A stretch of 45,087 bases of DNA from positions 1-45,087 of the forward strand of contig CAKZNC010000042.1 of NCBI GenBank assembly GCA_937129385.1, read 5' to 3'. The notes under the pieces are model-generated. The model had not been told where the DNA came from, made no database searches, and saw nothing but the letters and a program-made list of their open reading frames with translations. Every line of letters begins with the position of its first letter. Position 1 is the first letter of the stretch. Origin of the DNA: an uncultured Bacteroidota bacterium (GTDB taxonomy: Bacteria > Bacteroidota > Bacteroidia > Bacteroidales > GCA-2748055). Positions 1-45,087 of this stretch are shown in pieces. The translations under genes were made by a program, and so were the position numbers.

Positions 1-22
1 CTCCACGATCAAGCAGATCACA

Positions 23-50
23 AGCACTTCCGAAAGGGAGTGCTTTCTTT
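23..50 (+). terminator. Intrinsic terminator of an upstream transcript
   Basis: A 9-base-pair stem (AGCACTTCC paired with GGGAGTGCT, one G-T pair) closes a GAAA tetraloop and is followed at once by TTCTTT. It would end a gene lying left of the window. Which gene cannot be seen. Confidence 0.7.
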
Positions 51-381
51 ATGGAGTGAGGTAGCGTTGAAAGCGAGCTTTCATAAGCGGCCAAACGACA
101 TAAAAAGCAGTTCGCCGAAGGCGAAGTGCAAGTGATCTATTTGCAGGACTGGCGCTCATCGGATCACGAGCGCAGCGAGCACCCCTATATGCTCCGCTCT
201 AATAATCAAAGGGTGGTTAACAGAGGTATTTGCAGCCCTTTTATTATTTGCATACTCCATTGTTCCGTTGCAGACACTTGTAAAAGAACAAATTATACTA
301 TCCTTTTAAAAAATAACTAGTATTTTAGTTAAAAACTAAATCGATAGTTAATTTCTAAGAATTTCACTCAACATATTAAAC
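51..381. other. Palindrome-rich intergenic stretch, no credible gene
   Basis: No convincing coding sequence is seen here. Small perfect stems occur at 69-82 (GAAAGC/GCTTTC) and 111-125 (TTCGCC, loop GAA, GGCGAA), the latter extended by GCA/TGC across one mismatch to 107-129. A further loose pair, CGCTC/GAGCG, lies near 150-175. The 64-codon open frame at 126-320 overlaps these palindromes, has no protein-like composition and is rejected. From about 225 the sequence turns AT-rich, as expected for the leader of the following glycosidase gene, but I found no exact TAnnTTTG box in it. Confidence 0.5.
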
Positions 382-2709
382 ATGAAATACTTAAACGTAT
401 TTTTCACTGCATTCTTTCTGCTAATTTACCAGGTCCAGGGAATGGCCCAGCAAATAGATTACAGCTATCGGGATGCTAATCTAGCTGTTGACCAAAGGAT
501 TGATATTTTAATTTCTCAGATGACACTGGAAGAAAAAGTGGGGCAGCTCAGGCAATGCAACCTGTCTGCAGAAATACAGGAAGGGGATTTTAAGCAAGGA
601 GCCTTTCAGCGCATCTTTGGCGACCGCGGAGCAGGTACCCTGGAAAGTCCGTTTATCTATACCAACGATATTGCCAGGCTCTATAACCAGGCACAAAGAT
701 ACCTGGTGGAAGAAACCCGCCTCGGCATACCCGGGTTGCTGATTGCTGAATGTTTACACGGGCACCTGGCTGTGGGATCGACCATATTTCCGCAGGCCAT
801 TGGCCTGGGTTCCACTTGGAATCCGTCCCTTGTGGAGCAGATGTCTTCGGCAATCGCTCTGGAGGCCAGTTCTGTTGGAGTAAAGCAGGCTTTAGCCCCG
901 GTACTTGACCTGGCTAAGGATCAACGCTTTGGCCGTGTGGAAGAGTCCTATGGGGAGGATCCCTTTTTGGTTTCAAAAATGGGAGTAGCTTATATCAAGG
1001 GTATGCAATCCGGTAATCCTCGAAAGGAGGATCGAGTTGCTTGTATGGCAAAACACTTTGCTGCCTACCCGGTCCCTACTGGGGGAATAAACCTGGGGCC
1101 TTCATTAATTGGGGAGCGGGAGCTCAGAACTAACCACCTCCCACCATTTAAGGCGGCTGTGGAAGAGGCCAGGGTCTCTGCGATTATGCCATCCTACAAT
1201 GAACTTGATGGCATACCTGCGCATATCAATACCTTTCTCTTAATGGATGTTCTCAGGGAAGAATGGGGTTTTGAAGGCTTTGTATTCTCAGATTATGAAG
1301 GGATTTCCATGCTGGACTATTTCCAGAAAGTGGCCAGTTCCAGAAAGGATGCTGCTTTGCAAAGCTTTCTTTCAGGAGTGGATCTGGAAGCTCCCTCAGA
1401 TGATTGTTACCAGCATTTGAGCACTCTTGTGCTGGAAGGAAAACTGGATGAAGCACTTATTAACCGTTCGGTACGGAGAATTCTCAGGTCAAAATTCGAA
1501 CTGGGACTATTTGATAATCCATACGTCGATGAAAAGCGTGTGGCCTCGGTCATCAACAAGAAGGAACACATAGACCTGGCCCAGGAAATTGCCGAAGAAT
1601 CGATTGTCCTGCTGAAAAACAAGGAACACATACTGCCTCTGGATGAAACGAAAGAATTAAAACTGGCCATTATTGGTCCTAATGCAGACAGAGTTCAATT
1701 TGGTGATTACAGCTACAGTAAAAGAAAGGAAGACGGAGTCACGGTATTAGAAGGGATATCCAAATTAATAAAAAAGGATAAGCTGGCTTATGCTGAAGGT
1801 TGCGACCTGACCAGCCTGGATAAATCAGGCTTCCCGGAGGCGGTGAAGCTTGTGGAGAATTCAGATATCGCTCTGGTTGTCGTTGGAGGGACTTCAGCCA
1901 TTCTTTCAGGTATTGGATGGGGTGGAGGAACCAGCGAGGTCAATACTTGCGGTGAAGGATTTGATCGTGCCTCACTGGGCCTGCCGGGTGTTCAACTGGA
2001 TCTGATCAAAGAATTGAAAACAACCGGCAAACCCATCGTTGTGGTGATGTTAAATGGAAGAGGCTACAGTATCCCCTGGCTGAAGGAACATGTGGACGGA
2101 ATTATTGAGGCCTGGTACCCTGGAGAAAAAGGTGGAGATGCTATTGCAAACATCCTATTCGGACGGATTAATCCATCTGGAAAGTTAACGGTAAGCTTTC
2201 CAGGAAGTGCCGGACATTCCCCTTCTAATTATAACCGCAAACCTTCCGGGCATGGCTTCTATCATAAGCCGGGCAGCAAGGAAAAGCCAGGAAGGGACTA
2301 TGTTTTTTCATCTCCCGGAGCCCTGTTCCCTTTCGGTTTTGGAATGAGTTATACGGAATTTACCTTTAGTAATCTGAAACTATGCAACAAGGAGTTTTCA
2401 AGCACTGATACCCTGCGAATTGAAGTGGATGTGGAAAATATCGGTGCCGTAAAAGGAAAAGAGGTTATCCAGGTATATTTTAACGACCTGATCAGTAGCG
2501 TAACCACACCTGTCAAGGAACTCAAAGGATTCCGGAAAATTGCATTGGACAGCGGCGAAAAGAAAACGGTAGCTATTGAGATACCTGTAAAGACGCTTTC
2601 ACTGATAAATGCCGATATGCAAGAGCTCGTGGAATCCGGGGAATTTGAGCTAATGGTGGGAAATAGTTCTGAGCATATTATACTTCGTGAAAAGATCCTT
2701 GTAAACTAA
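382..2709 (+). CDS. Glycoside hydrolase family 3 beta-glucosidase/xylosidase
   Basis: Exo-acting glycosidase that should release beta-linked glucose or xylose from oligosaccharides in the periplasm; the exact sugar cannot be read from sequence. 775 residues, usual for three-domain GH3 enzymes. Residues 1-22 form a signal peptide with likely cleavage after GMA. The (beta/alpha)8 domain spans about 40-375 and carries the conserved KH at 224-225 and the nucleophile Asp304 in FVFSDYEG. The alpha/beta sandwich domain spans about 405-610, with the probable acid/base Glu525 in GEGFDRASL. A fibronectin III-like domain ends the protein at about 675-770. The gene stands alone: the next gene is convergent, 170 bases away. 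Base composition looks more AT-rich than that of the GH92 gene further right. GH3 assignment is firm; specificity is open. Confidence 0.93.
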   Translation: MKYLNVFFTAFFLLIYQVQGMAQQIDYSYRDANLAVDQRIDILISQMTLEEKVGQLRQCNLSAEIQEGDFKQGAFQRIFGDRGAGTLESPFIYTNDIARLYNQAQRYLVEETRLGIPGLLIAECLHGHLAVGSTIFPQAIGLGSTWNPSLVEQMSSAIALEASSVGVKQALAPVLDLAKDQRFGRVEESYGEDPFLVSKMGVAYIKGMQSGNPRKEDRVACMAKHFAAYPVPTGGINLGPSLIGERELRTNHLPPFKAAVEEARVSAIMPSYNELDGIPAHINTFLLMDVLREEWGFEGFVFSDYEGISMLDYFQKVASSRKDAALQSFLSGVDLEAPSDDCYQHLSTLVLEGKLDEALINRSVRRILRSKFELGLFDNPYVDEKRVASVINKKEHIDLAQEIAEESIVLLKNKEHILPLDETKELKLAIIGPNADRVQFGDYSYSKRKEDGVTVLEGISKLIKKDKLAYAEGCDLTSLDKSGFPEAVKLVENSDIALVVVGGTSAILSGIGWGGGTSEVNTCGEGFDRASLGLPGVQLDLIKELKTTGKPIVVVMLNGRGYSIPWLKEHVDGIIEAWYPGEKGGDAIANILFGRINPSGKLTVSFPGSAGHSPSNYNRKPSGHGFYHKPGSKEKPGRDYVFSSPGALFPFGFGMSYTEFTFSNLKLCNKEFSSTDTLRIEVDVENIGAVKGKEVIQVYFNDLISSVTTPVKELKGFRKIALDSGEKKTVAIEIPVKTLSLINADMQELVESGEFELMVGNSSEHIILREKILVN

Positions 2710-2879
2710 GTTCCTGAGAAAATACTATTAGAATCAGTACCATCTTTCTCCGTTTTTTAGGATTTGATATAGGCGTTAAAGAAAGAAATATTGAACAGAG
2801 ATTAAACTATGATCTACATCTAATATTTGCCAGTTGTTTACCAGAATGGTATCCTCAAAGAGTAATTTATATTTCTGCG

Positions 2880-3863
2880 CTAATTATTTATTTCAGGAAT
2901 CTTGTCCTTCCAGATCTCCAGATCATCCCACCATATTTCCAGGGCTGCATTATTTTCCCTCATATAATCAACCAGATTTTTAGAGGTATAAAGTTTAATC
3001 GGGTTCCACAGCGTAATCCCGTCAGGATGGGGGTCTCTCGTATTGCAAGTAAAATTCCTGATATCACAGATCACCTTCTTCTCTCCTCCTTCTTTCTGCA
3101 TGAGCATGAAAAACCTGCCTGTTTCCCCGTCCCCCTCTTTCACATAATACTCGATAGTAAACCATTCTCCAACAGGAACCTCAATCTCCTTATTCATTTG
3201 GTGCCAAACTTGATGATACCCGCGTTTTTTGCCGGCATTTCCATATTCATAGTCTTCCGCCCCCATTACAAAATGCAAAGATCCATACCCTTTTGTCGCT
3301 TTTCCTATTCCAATTGTAATTCTAAAAGGATAGGGATCGTCCACCCATTGAATGTTGTTCCATACTTCAAAGATTGTAAGCCAGCCAAATTTATCGGGAT
3401 AGTTTTTAAGCAAGTTCATCTCTTCCGGCAAAAAAACTTGTACAGATTGGTATAATTCATAGATTCCTGGCATATCCTGACCTCTCCTTTCAAAAAGGTT
3501 GGCCTGGATACGTGTCTTTTTTCCTCTGACATTTGGATACTGTGTCCAGAATTGGAGCACCCGGTTTGATTCGTTGCCGGGGTCATCAATAATTTTTGCA
3601 AAACGCATTGTGCTGTCACCTCCCTGGTACTGAAGTTCAATATCCCCCAGCAATGGATTTTCGTCGATATCAGCAATCCAGTCATTCGGTTCACTTACAG
3701 AAAGGTCTTTCCCTAATATTTCTAAATCACCATCAGCATGTCCATGGCTGATTGGCGCAAGTCTTGTACCCTTCTCAAAACCCGAATTAAACAGCAACTG
3801 CTGTGAAAAAATGATATTGGAAATCACAAGAAGAGAAACTGCTACGAAGAATCTGTTTAACAT
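2880..3863 (-). CDS. Secreted jelly-roll protein, polysaccharide-lyase-like
   Basis: 327-residue exported protein whose function I do not recognise with certainty. Residues 1-21 form a signal peptide (cleavage near FSQ). The rest is rich in Trp, Tyr and alternating hydrophobic strands (LYQSVQVFLP, FGWLTIFEVWNN, FRITIGIGKA, EWFTIEYYVKEGD, ALEIWWDDLEIW). The pattern fits a concanavalin-like/LamG beta-sandwich, as in heparin-lyase-I-type polysaccharide lyases and related binding proteins. The motif W-x-T-I-E-Y-Y followed by a charged turn and a final WWDDLEIW strand is typical of that fold. It is convergent with the GH3 gene and may act on the same glycan outside the cell. It could equally be a non-catalytic carbohydrate-binding protein, since I cannot point to catalytic residues. 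Confidence 0.55.
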   Translation of the reverse strand: MLNRFFVAVSLLVISNIIFSQQLLFNSGFEKGTRLAPISHGHADGDLEILGKDLSVSEPNDWIADIDENPLLGDIELQYQGGDSTMRFAKIIDDPGNESNRVLQFWTQYPNVRGKKTRIQANLFERRGQDMPGIYELYQSVQVFLPEEMNLLKNYPDKFGWLTIFEVWNNIQWVDDPYPFRITIGIGKATKGYGSLHFVMGAEDYEYGNAGKKRGYHQVWHQMNKEIEVPVGEWFTIEYYVKEGDGETGRFFMLMQKEGGEKKVICDIRNFTCNTRDPHPDGITLWNPIKLYTSKNLVDYMRENNAALEIWWDDLEIWKDKIPEINN

Positions 3864-4116
3864 AATTTTTACCTGTTTTTCGAATAGACCCGATATATTG
3901 ATATTTTCTTTTTAAACACTAATTAAGTATAAAGAATTGAGAAGGGATTTAATTTCCAGAGATAATCCGCGAAATAGGCATTGAACAATTGATTGTGTTT
4001 GCCCAATACATTCCTCATCCAATTTGAATTTTGCCAGGAAACTTTTATTTCAAATGCCAGGCGAGAGCTGTATCACAGGTTCTCCCGGAATCCCGAGACG
4101 CAATATTGAATTATCA

Positions 4117-4124
4117 TATATTTG
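4117..4124 (+). promoter_or_regulatory. Bacteroidota -7 promoter element
   Basis: TATATTTG matches TAnnTTTG exactly. The expected transcription start, about 7 bases on, lies some 20 bases ahead of ATG 4154 and downstream of the longer possible start at 4031, so it supports the shorter protein. No clear -33 TTTG is seen. Confidence 0.5.
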
Positions 4125-4153
4125 TATTGACAATAACCACAATACCCCGACCA

Positions 4154-4831
4154 ATGATCAAAATGGAAATAGGATTTAATATCCTCTACCTGCTGACAAT
4201 TTATCTTATTGTTTTCCTGATGTTCAGGAAGTACAGAAGCCAGAAATTTATAAATACGCCCGGTAGCAGATCTTTCCTTGCTGCATTTCTCCTGCTGGCC
4301 ATCGGAGATACGGGCCATGTGGGGTTCCGCCTCGTTGCATTTGCCCGCGGAGGATTGGAAACAAATGAATCACTCGTGGGACTGGGCGCACTGGCAACTG
4401 CAATAACGGTCACCATCTTCTATATGCTCATGGCTGAAGTGTGGTCAAAACAGGCTGGAAAGCCTCGCAAATTGATCTACTGGACGATCATCGGCCTGGG
4501 GCTGGTCCGACTTGGATTCATGACACTGGAAGGCAACCAGTGGAACCAGGTTGTTCCTCCGCATACTTTCTCTCTGTACAGGAATGCCTTTTTAACTGCC
4601 ATGGGTCTGCTTGTCATCCTGGCTTTCATGAGGTCCGGGAAAAAGTCGGGAAACAGGTTCCTGACACGCAGCGGAATCGCCATCATCTGCTCTTTTGTTT
4701 TCTATATCCCGGTGATCCTGTTTGTACAAAAAGTTCCCATGATCGGGATGCTGATGATCCCAAAAACGATTGTATACGTATGGCTGGCATTGATCGGGGT
4801 TCAGCGATTGTTTGTCTCGCGGGAGCTTTAA
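4154..4831 (+). CDS. Seven-helix integral membrane protein, unknown function
   Basis: 225 residues with seven predicted membrane helices at about 7-24, 40-60, 74-95, 107-123, 143-160, 171-191 and 197-217, joined by short loops. I do not recognise the family. Polar residues inside or next to helices include the segment GDTGHVGFR (helix 2 end) and a Lys at the start of helix 7 (IPKTIVYVW). The frame opens at 4031, but the start at 4154 (MIKMEIGF) puts the first helix at the N-terminus and lies just behind a -7 promoter element at 4117-4124, so it is preferred; ATG 4163 is also possible. The gene is alone, between divergent and convergent neighbours. No enzyme motif is visible. Confidence 0.72.
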   Translation: MIKMEIGFNILYLLTIYLIVFLMFRKYRSQKFINTPGSRSFLAAFLLLAIGDTGHVGFRLVAFARGGLETNESLVGLGALATAITVTIFYMLMAEVWSKQAGKPRKLIYWTIIGLGLVRLGFMTLEGNQWNQVVPPHTFSLYRNAFLTAMGLLVILAFMRSGKKSGNRFLTRSGIAIICSFVFYIPVILFVQKVPMIGMLMIPKTIVYVWLALIGVQRLFVSREL

Positions 4832-4986
4832 TGACCAGGACCACACATTTTTCAGGATCAGAAACTACAGTTCTGCAGGTTCCCAATCGGGTCACTTTTC
4901 CTGGTTGGCATGGTGATCGCAACTATTATCATAGGTGTTGCTGTTGCAATTGAATATTGAGAAGTAAAACCCAACTATACACGTTA

Positions 4987-7260
4987 TTACTGCGACGTAG
5001 AATATGGCAGATCCTCTTCCCCGGTTCCCCGCTCCATATTGGGCCGCGGACTCATCCTTAGTTCCAGCTCCCCGCCCTCCATGATCGCCGTATGTTCCAG
5101 ATAGTTCTTTGTGTAGCGCTTCCCGTTCAGCTTTGCATCCCGGATGTAGACGTTCTCTGAACTATTGAAAGGCGCCCCGATCACAAAAGTATTCCCGTTT
5201 TCGAGCTTCAGGGTTACTTTTTTAAAGATCGGTGATCCCAGTGCATACTCTCCCGTTCCCGGGGCGACAGGGTACATCCCCATCGCTGAAAAGACATACC
5301 AGGCCGATGTCTGCCCATTGTCCTCATCCCCACACAGTCCGTCCGGCAGCGGGGTATACAACCGGTCCATGATCTCCCGTACATGCGCCTGGGTTTTCCA
5401 CGGAACACCGGCATAATTATACAGGTAAGGCATGTGCTGAATGGGCTGGTTGCCGTGGGCATACTGACCCATCCCCGCAATGAGCATCTCCGTGATCTCA
5501 TGGATCCTGAAGCCGTAATAGGAAAAATCATAGGTGGGCGCTGCCACAAAAACGGAATCCAGCTTTTGCACAAACGGCTCCTTCCCTCCCATCAGGTCCA
5601 TCAGACCCGCCGGATCATGAAACACGCACCAGGTCCAGTGCCACGAGCACCCTTCCGTGAACGCATCCCCCCATTTGTCGGCCCGGAAAGGCGACTGGAA
5701 CGTTCCGTCCTCGTTCTTCCCGCGCATGAAATTAACCGTCGTATCAAATACATTGACATAATACATCGAGCGCTCCCTGAACATGTCGATCTCCTCCTGC
5801 GGTCGGCCCAGCTTCTCAGCCAGCTTCCAGATGTTGTAATCGGCAAAGGCATATTCAAGTGTACGCGCGGTATTCTCCTTCACACCCACATCATAGGGAA
5901 TGTATCCCAACTCGTTGTAATAATCAACACCAAACCTTCCCACGGAACTCACCGGTCCCTGGTACTTCGAATTTTTCAAAATGGCCTCATACAAGATCTC
6001 AATTTCCGGATTCGGGATCCCCTTCAGGTAGGCATCAGCAATATTGATGGCCGAGTTGGAGCCGATCATGCAGTCTCGGTGCCCCGGACTCGCCCATTCC
6101 GGCAACCAGCCGCTCTCCCGGTACGTATTGGCCAGCCCCCGCATGATCCTTGTGTTCAGATCGGGATACATCAATGTAAAAAACGGGAACACCGCCCTGA
6201 AAGTATCCCAGAACCCGTTGTCGGTGAACATGTAGCCATCTTCGATCTTCCCGTTATACGGACTGTAATGCACGATCTTTCCCTGCCTGTCGAACTCGAA
6301 AAATTTCCTGGGGAAGAGCAGGGTCCTGTATAGAGCAGTATAAAAGGTGGTGAACTGGGCATCGCTGCCACCCTCCACGGCAATACGCCCGAGCTCCCTG
6401 TTCCAGGCTGCTTTCCCCGCTTCCCTGATCTCGTCAAACCCCCTGGAACCGATCTCCCGCTCCAGGTTCAGTGCCGCCTGCTCATGACTGATAAAGGAGG
6501 AGGCGACTTCCAGGTTCACCTTGTTGTCATCACCGGTCTTGAAGCGAATAATCGCACCGGATCTCCCGCTCTCCACTTCTGTCACGCCCGACTTTTCCTT
6601 TCCATTGGCATACAAACTATGTACCTCGAATTCCGTGTCTGCCTCGATCACAAAATAGTTCCTGAAATTCTCAGGCACACCCCCGGAATTCTGCCTGGTG
6701 TACCCCACGATGCGCTTCTCCCCGGGAAGGACATGCAGGTAGGAATTCTCAAACCCGTCGATCACCAGGTACGCCTCCCGCGCAGCGGGATATGTAATCC
6801 TGAACCTTGCAGCCCGCTCAGTAGGTGTGATCTCCACCCAGGTATCATGGTCGGCCAGGTACACCTCGTAATAATTGGGCCGTACGGTTTCAGTCTTGTG
6901 GGAAAACCAGGAGGCCCGCCCTTCATTGTCAAACTGCGGCTCACCGGTCACCGGGAAGAGGGCAAATGCCCCGTAATCCCTGATCCACGGCGAAGGCTGG
7001 TGGGTCTGCCTGAAACCATTCAACTGATCGGCATCGTACTGGTAGATCCACCCGTTCTTATTGTCTTCGTTCGTCTGCGGCGTCCAGAAATTCATGCCCC
7101 ACGGTAGCGCAATCGCCGGATAGGTATTGCCGTTGGACAGGTCATAACGCGAATCGGTACCCACCAGGGGATTTACATATGCTGAATAATCCGCCTGTCC
7201 CTGCAGAAGTAGTGATTGGTACCCAAAGACCAAAATAATGACGAGGATCAACTTTTTCAT
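4987..7260 (-). CDS. Glycoside hydrolase family 92 alpha-mannosidase
   Basis: Calcium-dependent inverting exo-alpha-mannosidase family, usually acting on alpha-1,2-, 1,3- or other mannosides of N-glycans or mannans; linkage cannot be told here. 757 residues from ATG 7260. The reading frame also offers a TTG at 7266, but the ATG directly precedes the signal peptide (MKKLILVIILVFGYQ) and is chosen. The N-terminal beta-sandwich starts with the family hallmark YVNPLVGTDS and GNTYPAIALPWGMNFWTPQT. The alpha/alpha barrel carries EGCSWHWTWCVFHD and, near residues 644-650, GDEDNGQ followed by SAWYVFSAMGMYPVAPGTG, the region holding the catalytic base aspartates. A -7 promoter box sits at 7290-7297. 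The enzyme should act in the periplasm or at the surface. The gene is strongly biased to G/C at third codon positions, unlike the GH3 gene. Confidence 0.95.
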   Translation of the reverse strand: MKKLILVIILVFGYQSLLLQGQADYSAYVNPLVGTDSRYDLSNGNTYPAIALPWGMNFWTPQTNEDNKNGWIYQYDADQLNGFRQTHQPSPWIRDYGAFALFPVTGEPQFDNEGRASWFSHKTETVRPNYYEVYLADHDTWVEITPTERAARFRITYPAAREAYLVIDGFENSYLHVLPGEKRIVGYTRQNSGGVPENFRNYFVIEADTEFEVHSLYANGKEKSGVTEVESGRSGAIIRFKTGDDNKVNLEVASSFISHEQAALNLEREIGSRGFDEIREAGKAAWNRELGRIAVEGGSDAQFTTFYTALYRTLLFPRKFFEFDRQGKIVHYSPYNGKIEDGYMFTDNGFWDTFRAVFPFFTLMYPDLNTRIMRGLANTYRESGWLPEWASPGHRDCMIGSNSAINIADAYLKGIPNPEIEILYEAILKNSKYQGPVSSVGRFGVDYYNELGYIPYDVGVKENTARTLEYAFADYNIWKLAEKLGRPQEEIDMFRERSMYYVNVFDTTVNFMRGKNEDGTFQSPFRADKWGDAFTEGCSWHWTWCVFHDPAGLMDLMGGKEPFVQKLDSVFVAAPTYDFSYYGFRIHEITEMLIAGMGQYAHGNQPIQHMPYLYNYAGVPWKTQAHVREIMDRLYTPLPDGLCGDEDNGQTSAWYVFSAMGMYPVAPGTGEYALGSPIFKKVTLKLENGNTFVIGAPFNSSENVYIRDAKLNGKRYTKNYLEHTAIMEGGELELRMSPRPNMERGTGEEDLPYSTSQ

Positions 7261-7289
7261 AATCAAATATTGGAGATGGTTCTGAAGAA

Positions 7290-7297
7290 CAAAAATA
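7290..7297 (-). promoter_or_regulatory. Bacteroidota -7 promoter element of the GH92 gene
   Basis: Read on the minus strand this is TATTTTTG, an exact TAnnTTTG. The expected start of transcription near 7283 leaves a leader of about 22 bases before ATG 7260. No convincing -33 element was found. Confidence 0.5.
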
Positions 7298-7533
7298 GGA
7301 TTTCCGGCGTGATTTCACAGGAATTCCGGGAATAGCCTCCATATTTTACCATCGACCGATCCTCTTTCCCCACAAAAATGCCTGATCTGCATACATTTTC
7401 CAAAGCAGAGAAGAGCTGCTCCTACCGCAACTGGAAGACAACCCTTCTCAAATACTTCATTTTAGCCTGCTGCATTCAGCATGTACCTCAACGCAATTGT
7501 CAATGTTCATATTTCCAGCTGCAGACCGTCAAT

Positions 7534-9618
7534 TCACAATTTCACAAACCTGCCGGTCCGGCTACCCGCCTGGTCCGTGATCCGCAACAGGTATACCGCA
7601 GGTAACAGGGAACTGACATCCAGCGGTTCGGAGGGATGCCATTCATTCCGCTCAAGCACTACCCTGCCCCATAGGTCGCAAACCTGTAAACAAACCAGCC
7701 CTTCTGCCCCTGATATCCTGAGCAGCTGATCCACCGGGTTAGGGAAAATCCTCAATCCGTCATTCGACAACTCATTGGTGCCGGTCTGACCGTCAACAGT
7801 TGCATGGAAAGAATTTGCATTCACAGTAAGGTCAAGGTCCACCGCTTCATCCCCGCTGTAGGGAAGCAACAATACCACCACCCCCTCCTGGGGTGGTTTG
7901 TGTGTGCAAATTCCCGCACGATAAGTGGTGTCCGTAACCTGGTAGGCAGATAAGAATTGTCCAGCCGGAAATTCGGGCACACCCAGTTTCGCTGCTTCTG
8001 CATCGGCGCTGACATTCAATCCGAGGAGTCCCTTCCCGGCATAAACTGCAATATATCCATCTTCCATTTTCAAGGTTACCTCCCCCTCAAGGGCAGATTT
8101 TTTATTCATCCCCGGGATGCCCGTTATACCTACCGAGTATTGCAGGATCAACCCGGCATCATAAGCAGTGATCGATCCGTTGCCGTCTACATTCGCGGTA
8201 CTGTCACGCCACGCCTCCCACGGCAGCGGGTCCAGCCCAGGCAGCGGATCCAGCCCCACAGAGTGCTGAAGCGCCAGGGCGGCATCATAGGCCTGCACCT
8301 CTCCATCATCGTTTACATCACCCGGACGAATCGGGATAATGTTGAATGTGGCACCATCAGCGGGAGCAGCTACAACCGGATTGCCATTCATGTCTGTTCC
8401 GCTGGAAAAGCTCACATCCACAACCCCGCCTGCCCTGGGAATGAAATAGAGAAAGCTGTATTCCGTGGGGCTCAGCCGTACCATCTCCAGTCCAGCTTCC
8501 GTAACAGCTCCACTCATGTCCATGGATACTGGTACAGCCGGATCCATCTCTTCGCTGAATGTGGCGGTGATCTGCAGCATATCTGAAAGCCGGTTGACCG
8601 TATCACTGTAAATGATCACTGCTGAAGGCGGCGTGGATTCCGATACCAGCACCTCCCCATTGTACAGCTCCGTGATGGAGAGGTTGTTCAGAAATGCGTC
8701 GGACAGACTGATCACTGAACTTCCCATTTCAAGTGTATTGAAAGTCAGCCACAGGATCTCCCCTGTTCCGATCAGCGGATCGGCACTCATGTAACTGATC
8801 GAAACCGATCCGTCCTGGTGGACATTTTCCGCCAGCGTTCCGCCGGCAGCCATGGTCCCGTTCACAGAGGCATAGGCATATTCGAGTAGCAATGGATCAT
8901 AGCTGATGTCAAACTGGTAAGAGATGATGTCGTCGGACTGCACCAGCTCACTCACCAGGATGCCCAGGTCAAAAGGCTCCCCGTTTTCCACCGTATCGGA
9001 AGCGACAAAAAGTGCAAAATCGCCCACCGGTGTGATCGTGCCGCCACCGGGAGAACCGTTGTGCGTTCCCGGATCACAGTCGGCGATGCCTGCAGGTTCG
9101 ATGGTCCATTCTGAAGAGAACCAGAGGGTGCCCGGACTGTCGACAAATTCATCCCTCACGGCACGGGAGTCGGTGTATTCCCAGGCCTCCCCGGTCCCGT
9201 CTGTATTGGTCTCCCCGTAGATATCATGGAGGGTGCCGGTCTCATGGTCCCCGCCGATGTAAAGAGAATAGGGATCATCGCCGTTCCCGGTGAGTATCCC
9301 GGTCTCCAGGTCAGGGGCAAATCCGTAGAAAGATTCGAAGGCACTGCCACCGATCACGTAGGTTCGTCCCGGGGCCACTGTCCCTGTAAGCTGAACGGTA
9401 CCCCAGGAGGTCCCGCCATTGCTCTGCCGTGTGAGGTACATCTCCGTAATACCGAAATCGACGGTCTCGCTCCCGGCATTGAAGAGTTCGATAAACCGAC
9501 CCGTATATTCATCCGAGGGATCTGCCACCTCGGAAATGAACAGGCCGTCCTGTGCGTTTGCATTCAGATAACCCGCCAGCAGCACGGTTATCCAGGTCAT
9601 TGTAATTTTTTTCATCAT
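7534..9618 (-). CDS. Secreted lamin-tail/cohesin/dockerin protein with T9SS sorting domain
   Basis: About 694 residues. Start ATG 9618 or 9615 is preferred over the GTG at 9621. After a signal peptide (cleavage near ANAQ) comes a lamin-tail domain (about 25-165; LFISEVADPSDEYTGRFIEL is typical). A cohesin-like domain follows at about 200-330 (FALFVASDTVENGEPFDLGI, then ISYQFDISYDPLLLEYA). Next are an Ig-like domain (about 332-428) and a dockerin-like pair at 433-500, with two calcium-loop motifs GDVNDDGEVQAYDA and NVDGNGSITAYDA. A type A T9SS C-terminal domain (about 620-695) starts LRIFPNPV and ends GSRTGRFVKL. The protein should be exported by T9SS and anchored or released at the surface. 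No catalytic domain is visible, so a scaffold or adhesion role is inferred. It is divergent from porV. Confidence 0.85.
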   Translation of the reverse strand: MMKKITMTWITVLLAGYLNANAQDGLFISEVADPSDEYTGRFIELFNAGSETVDFGITEMYLTRQSNGGTSWGTVQLTGTVAPGRTYVIGGSAFESFYGFAPDLETGILTGNGDDPYSLYIGGDHETGTLHDIYGETNTDGTGEAWEYTDSRAVRDEFVDSPGTLWFSSEWTIEPAGIADCDPGTHNGSPGGGTITPVGDFALFVASDTVENGEPFDLGILVSELVQSDDIISYQFDISYDPLLLEYAYASVNGTMAAGGTLAENVHQDGSVSISYMSADPLIGTGEILWLTFNTLEMGSSVISLSDAFLNNLSITELYNGEVLVSESTPPSAVIIYSDTVNRLSDMLQITATFSEEMDPAVPVSMDMSGAVTEAGLEMVRLSPTEYSFLYFIPRAGGVVDVSFSSGTDMNGNPVVAAPADGATFNIIPIRPGDVNDDGEVQAYDAALALQHSVGLDPLPGLDPLPWEAWRDSTANVDGNGSITAYDAGLILQYSVGITGIPGMNKKSALEGEVTLKMEDGYIAVYAGKGLLGLNVSADAEAAKLGVPEFPAGQFLSAYQVTDTTYRAGICTHKPPQEGVVVLLLPYSGDEAVDLDLTVNANSFHATVDGQTGTNELSNDGLRIFPNPVDQLLRISGAEGLVCLQVCDLWGRVVLERNEWHPSEPLDVSSLLPAVYLLRITDQAGSRTGRFVKL

Positions 9619-9743
9619 CACATATTTTTAGGTGAATATTCAGTTGTTAATGTGACGAGGATAAGAAATATCGCTCCGGGGAAGAAGAAATACGAAAGCA
9701 CTGATTCAATGCGTTATACTTTTAAACCCTCAACCGTTTCTGC

Positions 9744-11027
9744 ATGAAAACCCGTCAAAAAAACAGGCAGTTCCACCTATTCAGCAGCAACCAGGCCCGA
9801 ATATTTCTCATGGTATGGATGCTGATCATCGTTGCGACCAACATCCAGGCCCAGGTCAACATGGACAGAATTAATGGCAGCTCAATGAACGCAATATCAA
9901 CTGCTGTTCCTTTTGTTACGATTGCCCCGGATGGAAGGTCTTCCGGCATGGGTGACGTGGGGGTGGCGACCTCGCCTGACGTGAATTCCCAGCACTGGAA
10001 CCCGGCCAAATATCCGTTTGCCGAACCAAAGGGTGGGATTGCCTTCAACTATGCCACATGGCTCAAGAATCTTGGAATTGACAATATCAACCTCTCCTAC
10101 CTGGTGGGATATTTCAAACCGGATTCAGTGAGTGCCATCAGCAGTTCATTCCGCTATTTCTCACTGGGTGAATATGTCTTTACATCGAATAACGGGGTGA
10201 TCCTTGACAGGGTGAAGCCATTCGAATTCACCCTGGATGCTGGCTATTCGAGAAAATTAACAAAACACCTGTCTGCAGGTATCCTGGCCAGGTATATCTT
10301 TTCAAACTTAACAAAGTCAAGTCCCTATGCACCAGACGACACCTATCCCGGAACATCCATTGCAGCTGATTTCGGCGTCTACTACCAGGATCTTTTCTTC
10401 CTGGAAGATCACAAAGTCAGGTATGCAGCCGGACTCAATATCTCCAATATGGGGACTCCCTTATCATATCACGATGACCAGAGAAAAAATCCAATTCCTT
10501 CAAACCTTCGTCTGGGTGGAAGCATAGAATATTTTTTCGATCATGCACATTCCATCTCCCTGAATGCTGATCTCAACAAATTGATGGTACCTACACCAGG
10601 TCTATACACCACAGATTCCATTACCGGGAACCAGATCCTCCTGTATGGAAGAGGAGAACCCTCTTCGATCTTCGAGGGTATCTATTCCTCATTTTATGAT
10701 GCACCGGGATATCTTCTGGAGGACGGCTCCAGGAGTGTGCTGCTCGAAGAGCTACATGAGGTGATGATCGGGGCAGGGATCGAATATGGTTTTTACGATC
10801 TGTTTAAAGTGAGAGCAGGGTATTTTCATGAGCACGCAACAAAGGGAAACCGGAAGTATTTTTCCTGTGGTGCGGGATTGCACATCGACATTTTCGCCAT
10901 CGATTTTTCATACCTTTTTCCTGTAATGGATGACAGTCCGCTTGAAAACACATACAGGATCATGCTCTCCATAGATTTTGGTCGGCCCCGTGGAAATTTC
11001 CTGCCGGCAGACCTGTTCAATGACTAA
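9744..11027 (+). CDS. porV: T9SS outer-membrane protein PorV
   Basis: Outer-membrane beta-barrel of the FadL-like PorV/LptO family. In the T9SS it receives cargo from the translocon channel and hands it to the sortase PorU for anchoring. 427 residues; signal peptide to about residue 36 (ATNIQA). Family marks include TAVPFVTIAPDGRSSGMGD near the mature N-terminus, SQHWNPAKYPF, and repeated amphipathic strands ending with YRIMLSIDFGRPRGN. The N-terminal extension before the hydrophobic core is slightly long; no better downstream start is seen. The neighbour across the divergent intergenic region is a cargo-type protein with a T9SS domain, which fits, though porV normally serves many cargos. A 7-base inverted repeat (11022-11047) overlaps the stop codon but lacks a T-tract. 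Confidence 0.85.
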   Translation: MKTRQKNRQFHLFSSNQARIFLMVWMLIIVATNIQAQVNMDRINGSSMNAISTAVPFVTIAPDGRSSGMGDVGVATSPDVNSQHWNPAKYPFAEPKGGIAFNYATWLKNLGIDNINLSYLVGYFKPDSVSAISSSFRYFSLGEYVFTSNNGVILDRVKPFEFTLDAGYSRKLTKHLSAGILARYIFSNLTKSSPYAPDDTYPGTSIAADFGVYYQDLFFLEDHKVRYAAGLNISNMGTPLSYHDDQRKNPIPSNLRLGGSIEYFFDHAHSISLNADLNKLMVPTPGLYTTDSITGNQILLYGRGEPSSIFEGIYSSFYDAPGYLLEDGSRSVLLEELHEVMIGAGIEYGFYDLFKVRAGYFHEHATKGNRKYFSCGAGLHIDIFAIDFSYLFPVMDDSPLENTYRIMLSIDFGRPRGNFLPADLFND

Positions 11028-11225
11028 TTAATTATTTTTCATTAGTCTGAATAAGAACTGTCAGATTGTGTACGGCAAAGGAGGGAACATTCAACTATTT
11101 TTTTCATAACTTGTCTCTCCGGGCAGATCGCACATTGCAGTGCCTCTCGCGTTTCCTCTTTTTGTTCCGCCATGCCCGGATGGTGGCCTGTGAAAAGATA
11201 AGTTCAGGCATCCCGAGTAAACTGA

Positions 11226-14200
11226 ATGAATATGACCGACGCGAAGAAGATCATCCACCTGGGATTCGACATAGGCTCCATCTCGATCAACACGATTGTC
11301 ATGGACGACGACAGGAACATCATTGAAAACCGATACGACCACTGCCAGGGCAAACCATTTGTTCTCCTGAGAAAATTGCTCAAAGAGCTGGAGTCGGAAT
11401 ACGCCACCAATAATTTCGGTACCATCGCCTTTACAGGTACCGGGGGGAAGCTTGCCGCCGAACTGGTGGGTGGAAAATACATCAATGAGATCATTGCACA
11501 ATCCACATCGGTTGCAAGTATGTTTCCCGAAGTGCGTACCATCATCGAAATGGGCGGAGAAGATTCCAAGCTGATCTTCATGGAAGAGGTGGAACAAAAG
11601 TCCTCGCGTCTTTCAGATTTCTCATTGAACACATTATGCGCAGCCGGAACAGGCTCTTTCCTCGATCAACAGGCCAAACGCATCGGCGTATCCATCGAGA
11701 ATGAATTCGGTGAGCTCTCCCTGAAATCTGAAAACCCGCCACGCATTGCCGGTCGGTGTTCGGTCTTCGCCAAAAGCGACATGATCCACCTGCAGCAGAT
11801 TGCCACACCGGTGCATGACATCGTGGCCGGACTCTGTTTTGCCGTGGCCCGCAACTTCATCAGTTCCCTGGGCCGTGGGAAGACCATCGAGTACCCCGCA
11901 GTCTTCCAGGGCGGAGTTGCCGCCAACAAGGGAATGGTGCGTGCCTTCAGGGAGTTACTGAATGTAAGCGAAGAGGAGCTGGTCATCCCCGAATACCATG
12001 CCTCCATGGGCGCAATCGGTGCAGTCTATTACCAGCTGGACCAGCAAAAACATGAACCCTCAACATTTCCGGGGCTGGTTAAACTGAATGATTATATCGA
12101 AGGGGAGAAATCCCGGGGCAAAACATTCCAGCCGCTCCACAGGCCGGAGTCGACCTACAACAAGGAGCTTTACAAAATACCTGAAGGTGTAAACGATTAC
12201 GAGGTCTACCTGGGCCTGGACATCGGATCCCTCAGCACCAACGTGGTCCTGATCGATGACAAAAACAGGGTCGTTGCCCGCCGCTACCTGCCTACGGCCA
12301 GCAAACCGCTGGATGCCATCAGGCGGGGGATGACGGAAATCTTCGAAGAGGTGGGTGACCGCGTTGTTGTGAAGGCCGCCGGAACAACCGGTTCTGGAAG
12401 GTACCTCACAGGCGACTTCATCGGTGCCGACCTGATCAGAAACGAGATTACCGCACAAGCCACTGCCGCCATCGCATATGATCCGAAGGTGGATACCATC
12501 TTTGAGATCGGCGGACAGGATTCAAAATACATCAGCATCGACAACGGCGTAGTGATTGATTTTGAGATGAATAAGGTATGTGCTGCCGGAACAGGATCCT
12601 TCCTGGAGGAGCAGGCCGAGAAGCTCGACATTAGCATCATCGAGGAGTTCGGAAACCTGGCCCTTGGTGCACAGCAGCCTGCAGGCCTCGGCGACCGCTG
12701 CACTGTATTCATGGAGTCAGACCTCAACTCATTCCAACAGCGCGGCGTGGAAACGGAGAACCTGGTGGGCGGACTCGCATACTCCATCGTCCACAATTAC
12801 ATCCAGAAGGTGGTCAGGAAAAAACGGGTCGGAGACCACATCCTCTTCCAGGGAGGCGTGACCAACAACCGCGCAGTGGTGGCCGCTTTTGAACAGGTCA
12901 CCGGCAAAAAGATCCACATCCCGCCACATTTTGATGTCACGGGCGCCATCGGTGCAGCCATGCTGGCACGTGACCATGTCATTCAGAACAAACTTGAGAC
13001 AAGATTCAAGGGGTTTGATATCAGCAAGATCCCCTACACCGTCGACAAATTCACCTGCAAGGCATGTTCCAACCAGTGTGAGATCCGCAGGATCCGCATC
13101 CAGGGCGAAAAGAAACCGCTGTTCTACGGCGGACGATGCGAGAAATATGAACTTGACGAGCGAAAAGGGAAAGGCAAAGGGATCCCCAACTACTTTGAGG
13201 AAAGACTGGAGATGCTCAACGACGGTTTCAAGGAACGACCCCCTGAAAAAGATGACATCACCATCGGCATCCCCAGGGGATTGATGATCTACTACCAGCA
13301 ATTCCCGTTTTGGAGGACCTTCTTCGGGGACCTCGGATTCAGGGTGGTGGTTTCGGATGAGACCAGTAACCAAACGGTCAAAAAAGCCCTGGGGCTTATC
13401 GTTGCCGAGACATGCTTCCCGGTGGAGGTGATGCATGGTCATATCTACGAATTACTGGAAAATGAGGAGGTGGACTATGTATTCACCCCTTTCATCATCA
13501 ATGCAAAAGCCGAAAAGGACAACCCAACCTCCAATTGCAACTGTCCGTGGGTGCAGACCTTCCCCTTCATGGTCAAGGCTTCGGTCAAAAAGGAACTGCG
13601 CAGTAAAATGCTGATTCCCGCTCTGAACTTCCGCTATTTTGGAAAAGTGACGGCGAAGGAACTGTATGATGCATTTGGTAAGAAATTCGGCATTTCGAAG
13701 AAAAAGATCACACAGGCAATGCATCATGCCGACCAGCGGCAGGCGGCTTTTGAACAACGTGTCGAAGAACGCGGAAAAGAGGTCATGGCCTCAATTCCCG
13801 ATGACAAAGAGTGCCTTGCCATTGTTGGCCGGCCTTACAACACCGGTGATCCTTCCCTGAACCTCAGCATGGTGGAGAAACTGATCAACCTCGATGTGGT
13901 TCCCATCCCCATGGACTATCTCCCGCTACATGAGCAGAAGATCACCGATCAGTACGGCAAAATGTACTGGCCCAACGGTCAGCGCATCCTCGCCGCAGCG
14001 CGGATCATCTCCGAGCACCCAAAGCTCCATGCCGTGTACATGGGGAACTTCCGGTGCGGGCCCGACTCCTTCCTCTCCCATTTCTTCCACGAGGAGATGG
14101 CGGGAAAACCCTACATGGAGATCGAGATTGACGAACACAGCGCCGATGCAGGCATGATCACGCGGTACGAAGCCTTTCTCGACAGCCTGAAAGGCGAGGC

Positions 14201-15512
14201 AAAGGACACCGGTCCGAAAGTGATCAACCGTCCGGGCGAATCCCCCAACTCCCCCATGGATGGACGCACCCTCTATTTCCCCTACATGAGTGATGCCTCC
14301 TACCTGGTTGCCGCAGCATGCCGTGGTTTCGGGATCCACTCCGAATCACTACCAATGCAATCGCAGGAAGACCTGGAGATTGCACGGAAACACACCTCCG
14401 GGAGGGAGTGCTTCCCCATGATCTGTACCACGGGAAGCTTTTTGAAGAAACTGATGGAGCCCGATATAGATCCATCCAAAGTAAGCTTCTTCATGCCCGA
14501 CCACAATGGCCCCTGCCGCTTCGGTCAGTACAACAAATTCCAGCGGATCCTCTTCAACCGGCTGGGATATGACAAGGCCGAGATCATCTCCCCCAGTAAC
14601 GACAACAGCTACGAAGATATGTCGGGAGGTCACGGCACCAAGCTGCGCATCAACATCTGGAAAAGCTTCGTGGCCTTTGACGTCCTCCGCAAGTTCAAGC
14701 AGGAACACAAGCCCTATGAGCTGATCCCGGGGAACACGGAAAAGGTTTACAGGCACGGACTCAACGAACTTGCAAAATGTGCCGAAAACGGGGCAAAGAA
14801 CATTCCCGAAACCCTGGAACAGATCGGTCGCTCCTTCATGGAGATCCCCGTCTCAAACGGGAAACGCAAACCGGTGATCGCTGTCCTCGGTGAGATCTTC
14901 ATGCGCGACAATGCCTTCTGCAGTGCCAACCTGATTGACCGGCTGGAAAAATTCGGCGCGGAGACATGGATCGCCGGACTGTCGGAATGGCTCGTTTACT
15001 CAACGATCCGGTACACCCGCGACAGCAAATGGAAGGGCGACTATGGCGGAATTCTCAAATCGAAGATCCAGGAGTTCTCCCAGGACATGTCGGCCAAAAA
15101 AATTATCTCCCCTGTGAAGGATATGTTCGACCACCACCTGGAGGTATCTGTGAAGGATATGCTTGATGCCTGCGGTCCGTATGTACACCGCCATTACGAC
15201 GGAGATCCGGCCCCAAACCTGGGCACCTCGGTCGTGCTTGCAAACCGCGGCGTCTCGGGGATCGCCAACATCGAACCCTTCACCTGTATGCCGGGAACAC
15301 TGGTCACCTCATTGTCAGACAGCTTCAGGGGAGACCACAACAACATCCCCATGGTAGGCATCGCCTATGACGGACAGGAGGATGCATCCATCGAACTCCG
15401 CCTCCAGGCCTTCATGCACCAGGCCTACCAGTACAGGGATCAGAATAACCTGACCCAGTTCAACAATTGTCTTGTTAAAGAAAAGCCTGCCGCGAAAATG
15501 GTTGCGGATTAG
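11226..15512 (+). CDS. Tandem acyl-CoA dehydratase activase fused to dehydratase-like domains
   Basis: 1,428 residues, related to the 2-hydroxyglutaryl-CoA dehydratase activator/BadF ATPases and HgdB-type subunits. Two complete ASKHA ATPase-activase domains occur at about 8-275 and 326-590, each with a phosphate loop (GFDIGSISIN; GLDIGSLSTN) and the cluster-cysteine motif CAAGTGSFL (Cys138, Cys452) plus a second Cys (Cys178 in GRCSVF, Cys492 in DRCTVF). A cysteine-rich linker follows (Cys611, 614, 618 and 638 in GRCEKYE), then a DUF2229-like domain starting IGIPRGLMIYY (about 678) and a C-terminal dehydratase-related region. Authentic activators are homodimers sharing one [4Fe-4S] cluster; here the two halves could form that dimer within one chain. 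Oxygen-sensitive, ATP-driven electron transfer in the cytoplasm is expected, but the substrate is unknown. ATG 11232 is an alternative start. Confidence 0.88.
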   Translation: MNMTDAKKIIHLGFDIGSISINTIVMDDDRNIIENRYDHCQGKPFVLLRKLLKELESEYATNNFGTIAFTGTGGKLAAELVGGKYINEIIAQSTSVASMFPEVRTIIEMGGEDSKLIFMEEVEQKSSRLSDFSLNTLCAAGTGSFLDQQAKRIGVSIENEFGELSLKSENPPRIAGRCSVFAKSDMIHLQQIATPVHDIVAGLCFAVARNFISSLGRGKTIEYPAVFQGGVAANKGMVRAFRELLNVSEEELVIPEYHASMGAIGAVYYQLDQQKHEPSTFPGLVKLNDYIEGEKSRGKTFQPLHRPESTYNKELYKIPEGVNDYEVYLGLDIGSLSTNVVLIDDKNRVVARRYLPTASKPLDAIRRGMTEIFEEVGDRVVVKAAGTTGSGRYLTGDFIGADLIRNEITAQATAAIAYDPKVDTIFEIGGQDSKYISIDNGVVIDFEMNKVCAAGTGSFLEEQAEKLDISIIEEFGNLALGAQQPAGLGDRCTVFMESDLNSFQQRGVETENLVGGLAYSIVHNYIQKVVRKKRVGDHILFQGGVTNNRAVVAAFEQVTGKKIHIPPHFDVTGAIGAAMLARDHVIQNKLETRFKGFDISKIPYTVDKFTCKACSNQCEIRRIRIQGEKKPLFYGGRCEKYELDERKGKGKGIPNYFEERLEMLNDGFKERPPEKDDITIGIPRGLMIYYQQFPFWRTFFGDLGFRVVVSDETSNQTVKKALGLIVAETCFPVEVMHGHIYELLENEEVDYVFTPFIINAKAEKDNPTSNCNCPWVQTFPFMVKASVKKELRSKMLIPALNFRYFGKVTAKELYDAFGKKFGISKKKITQAMHHADQRQAAFEQRVEERGKEVMASIPDDKECLAIVGRPYNTGDPSLNLSMVEKLINLDVVPIPMDYLPLHEQKITDQYGKMYWPNGQRILAAARIISEHPKLHAVYMGNFRCGPDSFLSHFFHEEMAGKPYMEIEIDEHSADAGMITRYEAFLDSLKGEAKDTGPKVINRPGESPNSPMDGRTLYFPYMSDASYLVAAACRGFGIHSESLPMQSQEDLEIARKHTSGRECFPMICTTGSFLKKLMEPDIDPSKVSFFMPDHNGPCRFGQYNKFQRILFNRLGYDKAEIISPSNDNSYEDMSGGHGTKLRINIWKSFVAFDVLRKFKQEHKPYELIPGNTEKVYRHGLNELAKCAENGAKNIPETLEQIGRSFMEIPVSNGKRKPVIAVLGEIFMRDNAFCSANLIDRLEKFGAETWIAGLSEWLVYSTIRYTRDSKWKGDYGGILKSKIQEFSQDMSAKKIISPVKDMFDHHLEVSVKDMLDACGPYVHRHYDGDPAPNLGTSVVLANRGVSGIANIEPFTCMPGTLVTSLSDSFRGDHNNIPMVGIAYDGQEDASIELRLQAFMHQAYQYRDQNNLTQFNNCLVKEKPAAKMVAD

Positions 15513-15538
15513 GAACTGCCTTGCATCCAGACAAGCAA

Positions 15539-16225
15539 TTATATCGCCGGAAGCATCTTCACAAAGGAGATGCCTTCCGGTGTTACTTTTGCCTGGACTA
15601 TATGTACCTCAACCCCAGCCTCCTTCGCCCTGTCAAGTGCTTCCGCATATGCCGGATCAATATCCCTGGCCGGTGCAAAAGAGTCCACATCCATTCGCTG
15701 TACAAAGTAGAGCATCACCGCCCTTACCCCCCGTTTCCGGAGCCTGGTCAGTGCCTCCAGGTGTTTCTTGCCCCGGATCGTCACCGAATCAGGGAATTGA
15801 GCCTGACTTCCTGCTTTAAGTGTTACATTCTTCACCTCCATGAAGCACTCCTCATTATCGTTGCTCATATAGATATCAAACCTGCTGTCCTCCCATTTCA
15901 CCTCGCGCTTGTATGCTGAATATTGCGTGAATCCCGGGACAATCCCCTTCCTGATCCAGTCAAACACCACCTGGTTGGGAATGCCTGTATTGATACCCAC
16001 CCATCCGTCGCCGATCCTGATCATCTCCCAGGTGAAACGGGTTTTACGCTTCGGATCATTCACCGGACTGCAGTACACCTCCGCACCGGTTTCCAGGCAA
16101 CTTTTCATGGATCCTGAATTGGGACAGTGGGCCACCACCCCGGTCCCGTCATCCATTCTGATATCGGCGAGAAACCTTTTGTACCTCCTGATAAGACTGC
16201 CTCTGAGCAATGATTTGTATTCCAT
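15539..16225 (-). CDS. sfsA: DNA/RNA nuclease-fold protein SfsA
   Basis: 228 residues, full length for the SfsA (sugar fermentation stimulation) family. The N-terminal OB-like part contains FLADIRMDDGTGVVAHCPNS and GSMKSCLETGAEVY. The C-terminal part has a PD-(D/E)xK nuclease-like core (SRFDIYM, then ECFMEVKNVTL) followed by FPDSVTIRGKKHL. The family was named from an E. coli maltose-use phenotype and its molecular task remains uncertain; nucleic-acid binding or cleavage has been proposed. The gene is convergent with the activase gene, 26 bases apart, and has no obvious operon partner. Confidence 0.93.
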   Translation of the reverse strand: MEYKSLLRGSLIRRYKRFLADIRMDDGTGVVAHCPNSGSMKSCLETGAEVYCSPVNDPKRKTRFTWEMIRIGDGWVGINTGIPNQVVFDWIRKGIVPGFTQYSAYKREVKWEDSRFDIYMSNDNEECFMEVKNVTLKAGSQAQFPDSVTIRGKKHLEALTRLRKRGVRAVMLYFVQRMDVDSFAPARDIDPAYAEALDRAKEAGVEVHIVQAKVTPEGISFVKMLPAI

Positions 16226-16473
16226 ATACCTAAATTAAAATAAAAAATGAACATGAATTCATTTCAACGATTCAAAGAATTCACTAAATTTAATGGTTCA
16301 TAGATTAACTGATCTGTCATTACAGTCAGCGTAGCTGGATCACAAAGTCTGAGAATATGCCGGGTATAAATTATAGAGCGCAATATACCAAGGTATTCGA
16401 GGATTTAGATTTTTTGTTGTAACGCAGTTATCGGACTTTACAGACAGACACTAACTAAACTAACACTATTCAT

Positions 16474-19400
16474 ATGAAATCAGCAATAAAAAAATTCTTT
16501 ATTGCGTCGATACTCTTGTTGATCGTACCACTGTATCCGAATCTTTACGGACAGTCACCTGTGACCGGAAAGGTTACCGATGCATCATCAGGCGAACCGA
16601 TCATCGGGGCAACAGTATTGGTGCAGGGAACATCCAACGGAACCATCACAGATCTCGACGGAATGTACACAATTCAGAACGTGGCTTCTGATGCCATCCT
16701 GCAGTATTCCTATGTGGGCTACCTGGACCAGGAGGTTGCAGTCGACGGACAATCGACCATCAATGTCGCCATGGAGGTTGACCGGACAGAGCTGGACGAG
16801 GTGGTGGTGATCGGGTATGGTACCCAGAAGAAATCGGATCTTACCGGATCCGTCACCGTGGTGGATGCAGAAGAGATGCAAAAAAGCACCTACACAACAC
16901 TTGACAAGGCACTACAGGGTCGTGCAGCAGGCGTACACATCTCATCAGTCTCCGGGAAACCGGGCGAAGTTGCCTCCATCAAGATCAGGGGGATCGGTTC
17001 CATCAGCCGCAGCTCCGAACCTTTGATCATTGTGGATAATATGCCGGTTTCCAACGATTACATGAACGCCCTCAACCCCAACGACATTGAATCACTACAG
17101 GTGCTGAAAGATGCATCAGCAACCGCGATTTACGGCGCAAGGGGGGCCAACGGGGTGATCATGATCACCACGAAAAAAGGCGCTGCCGGTAAGACCAAAG
17201 TGAATTTTTCAGCACATGCCGGGATCTCGCAGTTGCCAAACAAGTTCAACGTGATGAACGCCGACCAGTATGCTGACTTCTACCAGGGAGTCTATGCCGA
17301 TTATGAAAACACTGATCCGCAGAATTATTATTACAAAGTCTACTCCGACTCTGCCCGTGCCGCGAATGACAACCTCGGTACAGATACCGACTGGCAGGAT
17401 GCTGTGAGCCGGCTTGGAAAAGAACAAAACTATAACCTGAGCGTATCAGGTGGAACCGAGAACTCTAACTTTTACGCGGCTGGAAATTTCGGAATGACAG
17501 AGGGAATCCTTATTGACACGGATATGAAAAGGTTTGGACTGACCGCGAACTCCAATTTCAAGGTCGCCGAACGAATCACCATTGGTGAGACCTTCTCCTT
17601 TTCTAAAGTACAACTCAACGATGTGACCAATTACTCCAACGGGAATCCATATTATGTATCAACGGTCACCTCACCACTCATGCCCATCTATGACGAGAAT
17701 GCACTCGGTGGATATGGTGGTCCGACCGACACGCTTACCGGGATCAATGAACGCACCAACCCGGTTGCAGAACAGATGCTCAATGAAGTCACCCGTGAGG
17801 ATTATGACATTCTCACTTCGGTATACATGGATGCCGAACTCCTTCCCGGACTGGTTTACACGGTCAGACTGGGTGGAAATTTCCGTATCGGGCGGGACAA
17901 AATGTACAACCCCGAATATACCCTCGGGAACATGCGGTTGCGTGACCGGGATTTTTCAAAGCTACAGGAGACAAATTCGATCACAGAAGACCTGCAGATG
18001 AACCACCAGCTGGCTTTCAACAAATCGTTCGGCGAACACAACCTCAACCTGGTAGCTGTATGGGAGCGCTTCAAAGGTGATAGGCGATACATGTCCGCCA
18101 CGGGAACCGATCTGGCACATCCCGACCTAAGGGTGCTCGATCAAACCACTGCGAATTTCACAGTAAATGGAAATCCACAGGAGCACCACCTGGAATCCTA
18201 CCTGGCCAGGGTACAGTATGACTACGCCGGCAAATACCTGGTAACTGCAAGTTACAGGGTCGACGGTTCATCGCGTTTCGGTCCGGAAGGCGGACGATTC
18301 GGTCACTTCCCCTCGTTTTCAATTGGATGGAAAATGAACGAAGACCTTTTTCAGGATGTGGATGAAATCAACATGTTGAAACTGCGGTTCGGATGGGGGA
18401 TCACCGGGAATGAAAACCTCGATGATTACCAGTATTTCTCACTGATCGATCCCAAGGTCAACAGCAGGTACATCTTTGGTGAAAACCAGGACCTCTACCT
18501 CGCCGGTGCCCCTACCTCCTACCAGTCCAACCCGCTGATCAAATGGGAAGAGGCACGGATGACCAATTTCGGGATCGACCTGAATGCCCTCCAGAACCGA
18601 CTGCAGGTATCGGCTGAATACTATATAAAAAATCAGAAGGACCTGTTGGTACAGAAACCAATTTCACGCGCTTTCGGTAAGTACACTGAATACGGCGGAG
18701 ATCCGGACATCGGCGCATGGGCAAACCTCTCCAGGATGAGGAACCAGGGATTTGAGTTTTCAGGTACATGGAGAAACAGTGCCGGCGATTTCAATTATGC
18801 CATCACCGCCAATTTCTCAACATTTAATAATACGGTGGTTGACCTGGTGCGCGAGGAGATCCTGACCAGCTATACCATCACCACGGAGGGACACTCCATC
18901 GGAAGCTTCTATGGGTATGTGGCTGAGCGGATTCTGCAGGAGGATGATTTCGATGAAGATGGAAATTATCTCCACGCCAGGCAGGAGAACGGGACCTCTC
19001 CGGGGGATATTAAATTTAAGGACCTGAACAACGATGGCCTCATCAATGCCGACGATCGTGCGATCATTGGCAAACCACTCCCTGACATGATCTACGGATT
19101 GAATCTGACGGCCAGTTACAGGGGATTCGACCTGGTAGTGTTCCTGCAGGGCATGCAAAATATGCAGGTGTACAACACCATGATGTCACATATCTCCATG
19201 GCCTCCGGGGATGATACCGGGAAAGATGAAAATAAGCTGGTGGATGTCCTCGATTACTGGACCCCGGAAAACCAGTCGACCACGATGACACGTCCTTCGG
19301 TGCTTGATGAAAACCTGAACTCCAGGATCTCCAGCTGGTTTGTATATGAAGCTTCATTCCTGAGAGTGAAAACCCTGCAGCTGGGATATACCCTGCCAAC

Positions 19401-19590
19401 AACTGTGAACAATCGTCTTAATATAGACAGGATGCGCTTTTTCCTAAGCACCAATAACCTGTATACCCTGACAAAATACCCGGGTCATGATCCTGAAATA
19501 GGAAATACAAATCCGCTTAATACAGGAATTGACCGTGGGTTTTACCCGGTACCACGATCAGTAAGCATTGGAGTGAACCTTACATTTTAA
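16474..19590 (+). CDS. SusC-family TonB-linked outer-membrane transporter
   Basis: 1,038 residues, normal for SusC. It imports oligosaccharides (or other polymers) bound by its SusD partner across the outer membrane using TonB/ExbBD energy. Residues 1-26 are a signal peptide. A carboxypeptidase-D-like regulatory domain covers about 29-100 (VTGKVTDASSGEPIIGATV). The SusC linker EVVVIGYGTQKKSDLTG (about 109-125) precedes the plug (to about 235, with PLIIVDNMPV and ATAIYGARGANGVIMITTKKG as recognisable parts). The remainder is the 22-strand barrel, ending RSVSIGVNLTF. It lies 17 bases before susD and the two are certainly co-transcribed. No ECF sigma/anti-sigma pair, hybrid two-component sensor or SusR-type regulator is in the window, so the inducer cannot be guessed. 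The 248 bases upstream show no exact TAnnTTTG box. Confidence 0.96.
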   Translation: MKSAIKKFFIASILLLIVPLYPNLYGQSPVTGKVTDASSGEPIIGATVLVQGTSNGTITDLDGMYTIQNVASDAILQYSYVGYLDQEVAVDGQSTINVAMEVDRTELDEVVVIGYGTQKKSDLTGSVTVVDAEEMQKSTYTTLDKALQGRAAGVHISSVSGKPGEVASIKIRGIGSISRSSEPLIIVDNMPVSNDYMNALNPNDIESLQVLKDASATAIYGARGANGVIMITTKKGAAGKTKVNFSAHAGISQLPNKFNVMNADQYADFYQGVYADYENTDPQNYYYKVYSDSARAANDNLGTDTDWQDAVSRLGKEQNYNLSVSGGTENSNFYAAGNFGMTEGILIDTDMKRFGLTANSNFKVAERITIGETFSFSKVQLNDVTNYSNGNPYYVSTVTSPLMPIYDENALGGYGGPTDTLTGINERTNPVAEQMLNEVTREDYDILTSVYMDAELLPGLVYTVRLGGNFRIGRDKMYNPEYTLGNMRLRDRDFSKLQETNSITEDLQMNHQLAFNKSFGEHNLNLVAVWERFKGDRRYMSATGTDLAHPDLRVLDQTTANFTVNGNPQEHHLESYLARVQYDYAGKYLVTASYRVDGSSRFGPEGGRFGHFPSFSIGWKMNEDLFQDVDEINMLKLRFGWGITGNENLDDYQYFSLIDPKVNSRYIFGENQDLYLAGAPTSYQSNPLIKWEEARMTNFGIDLNALQNRLQVSAEYYIKNQKDLLVQKPISRAFGKYTEYGGDPDIGAWANLSRMRNQGFEFSGTWRNSAGDFNYAITANFSTFNNTVVDLVREEILTSYTITTEGHSIGSFYGYVAERILQEDDFDEDGNYLHARQENGTSPGDIKFKDLNNDGLINADDRAIIGKPLPDMIYGLNLTASYRGFDLVVFLQGMQNMQVYNTMMSHISMASGDDTGKDENKLVDVLDYWTPENQSTTMTRPSVLDENLNSRISSWFVYEASFLRVKTLQLGYTLPTTVNNRLNIDRMRFFLSTNNLYTLTKYPGHDPEIGNTNPLNTGIDRGFYPVPRSVSIGVNLTF

Positions 19591-19607
19591 TTGAAAAACA
19601 GTAACCA

Positions 19608-21164
19608 ATGAAATCAATTATACAGCATATTGCCATCTTCCTGCTCCTCCTCATGGTCGGATCATGCGAAAGCTACCTCGATATCACCCCGGAAGACAGG
19701 CTGAGTGAGGCACAGTATTACCAGAATGAACAGGAGGCAATCGAGACAGTGACCTCCTGCTACGACCCCCTGAAACACCCGGGCGGATTCAATGTCAGTT
19801 TCTTTTTTATGTTCACCTCGTTCAGTGACCGCGCCGTGCACGAAGCTGCTGCCGTGAACCGGTTTACCTTTGATGCTTCCTACAACCACGTAAATACGAT
19901 CTATACTTATTTGAGTAAGGGAATCTATCGGTGTAATCTGGCACTTGAAAAGATCCCGCCCATTGATATGGATGAAGAGCTGAAAACGGAGCTGCTTGCC
20001 CAGGTGCACTATCTACGTGGCCTCTATAATTTTTACATGACCACCATCTATAATGAACCTCCCCTGATCGATTACCTGGTCAAGGATCTGGATGTGCAGT
20101 TCGAAAATTCCTCGCGCGAGGAATTTAAACGATCGATCATCACCGATATGAAAACTGCAGCTGCCGGATTGCCCAAAAAGTGGGATGCTGCCAACCTGGG
20201 CAGGGCCACGCAGGGAGCCGCCCTGGCCATGATGGGGAAAACGTACCTGTATTATCAGCAATGGGACAGCGCAAAGTTTTTCCTGCAGCAGGTGAAGGAC
20301 CTGGCTGACAATGAGGGAGTATATGGTTTGCTGACAGCCCAGGGTACCGATTCCCTGGATTACTGCTATGCCTACCAGGCCAACTTCTCTGCCATCGACC
20401 TGGAGACACCAGGTGGCAATTCCTACGACTCCGAGAACAACCTGGAATCGATCTTCGAGATACAGTTCAATTATGGGGGGTGGGAAGTCTGGGAAGGTGG
20501 CTGGCAGGCCGACGGATCAATTACAGCCCTCTATTACGGTCCGGAAGGATACAAAAACCTTGCCCCCACAGCCGAGTACAGGGATCAGTTTGAAGAGACC
20601 ACATCCCATCCTGCCGGACTCACCTATGATCCCAGGAGGTATGTGATGTTCTATGAACCCGGGGATACGATCTATTACATCGACCAATCGGTCGAACCCA
20701 CTCTCTGGCAGGAGGATTTGCATATGAACGGCGGGATCACGGAAGGATTTGGCTGGGCAAAGTATTTCAACCCGGCACACCAGAGCAACAACGGTCCGAC
20801 CAACCTGAAGATTATGCGGTACGCCGATGTGCTCCTCATGCTTGCCGAAGCAGATTTCATGGCCGGTGGAGAGACCAGCACCGATCTCAGTGTCGACTGC
20901 ATCAATGCCGTCAGGAACCGGGCCGGCCTGGAACCGATCGGCGCCGTCACACGTGAAGCAATCATGCACGAACGCGACGTGGAATTCGGATTCGAATGGC
21001 TGCGGTTCTTCGACCTGGTCAGGTGGAGCTTGCTAGATGATCCATGGATCGATATTGAAGAGACAATCCCCTACTTTCAAAAAGGGAAAAATGAATACCT
21101 GCCCATCCCCCTTTACGAGATCAACCTCTCAAGGGGAACGCTTAAACAAAATCCGGGGTGGTAA
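19608..21164 (+). CDS. SusD-family glycan-binding lipoprotein
   Basis: 518 residues. Lid and binding partner of the SusC protein encoded 17 bases upstream; sits on the outer leaflet of the outer membrane. The signal peptide ends in a lipobox with Cys20 (LLLMVGSC), followed by ESYLDITPEDRLSEAQYYQ, the standard SusD opening. TPR-like helices cover about 90-250 (LLAQVHYLRGLYNFYM and GAALAMMGKTYLYYQQWDSA). The C-terminal RagB/SusD part has LKIMRYADVLLMLAEA, then INAVRNRAGL and ERDVEFGFEWLRFFDLVRW. All family features are present, so the pair is likely functional. No glycosidase gene directly follows, so this is an orphan pair in this window rather than a full utilisation locus. Confidence 0.95.
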   Translation: MKSIIQHIAIFLLLLMVGSCESYLDITPEDRLSEAQYYQNEQEAIETVTSCYDPLKHPGGFNVSFFFMFTSFSDRAVHEAAAVNRFTFDASYNHVNTIYTYLSKGIYRCNLALEKIPPIDMDEELKTELLAQVHYLRGLYNFYMTTIYNEPPLIDYLVKDLDVQFENSSREEFKRSIITDMKTAAAGLPKKWDAANLGRATQGAALAMMGKTYLYYQQWDSAKFFLQQVKDLADNEGVYGLLTAQGTDSLDYCYAYQANFSAIDLETPGGNSYDSENNLESIFEIQFNYGGWEVWEGGWQADGSITALYYGPEGYKNLAPTAEYRDQFEETTSHPAGLTYDPRRYVMFYEPGDTIYYIDQSVEPTLWQEDLHMNGGITEGFGWAKYFNPAHQSNNGPTNLKIMRYADVLLMLAEADFMAGGETSTDLSVDCINAVRNRAGLEPIGAVTREAIMHERDVEFGFEWLRFFDLVRWSLLDDPWIDIEETIPYFQKGKNEYLPIPLYEINLSRGTLKQNPGW

Positions 21165-21269
21165 TGCATGTGCCTTTTGTATACTGAACAATTCCGGCCA
21201 TAACCCTGTTGAAATTATCCAACATAGTCTGACTGAATTGTTTTTGTTGAACGTATATTAAATTCCAAA

Positions 21270-22202
21270 ATGATGAAAAAGCTCATTTCATTTTCGCTTG
21301 TGATGATGATCGCAACCTCCATGACTGCTGTACACAGTCAGGTCATAACACGATTGATCAACAAAGGTACACAGGCAGCCAGGAAAAAAACAGAAAAAAA
21401 GCTGGAAAATGAGGTTGAAAAAGGGGTGGAGAAAAAATACAACGCAACATTTAACAAGCTATTGGGGATCGAGGCGGATTCGACCGGGGAGGTAAACACC
21501 AAACCCGTATACGAATTCGACGGACTCATCGAGATGACGATCATCAATTATGAAAAAGATGACCCGGTGGACAATGCCACCTACACTACCTTCATTGACT
21601 CAAAATCACTCGACTACGGAATGACGTTCAGTGAACCGGACGAAACCGACAAATCACTCATCATCTTTGATGCAGAAAACGACCTGATGCTTACATTGTC
21701 TGAGTCGGATGGGGAAAAGACCGGGTTCGCCATGGGGTTCAGCCCAGAGCAGTCAGCCGCCATTGCCGGGGAGTTGGAAGTTGAGGATGACGAAGAATCA
21801 GAAATGGCTGAAGAGGATTATGCAGATCCTTACAGTACATATATGACCGGTAAAACCAAAAAGATCCTGGGATACAAATGCGATGAATACAGGATTGAAA
21901 ATGAAGAGGATGATAATGTCATAACCATGTGGATTACCCAGGACCTTTCCGGGGACATTAAAAAGTCCTATCTTACAAACTCCACCTTCACAGGATTATT
22001 CGCGTATGCATATGCGACCAATGGAATGGTCATGGAGTATATTCTTGAAGATCTCGCGGACAAAAAACGAACAGTCATGACAGTAACAGATATCGACCTC
22101 GACCATAAGAACTCCATCAATACCGGGGAATACAATATCATGAACATGTCAGGGATGATGCCGGAAGCAGTGGATTCTACAGAACAGGCTGAAGAGGAGT
22201 AG
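21270..22202 (+). CDS. Exported DUF4412-type protein
   Basis: 310 residues, signal peptide 1-23 (cleavage near VHSQ). After a strongly charged helix (about 35-60, many Lys/Glu) comes a beta-rich region with the pattern SLIIFDAENDLMLTLS, a very acidic loop (EVEDDEESEMAEEDY) and the DUF4412 signature GKTKKILGYKCDEYRIE followed by MWITQDL. DUF4412 proteins are periplasmic or outer-membrane-associated in Bacteroidota; no activity is established to my knowledge. It follows the SusC/SusD pair after 105 bases on the same strand and may be in the same transcript or have its own promoter. The acidic tail SMDSTEQ-like end carries no sorting signal. Confidence 0.7.
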   Translation: MMKKLISFSLVMMIATSMTAVHSQVITRLINKGTQAARKKTEKKLENEVEKGVEKKYNATFNKLLGIEADSTGEVNTKPVYEFDGLIEMTIINYEKDDPVDNATYTTFIDSKSLDYGMTFSEPDETDKSLIIFDAENDLMLTLSESDGEKTGFAMGFSPEQSAAIAGELEVEDDEESEMAEEDYADPYSTYMTGKTKKILGYKCDEYRIENEEDDNVITMWITQDLSGDIKKSYLTNSTFTGLFAYAYATNGMVMEYILEDLADKKRTVMTVTDIDLDHKNSINTGEYNIMNMSGMMPEAVDSTEQAEEE

Positions 22203-22213
22203 AAAATCAGTTG

Positions 22214-22744
22214 ATGAATGAAGCAGCCATGGACCTCATTGATCTGCTGACCACCAAAATACTCAGTCTGAAAAAAGAGGAGATCGGGACTTTGGTCGGC
22301 CCGGATCCTGAACGTTACAGCTCCCTGGTTGACATGGCCTTTTCACGTGAAATGCCAATATGCTGGCGCGCCACCTGGATCATGGACTACCTGGCTGAAG
22401 AACATCCATGGCTTGCTGAACCACATATCGGGAGGATCTGGAATGAGATCCCTGCTGCACATCCCGATGGCGTCACCCGAAGTGCCCTGCGATTGCTTGC
22501 CAGGTATGACATTCCTGAGGAGCAGCAAGGGGTTGCAACCGACCTGTGCCTCGATTGGCTCCAGAAAGAGTCGGTTCCCGTAGCCATCAAAGTTTACAGC
22601 ATGGAGCTCCTGCTGAAGATCGCTAAGGATTACCCTGAATTATCCAATGAATTCATCACCATCATGGAGGACCAGAAGTCCAATAATACAGTGGCATTTA
22701 CAGCCCGGGCACGACATATCATCAGGGCATTGGAGAAGCTTTGA
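22214..22744 (+). CDS. Small alpha-helical (HEAT-like) protein
   Basis: 176 residues, cytoplasmic, all-helical by composition. The repeating pattern of paired amphipathic helices (SLVDMAFSREMPICWRATWI, then SALRLLARYDI, VAIKVYSMELLLKIAKDYP, AFTARARHIIRALEKL) suggests a short HEAT/ARM-type solenoid; no enzyme motif is visible. Start ATG 22214 is chosen over the TTG just before it (22211); a GAGGAG lies upstream at the end of the preceding gene. It follows the DUF4412 gene by 11 bases, so the two are co-transcribed. Its stop abuts the stop of the convergent lipoprotein gene without any gap. Similar small HEAT proteins of Bacteroidota have no assigned role that I know of. Confidence 0.65.
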   Translation: MNEAAMDLIDLLTTKILSLKKEEIGTLVGPDPERYSSLVDMAFSREMPICWRATWIMDYLAEEHPWLAEPHIGRIWNEIPAAHPDGVTRSALRLLARYDIPEEQQGVATDLCLDWLQKESVPVAIKVYSMELLLKIAKDYPELSNEFITIMEDQKSNNTVAFTARARHIIRALEKL

Positions 22745-23353
22745 TTACTGTTCAAGGTACCCCGAAAGATGTTCGTCAAAGATCTCCCGGTGAATGATCC
22801 GGTAATGGGGATGATAGGTCTGGATGAACAGGTCACTATGGTGCACCACGAATTCCCCCTGTCGGAGCAGTGAATCAATGAATTCGCGATCTGCAGCATA
22901 ACCGGGCAGGTCGGGGGAAACGGCATCGATCTCAGACTGGATGACTTCCCATCTCTTTTTCCAGTCGGGTACCGGCAGCGGTTGAACGGACCCTGCACTC
23001 TCAAGGAAATATTTCATGAACACATCTGTTGGAATTGTTCCCTCCTTCAGCAGGAGGAGATTGACCCGGTAGAAATTTCCTTCGTACCCGGCAGGATCCA
23101 GCATTACTGTGTCCTTGTAATCCTCAAGCCCAAGCTCGTATTCCAGGTATTTGCGGGCACGGGTGGTATCTGAAATAAGATGACCCGGTCCATAGTAATC
23201 CTGGAAATAGGATTTATACAGATCCCGGAGTGTCGAGGCAGGATATGTGTCCAGCTTGTCTTTCACGGAATCACGGATCACTTTACGCGCATTGTCCCTG
23301 CATCCGGCAAAGATTGTCATCGCAATGATGAGATATATGACAATTGATTTCAT
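22745..23353 (-). CDS. Putative lipoprotein, unknown function
   Basis: 202 residues from ATG 23353; a longer frame to 23431 exists but the lipoprotein signal MKSIVIYLIIAMTIFAGC starts at 23353 and Cys18 would carry the lipid. The mature part is helical and polar with notable motifs YFQDYYGPGHLISD and YLEYELG, plus FVVHHSDLFIQTYHPHYRIIHREIF near the end, where several His and Tyr cluster. The GPGH and HH groups could bind metal, but this is only a guess. It is divergent from the methyltransferase gene and convergent with the HEAT-like gene. Confidence 0.65.
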   Translation of the reverse strand: MKSIVIYLIIAMTIFAGCRDNARKVIRDSVKDKLDTYPASTLRDLYKSYFQDYYGPGHLISDTTRARKYLEYELGLEDYKDTVMLDPAGYEGNFYRVNLLLLKEGTIPTDVFMKYFLESAGSVQPLPVPDWKKRWEVIQSEIDAVSPDLPGYAADREFIDSLLRQGEFVVHHSDLFIQTYHPHYRIIHREIFDEHLSGYLEQ

Positions 23354-23389
23354 AAAGTTCGTCTTCGAAAAATACACAATTATCTTGAT

Positions 23390-23397
23390 TATCTTTG
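23390..23397 (+). promoter_or_regulatory. Bacteroidota -7 promoter element of the methyltransferase gene
   Basis: TATCTTTG matches TAnnTTTG exactly. Transcription would start near 23404, after the ATG at 23400, which argues that translation begins at ATG 23421. No clear -33 element. Confidence 0.5.
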
Positions 23398-23420
23398 AGA
23401 TGAACAACCGAAACCTGGTC

Positions 23421-24131
23421 ATGGAACACAATACAATCAGTTTTATCCTGTATCAACCCGGAGTCCCGGGGAACATAGGGGCATGTGCAAGAGCAATGAA
23501 GACCATGGGATTCAGTGATCTTCGACTGGTGAATCCTGTGGCCCATCTTACCGATGAAGCCCGGATGATGGCACATGGTTCCCGGGATCTCCTTGAGAAC
23601 TGTACTGTCTATGAGCGTTATGCCGATGCGGTGGAAGACATCGATTTTACGATTTGTACAACGGCCAAGAAAAAGGCTGCCAAGGTGGACTACCTCCCCT
23701 CCTCTGAACTGGGTAGTTTTGTTGAAGGAAAACTTCCTGTGGCTGGTAGGATCGGGATCATCTTCGGAAGCGAGGAGAGCGGACTCCCGGGATCCATCAT
23801 CCGGCAGGCCAATGCCGGGGTCACCATCCCGATGTATGCCCCCTATCCATCCCTCAACCTTTCGCAGGCAGTGATGGTGATCGCCTATGAACTCTCTTCC
23901 ATCACATATCCATCTGCCTCTGGAGCACAAGAACAGGAACCTTCTTCCAATGAGGCATCCTGGAGAGCGCTGGAGGAGCGAACTTCAATGCTCCTGGAGA
24001 AAGCAGGGATCCTGCCATCCACTCCACTATACCACCGGATCCTTGAAAGGATGTCGTTTTTAAAAGCCTCCGATGCCAGGCTGGTTCATTCCGTTACCAG
24101 CCGCATCACAGAACTGCTGGAGCGGAGATGA
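23421..24131 (+). CDS. TrmJ-like SPOUT RNA 2'-O-methyltransferase
   Basis: 236 residues of the SpoU/TrmJ branch, which methylates the 2'-OH of nucleotide 32 in tRNA anticodon loops using S-adenosylmethionine. The three SpoU motifs are present: GNIGACARAMKTMGF (18-31), GIIFGSEESGLP (112-123) and PYPSLNLSQAVMVIAYEL (141-158). The last forms the knot that binds the cofactor. The C-terminal 70 residues are helical, as in TrmJ. An in-frame ATG at 23400 and a longer frame from 23247 exist, but the -7 box at 23390-23397 and the family start (HNTISFILYQP) favour 23421. TrmH-type 23S rRNA methylation cannot be ruled out. Confidence 0.85.
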   Translation: MEHNTISFILYQPGVPGNIGACARAMKTMGFSDLRLVNPVAHLTDEARMMAHGSRDLLENCTVYERYADAVEDIDFTICTTAKKKAAKVDYLPSSELGSFVEGKLPVAGRIGIIFGSEESGLPGSIIRQANAGVTIPMYAPYPSLNLSQAVMVIAYELSSITYPSASGAQEQEPSSNEASWRALEERTSMLLEKAGILPSTPLYHRILERMSFLKASDARLVHSVTSRITELLERR

Positions 24132-24171
24132 TCGCCTCGATTGTCGGGTTTTGATCCCCTGGCAAATTCCC

Positions 24172-25281
24172 CTATTCCACCTCCTGGAAAAAGATCTCCA
24201 TGAGCTCCTGGTCCACCTCTCCATTTTCAAGGAAAATGCCAAAACTGCCCTTGTAGCACCAGTTTGCCCAGGCAATGTCCAGTGATTCCATGGTTTTGAT
24301 CATATCATCGTACCAGCGCAGGGCATCCTCCCTGGGAGCTGGTTTATAGACACCGAACTCACCACAGTAAAGGGGCAGGTCATGCGTCCTCGCAACCTCC
24401 AGGGGTATCATCATGTTGGCCCGGATCGTATCGGAAGTGAAATACTTTCCGGCCCACTTCATCTGCGTTGCCAGTGCATCCGGATACCCTTCAAGATCTT
24501 CCTCCTTTACAATCTGACCGGGATACTGCACAGGGCCATCGTACTTATAAATGCCGGTCCAACTCGCCTGGTAATGGGTCAGTGCAAAGGGATTGTAGTA
24601 ATGAAAACTCAGGAGGATATTTGTATCCGAAGCAGGAACTTCCAGTTCCGGAAAGGTTTCATATCCCTGCCAGCGATTTGATCCCAAGACGATGGTGCGT
24701 TCCGGCTCAAGTTCATTCAGTATTTCGCTTACCCTGGCGATCAGATCATTCCACTGTGCAGGATCATCGGCAACAGCTTCATTCATCAACTCATAGGCCA
24801 CCTGTCCGTTTGGATATACCGAAAGCTCCGAAGAGAGATCCCGCCACAGGTCAAAGAAACGCTCCTGCTCAGCAGGATCTGTCCAAAGCGGCTTTTCTCC
24901 CTCATTAAAATGATGGGAACGAAGGATATGCAGGTCAACGATCACGCGAAGTTCTTCCTCCCCGGCCCATTCGATCACACTGTGAAGCAGTTCAAAGGCA
25001 TCTTCATGGCGTACCATCTGCTCATCCCACATCTGCTCCTCATCAATCGGGAGCCTGATGTGATCGAATCCGAGGGAATCGATCAACTGTACATCTTCAC
25101 GGGTAAAAAAGGCTTCCCGCTCTGCCCCACGCCTGTCACTCTGGCTCAGGAAATGTGCAATGTTGGTTCCCCGGTGCACGGTAAATTCTTTAAATTCTTC
25201 ATTTTTCTCTGCAGGACTGCTGCAGGAGACCAGGCCGGCAATCGCGGTGGCCAGCAATAATTTGAATGCTACTTTTTTCAT
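24172..25281 (-). CDS. GH5-type glycosidase lipoprotein
   Basis: 369 residues. Retaining endo- or exo-acting glycosidase of clan A, most likely GH5 (cellulase/mannanase superfamily). Signal peptide with lipobox GLVSC (Cys20) anchors it to a membrane. The barrel begins with FTVHRGTNIAHFLSQSD; IRLPID closes strand 2. The acid/base Glu168 is in YELMNEAV and the nucleophile Glu308 in YCGEFGVY. HYYNPF (about 227-232) and WANWCYKGSFG near the end line the active site. Its ATG overlaps the stop of the upstream membrane hydrolase in the sequence ATGA, so translation is coupled and the two proteins probably act together. The substrate is not evident. Confidence 0.88.
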   Translation of the reverse strand: MKKVAFKLLLATAIAGLVSCSSPAEKNEEFKEFTVHRGTNIAHFLSQSDRRGAEREAFFTREDVQLIDSLGFDHIRLPIDEEQMWDEQMVRHEDAFELLHSVIEWAGEEELRVIVDLHILRSHHFNEGEKPLWTDPAEQERFFDLWRDLSSELSVYPNGQVAYELMNEAVADDPAQWNDLIARVSEILNELEPERTIVLGSNRWQGYETFPELEVPASDTNILLSFHYYNPFALTHYQASWTGIYKYDGPVQYPGQIVKEEDLEGYPDALATQMKWAGKYFTSDTIRANMMIPLEVARTHDLPLYCGEFGVYKPAPREDALRWYDDMIKTMESLDIAWANWCYKGSFGIFLENGEVDQELMEIFFQEVE

Positions 25282-27662
25282 AGGTGTTGGTAGTATTTGG
25301 TTTGAAATCCGATGTTGTCAATATAGAGCATCCCCTTTTCACCCTGGTCGAATACCAGGTGGATCGATCTGAGCTCCCTGAGGTCCAGGGAGGGGTTCCG
25401 GGAAGTGAAATGTTCTGTTCCGACAGAGATGAACTGGGGAATCGGCTCTGCCGCCCCCTCTCCGCCAAAGATCTTCAGTTTATATATGTGAGGCACAACA
25501 GGCGGGGAGACCGGGAAATGGTCCAGGGTGGAGACGATGGCTGAATCACCCTGCGCATCCACCAGGCAGATACTGAATCCGATGGCTGTCGGATCTGTCT
25601 CTTCACCGTCGTCCTGCTGCTCAGCGTTCTCTGCTCCCTTCGCCTGGTCCGGCATCATATCCTGCTCCTCCTCATCCATTGCACCAAAGCGGTCGCCCGG
25701 ATCCTCGTCAATCCCTGTCACATCGATCCTAAGGCTGGACAAACTGTCGGGAAGAACCATTCCGTGGGGAAGGGTGATCGAGTATGTTCCCGCATCCTGG
25801 TACCCGGCATTGTTCCAACCGATACAAACTGCACTGGATCCAATCTGCCCTTTGTTGAGCCATGCATCCTGTTCGCTGACAACGGCCAGATGAGAAAACC
25901 GGATCTGCACCCCCGGCAGAGAGCCTGTCGTCAGGTCGATGTCCTCTTCATAATCGGCCAGGATGATGTTACTATTATCCATGAACTGGTTCACGAAACG
26001 GGTTGATGGCAGCCATTCCGCGCCGGTCCGGTAGTCAGCCATCAGTGGCAGGTATGCGTCATGGTTACCAATGGATGCCTTCGCGAAAGCGGTAATGTAG
26101 ACCAGGGCAACCTGCTGCTGGTCCTCGCCCGACAGGAGTCTCCGCCGGTTCAGCAACATTCCGTTGGGAAAACCAACATCGTTGTCTCCCCAGGAGGTAT
26201 TGAACTGACCATGGTTGGCGTTTTCGATGTAGAGTCCCGCCTTGAAATGGTAGACCGAATCGGTGAACCGGATCCTGTTCATCTGGGCCAGTCCTGAATA
26301 GGATTCCAGGTCGGCATCCATCGACCCTTGCAGGGAAAGGTAATTTACGTTTTGAAGCGGTGTGGGCCTGTTGGCGGGCTTATACTGACCATCCACCTGG
26401 GCGATCGCCACGATTCCCCTGATGCCAAAATCGAATTCAAATTCCCGGGAGGCATCTTCAGGGTAAAAGGGCAATTGGTTGAAACATGCTGCAATATTCA
26501 CGGCTTCGCCTCCCCGGGAGTGACCGACCAGGATCACATTTCCGATATCGGTTTTCCTGTAGAGGGGGGACCCGGGATCTTCACCCCACTCCCTGATCAG
26601 CTCAAGGTGTTTCAGGAGTATCCATCCCCGGGCATCGTTCTCCTCGGAAAGGGAATGGCTAAAATTGGTCATCCCGTGGTTCAGGAAATTCTGATCTGCC
26701 GAAACGGTCATAAAACCATGTGATGCCAGGTGCTCCCCGAGGTATTCGTACCCTGCATCTGAAAAATCACGGTCGAAATGATTCCCGTGCACGATCAGGA
26801 CCACCGGGAAGGGTCCTGATCCCTCCGGCATCCAGATCCGACCGTTCAGGGGCAGACTGTCAGGACCAAAACCCCAGTAAAGGGTTCGCAGCTTTCCCGC
26901 AAGCTTGTCCCAGCCATCAATGAAGGCAGATCCATCCACCGACCCGGAAACCATGTCAGCCTCACCTGCAAATTCCTCCCTGTATCGGTCTGTCCCCACA
27001 CCGTAGGTCATGTAAACAGTTTCAAACGGACCCGGCATTGAGGGGTCATCGGCATTCAATTGCTCAGGGAGGGATGTTGCATCGAAACTGAAATCCTCAC
27101 TGGCTTGTACCGGCGGACCGGGATAAGCCAGGAAAAAAGTGGCGATCAACAGGTTGCAGCTGCCGATGGTAAGGAAAAATACATTGACAAGTTTTTTGAA
27201 CCTGGGATATGACTTCCAGTTTTGGCTGGAGATATTGGAAAGGGCTCCAAAGATAAAGACAAAGGTGAACAACATGTAGAAGAGCAGTACCAGCAATGCT
27301 TTGAAGGAAAATGAGAAGTAAACGAAGAAAATTGCCCCGGCGGCAAACAGGAGCCAGCTCGCACCTGATGGGATTCGAGAGGCAACCTTGATTCCTGTTT
27401 TAATCATTGCCCCAACCATCAAAGGAAAGATGATGAACAAGATCAGGGCGACAATCAGCCAGGTACCGGTCACGTCTCCTGCAATAACTCCGAGGTAACC
27501 TGACATGAAAAGAAGCAGGACGAGCACGGCTGATGCCGTGATCCATCTCCAGTTCCTTTCTGAAAGTACGAAATTCGTTCTCCTGAAACGATCCAGTCGG
27601 GCAGCTGCATATTTGAACCAGGCGAAGAAATTCCGTATGGCATCTCTGAGGGTACGGCTCAT
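25278..27662 (-). CDS. Membrane-anchored alpha/beta hydrolase with C-terminal beta domain
   Basis: 794 residues. Five hydrophobic helices at about 40-62, 67-89, 101-120, 122-142 and 160-181 anchor it; the rest should face the periplasm. The alpha/beta hydrolase domain (about 215-550) has the oxyanion region VLIVHGNHFD, nucleophile Ser382 in GHSRGGEA and probable His484 in IENANHGQFN; Asp449 or Asp451 may complete the triad. The chlorophyllase/PETase-like elbow GHSRGG suggests an ester or lipid substrate. The C-terminal region (about 560-794) is beta-rich, ends like a carbohydrate- or ligand-binding sandwich (LHLVF-type strand, MLYIDNIGFQTKYY) and is interrupted by a very acidic loop (DEEEQDMMPDQ, then EQQDDGEETDP). 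It is translationally coupled to the GH5 lipoprotein by a 4-base overlap, pointing to a shared substrate such as an esterified glycan. Confidence 0.8.
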   Translation of the reverse strand: MSRTLRDAIRNFFAWFKYAAARLDRFRRTNFVLSERNWRWITASAVLVLLLFMSGYLGVIAGDVTGTWLIVALILFIIFPLMVGAMIKTGIKVASRIPSGASWLLFAAGAIFFVYFSFSFKALLVLLFYMLFTFVFIFGALSNISSQNWKSYPRFKKLVNVFFLTIGSCNLLIATFFLAYPGPPVQASEDFSFDATSLPEQLNADDPSMPGPFETVYMTYGVGTDRYREEFAGEADMVSGSVDGSAFIDGWDKLAGKLRTLYWGFGPDSLPLNGRIWMPEGSGPFPVVLIVHGNHFDRDFSDAGYEYLGEHLASHGFMTVSADQNFLNHGMTNFSHSLSEENDARGWILLKHLELIREWGEDPGSPLYRKTDIGNVILVGHSRGGEAVNIAACFNQLPFYPEDASREFEFDFGIRGIVAIAQVDGQYKPANRPTPLQNVNYLSLQGSMDADLESYSGLAQMNRIRFTDSVYHFKAGLYIENANHGQFNTSWGDNDVGFPNGMLLNRRRLLSGEDQQQVALVYITAFAKASIGNHDAYLPLMADYRTGAEWLPSTRFVNQFMDNSNIILADYEEDIDLTTGSLPGVQIRFSHLAVVSEQDAWLNKGQIGSSAVCIGWNNAGYQDAGTYSITLPHGMVLPDSLSSLRIDVTGIDEDPGDRFGAMDEEEQDMMPDQAKGAENAEQQDDGEETDPTAIGFSICLVDAQGDSAIVSTLDHFPVSPPVVPHIYKLKIFGGEGAAEPIPQFISVGTEHFTSRNPSLDLRELRSIHLVFDQGEKGMLYIDNIGFQTKYYQHL

Positions 27663-27803
27663 AGGCGGGTATTTGCAGTTTTATCCACAGCTGGTGATCG
27701 GCTCAGGCAAATATGGTAAAAAAAACAACAGGTTGCAATATGCAAGCAGACTGCACCTGAGTATTTTGCGGCGGCCAGGGAATAAGACCCTGCCAACCCA
27801 AAG

Positions 27804-27840
27804 AAAAAAAAAGCCGCTCTTTCGAACGGCTTTTTTAATT
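27804..27840 (-). terminator. Intrinsic terminator of the oxidoreductase gene
   Basis: On the minus strand: AAAAAAGCCG, a 10-base loop region (TTCGAAAGAG), CGGC, then a run of nine T and CTTT. It lies 16 bases past the stop of the Gfo/Idh/MocA gene and isolates that gene from the hydrolase gene downstream. Confidence 0.8.
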
Positions 27841-27855
27841 TCAGTCAGGCAGGTC

Positions 27856-29349
27856 CTACATCAGTTCCCAGCCATCCCTGTATTCGTGCTTGATCATCTC
27901 CTCTGCAAACTGCTTTGCATTGATGGTTTCATGCTGCGTGTCGAAGCTTGGGTGACCGTTGTGGATGGTAAATGTATCCGATTTAACGATCCTCACTTCG
28001 TCCTTATCCGAGATGTTCTTGATCTTCATTGCTTCACCGTCCCACTGGAGTTCACGTTTCAGATCCTGCAGGCGAACTGCGAGGTTCCCCATCACGACCA
28101 TTTCATTCAGTGGTCCAGAGTAATTGAAGTTTGAGCTTGCTTCCACCCTGTTCTCCGGGCTCTCTTTACATGCTCTTACCCAATCCATTTCGTGTGAAGT
28201 TTCGATTCGGCGAAGGACCTTCGGAGCTTTGTACTCCTTGGTTTCTTCCTTACCTCCTACCCAGAGCCTTGGGTTTGCACCGTAGCATCCGCACATGATC
28301 TTCCCTTTCTTACCTTCGAAGACCACGCCACCGCTCCAGTCGCCCATCATCTCACCGTCCTTGAGTTCCGGCATTCTTTCAGGCATCATTCCGCCATCGT
28401 ACCAGGTCACATGTACAGCCGGCATTTTCATTTTTCCTTTTTTCTCTCTTGCAGGGAACCTGTAATGCACAACTTCAGATTGCGGTGCACTTTCGGTATT
28501 GAACTGTGTAGAGCTGCCCTGCACTGAATCGGGATGTCCAAGTTGCAGACCCATGAATACCGGGTCGAGGATGTGACATGCCATGTCGCCAAGTGCTCCT
28601 GTTCCATAGTCCCACCAGCCTCTCCAGTTCCAGGGTGTATAGGCTTCATGGTAAGGCCTCATTTTTGCAGGTCCTATAAAGAGGTCCCAGTCAAGTGTTT
28701 CGGGTACCCACATTCCGTTTTCAGGACGTTCCAGTCCCTGTGGCCAGATCGGCCTGTTGGTCCATGCATGTACACGTTCCACTTCACCAATGGCGCCGTC
28801 CCACATCCACTCGCACATGGTCCTCACTCCTTCGCCGGAATTTCCCTGGTTCCCCATCTGGGTGGCCACTTTGTTTTCCGCTGCTTCGAGGCGCAGCATA
28901 CGTGATTCATAAACCGTATGTGTCAATGGCTTCTGGACATACACATGTTTGCCATTTTGGATGGCCTGCATCGCCGTGATCGCATGCGTATGGTCTGGTG
29001 TGGCAACGACAACTGCATCGATCGTGTCCATCATGTCATCGTACATTTTCCTGTAATCCTTGTAGCGCTTGGCATTCGGATAGTCCTCAAAAGTTCCTTT
29101 GGAATATGCCCAGTCTACATCACAAAGGGCTACAATATTCTGAGATTTCAGGTTATTGATGTTTGAGTGTCCCATCCCGCCGATGCCGATACCGGCAATA
29201 TTGAGTTTATCGCTGGGTGCCGTACGCCCCCTGGCACTGATGACTCCACTTGGAAGGATGGTCAGACCCGCAGCTGCAGCTGCAGATGTTGCAACAAACT
29301 TTCTCCTCGAAACTTTGTTCTCTACCTGTTTTTGTTCAGGTTTTTTCAT
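27856..29349 (-). CDS. Tat-exported Gfo/Idh/MocA-family oxidoreductase
   Basis: 497 residues. A Tat signal (SRRKFVATSAAAAAGLTIL, residues 14-32) sends the folded, NAD(P)-loaded enzyme to the periplasm. The Rossmann fold starts at about 49 (LNIAGIGIGGMGHSNI) with ALCDVDW as strand 2, VVVATPDHTH and the family motif YVQKPLTH (Lys140-Pro141). The C-terminal alpha/beta domain holds YGTGALGDMACHILD, whose His is the usual catalytic residue, and many Trp and Met around the sugar pocket (WNWRGWWDYG). Secreted members in Bacteroidota act on glycosides, for example by oxidising a sugar hydroxyl to the 3-keto form or as GH109-type enzymes. Which of these applies is unknown. It is monocistronic, with a strong terminator downstream. 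The sequence uses a Gln (VQKP) where many homologues have Glu. Confidence 0.9.
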   Translation of the reverse strand: MKKPEQKQVENKVSRRKFVATSAAAAAGLTILPSGVISARGRTAPSDKLNIAGIGIGGMGHSNINNLKSQNIVALCDVDWAYSKGTFEDYPNAKRYKDYRKMYDDMMDTIDAVVVATPDHTHAITAMQAIQNGKHVYVQKPLTHTVYESRMLRLEAAENKVATQMGNQGNSGEGVRTMCEWMWDGAIGEVERVHAWTNRPIWPQGLERPENGMWVPETLDWDLFIGPAKMRPYHEAYTPWNWRGWWDYGTGALGDMACHILDPVFMGLQLGHPDSVQGSSTQFNTESAPQSEVVHYRFPAREKKGKMKMPAVHVTWYDGGMMPERMPELKDGEMMGDWSGGVVFEGKKGKIMCGCYGANPRLWVGGKEETKEYKAPKVLRRIETSHEMDWVRACKESPENRVEASSNFNYSGPLNEMVVMGNLAVRLQDLKRELQWDGEAMKIKNISDKDEVRIVKSDTFTIHNGHPSFDTQHETINAKQFAEEMIKHEYRDGWELM

Positions 29350-29471
29350 GGTAATTGGTTTTTATTAATTGGTAATTAATCGATGATCTTCTTGCTGTAG
29401 AACAAGGGATGAAAGTTAACAATTCAGTTTAAAAAATCCTAAACAATGCTGCTTCTCCGTTTCAGCTTGCT

Positions 29472-29479
29472 TATCTTTG
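29472..29479 (+). promoter_or_regulatory. Bacteroidota -7 promoter element of the AlbA_2 gene
   Basis: TATCTTTG, an exact TAnnTTTG, in the 195-base gap between the divergent oxidoreductase and AlbA_2 genes. Transcription near 29486 would leave a leader of about 60 bases before ATG 29545. No clear -33 box. Confidence 0.5.
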
Positions 29480-29544
29480 CATCAACAAGGAATTGTAGTT
29501 CATCAATTTACACATTCTGCCCCGACAACAATTTTCCTTTGTAA

Positions 29545-30198
29545 ATGCGAGATGATGAGAAATATATCAGTGATCTGATCGCCGATGGAGAGCATCAGCG
29601 GCAGGATTTTAAATTTGAGATCACCAGTTCAAAAAAGATCGCCAGGACCCTGGTGGCGTTTGCCAACACCGATGGGGGACGCCTGTTGATCGGGGTAAAA
29701 GACAATGGCAGAATCAAGGGGATCATTTCCGATGAAGAATTTTACATGATCGATGCAGCGGCCTCCATGTACTGCAGGCCCGAGGTTCCCTTCAGGGGCA
29801 ACAGGCGTGAGGCAGAGGGAAAAACAATCCTGGAGATCAATGTTGAACCCTCGGAAAAAAGACCGCATTATGCCCAGGACGACCGGGGCAAGTGGGTGGC
29901 CTACCACAGGGTGCGGGACAATAATTTCCTGGCCGATTACATCCTCCTGCAGGTGTGGAAACGCGAAAAACGCTCCAGTGGGACGTTCATCGCATATTCT
30001 GAAAATGAAAAAAAGGTACTGGAGGTTCTGGATCTTAATGAATCGGCCGATTTTGACACCCTGAAACAGGAGACCTCGCTGGGAAAAAAAGCACTTCAGA
30101 ACATCCTGATCAACCTGGTCTCCCTGGGTGCCTTGAAGATGGAATTCCCTGAGGAAAAAACCATTTTTCTGCCTGATGATCCACAGCAATACATTTAA
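29545..30198 (+). CDS. AlbA_2 (Schlafen-type) domain putative transcriptional regulator
   Basis: 217 residues. The N-terminal AlbA_2 domain (about 10-120) is recognised from EHQRQDFKFEITSSKKIART, then VAFANTDGGRLLIGVKDNGRIKGI and the closing KTILEINVEPSEKRPHYA. These domains bind nucleic acid; full-length relatives with an ATPase-like C-terminus are often called transcriptional regulators. Here the protein is short: after a hinge it ends with a winged-helix-like segment (about 150-205; KKVLEVLDLNESADFDTL, then GKKALQNILINLVSLGALK). The target is unknown. It is convergent with the PurQ-like gene, with 82 bases between, which include a 12-base palindrome TCTCCCGGGAGA. No phage or restriction gene is nearby. 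Confidence 0.82.
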   Translation: MRDDEKYISDLIADGEHQRQDFKFEITSSKKIARTLVAFANTDGGRLLIGVKDNGRIKGIISDEEFYMIDAAASMYCRPEVPFRGNRREAEGKTILEINVEPSEKRPHYAQDDRGKWVAYHRVRDNNFLADYILLQVWKREKRSSGTFIAYSENEKKVLEVLDLNESADFDTLKQETSLGKKALQNILINLVSLGALKMEFPEEKTIFLPDDPQQYI

Positions 30199-30280
30199 AG
30201 GATTCTCCCGGGAGAGCACGAAACATTCAGCGTAAGCCAGAAAACCCGGACAGGCGTACCGTTCAGCATACAAAAAACAG

Positions 30281-30973
30281 CTACTTGGTGAGTTCTCCCA
30301 GGAAGGCACCGAGGATGATGTTCCCGTCGGCTTTACTCCCGAATTCCGATACGGCTCTCTCCGGCTGCGGGATGAGTCCGAATACATTTTTTTCCCGGTT
30401 GCAGACCCCGGCGATATTGTCCGTCGCACCGGTGAAATTGACCGCTTCGGTGATCCTTCCCTCGTAGTCGCAGTAACGGAAAAGGATTTGTCCCTCCTGT
30501 CGCATTCTGACCAGGGTGTCATCGTCGGCACGGTAATTTCCATAGGCGGTTGCGATAGGTGCGCGGTAGATGCCTTCGGGATCCAGTCCGGAGGTCATGT
30601 GGCTCACGTGGTTTTCGGGTTTGAGATATACCTGTCGGCAGATAAATTTCTCTCCACTGTTCTGTTGCAGCTCTCCGGGCAGCAGTCCGGCTTCACTCAG
30701 GAAACGGAAACCATTGCCGACGCCGACAATCGCACCGCCATTTTTAGCAAATTCGGGTAGGAAATTTAGTGCCGGGGACTCGTCCAGGCAGGATTTTCCT
30801 GGCACGGTATTTTTGCATGGAAAACCGCCCCCGATGAACAGCAGGTCAATGTCGGCGTACGCCTCCTCACGGTACCAGATTTCCCGTACATCCATGTTGA
30901 AGTGATCGCCCAGGATGTGGATCAGCTCAGTATCCCCGTGACCGCCAGGGTATTTTAGCACACCGATCTTCAT
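30281..30973 (-). CDS. PurQ-like class I amidotransferase homologue lacking catalytic Cys and His
   Basis: 230 residues, aligned by eye with PurQ (phosphoribosylformylglycinamidine synthase glutaminase): MKIGVLKYPGG start, NGFRFLSEAGLLPGEL, FICRQVYLKPEN, NIAGVCNREKNVFGL and PERA near the end. In PurQ the nucleophile is the Cys of G-x-C-N-G-F; here it is Gly86 (GVGNGF, codon GGC at 30716-30718). The triad His of PHPER is Gln203 (PQPER); Glu205 is kept. The IAHGEG-type segment reads IATAYGNY. So it should not hydrolyse glutamine, and is best seen as a pseudo-glutaminase that might bind a nucleotide or partner. A longer frame reaches 31126, but the -7 box at 30994-31001 and the family N-terminus support ATG 30973. 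It is divergent from cheR. Confidence 0.82.
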   Translation of the reverse strand: MKIGVLKYPGGHGDTELIHILGDHFNMDVREIWYREEAYADIDLLFIGGGFPCKNTVPGKSCLDESPALNFLPEFAKNGGAIVGVGNGFRFLSEAGLLPGELQQNSGEKFICRQVYLKPENHVSHMTSGLDPEGIYRAPIATAYGNYRADDDTLVRMRQEGQILFRYCDYEGRITEAVNFTGATDNIAGVCNREKNVFGLIPQPERAVSEFGSKADGNIILGAFLGELTK

Positions 30974-30993
30974 GGAAGTGTTGTTGGTCCATT

Positions 30994-31001
30994 CAAAGAT
31001 A
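30994..31001 (-). promoter_or_regulatory. Bacteroidota -7 promoter element of the PurQ-like gene
   Basis: TATCTTTG on the minus strand, an exact TAnnTTTG. Transcription near 30987 leaves about 14 bases before ATG 30973, excluding the longer upstream starts. Confidence 0.5.
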
Positions 31002-31093
31002 TCCATAAAAGTGAGCCGTCCAAACTGTTGGATTGCAGAAAATACATCCCTGCCAATTCGCTGGCCGACGTTTGGTGTTCGCCGAGAAATCAT

Positions 31094-31101
31094 TAGATTT
31101 A
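31094..31101 (+). promoter_or_regulatory. Possible -7 element of the cheR-led operon
   Basis: TAGATTTA matches seven of eight positions of TAnnTTTG and lies 18 bases before the cheR ATG. It is the best candidate promoter for the signalling operon, but an inexact match. Confidence 0.3.
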
Positions 31102-31119
31102 CAATGACGATGCGCGTGC

Positions 31120-31986
31120 ATGGCAATCAACGAAAAAGATATCGGGGAAAGGGATATCCGGCTGTTCCAGGAGACCATCAGTGAATATTCCGATTATGAT
31201 TTCAGTGACTACTCGGCCAACTCCCTGAGGAGAAGGCTGAACAGGATACTGGACAGCTATGGTTCGGATTTTGATCGCCTGATTGAAACGATCCGGACCG
31301 ACGAAGAGGCGCTTGAGGAGATCGTTAAAAAGATCACCGTCAGCACCACCGAATTGTTCCGGGATCCGACGATCTGGCAGCACATCATCCAAAAGGTGTT
31401 TCCCCGGTTCAAATTGCATTCGTCGATCAACATCTGGCATTCGGGTTGTTCCACGGGACAGGAGGTCTATTCCATGATGATCGCGCTGGACCAGTTCGGA
31501 CTGCTGGAAAGGGCGAACATCTATGCCAGCGATATCAATTCCGATGTGATGAAGATTGCAAAGAAGGGTGACTACAGACTGCGTTTCAACAGGGAGTACA
31601 TCAGCAACTTCAACGATGTGTTTTCACCCGGTATGTCTGAGGCGACCGGGCAGCAGTTCAAAACCCATGAAAAATACCTGAAGATCAATGAATCGCGTGA
31701 CCTGATCCAGATGAAGGAGTTTTTACGGTCCAAACCTGTGTATAAGAAAATCGACCTGGTAAAGGATGACAATCTTTTTTTTCTGAATTTTGACATCATC
31801 ATGTGCCGGAACGTGATCATCTATTTCAATTATGAGCTTCAGAACAAGGTACTGCGCCTGTTTCACCGAAGCATGCGGGAAAGTGGATGCCTGGTCCTTG
31901 GTCTTCATGAATCGATCATCGGTCCGGGTACAAAATATTTCCAGAAACAGAACAATTACTATGTCAGAATGAAAAAGGATGCCTGA
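31120..31986 (+). CDS. cheR: CheR-type protein-glutamate methyltransferase
   Basis: 288 residues, full length. Transfers methyl from S-adenosylmethionine to glutamate side chains, classically in chemoreceptors. The N-terminal helical domain (about 10-75) ends with TVSTTELFRDP (73-83). The cofactor motif is WHSGCSTGQEVYS (106-118), and the conserved ASDIN and CRNVIIYF segments follow. It opens a tight plus-strand series: the next gene starts at once and CheB follows. No chemoreceptor, CheA or CheW is encoded in the window, so the substrate is probably one of the coiled-coil sensors of the same operon (inference). It diverges from the PurQ-like gene, with 146 bases between the start codons. Confidence 0.92.
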   Translation: MAINEKDIGERDIRLFQETISEYSDYDFSDYSANSLRRRLNRILDSYGSDFDRLIETIRTDEEALEEIVKKITVSTTELFRDPTIWQHIIQKVFPRFKLHSSINIWHSGCSTGQEVYSMMIALDQFGLLERANIYASDINSDVMKIAKKGDYRLRFNREYISNFNDVFSPGMSEATGQQFKTHEKYLKINESRDLIQMKEFLRSKPVYKKIDLVKDDNLFFLNFDIIMCRNVIIYFNYELQNKVLRLFHRSMRESGCLVLGLHESIIGPGTKYFQKQNNYYVRMKKDA

Positions 31987-31987
31987 G

Positions 31988-34324
31988 ATGAGTTTGGCCG
32001 ACCGCATATCTGTAAAGGCAAGGTTTTTCTACCTGATCGTGATCATTGTACTTTTCACATTGATCTCGGGGCTGACACTCCTGCATACGCTCAACGCTGT
32101 TGAAGGATTGCGGGAGCTGGAGAATGGATTCGAAAGCAATTTCGACAGGGTCCACCGCATCGATCACCAGCTGGAGGAGCTTTATGTGTCACTGGCCGAC
32201 AGCACCAGGGGGAGCAGTGCTGAGATAGCTGCACTGGATGAAAGTCTCACAACCTTCAGGAGTGAGCTGCACAGGCTGACGCAGAACGAGTGGATGCGTC
32301 AATCGTCTGATATCCAGTCGGCTACCGCTAAGACTCTCAAATACATCAATGTGCTTGAAGGGGTAGCCAAAGACCAGTCATCCGGCAAATTTCCTCCCGA
32401 AGAATCGTTCGATGTGGTTCACACCCGTTACATCGACCCGGTGATCAGGTTGCGCACAGAGATCCGGGAACAAATGTTCGACACAACATTCCGTCTTCAG
32501 CGGAGGTACGCATTCAACCTCTTCATCGTACTTTTCCTCAGCCTGCTCTCGATCACCTTGTTCTTCTCTGTAAACGAGATCAGCAATTACCGGAATATAA
32601 GCAGACTGAGGCGTTTCTCTGATGATCTTGACAGGGGAAACCGGAAGAAGAAGATCCACTTGTCGGGTGCCGCTGAATTCACTGAGATCTCGGCGAAGCT
32701 GAACAGTTTCCTGGAAAAGCAAAAACAGAAAGCCCGGTTCCTGAAGACCATTGCTGAAGGTGGAGAGACCGGTTCCATGAGGACCGGGGAAGAGGACATC
32801 CTGGGCAACGAGATCAGGGTCCTGGCCGATCACCTGCAAACGATCCGGCATGAAGAGACGTTAAGACAAAATGAGGACCAGAAGCAGCACTGGATGTCGG
32901 ATGGTATCGCAGAATTTGCCGAGATCCTGCGGTCGGAACGTGAAAATGCAAAGGAACTCTCTTTCCTGGTCATACAAAAACTGGTCACCTACCTGGGTGT
33001 GGAGATGGGTACGATCTTCCTGACCTCCGACACTGTGGGGAACCGGGATCACCTGGAGACCATTGCAGCATATGCATACGATCGCCGTAAATATATCGAC
33101 CGAACCTTTGCATTTGGAGAGGGTTTGCCGGGAACATGTGCGGTTGAACAGGAGAAGATCTACATCGATGATATTCCTGAGGATTACAGTGATGTGATTT
33201 CCGGGGTCGGGCAGACACGACCGCGCTATGTGCTGCTGGTGCCGTTAAAGATCGAAAACGAGATCCTGGGGATCCTGGAGCTGGCATCCTTCCGGAAGAT
33301 CGAACCCTTTGAACTGGACTTTGTGGACCAGCTTGCAGACAGCATTGCCTCCACCCTGAATGCTGTGAAGACCAATGAACGTACCGCTTCCCTTCTCCGG
33401 CAATCACAGGAGCAGGCCGAAAAACTGCTTCGGCAGGAGGAGGAGATGAAGCTGAACCTGGAGAAGCTCGAAAAAGCGCAGGTGGAATCACAGAAGAAGG
33501 AGTCGGAGATCACCGGCATACTGAATGCCATGAACGAATCCTCCCTTGTGGCAGAATATAACCTGAATGGCCGGTTTACCCATGTCAATGAAAAGTTCCT
33601 CGAGCTGCTTGAATCACCGGCAGAGATGATCCTGGGAAAACACCATACCGAATTTGCCATCGTTGACCGATATTCGGAAGGGTATAAAAAATTCTGGAAA
33701 GAGCTGAAGGAGGGAAAGAGCATTTCCAGGGAGGAGCTGTTCCGCCTCTTCTCAGGAAAGGAGATCTGGTTACAGCAGACCTACACGCCGATCCGGAACC
33801 AGGAGGGGGAGATCTTCAAAATACTGAACATTGCCGTGGATATTTCGCGGGCAAAAAAGCAACAGGAGCACCTGGAGCAGCAAGCTGCTGAAATTAACAG
33901 GCAGAAACAGGAGATGGAGAGCCTGGACGAAGCCGTGAACAGTTCGATCATCAAGGCGGAGCTTGACCAGGAAGGAATCATCCTGGATATAAATGTTAAT
34001 TTCGAGGCTACTACAGGGTTGAACAGGAAGGAGATCCTGGGAAGAAACAACCGGCTGTTCCTGAAGGATGCGGAGAAGGAGCAATTCGACAGGATCTGGC
34101 AGGAGATGCTCAGGGGAAAGACATGGGAGGGGGCCACACGGCGGACAAAACCCACGGGAGAAGAGGTATGGCTCATGTCGACCTATTCTCCGGTGAAGAA
34201 CGAAGAGGGTGTGATCTACAAGATCTACATGCTTGCGCAGGATATTACAGAGAAGAAATTGAAGTACCAGCTGCTTGAAGAGGCCAACAGGGAGATCGAA
34301 CGCCTCAGGAGCGATTCAAATTAG
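31988..34324 (+). CDS. Membrane sensor with GAF and two PAS domains, no output domain
   Basis: 778 residues from ATG 31988; ATG 31979, inside cheR, is also in frame. Numbering below uses the longer form. Two membrane helices (17-37 and 180-199) flank a helical periplasmic domain of about 140 residues. A HAMP-like segment (about 200-250) leads to a GAF domain (about 320-465; FGEGLPGTCAVEQ, RPRYVLLVPLKIENEILGIL). A Glu/Gln-rich coiled coil (466-512; RQSQEQAEKLLRQEEEMKLN) precedes PAS 1 (about 512-635). A second coiled coil and PAS 2 (about 655-770) end the protein. There is no kinase, cyclase, MCP signalling or helix-turn-helix domain, so it must signal through a partner. The coiled coils between CheR and CheB are plausible methylation targets. 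Confidence 0.88.
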   Translation: MSLADRISVKARFFYLIVIIVLFTLISGLTLLHTLNAVEGLRELENGFESNFDRVHRIDHQLEELYVSLADSTRGSSAEIAALDESLTTFRSELHRLTQNEWMRQSSDIQSATAKTLKYINVLEGVAKDQSSGKFPPEESFDVVHTRYIDPVIRLRTEIREQMFDTTFRLQRRYAFNLFIVLFLSLLSITLFFSVNEISNYRNISRLRRFSDDLDRGNRKKKIHLSGAAEFTEISAKLNSFLEKQKQKARFLKTIAEGGETGSMRTGEEDILGNEIRVLADHLQTIRHEETLRQNEDQKQHWMSDGIAEFAEILRSERENAKELSFLVIQKLVTYLGVEMGTIFLTSDTVGNRDHLETIAAYAYDRRKYIDRTFAFGEGLPGTCAVEQEKIYIDDIPEDYSDVISGVGQTRPRYVLLVPLKIENEILGILELASFRKIEPFELDFVDQLADSIASTLNAVKTNERTASLLRQSQEQAEKLLRQEEEMKLNLEKLEKAQVESQKKESEITGILNAMNESSLVAEYNLNGRFTHVNEKFLELLESPAEMILGKHHTEFAIVDRYSEGYKKFWKELKEGKSISREELFRLFSGKEIWLQQTYTPIRNQEGEIFKILNIAVDISRAKKQQEHLEQQAAEINRQKQEMESLDEAVNSSIIKAELDQEGIILDINVNFEATTGLNRKEILGRNNRLFLKDAEKEQFDRIWQEMLRGKTWEGATRRTKPTGEEVWLMSTYSPVKNEEGVIYKIYMLAQDITEKKLKYQLLEEANREIERLRSDSN

Positions 34325-34343
34325 TAATTGGAGAAAATTATAT

Positions 34344-34913
34344 ATGATGAATGGCCCCGTTGTCATAGGAGGATCGGCCGGCAGTTTCAGGATCATCTCG
34401 AAAATGGTTTCGATCCTGAAGCCGGGATTTTTATTCCCGCTGATCATCTGTGTCCATCGCAATCGGGCTGCCTACCAGGGATTTATCCCGGCACTCTCCT
34501 CCCAGTCCGCCGTAGCGATACAGGAACCGGTTGATGGCGAGGAGATCAAGGCAGGAATTGTATATATCGCCCCGGCCAATCGTCACCTGGAATTTGCCAC
34601 TGAAAATACATTTACGCTGAATGATAAACCTCAGCAGAACTATTCACGGCCCTCCATTGATGTTACATTTAATTCAGCTGCCACGGTCTTTGGCGAAGAC
34701 TTGACCGGCATCCTGCTGACAGGTGCCAACAATGATGGTGCAGAAGGGCTGAAGAATATCCACGATTCCGGCGGGATGACAATCGTCCAGGATCCTGCTG
34801 AAGCGGAGGTTTCGGTGATGCCGCAATCAGCCATGGACCTGTTTCAGCCTGCCCATGTCCTGGAAGCTGATAAAATCATTAATTTTATTCAAAATTTGGC
34901 CGATCCCCGATGA
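34344..34913 (+). CDS. CheB-type methylesterase without receiver domain
   Basis: 189 residues, only the catalytic domain of CheB; the phospho-receiver domain of chemotaxis CheB is absent, so it is not controlled by CheA in the usual way. The serine-hydrolase triad is visible: Ser11 in GGSAGS, His38 in CVHRN, Asp131 in TGANNDGAEGL. Other family marks are IYIAPANRHLEF-like VYIAPANRH and the QDPAEAEVSVMP segment. It should remove methyl esters or deamidate Gln on the protein methylated by CheR. An upstream in-frame start at 34275 would overlap the sensor gene; ATG 34344 gives the correct domain start. Its stop overlaps the next ATG (ATGA). Confidence 0.9.
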   Translation: MMNGPVVIGGSAGSFRIISKMVSILKPGFLFPLIICVHRNRAAYQGFIPALSSQSAVAIQEPVDGEEIKAGIVYIAPANRHLEFATENTFTLNDKPQQNYSRPSIDVTFNSAATVFGEDLTGILLTGANNDGAEGLKNIHDSGGMTIVQDPAEAEVSVMPQSAMDLFQPAHVLEADKIINFIQNLADPR

Positions 34914-35680
34914 AGATCCGTAAACAGCAATACATCACAACCTGGCTGGCGTATTTTACGCTGATCGTCGCCGCAACAGCATTGTTGATCCTGGTCTGGC
35001 TTCCGGGTAATGCAGGCGGTTTCTCCTTCTTTATTTCCATGATCACCTGGGTAATTCTTGCCGCTGCCGCAACGGTTCTGTTCCTGCCCGCCTCACGGCG
35101 CTCACTTGCCCGGCGCATGAGCAGTCAGGGATCCCATAAGACGACAATTGTAAAAAAGAAAAGGAGTGTCCAGGGAGACGAAGAACAACTGGATATCCAG
35201 ACAGTGTCGGGGAAGATCGTCCGGAGGACCGATCTGTCTGAACCTGTTGAAAAATGGGGTGTCGGACTGCTCGACCTGCTGGTATCCGAGATCGAGATCA
35301 TGTCGGGTGTCATTTACCTGCAGGGAAAGGGAGGTGTATTTGAATCCACGGCCACCTATGCCCTTCCCCATACCAGTGGACCCTACTCCTTCAAAGAGGG
35401 CGAAGGGCTCACGGGACAGGCCGTGAAAAACCGGCAGGTGACCGTTTACAGGAATATCTCAGATTCGACAAAAAGTGTTTTTTCCGGACTTGGTTCGGGG
35501 ACGCCTTCCTACCTGTGTATCGCACCCCTGGTATCCGGTGACCGGGTAGTAGCGGTGATCGAGGTGGCAGGGTTCAGGTGGTCTGACAGCAACCTGGAGC
35601 AACTGTTCCAGCTGATCTGCAGGGAGCTATCCGGGAAATTTGATGAAACCGGATCCTTCAAAACGAAGCGCACAAAATGA
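34910..35680 (+). CDS. Membrane protein with cytoplasmic GAF domain
   Basis: 256 residues: two membrane helices (about 12-30 and 39-60), a basic linker (RRSLARRMSS, then KKKRSV) and a GAF domain (about 115-245) with FKEGEGLTGQAVKNRQVTV and YLCIAPLVSGDRVVAVIEVAG. The GAF domain resembles those of the proteins encoded on either side, so the three may detect related ligands. No output domain is present. Start and stop overlap the neighbouring genes by 4 bases each (ATGA at 34910-34913 and 35677-35680), so translation is coupled and stoichiometric assembly is likely. Role inferred: an accessory subunit of the sensor complex. Confidence 0.8.
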   Translation: MKIRKQQYITTWLAYFTLIVAATALLILVWLPGNAGGFSFFISMITWVILAAAATVLFLPASRRSLARRMSSQGSHKTTIVKKKRSVQGDEEQLDIQTVSGKIVRRTDLSEPVEKWGVGLLDLLVSEIEIMSGVIYLQGKGGVFESTATYALPHTSGPYSFKEGEGLTGQAVKNRQVTVYRNISDSTKSVFSGLGSGTPSYLCIAPLVSGDRVVAVIEVAGFRWSDSNLEQLFQLICRELSGKFDETGSFKTKRTK

Positions 35681-38289
35681 GACAGTCTAAACTGCAATAC
35701 CGATCGTCAATACACACCAGGAACATCTGGCTGTATGCCACTGCGGGGTTGCTGATCGTCCTGGCCGGATTTCTCGTTTCAGGTTACAATGAAGAGATTG
35801 GCTTCTCACTCTCCCGGGCATTGCAGTTTCACCGCGATAATCCTGTGCTCTTCCTGTTCGAGGGGTTGCCGCTCTATATCCTCGTGATCCTTTCCGCCGC
35901 CAGGCGCAACCTTCGAAAATTCACCGGGGAATACGATAAGGAGATGGACCGGATGAGCAACCTTATTGAAAGAAATGCGCAATTTGCACGTGAGCTGTCG
36001 GAAGGTGCCGACCCGGATGAATTCCCGGGAATGCTGAATGCCGAACCTGGTATATCTCTGCGGCTGATCCACCTCAACATCAGGTCAAACAGGAGGAAGG
36101 AGCGGGAGCTGACCTGGATCACGGAGGGAAAGGAGATGATTTCCAGGGTGCTTCGATTGTACAACGACATAGACGAACTGTCTTACAAGGTCCTGACCCA
36201 GCTGAGTATATACATCAATGCAGTACAGGGTGCGATGTACCTGTATGACGAGGAGAAAAAGGAGCTGCGGAATGTTGCGGTCATGGCCTATAACAGGCGA
36301 AAATATATCGACCAGGTATTTGGGATCGGCGAAGGACTGGTGGGACAATGTGCGTACGAGATGGATTACATCTACCGCACCGAGATCCCGGAGGAGTATG
36401 TGACCATCACTTCGGGGATACTGGGCGACCAAAAACCTGGCAGCATCCTGCTGGTTCCGCTCATCACCAATGAACAGCTGCAGGGAGTTGTGGAATTTGC
36501 ATTCCTGGATACACGCATCCCGAAGCTCTCCATCCAGTTCATGCTCGAACTCGGGGAGATCATCGCACGCACGCTGTTCAACCTGCGTGTGAATATGCGC
36601 ACTCATCAACTGCTGGAGGAGTCACGGAACATGACCGCCGAGCTGCAGGAGAATGAACAGGTGTTGAAGGAGAATGCGGAGGAGATGAAGACGACGCAGG
36701 AGGAGCTGCAACAGGCAAATATCCAACTTGAACAGAAGATCAGGGAGGAGAAGCTGGCCCAGGACAGGCTGCATTGGCTCCTGGAAAATACATCAGAGGT
36801 CATCTCCATTTATGACCGGAGTTTCCGACTCACCTATATCAGTCCGTCTGTGGAACATATCCTTGGGTACTCCCGGGAGGAAATGCTCAACGGAAAAGAT
36901 TTCGAGCGCATTGATCAGAAGAGCAGCACGGCCATCAGGAAGGCCTTTGAGCAGCTGCTGCAGGAACCGGAAGAGACGGTACGGCTGGAATATGAATTTC
37001 TCCGCAAAGACGGCAAACGGGTCTCCCTCATGTCCAGCATCAGGAACCTGCTGGATGATCCTTCGATAAAGGGGTATGTTTTCAATACACATGACATCAC
37101 CGAAACAAAACTGATTGAAAAGGAACAGCGGCTTACCTCCAGGATGCAGTCCCTCTCGGAGAATTCGCTTGACCTGATCTTGCGGATCAATACCGACGGC
37201 ATCATCCATTATGCCAACCCCGTGGTGGAAGACTACACCAGGATTCCCCTTTCTGATATGCTGAACCGTTCCATCCATGACATCATCCTCAACAAAGCCC
37301 TGGATGCGATCATCGAAAATGCGATCCACAAAATCTCCCGCAAGCCGGCGAAGATGAATCTCGAAGAATCCATCCCTGTCGAAATGGGTGGAAAAAAAGG
37401 TGAGCGAACGGTGAATTTCAACATCATCCCTGAATTCCAGAACAACGAGCTGGAGACCATCCTCTTTGTCGGACATGATGTCACGGAAGCCAGGAGGATA
37501 GAGCAGGAGATCAAGGTCACGAACCGAAAGGTACAGGACAGCATCAACTATGCGGAACGGATCCAGTCATCGATCCTGCCCTCCACAGAAGGCATTCGAA
37601 AAGCCTTCCCCGAAAGTTTCATCTTCTACAAGCCAAAGGATGTCATCTCCGGGGATTTCCCCTGGTTTTATGAATCGGAAGATGCATGGTTCATTGCAGC
37701 GATCGACTGTACAGGTCATGGTGTACCGGGAGCGCTGCTCTCCTTTATCGGGTTTTTCCTGCTGAACAATATCACCTCCATGAACGCCGGGAAATCGCCC
37801 GGGGAACTCCTGAATGCCCTGAACGGCGAAGTGAGGCGCACCCTCAAGCAGGACCAGACGAATCCTGATACCAGGGACGGGATGGACCTGGCATTCTGTA
37901 AGATCTTTAAATCGGGGGGCCGGATGGAATACAGCGGGGCGCACCGTCCGTTGTACCGACTGCGCGAAGGGGAAGTTAGTGTTTACAAAGGAGACCGGAA
38001 GGCAATCGGCGGACTTGTAAATCCGAGGAAGCCGGAACAGGAATTTACCACCCACCGCGTGGACCGGCTGCCGGGTGACAAGATTTTCTTTTTCTCTGAC
38101 GGACTGACCGACCAGATGGGTGGACCGGAAGGGCTGAAATATTCACCCGCCAGGGTCAGGGAAAAACTGTTGAACAATCCCGGATTTACGATCAAACAGT
38201 TTAACGAGACCTTCCGGGCTGATTTCGACCAATGGAAAGGGGAAGAGGTGCAGATCGACGATGTATTGATGATCGGGATCGGCTTCTGA
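35677..38289 (+). CDS. GAF/PAS/PAS sensor with SpoIIE-type PP2C phosphatase
   Basis: 870 residues. Membrane helices at about 18-35 and 58-74, coiled coil, GAF (about 160-305; FGIGEGLVGQCAYEM), a Glu/Gln-rich coiled coil (310-365; ELQENEQVLKENAEEMKTTQ), PAS 1 (about 366-480) and PAS 2 (about 490-605). The SpoIIE/RsbU-type serine/threonine phosphatase domain covers about 625-870. Metal-binding Asp660 (DVISGDFPWF) and Asp677 (AIDCTGHGVPGAL), RDGMDLAFC, FFSDGLTDQ and the final QIDDVLMIGIGF are all in place, so it should be active. By analogy with SiaA of Pseudomonas aeruginosa and RsbU, it probably dephosphorylates the SiaC-like protein encoded two genes on. Its coiled coil is a second possible CheR/CheB target. 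Confidence 0.92.
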   Translation: MRQSKLQYRSSIHTRNIWLYATAGLLIVLAGFLVSGYNEEIGFSLSRALQFHRDNPVLFLFEGLPLYILVILSAARRNLRKFTGEYDKEMDRMSNLIERNAQFARELSEGADPDEFPGMLNAEPGISLRLIHLNIRSNRRKERELTWITEGKEMISRVLRLYNDIDELSYKVLTQLSIYINAVQGAMYLYDEEKKELRNVAVMAYNRRKYIDQVFGIGEGLVGQCAYEMDYIYRTEIPEEYVTITSGILGDQKPGSILLVPLITNEQLQGVVEFAFLDTRIPKLSIQFMLELGEIIARTLFNLRVNMRTHQLLEESRNMTAELQENEQVLKENAEEMKTTQEELQQANIQLEQKIREEKLAQDRLHWLLENTSEVISIYDRSFRLTYISPSVEHILGYSREEMLNGKDFERIDQKSSTAIRKAFEQLLQEPEETVRLEYEFLRKDGKRVSLMSSIRNLLDDPSIKGYVFNTHDITETKLIEKEQRLTSRMQSLSENSLDLILRINTDGIIHYANPVVEDYTRIPLSDMLNRSIHDIILNKALDAIIENAIHKISRKPAKMNLEESIPVEMGGKKGERTVNFNIIPEFQNNELETILFVGHDVTEARRIEQEIKVTNRKVQDSINYAERIQSSILPSTEGIRKAFPESFIFYKPKDVISGDFPWFYESEDAWFIAAIDCTGHGVPGALLSFIGFFLLNNITSMNAGKSPGELLNALNGEVRRTLKQDQTNPDTRDGMDLAFCKIFKSGGRMEYSGAHRPLYRLREGEVSVYKGDRKAIGGLVNPRKPEQEFTTHRVDRLPGDKIFFFSDGLTDQMGGPEGLKYSPARVREKLLNNPGFTIKQFNETFRADFDQWKGEEVQIDDVLMIGIGF

Positions 38290-38393
38290 TGTAACATCAC
38301 GGGGTTTTTTCCGTATAATTGGTACATTATATTTCATTTATATTTATATTTATCTCCTTACGTATTCGCAGGATAACAGTCGTGTGGCGGACC

Positions 38394-38999
38394 ATGACAA
38401 ATGATCAAAAAAATTTGAAAAATCCACGCCCAATGGATGACATTCAGGGATACTTCAGTCTCATCGAAGAGCACTACAGTAAACTCCTTGCCAAGGAAAT
38501 CATTGTTGCCTACGATGGTGATGTAACGCACCAGGTCATGAAAGCTATCACCTCCATGGTGGAAGAGAAGCTGGAAAACGAAAAGGAAAAGGAACCGGTG
38601 CGCAGAAAGCTTTACCACATCATGGTGGAGTGCCTGCAGAATGTGAACCGCCATGCCGAAGCTTTTTACGGGGACGGGAAGGATCATTACCCCGGGCGCG
38701 GTGCACTGCTGGTCAGCCAGTCTGAAAAATACTACATCGTTTTTACCGCCAATGTGATCCGTACCAGCCATGTAAATGACCTGGAAACATTTTTAAAGAA
38801 GATCAATCCCCTTTCCGGAGATAAACTGAATGACCTGTATAAAGACAAACTTATGGAAGGATCTCTATCTTCCAAAGGGGGAGCCGGACTCGGGTTTATC
38901 GATATCAGGAGGAAGACCTCCAATGAAATGGAATTCAGCTTTGTGAAGAAGGACGAAGAGATCTCCTTTTTCCTGTTCAGTGTAAAAATTACAAGATAA
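38394..38999 (+). CDS. SiaB-like serine/threonine kinase (GHKL fold)
   Basis: 201 residues from ATG 38394; an upstream in-frame start at 38319 would add an unlikely hydrophobic leader. The SiaB-type (DUF6272) kinase has a reduced GHKL fold: N-box with Glu79 and Asn83 in YHIMVECLQNVNRHAEA and a glycine lid SSKGGAGLGFIDI (159-171). In P. aeruginosa SiaB phosphorylates SiaC on Thr68, opposing the phosphatase SiaA. Here it lies between a PP2C phosphatase and a SiaC homologue, 5 bases before the latter, which strongly supports the same role. The 104-base gap in front of it is the largest within the series and could hold a secondary promoter. Confidence 0.88.
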   Translation: MTNDQKNLKNPRPMDDIQGYFSLIEEHYSKLLAKEIIVAYDGDVTHQVMKAITSMVEEKLENEKEKEPVRRKLYHIMVECLQNVNRHAEAFYGDGKDHYPGRGALLVSQSEKYYIVFTANVIRTSHVNDLETFLKKINPLSGDKLNDLYKDKLMEGSLSSKGGAGLGFIDIRRKTSNEMEFSFVKKDEEISFFLFSVKITR

Positions 39000-39004
39000 G
39001 AAAT

Positions 39005-39385
39005 ATGGCAGCGCTAAGAATTGAACCCAAAGATGATACGCCCCTGGTTGTATTCAACAGGGAGGAAGGACATTTTGAAATATCCGGAAAATCGATGCCG
39101 GAGGATGTGGTGGACTATTATACCCCGGTGCTGGAGTGGTTGAAACACTATAAATCTGATCCGCTTGACAAAACGGTTTTTGACTTCAAGCTGGTCTACT
39201 TCAATACGGCATCCTCCAAGCTAATCCTCGACATCCTGATGATCCTTGAAGAGATCAGTAAAAAGGGCAAGGAGGTACTCGTCAGGTGGCAATCCCTGGA
39301 AACGGATGAGGACATGCAGGAGGCGGGCGAAGAATATGCCGAAATGGTCGATCTCAAATTCGATTACCTCTGGTTCAAAAAATAA
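39005..39385 (+). CDS. SiaC-like regulatory phosphoprotein (DUF1987)
   Basis: 126 residues, the usual length. DUF1987/SiaC proteins have an anti-anti-sigma-like fold and switch partners by phosphorylation. The family site is kept: Thr68 in VYFNTASSKLILDIL, the same residue number as the SiaB target in P. aeruginosa SiaC. Other marks are PLVVFNREEGHFEISGKS at the start and KEVLVRWQSLETDEDM. In Pseudomonas unphosphorylated SiaC binds the diguanylate cyclase SiaD; no cyclase is encoded in this window. The directly following gene, 14 bases on, is a large ABC protein, which I infer as candidate partner. Confidence 0.92.
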   Translation: MAALRIEPKDDTPLVVFNREEGHFEISGKSMPEDVVDYYTPVLEWLKHYKSDPLDKTVFDFKLVYFNTASSKLILDILMILEEISKKGKEVLVRWQSLETDEDMQEAGEEYAEMVDLKFDYLWFKK

Positions 39386-39399
39386 CGTAATCTTCCGGG

Positions 39400-42300
39400 A
39401 TGAGTGAGGAGATCTTACGTGCGCTGATGGAGCTGTTTGCCATCATCATCAAACAGGATGGTGGATTGTCCGTGAAGGAGAGATCCTATGTGAAGAATTT
39501 TCTTGTGCAACAGATCGGCGTTGAATCCGCCGAAGAATATTTTGAGCTGTTCCTGGAGACCGCCAGGTCGGACCAGGAAGCCAAAAAAGAGAAGAAAAAG
39601 AGACTCACCTCCGTCCTCGATTCGGTCAAGATCCTGAAGATCGGCAAGAAGATTTCAAAAACCCTCAACCAGCAACAGAAGGTGGTCGTGCTGATCAGGT
39701 CCATGGAGCTGATCAATACCGAGTACAAACTCACCGGACAACGCGTGGAGATCATCGAGACCCTGGCCGATGTATTCAGGATAAACAGGGGAGAATACAC
39801 CGACATCTACAATTTCGTCACTGCCGCCGATCGGAGTCCTGCCGGGATGGAAAACCTGCTGTTGATCCACCCGCCCGACAAAGTCCCGGAGGCTGAAAAC
39901 CGGATCATCGCCGAGGGGACCGACCGGGAGATGTACATCCTGCGGGTGCCGTCGGTGGAGCTCTATTTCCTGCAATACGACGGCAAACTGGAGGTCCAGC
40001 TCAACGGCCACCCGGTCATCCCCGGCACCATTTACATCCTGGCCAACGGGAGCAGCATTCGCTTCCCGAGCGGCCTCCCGATCTACTACAGCGATATCAC
40101 AGCCAATTTCCTGTCGCGTCACAGCGATGAGAAGATCGCCTTCCAGGCGGAACGGATCTCCTATTCTTTCCCCGGGAATGTCAAAGGGTTGAGAGAGATC
40201 TCCTTCAGCGCCGAGCAGGGCAACATGATCGGGATCATGGGCGCAAGCGGATCGGGGAAAACCACTCTGCTGAACGTGCTTTCCGGGATGTATTCGCCCA
40301 CCTCCGGTGTGGTGAAGGTGAATGGTGCAGATATCAATGCCGACGACAACCGACTCCACGGGGTGATGGGGTATGTTCCGCAGGATGACCTGCTGGTGGA
40401 GGAGCTTACGGTGTTTGAGAACCTTTGGTTCAATGCGAAATTCTGTTTCCGGGACCTGGATGATAAGGAGATCCGGTCCAGGGTGGAGCGGGTGCTGGAC
40501 AACCTGGGACTCCTGGAGAAAAAGGATCTGAAGGTGGGTTCGGTGATGAACAAGACCATCTCGGGCGGACAGCGCAAGCGGCTCAACATCGCCCTGGAGC
40601 TGATCAGGGAACCGGCCATCCTGTTCCTGGACGAGCCCACATCGGGACTGTCGTCGCGTGATTCTGAAAATGTGATGGACCTGTTGCGGGAGCTGACCAC
40701 GCGCGGGAAACTTATTTTTAACGTGATCCACCAGCCCTCTTCTGAACTATATAAGATGTTCGACCAGGTGATTATTCTGGATGAAGGCGGGTACATGGTC
40801 TGGTACGGCAATCCCGTGGAGGCGGTGGTCCATTTCAGGAAGATTGACAACCAGGTGAACTATGGCGTCGGGGAGTGCCCGGTGTGTGGAAATGTGAATC
40901 CCGAACAGCTATTCAATATATTGGAGGCGAGGCAGGTGGATGAGTTTGGAAACTACACCGCGCAACGAAAGATCAGTCCGGCCAGGTGGCACAACTACTT
41001 TGAGAACAGCCGGCATCGCGGTCAGCCTGATGCGGCAGGTGAAAAACCACCCGTCCAGCTGAAACTCCCGCGATGGGGCGGTCAGCTTGTGAACTACCTC
41101 CGGCGTGACCTGAGGTCGAAGATCGGCAACCGGCAGTACATGAGCCTGGTCCTTGGCGTGGCCCCGCTGCTGGCGATCATCCTTTCGTACATCATCAGGT
41201 ACATTGCAGATCCTACGAGTAACAGGTACATCTTCAGGGAGAATGAGAACATTCCCATCTATATCTTTATGGCGATCATCGTGGCCCTGTTCCTGGGGCT
41301 GATCATGAGCGCCGAGGAGATCTTCAGGGACCGGAAGATTTTAAAGCGTGAGAAGTTCTTACACCTGAGCCGCTCGGCCTACCTGTCGGCCAAGGTGGTC
41401 AACATCTTTTTCATGTCTGCTTTGCAGACCATCATCTTCGTCTTGATCGCGAACAATGTGCTGGGGATCCGGCAGATGACATTTTCCTATTTTTTTGCAT
41501 TGTTTTCGGTGGCGGCATGTGCCAATATGATCGGTCTGATCATCTCATCGGCCTTCGACTCAGCCGTGACCATATACATTCTGATCCCGCTGGTGATGAT
41601 CCCCATGATGGTGCTGAGCGGCGCCATGTTCAGCTTTGAAAAACTGAACAGGAACATCAGCAGTGTCGGCAGGGTACCGTTCATCGCTGAGGTGATGCCT
41701 ACACGCTGGGCGTACGAGGCACTGATGGTACGGCAGTTTAAGGACAATGCCTTTGAACAGACCTTTTTCGATGTGGAGATGAAGATCAGTCAGAACAATT
41801 TCAAATCGGCCTGGTACATCCCCGAACTGCAGCAGCGCCTGGATGAGGTGCGCGATGAATTCCGGGAAGAGGGTCGGATTGTTGAGAGTGAGGATGCTTT
41901 GCGGGTGTTGGAGAACGAGGTCATGCGTGAGAAAGACAGTCTTGATGGATGGAATTTCGATCGTGGCATGTTTGACCCGGGGAATTATTCCAGCGATTTT
42001 GGAGAACAGATCGATGGCTTTCTTGATGCGCTGAATGAATTCTACCTCGGGAAATTTGTCATTGCAAACAACCGGAAACAGCGGATACTGCAGGAGGTGA
42101 TGAGGGACCAGAAAGACTACTATTACCTGTTGCTGGATAAATACCACAATGAAAGTGTGAGTGACCAGGTGCGAAAGATCTATGAGAAGAACAAGATCGT
42201 GGAATCGGATGGCCGGTTGTACCAGCAGACTGATCCTATCTTCCTGTTACCTGAAGCCACCCGTGCACCATTTTATGCGCCACGGAAGCTGATTTTTGGC

Positions 42301-42432
42301 AGGTATGTGGATACCTACTTGTTCAACATGGGGGTGATCTGGCTGCTTACTGGGGGATTGTATATGATCCTCTATTATGACCTGCTGAAGAAGATTGTGC
42401 ATGCACGGTTGTTCAGGAGAAGACGCGCCTGA
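39400..42432 (+). CDS. TerB-like/FHA-like/ABCG-type transporter fusion
   Basis: 1,010 residues. The N-terminal 150 residues are helical and TerB-like (ALMELFAIIIKQDGGLSVKE, then IINTEYKLTG-type repeat NTEYKLTGQRVEIIETL). Residues about 165-235 form a beta-rich, FHA-like segment (LEVQLNGHPVIPGTIYIL, NGSSIRF). The ATPase domain (about 246-480) has Walker A GASGSGKTT (281-289), signature SGGQRKR (388-394) and Walker B ILFLDEP (407-413), with ABCG-like order. A CPVCG motif (about 495) suggests a small metal site. Six or so membrane helices follow (ABC2 type, about 575-760), then a long soluble loop (about 770-960) and a final helix. It may export a lipid or polymer, or act as a signalling ATPase. 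Being last in the Sia-type operon, it is the likely output. Confidence 0.87.
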   Translation: MSEEILRALMELFAIIIKQDGGLSVKERSYVKNFLVQQIGVESAEEYFELFLETARSDQEAKKEKKKRLTSVLDSVKILKIGKKISKTLNQQQKVVVLIRSMELINTEYKLTGQRVEIIETLADVFRINRGEYTDIYNFVTAADRSPAGMENLLLIHPPDKVPEAENRIIAEGTDREMYILRVPSVELYFLQYDGKLEVQLNGHPVIPGTIYILANGSSIRFPSGLPIYYSDITANFLSRHSDEKIAFQAERISYSFPGNVKGLREISFSAEQGNMIGIMGASGSGKTTLLNVLSGMYSPTSGVVKVNGADINADDNRLHGVMGYVPQDDLLVEELTVFENLWFNAKFCFRDLDDKEIRSRVERVLDNLGLLEKKDLKVGSVMNKTISGGQRKRLNIALELIREPAILFLDEPTSGLSSRDSENVMDLLRELTTRGKLIFNVIHQPSSELYKMFDQVIILDEGGYMVWYGNPVEAVVHFRKIDNQVNYGVGECPVCGNVNPEQLFNILEARQVDEFGNYTAQRKISPARWHNYFENSRHRGQPDAAGEKPPVQLKLPRWGGQLVNYLRRDLRSKIGNRQYMSLVLGVAPLLAIILSYIIRYIADPTSNRYIFRENENIPIYIFMAIIVALFLGLIMSAEEIFRDRKILKREKFLHLSRSAYLSAKVVNIFFMSALQTIIFVLIANNVLGIRQMTFSYFFALFSVAACANMIGLIISSAFDSAVTIYILIPLVMIPMMVLSGAMFSFEKLNRNISSVGRVPFIAEVMPTRWAYEALMVRQFKDNAFEQTFFDVEMKISQNNFKSAWYIPELQQRLDEVRDEFREEGRIVESEDALRVLENEVMREKDSLDGWNFDRGMFDPGNYSSDFGEQIDGFLDALNEFYLGKFVIANNRKQRILQEVMRDQKDYYYLLLDKYHNESVSDQVRKIYEKNKIVESDGRLYQQTDPIFLLPEATRAPFYAPRKLIFGRYVDTYLFNMGVIWLLTGGLYMILYYDLLKKIVHARLFRRRRA

Positions 42433-42462
42433 ACTCCTCCCCCTCCTTTTAAAAAAATTCCC

Positions 42463-42470
42463 TACATTTG
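42463..42470 (+). promoter_or_regulatory. Bacteroidota -7 promoter element of the lipoprotein gene
   Basis: TACATTTG, an exact TAnnTTTG, in the 56-base gap after the ABC gene. Transcription near 42477 leaves about 12 bases before ATG 42489. It suggests that the lipoprotein and the next gene can be transcribed apart from the signalling operon. Confidence 0.55.
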
Positions 42471-42488
42471 AACTAAACAATCACGAAC

Positions 42489-43382
42489 ATGAAAAAAAGT
42501 TCAATTGCATTTCTTTTTGTGGTCCTGCTGCTAAGCTCCTGTGGGAATCGGCAAAAAGAGCAACTGTCGGTTGACATCCCCGACCTGGAAGCCGACCATC
42601 TGGTCATTTCCGAGGAGGCCATGGACGAGGTCATTGAGAACATCGCATCCCCCATCGAGGTAGCTTCGCTGCTAAGCGAACTGGACATCCCCTTTTCGAT
42701 ATCCTACCTGTCGGAACCCGAAAAGATGTCGGCCTACTCCACCGATTATGAGATGGCTTACAACCTGGGAGCATTGAGTTCCGACCTGGGATACCTGAAC
42801 ATGTACAACAAGACCGGCACGGCGATCAACTACCTGGGCACGATCAACAAGCTCACCGATGCTTTGAAGGTCGGGCAGTTCTTTGATTTTCCGAAGATGA
42901 AGCGGCTGGCCACCGGAAATAACACCCTTGATTCGTTGCTGTTTATGTCCATGAACAGTTTCAACAACATGGACGACCATTTGCGCCGGACCGATCGCAG
43001 TGACCTGAGTACGCTGATGGTTGCCGGGGTTTGGCTCGAGGGTTTGTACCTGGCCACCCAGGTATATGACAGATCTGCTGTAGCTGAGGTTCGCGAGGTG
43101 ATCGGACAGCAGAAGCATATATTGGCAGATCTTCTGATCATCATGAACAAGTATAAATCGGATGATTTTTTCAGGGAGCTGCTTGCTGATTACATGCAGA
43201 TCAAGGATCGTTTCGACGATGTGACGATCACTTATGAGATCGGGGAGCCGAAGACTGTGGAGGTTGACGGCATGCTGATGGTGATCCAGGATGAATCCAG
43301 CACCATTGAGATGTCGGACGAAACCCTTTCTGAGATCATTGCCATTGCCGAAGAGATACGCAACAAACACCTAAACATCTGA
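42489..43382 (+). CDS. Putative lipoprotein, unknown function
   Basis: 297 residues. Lipoprotein signal with lipobox LLSSC (Cys18). The mature protein is almost entirely helical and rich in Met, Asp and Leu (YEMAYNLGALSSDLGYLNMY, SLLFMSMNSFNNMDDHLRR, ILADLLIIMNKYKSDDFFRE). I recognise no motif or family. It has its own -7 box, and the next gene begins 4 bases after its stop, so these two form a unit. Position directly after the ABC transporter suggests, without proof, an envelope partner of that system. Confidence 0.78.
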   Translation: MKKSSIAFLFVVLLLSSCGNRQKEQLSVDIPDLEADHLVISEEAMDEVIENIASPIEVASLLSELDIPFSISYLSEPEKMSAYSTDYEMAYNLGALSSDLGYLNMYNKTGTAINYLGTINKLTDALKVGQFFDFPKMKRLATGNNTLDSLLFMSMNSFNNMDDHLRRTDRSDLSTLMVAGVWLEGLYLATQVYDRSAVAEVREVIGQQKHILADLLIIMNKYKSDDFFRELLADYMQIKDRFDDVTITYEIGEPKTVEVDGMLMVIQDESSTIEMSDETLSEIIAIAEEIRNKHLNI

Positions 43383-43386
43383 TCAC

Positions 43387-43818
43387 ATGAGAGCAATATA
43401 CAATCTACTGGCTGTTTTGCTGTTCCTGGGTGTCACCGCATTCCTTCCCCAGGATACGCCCGATGATGTGATGGAATGTGCCGAGAAGGCCGGACCGTCG
43501 GCCGTGTATCTCAAGGATTTCCAGGTCGATCTGGAGGCTGCAACCCCTGGGGAGCGGCCGCCCATGTTCAGGCAGGCTGTGGTTTTGCGCGGCAACAACA
43601 TTTACCGGTTTAACCTCTGCAACAAGCAGGGCGAGGCGGTGATCAGGATCTACGACAGTAGCCGCATGCTGCTCACCTCCTATGATGCCGCCAGCGGCAA
43701 AGAGTACAATCCCATCCAGTTCATGTGCAAGAAGACGGGACCGTATAATATTGTGATCACGTTTAAGGACGGGACAGCCGGGGAGGCGATCGGGATCATG
43801 AGCCACGTTAAAAAGTGA
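43387..43818 (+). CDS. Small exported protein, unknown function
   Basis: 143 residues with a signal peptide (residues 1-20, cleavage near TAFLPQ). The mature part is predicted beta-rich (AVVLRGNNIYRFNLCNKQGE, AVIRIYDSSRMLLTSYDA, GPYNIVITFKDGTAGEAIGI) and has three Cys (in DVMECAEKAG, NLCNKQ and FMCKKTG), two of which could pair in the periplasm. The compact sandwich resembles PPC-like or calcium-binding accessory domains, but no family can be named. It follows the lipoprotein gene after 4 bases and is surely co-transcribed with it. Confidence 0.75.
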   Translation: MRAIYNLLAVLLFLGVTAFLPQDTPDDVMECAEKAGPSAVYLKDFQVDLEAATPGERPPMFRQAVVLRGNNIYRFNLCNKQGEAVIRIYDSSRMLLTSYDAASGKEYNPIQFMCKKTGPYNIVITFKDGTAGEAIGIMSHVKK

Positions 43819-43855
43819 GGAGAGAGGAGAGCCAGGCGACCAGAGGGAGACTGGC

Positions 43856-43886
43856 CCCGATAGTCGACGACAGGAGGCGTATCGGG
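43856..43886. repeat. 31-base palindromic repeat, copy 1
   Basis: Arms CCCGATA (43856-43862) and TATCGGG (43880-43886) enclose a 17-base loop. Same arms, same length and a similar loop end (CAGGA-G--G) as the copy at 43993. Confidence 0.75.
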
Positions 43887-43992
43887 ATGGAGAGTTAAGA
43901 GAGGGGGGCGGAATTCATGCCTCTCAAAAAGAGACTGATTTAATGATCTGTCTGTAGGGTATTCAGGGAACTGAGAAGCTTAGGAAATTGGT

Positions 43993-44023
43993 CCCGATAG
44001 CTGTGTTCAGGAAGTGTATCGGG
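43993..44023. repeat. 31-base palindromic repeat, copy 2
   Basis: Arms CCCGATA (43993-43999) and TATCGGG (44017-44023) with a 17-base loop that shares CAGGA and its flanks with copy 1 but differs in its left half. Confidence 0.75.
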
Positions 44024-44247
44024 ATATTTAGCCAGGAAAGTGACAATTTCATTGAAGAAATTTAAGAGAGTATTTGTACAACGGGCAAAACGGACAAACT
44101 GATGACTGGCAATTTCCAACTATCTATTGCTTTTTTGCATTATTATCGCCTCACCACAATACGGAAAATCACCCATTTTCCAATTATTTTTGCACATCGT
44201 TTTGATTTTCAACACAATTTCTGCTACATTTATAAGTTAAACTGTGT

Positions 44248-44255
44248 TATATTTG
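44248..44255 (+). promoter_or_regulatory. Bacteroidota -7 promoter element
   Basis: TATATTTG, an exact TAnnTTTG, followed by an approximately 95-base leader to ATG 44356. Probably the promoter of the repeat protein gene. No clear -33 box. Confidence 0.5.
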
Positions 44256-44355
44256 CAATAAAATGGGGTTTTTGTGATGAAATCTCTAACAACTGCAACC
44301 TTTTAATAGATAATACTGTATAAGATATACTGTTGAATTGAAAAACGATCGAACG

Positions 44356-45087
44356 ATGAAAATATTTAGATTATTTGCCATTGCCTGCCTTATTGGCATA
44401 TCTGCCTCGAGTTCTGCTCAAGTAGCTATAAATGCCAGTGGAAATCCTCCAGACGGATCAGCGATGCTTGATATCACCAGCACGGACAGAGGGATACTTA
44501 TTCCCAGGATGACAGAAGCACAAAGAAATGCTATCTCGTCCCCTGCTACAGGTTTACTGATCTTCCAGACGGACAACACTCCCGGACATTATTATTATGA
44601 TGGATCAGGCTGGGTGGGCATTGGTACCAGTTCAGGTGTATCTTCTGTAAGTGCTACCGCACCGGTAGAAAGCACAAATGGTTCCACACCGGTTATTTCT
44701 ATGGCAGCAGCAACTTCCGGAAACGACGGGTATCTGTCGTCAACTGACTGGTCTACCTTTAACAACAAGGCAGATGATTCGGGGGTTACAGATGTGACCG
44801 GGACCGGGCCAATTTCATCTACTGGTGGCACAACTCCTGAAATTTCGATTGCTCAGGCCAATGCATCGACAGACGGTTATTTATCTTCTACTGATTGGAA
44901 TACGTTTAACAACAAAGCCGATGGTTCGGGGGTAACAGAGGTAACAGGAACTGGTGTAATATCAGTTGCCAACGGAACCACAACTCCTGAAGTTTCAATT
45001 TCACAAGCTACAACTTCTACTGATGGCTATCTAAGTTCAACCGATTGGAATACATTTAATGATAAGGAAGGTAGTCAGTGGACAACT
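44356..45087 (+). CDS. Secreted repeat protein, 5' part only (runs off the window)
   Basis: 244 codons, open at the right edge, so the length is unknown. Signal peptide 1-21 (cleavage near SSSAQ). Residues 22-90 form a head module (GSAMLDITSTDRGILIPRMT, then GLLIFQTDNTPGHYYYDGSGW) common at the start of Bacteroidota surface and tail-fibre-like proteins. From residue 95 a 49-residue unit repeats (95-143, 144-192, 193 onward), each with DGYLSSTDW and TFNNK. Such modules occur in collagen-like fibres, phage tail fibres and adhesins; a surface fibre or adhesin is inferred. The C-terminus, where a chaperone or T9SS domain might lie, is out of sight. The gene is more AT-rich than the operon before it. 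Confidence 0.82.
   Translation, partial: MKIFRLFAIACLIGISASSSAQVAINASGNPPDGSAMLDITSTDRGILIPRMTEAQRNAISSPATGLLIFQTDNTPGHYYYDGSGWVGIGTSSGVSSVSATAPVESTNGSTPVISMAAATSGNDGYLSSTDWSTFNNKADDSGVTDVTGTGPISSTGGTTPEISIAQANASTDGYLSSTDWNTFNNKADGSGVTEVTGTGVISVANGTTTPEVSISQATTSTDGYLSSTDWNTFNDKEGSQWTT
44638..45087 (+). repeat. 147-base tandem coding repeats
   Basis: Three in-frame units starting at 44638, 44785 and 44932, each 147 bases (49 codons); the third reaches the window edge. Units 2 and 3 are closer to each other than to unit 1. The strongest conserved core encodes DGYLSSTDW.TFN.K. Confidence 0.85.

Follow-up and report, generated by a model that had tools for sequence, protein, structure and literature searches.

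A gene row conserved in many Bacteroidota joins chemotaxis methylation enzymes to a phosphorylation switch and an ABC transporter

In the absence of chemoreceptors the methyltransferase CheR and the methylesterase CheB have no obvious substrate. One question then is what these enzymes act upon in a genome which retains both and encodes them next to a phosphorylation switch and a transporter. Such a locus is found in an uncultured Bacteroidota bacterium (assembly GCA_937129385.1), of which we analysed a window of 45,087 nucleotides, comprising positions 1 to 45,087 of contig CAKZNC010000042.1, to which all coordinates refer. From the window the preliminary description had noted the lack of a chemoreceptor, of CheA and CheW and of a cyclase, and the same holds for the whole assembly (4.28 Mb, 99.7% complete), in which PF00015 (MCP), PF01584 (the domain common to CheW and CheA) and PF00990 (GGDEF, as in SiaD-type cyclases) are all without a match. 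Chemoreceptors or GGDEF proteins encoded elsewhere in the genome, the case which that description had set against its own proposal, were thus not found.

The eight genes originally assigned to the row are all present and intact on the + strand, their identities are borne out by Pfam and NCBIfam profiles, and the intervening gaps of 1, 19, -4, -4, 104, 5 and 14 bases are reproduced from the starts 31988 (sensor), 34344 (CheB), 34910, 35677, 38394 (SiaB), 39005 and 39400. In order, they encode a CheR-type methyltransferase (CheR_N plus CheR, 31120..31986, PF01739 6e-33); a membrane GAF-PAS-PAS sensor without output domain (31979..34324, starting at 31979 or 31988; Pfam GAF_2 and two PAS), which is an optional member (12 of the 34 full rows show such a sensor in the sequence examined); a CheB methylesterase without receiver domain (34341..34913, starting at 34341 or 34344; PF01339 6e-46); a GAF protein (34910..35680, PF13185 6.6e-7) judged by eye to be membrane-anchored; a GAF-PAS-PAS phosphatase of the PP2C/SpoIIE type with a SiaA-like catalytic domain (35677..38289; PF07228 7e-18, NF038263 3e-45); a SiaB-family GHKL protein kinase (DUF6272, 38394..38999, PF19788 5e-35); the STAS-like phosphoprotein SiaC (39005..39385, PF09345 5e-38); and a TerB-ABCG half transporter (39400..42432; ABC_tran, PF00005, and ABC2_membrane, PF01061). 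Two further members had been overlooked, such that the row runs to 43818: Lp, a putative lipoprotein (42489..43382, +), and Nx, a small putative secreted protein (43387..43818, +), neither of which belongs to a Pfam family. Among 72 loci with at least 1.5 kb of downstream sequence, Lp lies directly 3' of the transporter gene in 52 and the order ABCG-Lp-Nx is kept in 49. Scans for promoters and terminators, with 17 against 13.3 expected and 14 against 12.0 expected, respectively, gave no information.

One conserved row in many Bacteroidota joins chemotaxis methylation enzymes, a phosphorylation switch and an ABC transporter. The gene order, which the preliminary description had allowed might prove unique to this genome, recurs across Bacteroidota: in a sample of 80 named loci assembled from the transporter, 58 of which had enough upstream sequence for row order to be scored, CheR-CheB-GAF-PP2C-SiaB-SiaC-ABCG is found in 33. 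The identity of the transporters is 45-54% across the 32 aligned members of 34 full rows. In the converse sample, taken from CheB, the class yielded 38 receiver-less genes; 12 of them adjoin SiaB/SiaC, and at 4 of these the transporter is present as well. In the window's own family, 8 of the 12 loci that are informative have no CheB. The conservation of the row suggests that a pathway unconnected with swimming is likewise tuned by adaptation of the chemotaxis type.

Both methylation enzymes are predicted from their sequences to be catalytically intact. CheR residues R39, T77, E78, R81, G113, E115, R230 and N231 are conserved in 37-38 of 38 row CheRs, as are S12 (36/37), H39 (37/37) and D132 (37/37) in the row CheBs (numbered from 34341), and these we take to be the active-site residues. 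The window CheB, a protein of 190 aa, consists of CheB_methylest alone, lacks the N-terminal receiver and differs from the row majority at 11 positions otherwise conserved in 34-36 of 37 proteins. In the phosphatase the match to PF07228 is above cut-off, the SiaA-like part is limited to residues 604-867 (NF038263, 154.8 bits, the full-length cut-off being 700), and D660, D677, D808 and D862 are kept in 50 of 50 row members.

A candidate methylation site lies within the phosphatase itself. The coiled coil between the GAF and the first PAS domain of the row phosphatases carries the receptor-methylation consensus E-E-x-x-A-S/T, in the window as E-E-M-K-T-T (residues 335-340, 36679..36696, +) with Thr where the consensus has Ala, and the majority sequence of the row phosphatases at this site is QNAEEMRATQEEL. 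The acceptor is likely the second Glu of the motif, residue 336. A relaxed DNA pattern of the motif has a single match in the 4.28-Mb genome, inside the row phosphatase, and the strict pattern has none. In the window's sensor the consensus is absent, although other row sensors carry it. When Q is accepted for E, and S or T besides A at the Ala position, the motif is present in the phosphatase of 23 of 37 CheB-bearing rows, and in either phosphatase or sensor of 32/37 rows with CheB versus 5/16 without. The latter contrast had a Fisher p of 9e-4 when it stood at 32/37 versus 4/12, before four family rows were added. We do not use this within-row link as proof, because it comprises only four independent CheB changes, a number with which the sign test is powerless, and it is not significant on the tree.

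On the scale of genomes, the strict pattern is associated with CheB among 158 members of the class (12/13 versus 36/145, Fisher 2e-6, related genomes being counted as independent). Five families are mixed for the motif, and four of them (f14, f17, f18 and f41) follow CheB whereas f37 goes against it; f18 also holds one CheB-bearing genome without the motif, and two genomes with a row devoid of CheB have one strict match apiece. The association could also stem from larger signalling repertoires as a common cause. Outside the row the motif follows a GAF domain by about 34 residues in nine of ten carriers scanned and a PAS domain in one, and no MCP domain was detected in these ten at E <= 1e-5. 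A strict match in G019 (L169) was set aside, as it lies in no long open frame and is probably due to chance.

The remaining components of the switch are well conserved. SiaB scores 145.7 bits with NF038262 (cut-off 85) and its residues E80, Q83, N84, G166 and G168, counted from 38391, which lies one codon upstream of the Met, are found in 56 of 56 members. SiaC scores 130 bits with PF09345 (cut-off 24.5) and was aligned to its nearest solved relatives, 7e6g and 6kko. Thr68 of the window SiaC (codon 39206..39208, +), the predicted phosphorylation site, aligns with Thr68 of Pseudomonas aeruginosa SiaC; T68 is kept in 57 and N67 in all of 58 row SiaCs.

A model of the transporter built from 80 sequences (pLDDT 85, pTM 0.74), which superseded a shallow one from 10 sequences (pTM 0.33), matches human ABCG2 with Z 32.3 and rmsd 3.4, the 534 residues aligned being distributed over residues 245-994 of the model, and thus predicts a nucleotide-binding and a transmembrane domain in one chain. 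The VIA-align rows cover residues 243-1001 and barely test the N-terminal part. There residues 1-141 (39400..39822, +) form a TerB-like domain, proposed to be cytoplasmic and regulatory, with seven helices in the model; the TerB match of the window copy is sub-threshold (E 0.01, 16.4 bits against a cut-off of 24.4), and membership comes via its relatives: of the 34 N-termini that were aligned, 33 match Pfam TerB at E <= 1, the best of them at 5e-12. It is followed by a small domain (residues 153-221) modelled as beta strands, whose LNG and G-S motifs raised the idea of an FHA-like reader of phospho-threonine. Against PDB profiles this domain gave only a chance-level match (MEK1 chain 5yyx, E 0.76), and Pfam FHA is not among the best 25 of 44 families matched by 34 transporter members, the other 19 being matched by few members each. 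A mostly helical insert of about 185 residues (786-971; 41755..42312, +) precedes the last transmembrane helix; its block means of pLDDT are 84-96 and we infer that it is probably periplasmic.

We tentatively propose, at somewhat less than an even chance, that the row is a partner-switching system whose phosphatase serves as a receptor with covalent adaptation and whose SiaC targets the TerB-ABCG transporter. A signal at the membrane would be detected by the GAF and PAS domains of the phosphatase, jointly with the membrane GAF protein and, where present, the sensor. CheR would methylate, and CheB demethylate, a Glu in the E-E-x-x-A-S/T coiled coil and so adjust the gain of the phosphatase in the manner of chemoreceptors, with neither CheA nor CheY, a step to which the motif and the genome correlation point. 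By homology to P. aeruginosa SiaA, SiaB and SiaC, the phosphatase would remove phosphate from SiaC Thr68 and SiaB would add it. Unphosphorylated SiaC may then bind and activate the transporter, in place of a diguanylate cyclase, probably by contacting the cytoplasmic TerB domain, and the transporter with Lp and Nx would change export or the cell envelope. Of the chain originally suggested, methylation-based adaptation has gained a candidate site in the phosphatase linker, and the evidence for control of the transporter is gene adjacency. In its wider form, which we hold with equal reserve and do not quite expect to prevail, glutamate methylation adapts the phosphatase and, via SiaB and SiaC, the output of the transporter, and the post-GAF E-E-x-x-A-S/T coiled coil marks a wide class of methyl-accepting receptors other than MCPs in Bacteroidota, of which the row is the phosphatase branch.

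SiaC lies directly 5' of the transporter gene in 48 of 71 loci, and the SiaB-SiaC pair stays beside it both in the rearranged loci L119 and L130 and, in convergent orientation, at the transporter paralogue of the genome under study on C100. These data argue against the reading that the Sia switch is real and its phosphatase adapted by CheR/CheB, but that the target of SiaC is some other protein, perhaps a coiled-coil one, encoded in the row or elsewhere, the transporter being no more than co-regulated or co-opted. We regard it as unlikely on balance, although it draws on several observations: no SiaC is seen in 12 of 56 transporter loci with at least 9 kb upstream; L210-L213 have the order CheR-CheB-PP2C-SiaB-SiaC-SiaB-SiaC with no such transporter within the stretch examined, two short proteins following the Sia genes in L211 being coiled-coil-like by eye; and SiaC of P. 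aeruginosa binds a coiled-coil stalk, according to excerpts of PMC7647112 and PMC8457831. A comparison of the transporter paralogues on C100 and C170 and of other SiaC loci for a common output yielded none that stood out.

CheR and CheB could have their substrates in trans, among other kinases or GAF/PAS sensors, their position in the row serving only to coordinate expression. The 18 named full-row genomes hold 1-21 strict matches apiece, mostly outside the row; G026 keeps CheR-SiaB-SiaC-ABCG-Lp-Nx without phosphatase or sensor, and in L082 CheR adjoins the transporter with no Sia genes. Moreover, another CheR gene of the genome under study lies next to a hybrid kinase, and the row's CheB is the sole PF01339 match in this genome. 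Yet its single relaxed motif falls in the row phosphatase, and we consider action solely in trans rather improbable. That CheR/CheB serve chemoreceptors and SiaC a diguanylate cyclase, both encoded elsewhere, has in its favour that of the 33 row-bearing genomes 21 have MCPs and two have a GGDEF domain; but 12 lack the former and 31 the latter, and the genome under study, with neither of these nor a CheW domain, contradicts it, so that we give it very little credence. Tight spacing can arise without functional linkage, but a chance neighbourhood of unrelated genes is refuted by the recurrence of this order in many lineages with transporters 45-54% identical, seen independently from CheB, and is hardly conceivable.

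With SiaABC(D) of P. aeruginosa, as described in the available portions of PMC7647112 and PMC8457831, the row shares the PP2C phosphatase, the SiaB kinase and SiaC Thr68; in contrast, both row and genome are without the SiaD cyclase, the transporter occupies its place, and CheR/CheB and GAF/PAS sensing are added. The cyclase is the only SiaC target described in the literature covered, and the row offers a testable second kind. In favour of the proposed scheme, DUF1987 proteins have been suggested to modulate adjacent proteins (PMC8457831, in part). In Shewanella oneidensis the che1 locus likewise holds CheR and CheB genes together with a partner switch, CrsR-CrsA, and its authors think Che1 probably involved in the control of that switch (excerpt of PMC9855816). 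According to the same excerpt, che1 encodes a complete Che system, MCPs, CheA, CheW, CheY and CheD included, and the target of its switch is the sigma factor RpoS and no transporter, whereas the row keeps only CheR/CheB and its switch is of the Sia type. We regard che1 as a partial precedent for Che enzymes joined to a partner switch. With the adaptation arm of chemosensory pathways the row has in common a CheR and a CheB whose catalytic residues are conserved; it departs from that arm in that its genome is without MCP, CheA and CheW domains, its CheB without a receiver, and in its proposed substrate, the phosphatase.

If CheR and CheB do adapt the phosphatase, covalent adaptation would be a general module, attachable to a signalling output different from the CheA kinase. 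With an acceptor residue predicted, this central claim becomes testable, and the row suggests a role for a conserved transporter and its two associated exported proteins. The literature covered, which took in few subscription journals, yielded no receptor-free CheR/CheB joined to a SpoIIE/Sia switch. Methyl-accepting coiled coils outside MCPs are an idea shared with the MAC profiles named in PMC6943060 (seen in part), and among the literature covered no partner-switch phosphatase was listed as a member.

Two further comparisons concern the arrangement of the genes. In CheR(-CheB)-coiled-coil-PAS fusions of three relatives (L214, L216 and L217) the relaxed form E-E-x-x-[AST]-[ST] precedes PAS in the coiled coil fused to CheR itself, enzyme and sensor being joined in cis in one polypeptide, whereas the row has separate genes for enzyme and target and a PP2C output. 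For Rv1747/PknF, excerpts of PMC3908365 and PMC5549992 describe a kinase gene in one operon with the gene of the ABC exporter which it modulates; there FHA domains and PknF are employed, and the row has the kinase SiaB, the STAS-like carrier SiaC and a TerB domain.

The row of closely packed genes that starts at position 31120 of the forward strand lies on contig C42 of a 4.28 Mb genome that is 99.7% complete, and encodes CheR, a GAF-PAS-PAS membrane sensor, a 190-residue CheB without a receiver, a membrane GAF protein, a GAF-PAS-PAS PP2C phosphatase, SiaB, SiaC and an ABCG-type transporter. All eight core genes are intact and on the same strand, as the preliminary description had read them, and the intergenic gaps it gave are reproduced. 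They are followed by Lp, a putative lipoprotein 56 bases after the transporter, and Nx, a small putative secreted protein 4 bases after Lp, both without a Pfam family; the start of a putative secreted protein also occupies 44356-45087, its frame continuing beyond the window end. The transporter begins with a TerB-like domain (Pfam TerB matches 33 of 34 aligned N-termini); a small beta domain separates this from an ABCG core that matches human ABCG2 with Z 32.3 over 534 residues. Its model carries about 185 mostly helical residues ahead of the last TM helix, a predicted insert that would be periplasmic; for the ABCG part, the comparison covered the fold.

This arrangement is real and widely conserved. 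Within the window's own family 27 of 28 genomes, that of the window counted, have a transporter relative, and in 15 of the 16 neighbourhoods examined around its closest relatives there (L048-L063) SiaB-SiaC lies immediately 5' of the transporter, the sixteenth (L058) being on a contig that starts inside that gene. The transporter-orthologue alignment supplied the best 80 named loci, in which genes were scored with window-family profiles; counted only where flanking sequence sufficed, and in a set picked by transporter similarity whose proportions are not prevalences in nature, SiaC is directly 5' of the transporter at 48 of 71 informative loci, PP2C-SiaB-SiaC-ABCG is found at 43 of 61, ABCG-Lp-Nx at 49 of 72, and the order CheR-CheB-GAF-PP2C-SiaB-SiaC-ABCG at 33 of 58. 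The gene order, for which a co-occurrence search had been proposed, thus recurs beyond this genome, and its carriers are Bacteroidales and Marinilabiliaceae MAGs together with named strains of Flexithrix, Nafulsella, Cesiribacter and Splendidivirga, four genera of the Cytophagales; among them are the cultured Flexithrix dorotheae DSM 6795 and Nafulsella turpanensis. Of the 34 full rows, 32 were aligned, and in these the transporter is 45-54% identical to the window copy.

CheB occurs in 48 of 158 class genomes, at 66 places, 39 of which have frames of 188-249 residues and are receiver-less by length; one of these is the window's own, and the neighbourhoods of the other 38 were examined. SiaB or SiaC stands beside CheR-CheB in 12 of the 38 (L190, L196, L199, L202, L204-L207, L210-L213), and the whole row including the transporter in four of those 12 (L190, L196, L206, L207); at L202 the stretch reaches the contig end and shows no transporter. 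In the absence of SiaB and SiaC, CheR-CheB is accompanied by the phosphatase alone at L194 and by a phosphatase fragment at the contig end at L200, and in 6 of the other 24 neighbourhoods CheB is followed by a GAF/PAS protein of more than 1000 residues, presumably a hybrid kinase. Viewed from CheB, the steadier unit is thus CheR-CheB-(GAF)-PP2C-SiaB-SiaC, the transporter being one of at least two contexts. At L211:2233-9692, and likewise at L210, L212 and L213 (four genomes of one family), the series reads CheR-CheB-PP2C-SiaB-SiaC-SiaB-SiaC, and at L211 the second SiaB-SiaC is followed by two short proteins that look like coiled coils by eye. Since no transporter was found within range of this series at the four loci, a different output is likely there.

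Thr68 of the window SiaC aligns with the phosphosite of Pseudomonas aeruginosa SiaC and is retained in 57 of 58 row SiaCs, while E80, N84 and the glycines of SiaB and the aspartates of the phosphatase are invariant across the aligned row members. The test of the residues taken as catalytic in CheR, CheB, PP2C and SiaB was one of their conservation. In P. aeruginosa Thr68 is phosphorylated by SiaB and dephosphorylated by SiaA (PMC7647112), and by homology it is near certain that the row, too, encodes a phosphorylation switch. The window's genome has eight SiaCs: in five of them the Thr68 place is taken by Ser or Ala, or the preceding Asn by Asp, and five, on contigs C12, C202 and C43, lie where no window-like SiaB or PP2C was found. 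Three SiaC-like genes lie within 2.3 kb on C43 (L016:6908-9152), all with Asp for Asn67 and with Ala, Ser or Thr at 68; the 20 kb of that locus hold nothing resembling the window's SiaB or PP2C, and these genes are possibly degenerate or differently used.

As regards the target of the switch, a second P. aeruginosa study describes the binding of unphosphorylated SiaC to the coiled-coil stalks of SiaD, and its authors suggest that modulation of adjacent proteins is common among DUF1987 proteins (PMC8457831). The protein adjoining SiaC is here the transporter, as it is for the convergent paralogue on contig C100 and in the rearranged loci L119 and L130, and control of the transporter by SiaC is plausible, if unproven. 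At the C100 locus (L012:9370-13520) the genome's second SiaB-SiaC pair converges on its second TerB-ABCG transporter, which shares about 44% identity with the window copy, and STAS and Hpt genes lie close by. Two loci, L117:17698-18795 and L122:8319-9515, encode SiaB proteins of double length that contain a pair of DUF6272 domains; the L117 copy, shortly downstream of the row, has another SiaC and a PP2C gene as neighbours.

The preliminary description had named as contrary outcomes an order unique to this genome, or chemoreceptors and a diguanylate cyclase encoded elsewhere as the partners of CheR/CheB and SiaC, and neither was observed: a genome-wide family search found no MCP, CheW or GGDEF domains, each family being detected in 7 or 8 of 14 control genomes. 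Among 33 row-bearing genomes MCPs are present in 21 and absent from 12, and GGDEF domains are present in 2 and absent from 31; a few of these absences may be assembly gaps, completeness not being given. The row is a new combination of known modules, and a literature search, mostly short of full texts, did not find it described. Its closest precedent is che1 of Shewanella, a locus that combines a full Che system with the CrsR-CrsA partner switch (PMC9855816); CheR and CheB share a locus with a partner switch in both, but the present row differs in its receptor-free CheR/CheB, its Sia-type switch and its transporter.

A candidate substrate for CheR and CheB lies within the row itself. In fifty aligned row phosphatases GAF is joined to the first PAS by a conserved heptad linker whose majority sequence is QNAEEMRATQEEL, and at the position of its motif, the receptor-methylation consensus E-E-x-x-A-S/T, the window phosphatase has EEMKTT (residues 335-340). 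In nine CheB-bearing rows whose phosphatase has no motif it is the row sensor that carries one, typically LEEMQATQEE. A motif in phosphatase or sensor is present in 32 of 37 rows with CheB and 5 of 16 without (one row with too short an upstream sequence omitted), a contrast that reflects just four independent CheB changes and does not reach significance on the tree. That the linker of the row phosphatase is methylated is likely, though unproven.

Of the 158 class genomes, 13 contain the strict DNA pattern, which encodes EE[hydrophobic]xATQE, and 2 its reversed control. With related genomes treated as independent in both Fisher tests, CheB is found in 12 of the 13 strict-pattern genomes against 36 of the 145 others (2e-6), and the strict pattern in 9 of 15 genomes with receiver-less CheB beside Sia/PP2C genes against 4 of 143 others (2e-8), where the 15 include the window's genome, L200 with its phosphatase fragment and L194, which lacks SiaB and SiaC, and where Sia adjacency was checked at the 38 CheB places described above. 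Counted also in 32 chosen genomes, the pattern gives 1-21 matches per genome in 18 named full-row genomes, 1-2 in three family genomes that have CheB and 0 in six that do not, as in the window's own; four named genomes with a CheB-less row give 0, 1, 0 and 1. The relaxed pattern (A/S/T then S/T) has a single match in the window's genome, inside the row phosphatase, which is thereby the only candidate substrate that the pattern reveals there.

In nine of ten motif proteins scanned, from 30 fetched loci, the motif lies about 34 residues past the GAF end, and in the tenth (L150) after a PAS domain; no MCP domain was found in the ten at E <= 1e-5, several frames being cut by the stretch. In three relatives (L214, L216 and L217) the coiled coil that holds the relaxed motif is part of the CheR polypeptide, and the enzyme may there act on its own coiled coil; these CheR-coiled-coil-PAS fusions have EELQSTNEEL-type repeats, fitting E-E-x-x-[AS]-[ST]. 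The motif position and the fusions together point to GAF-linked coiled coils as the best candidate substrates of CheR/CheB.

Several observations weigh against the proposed system. Of 12 informative loci in the family, 8 have no CheB (L048-L052, L057, L059, L060), and it is present in L053, L054, L056 and the window, a count that leaves out the cut L055, L058, L061 and L062 and the more distant L063. At 11 positions where 34-36 of 37 row CheBs agree, the window CheB itself has a residue other than the majority one, with S12, H39 and D132 kept, so that methylation may be declining in this family. Likewise, CheR is kept without the phosphatase at L048 and stands beside the transporter without Sia genes at L082, and among the 56 transporter loci whose upstream sequence extends to 9 kb or more, 12 show no SiaC; the parts of the row are therefore separable. 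The window CheB is the only one found in its genome, and the second CheR (L017:5095-10468, contig C152) lies by a Cache-GAF hybrid histidine kinase and a receiver-histidine kinase.
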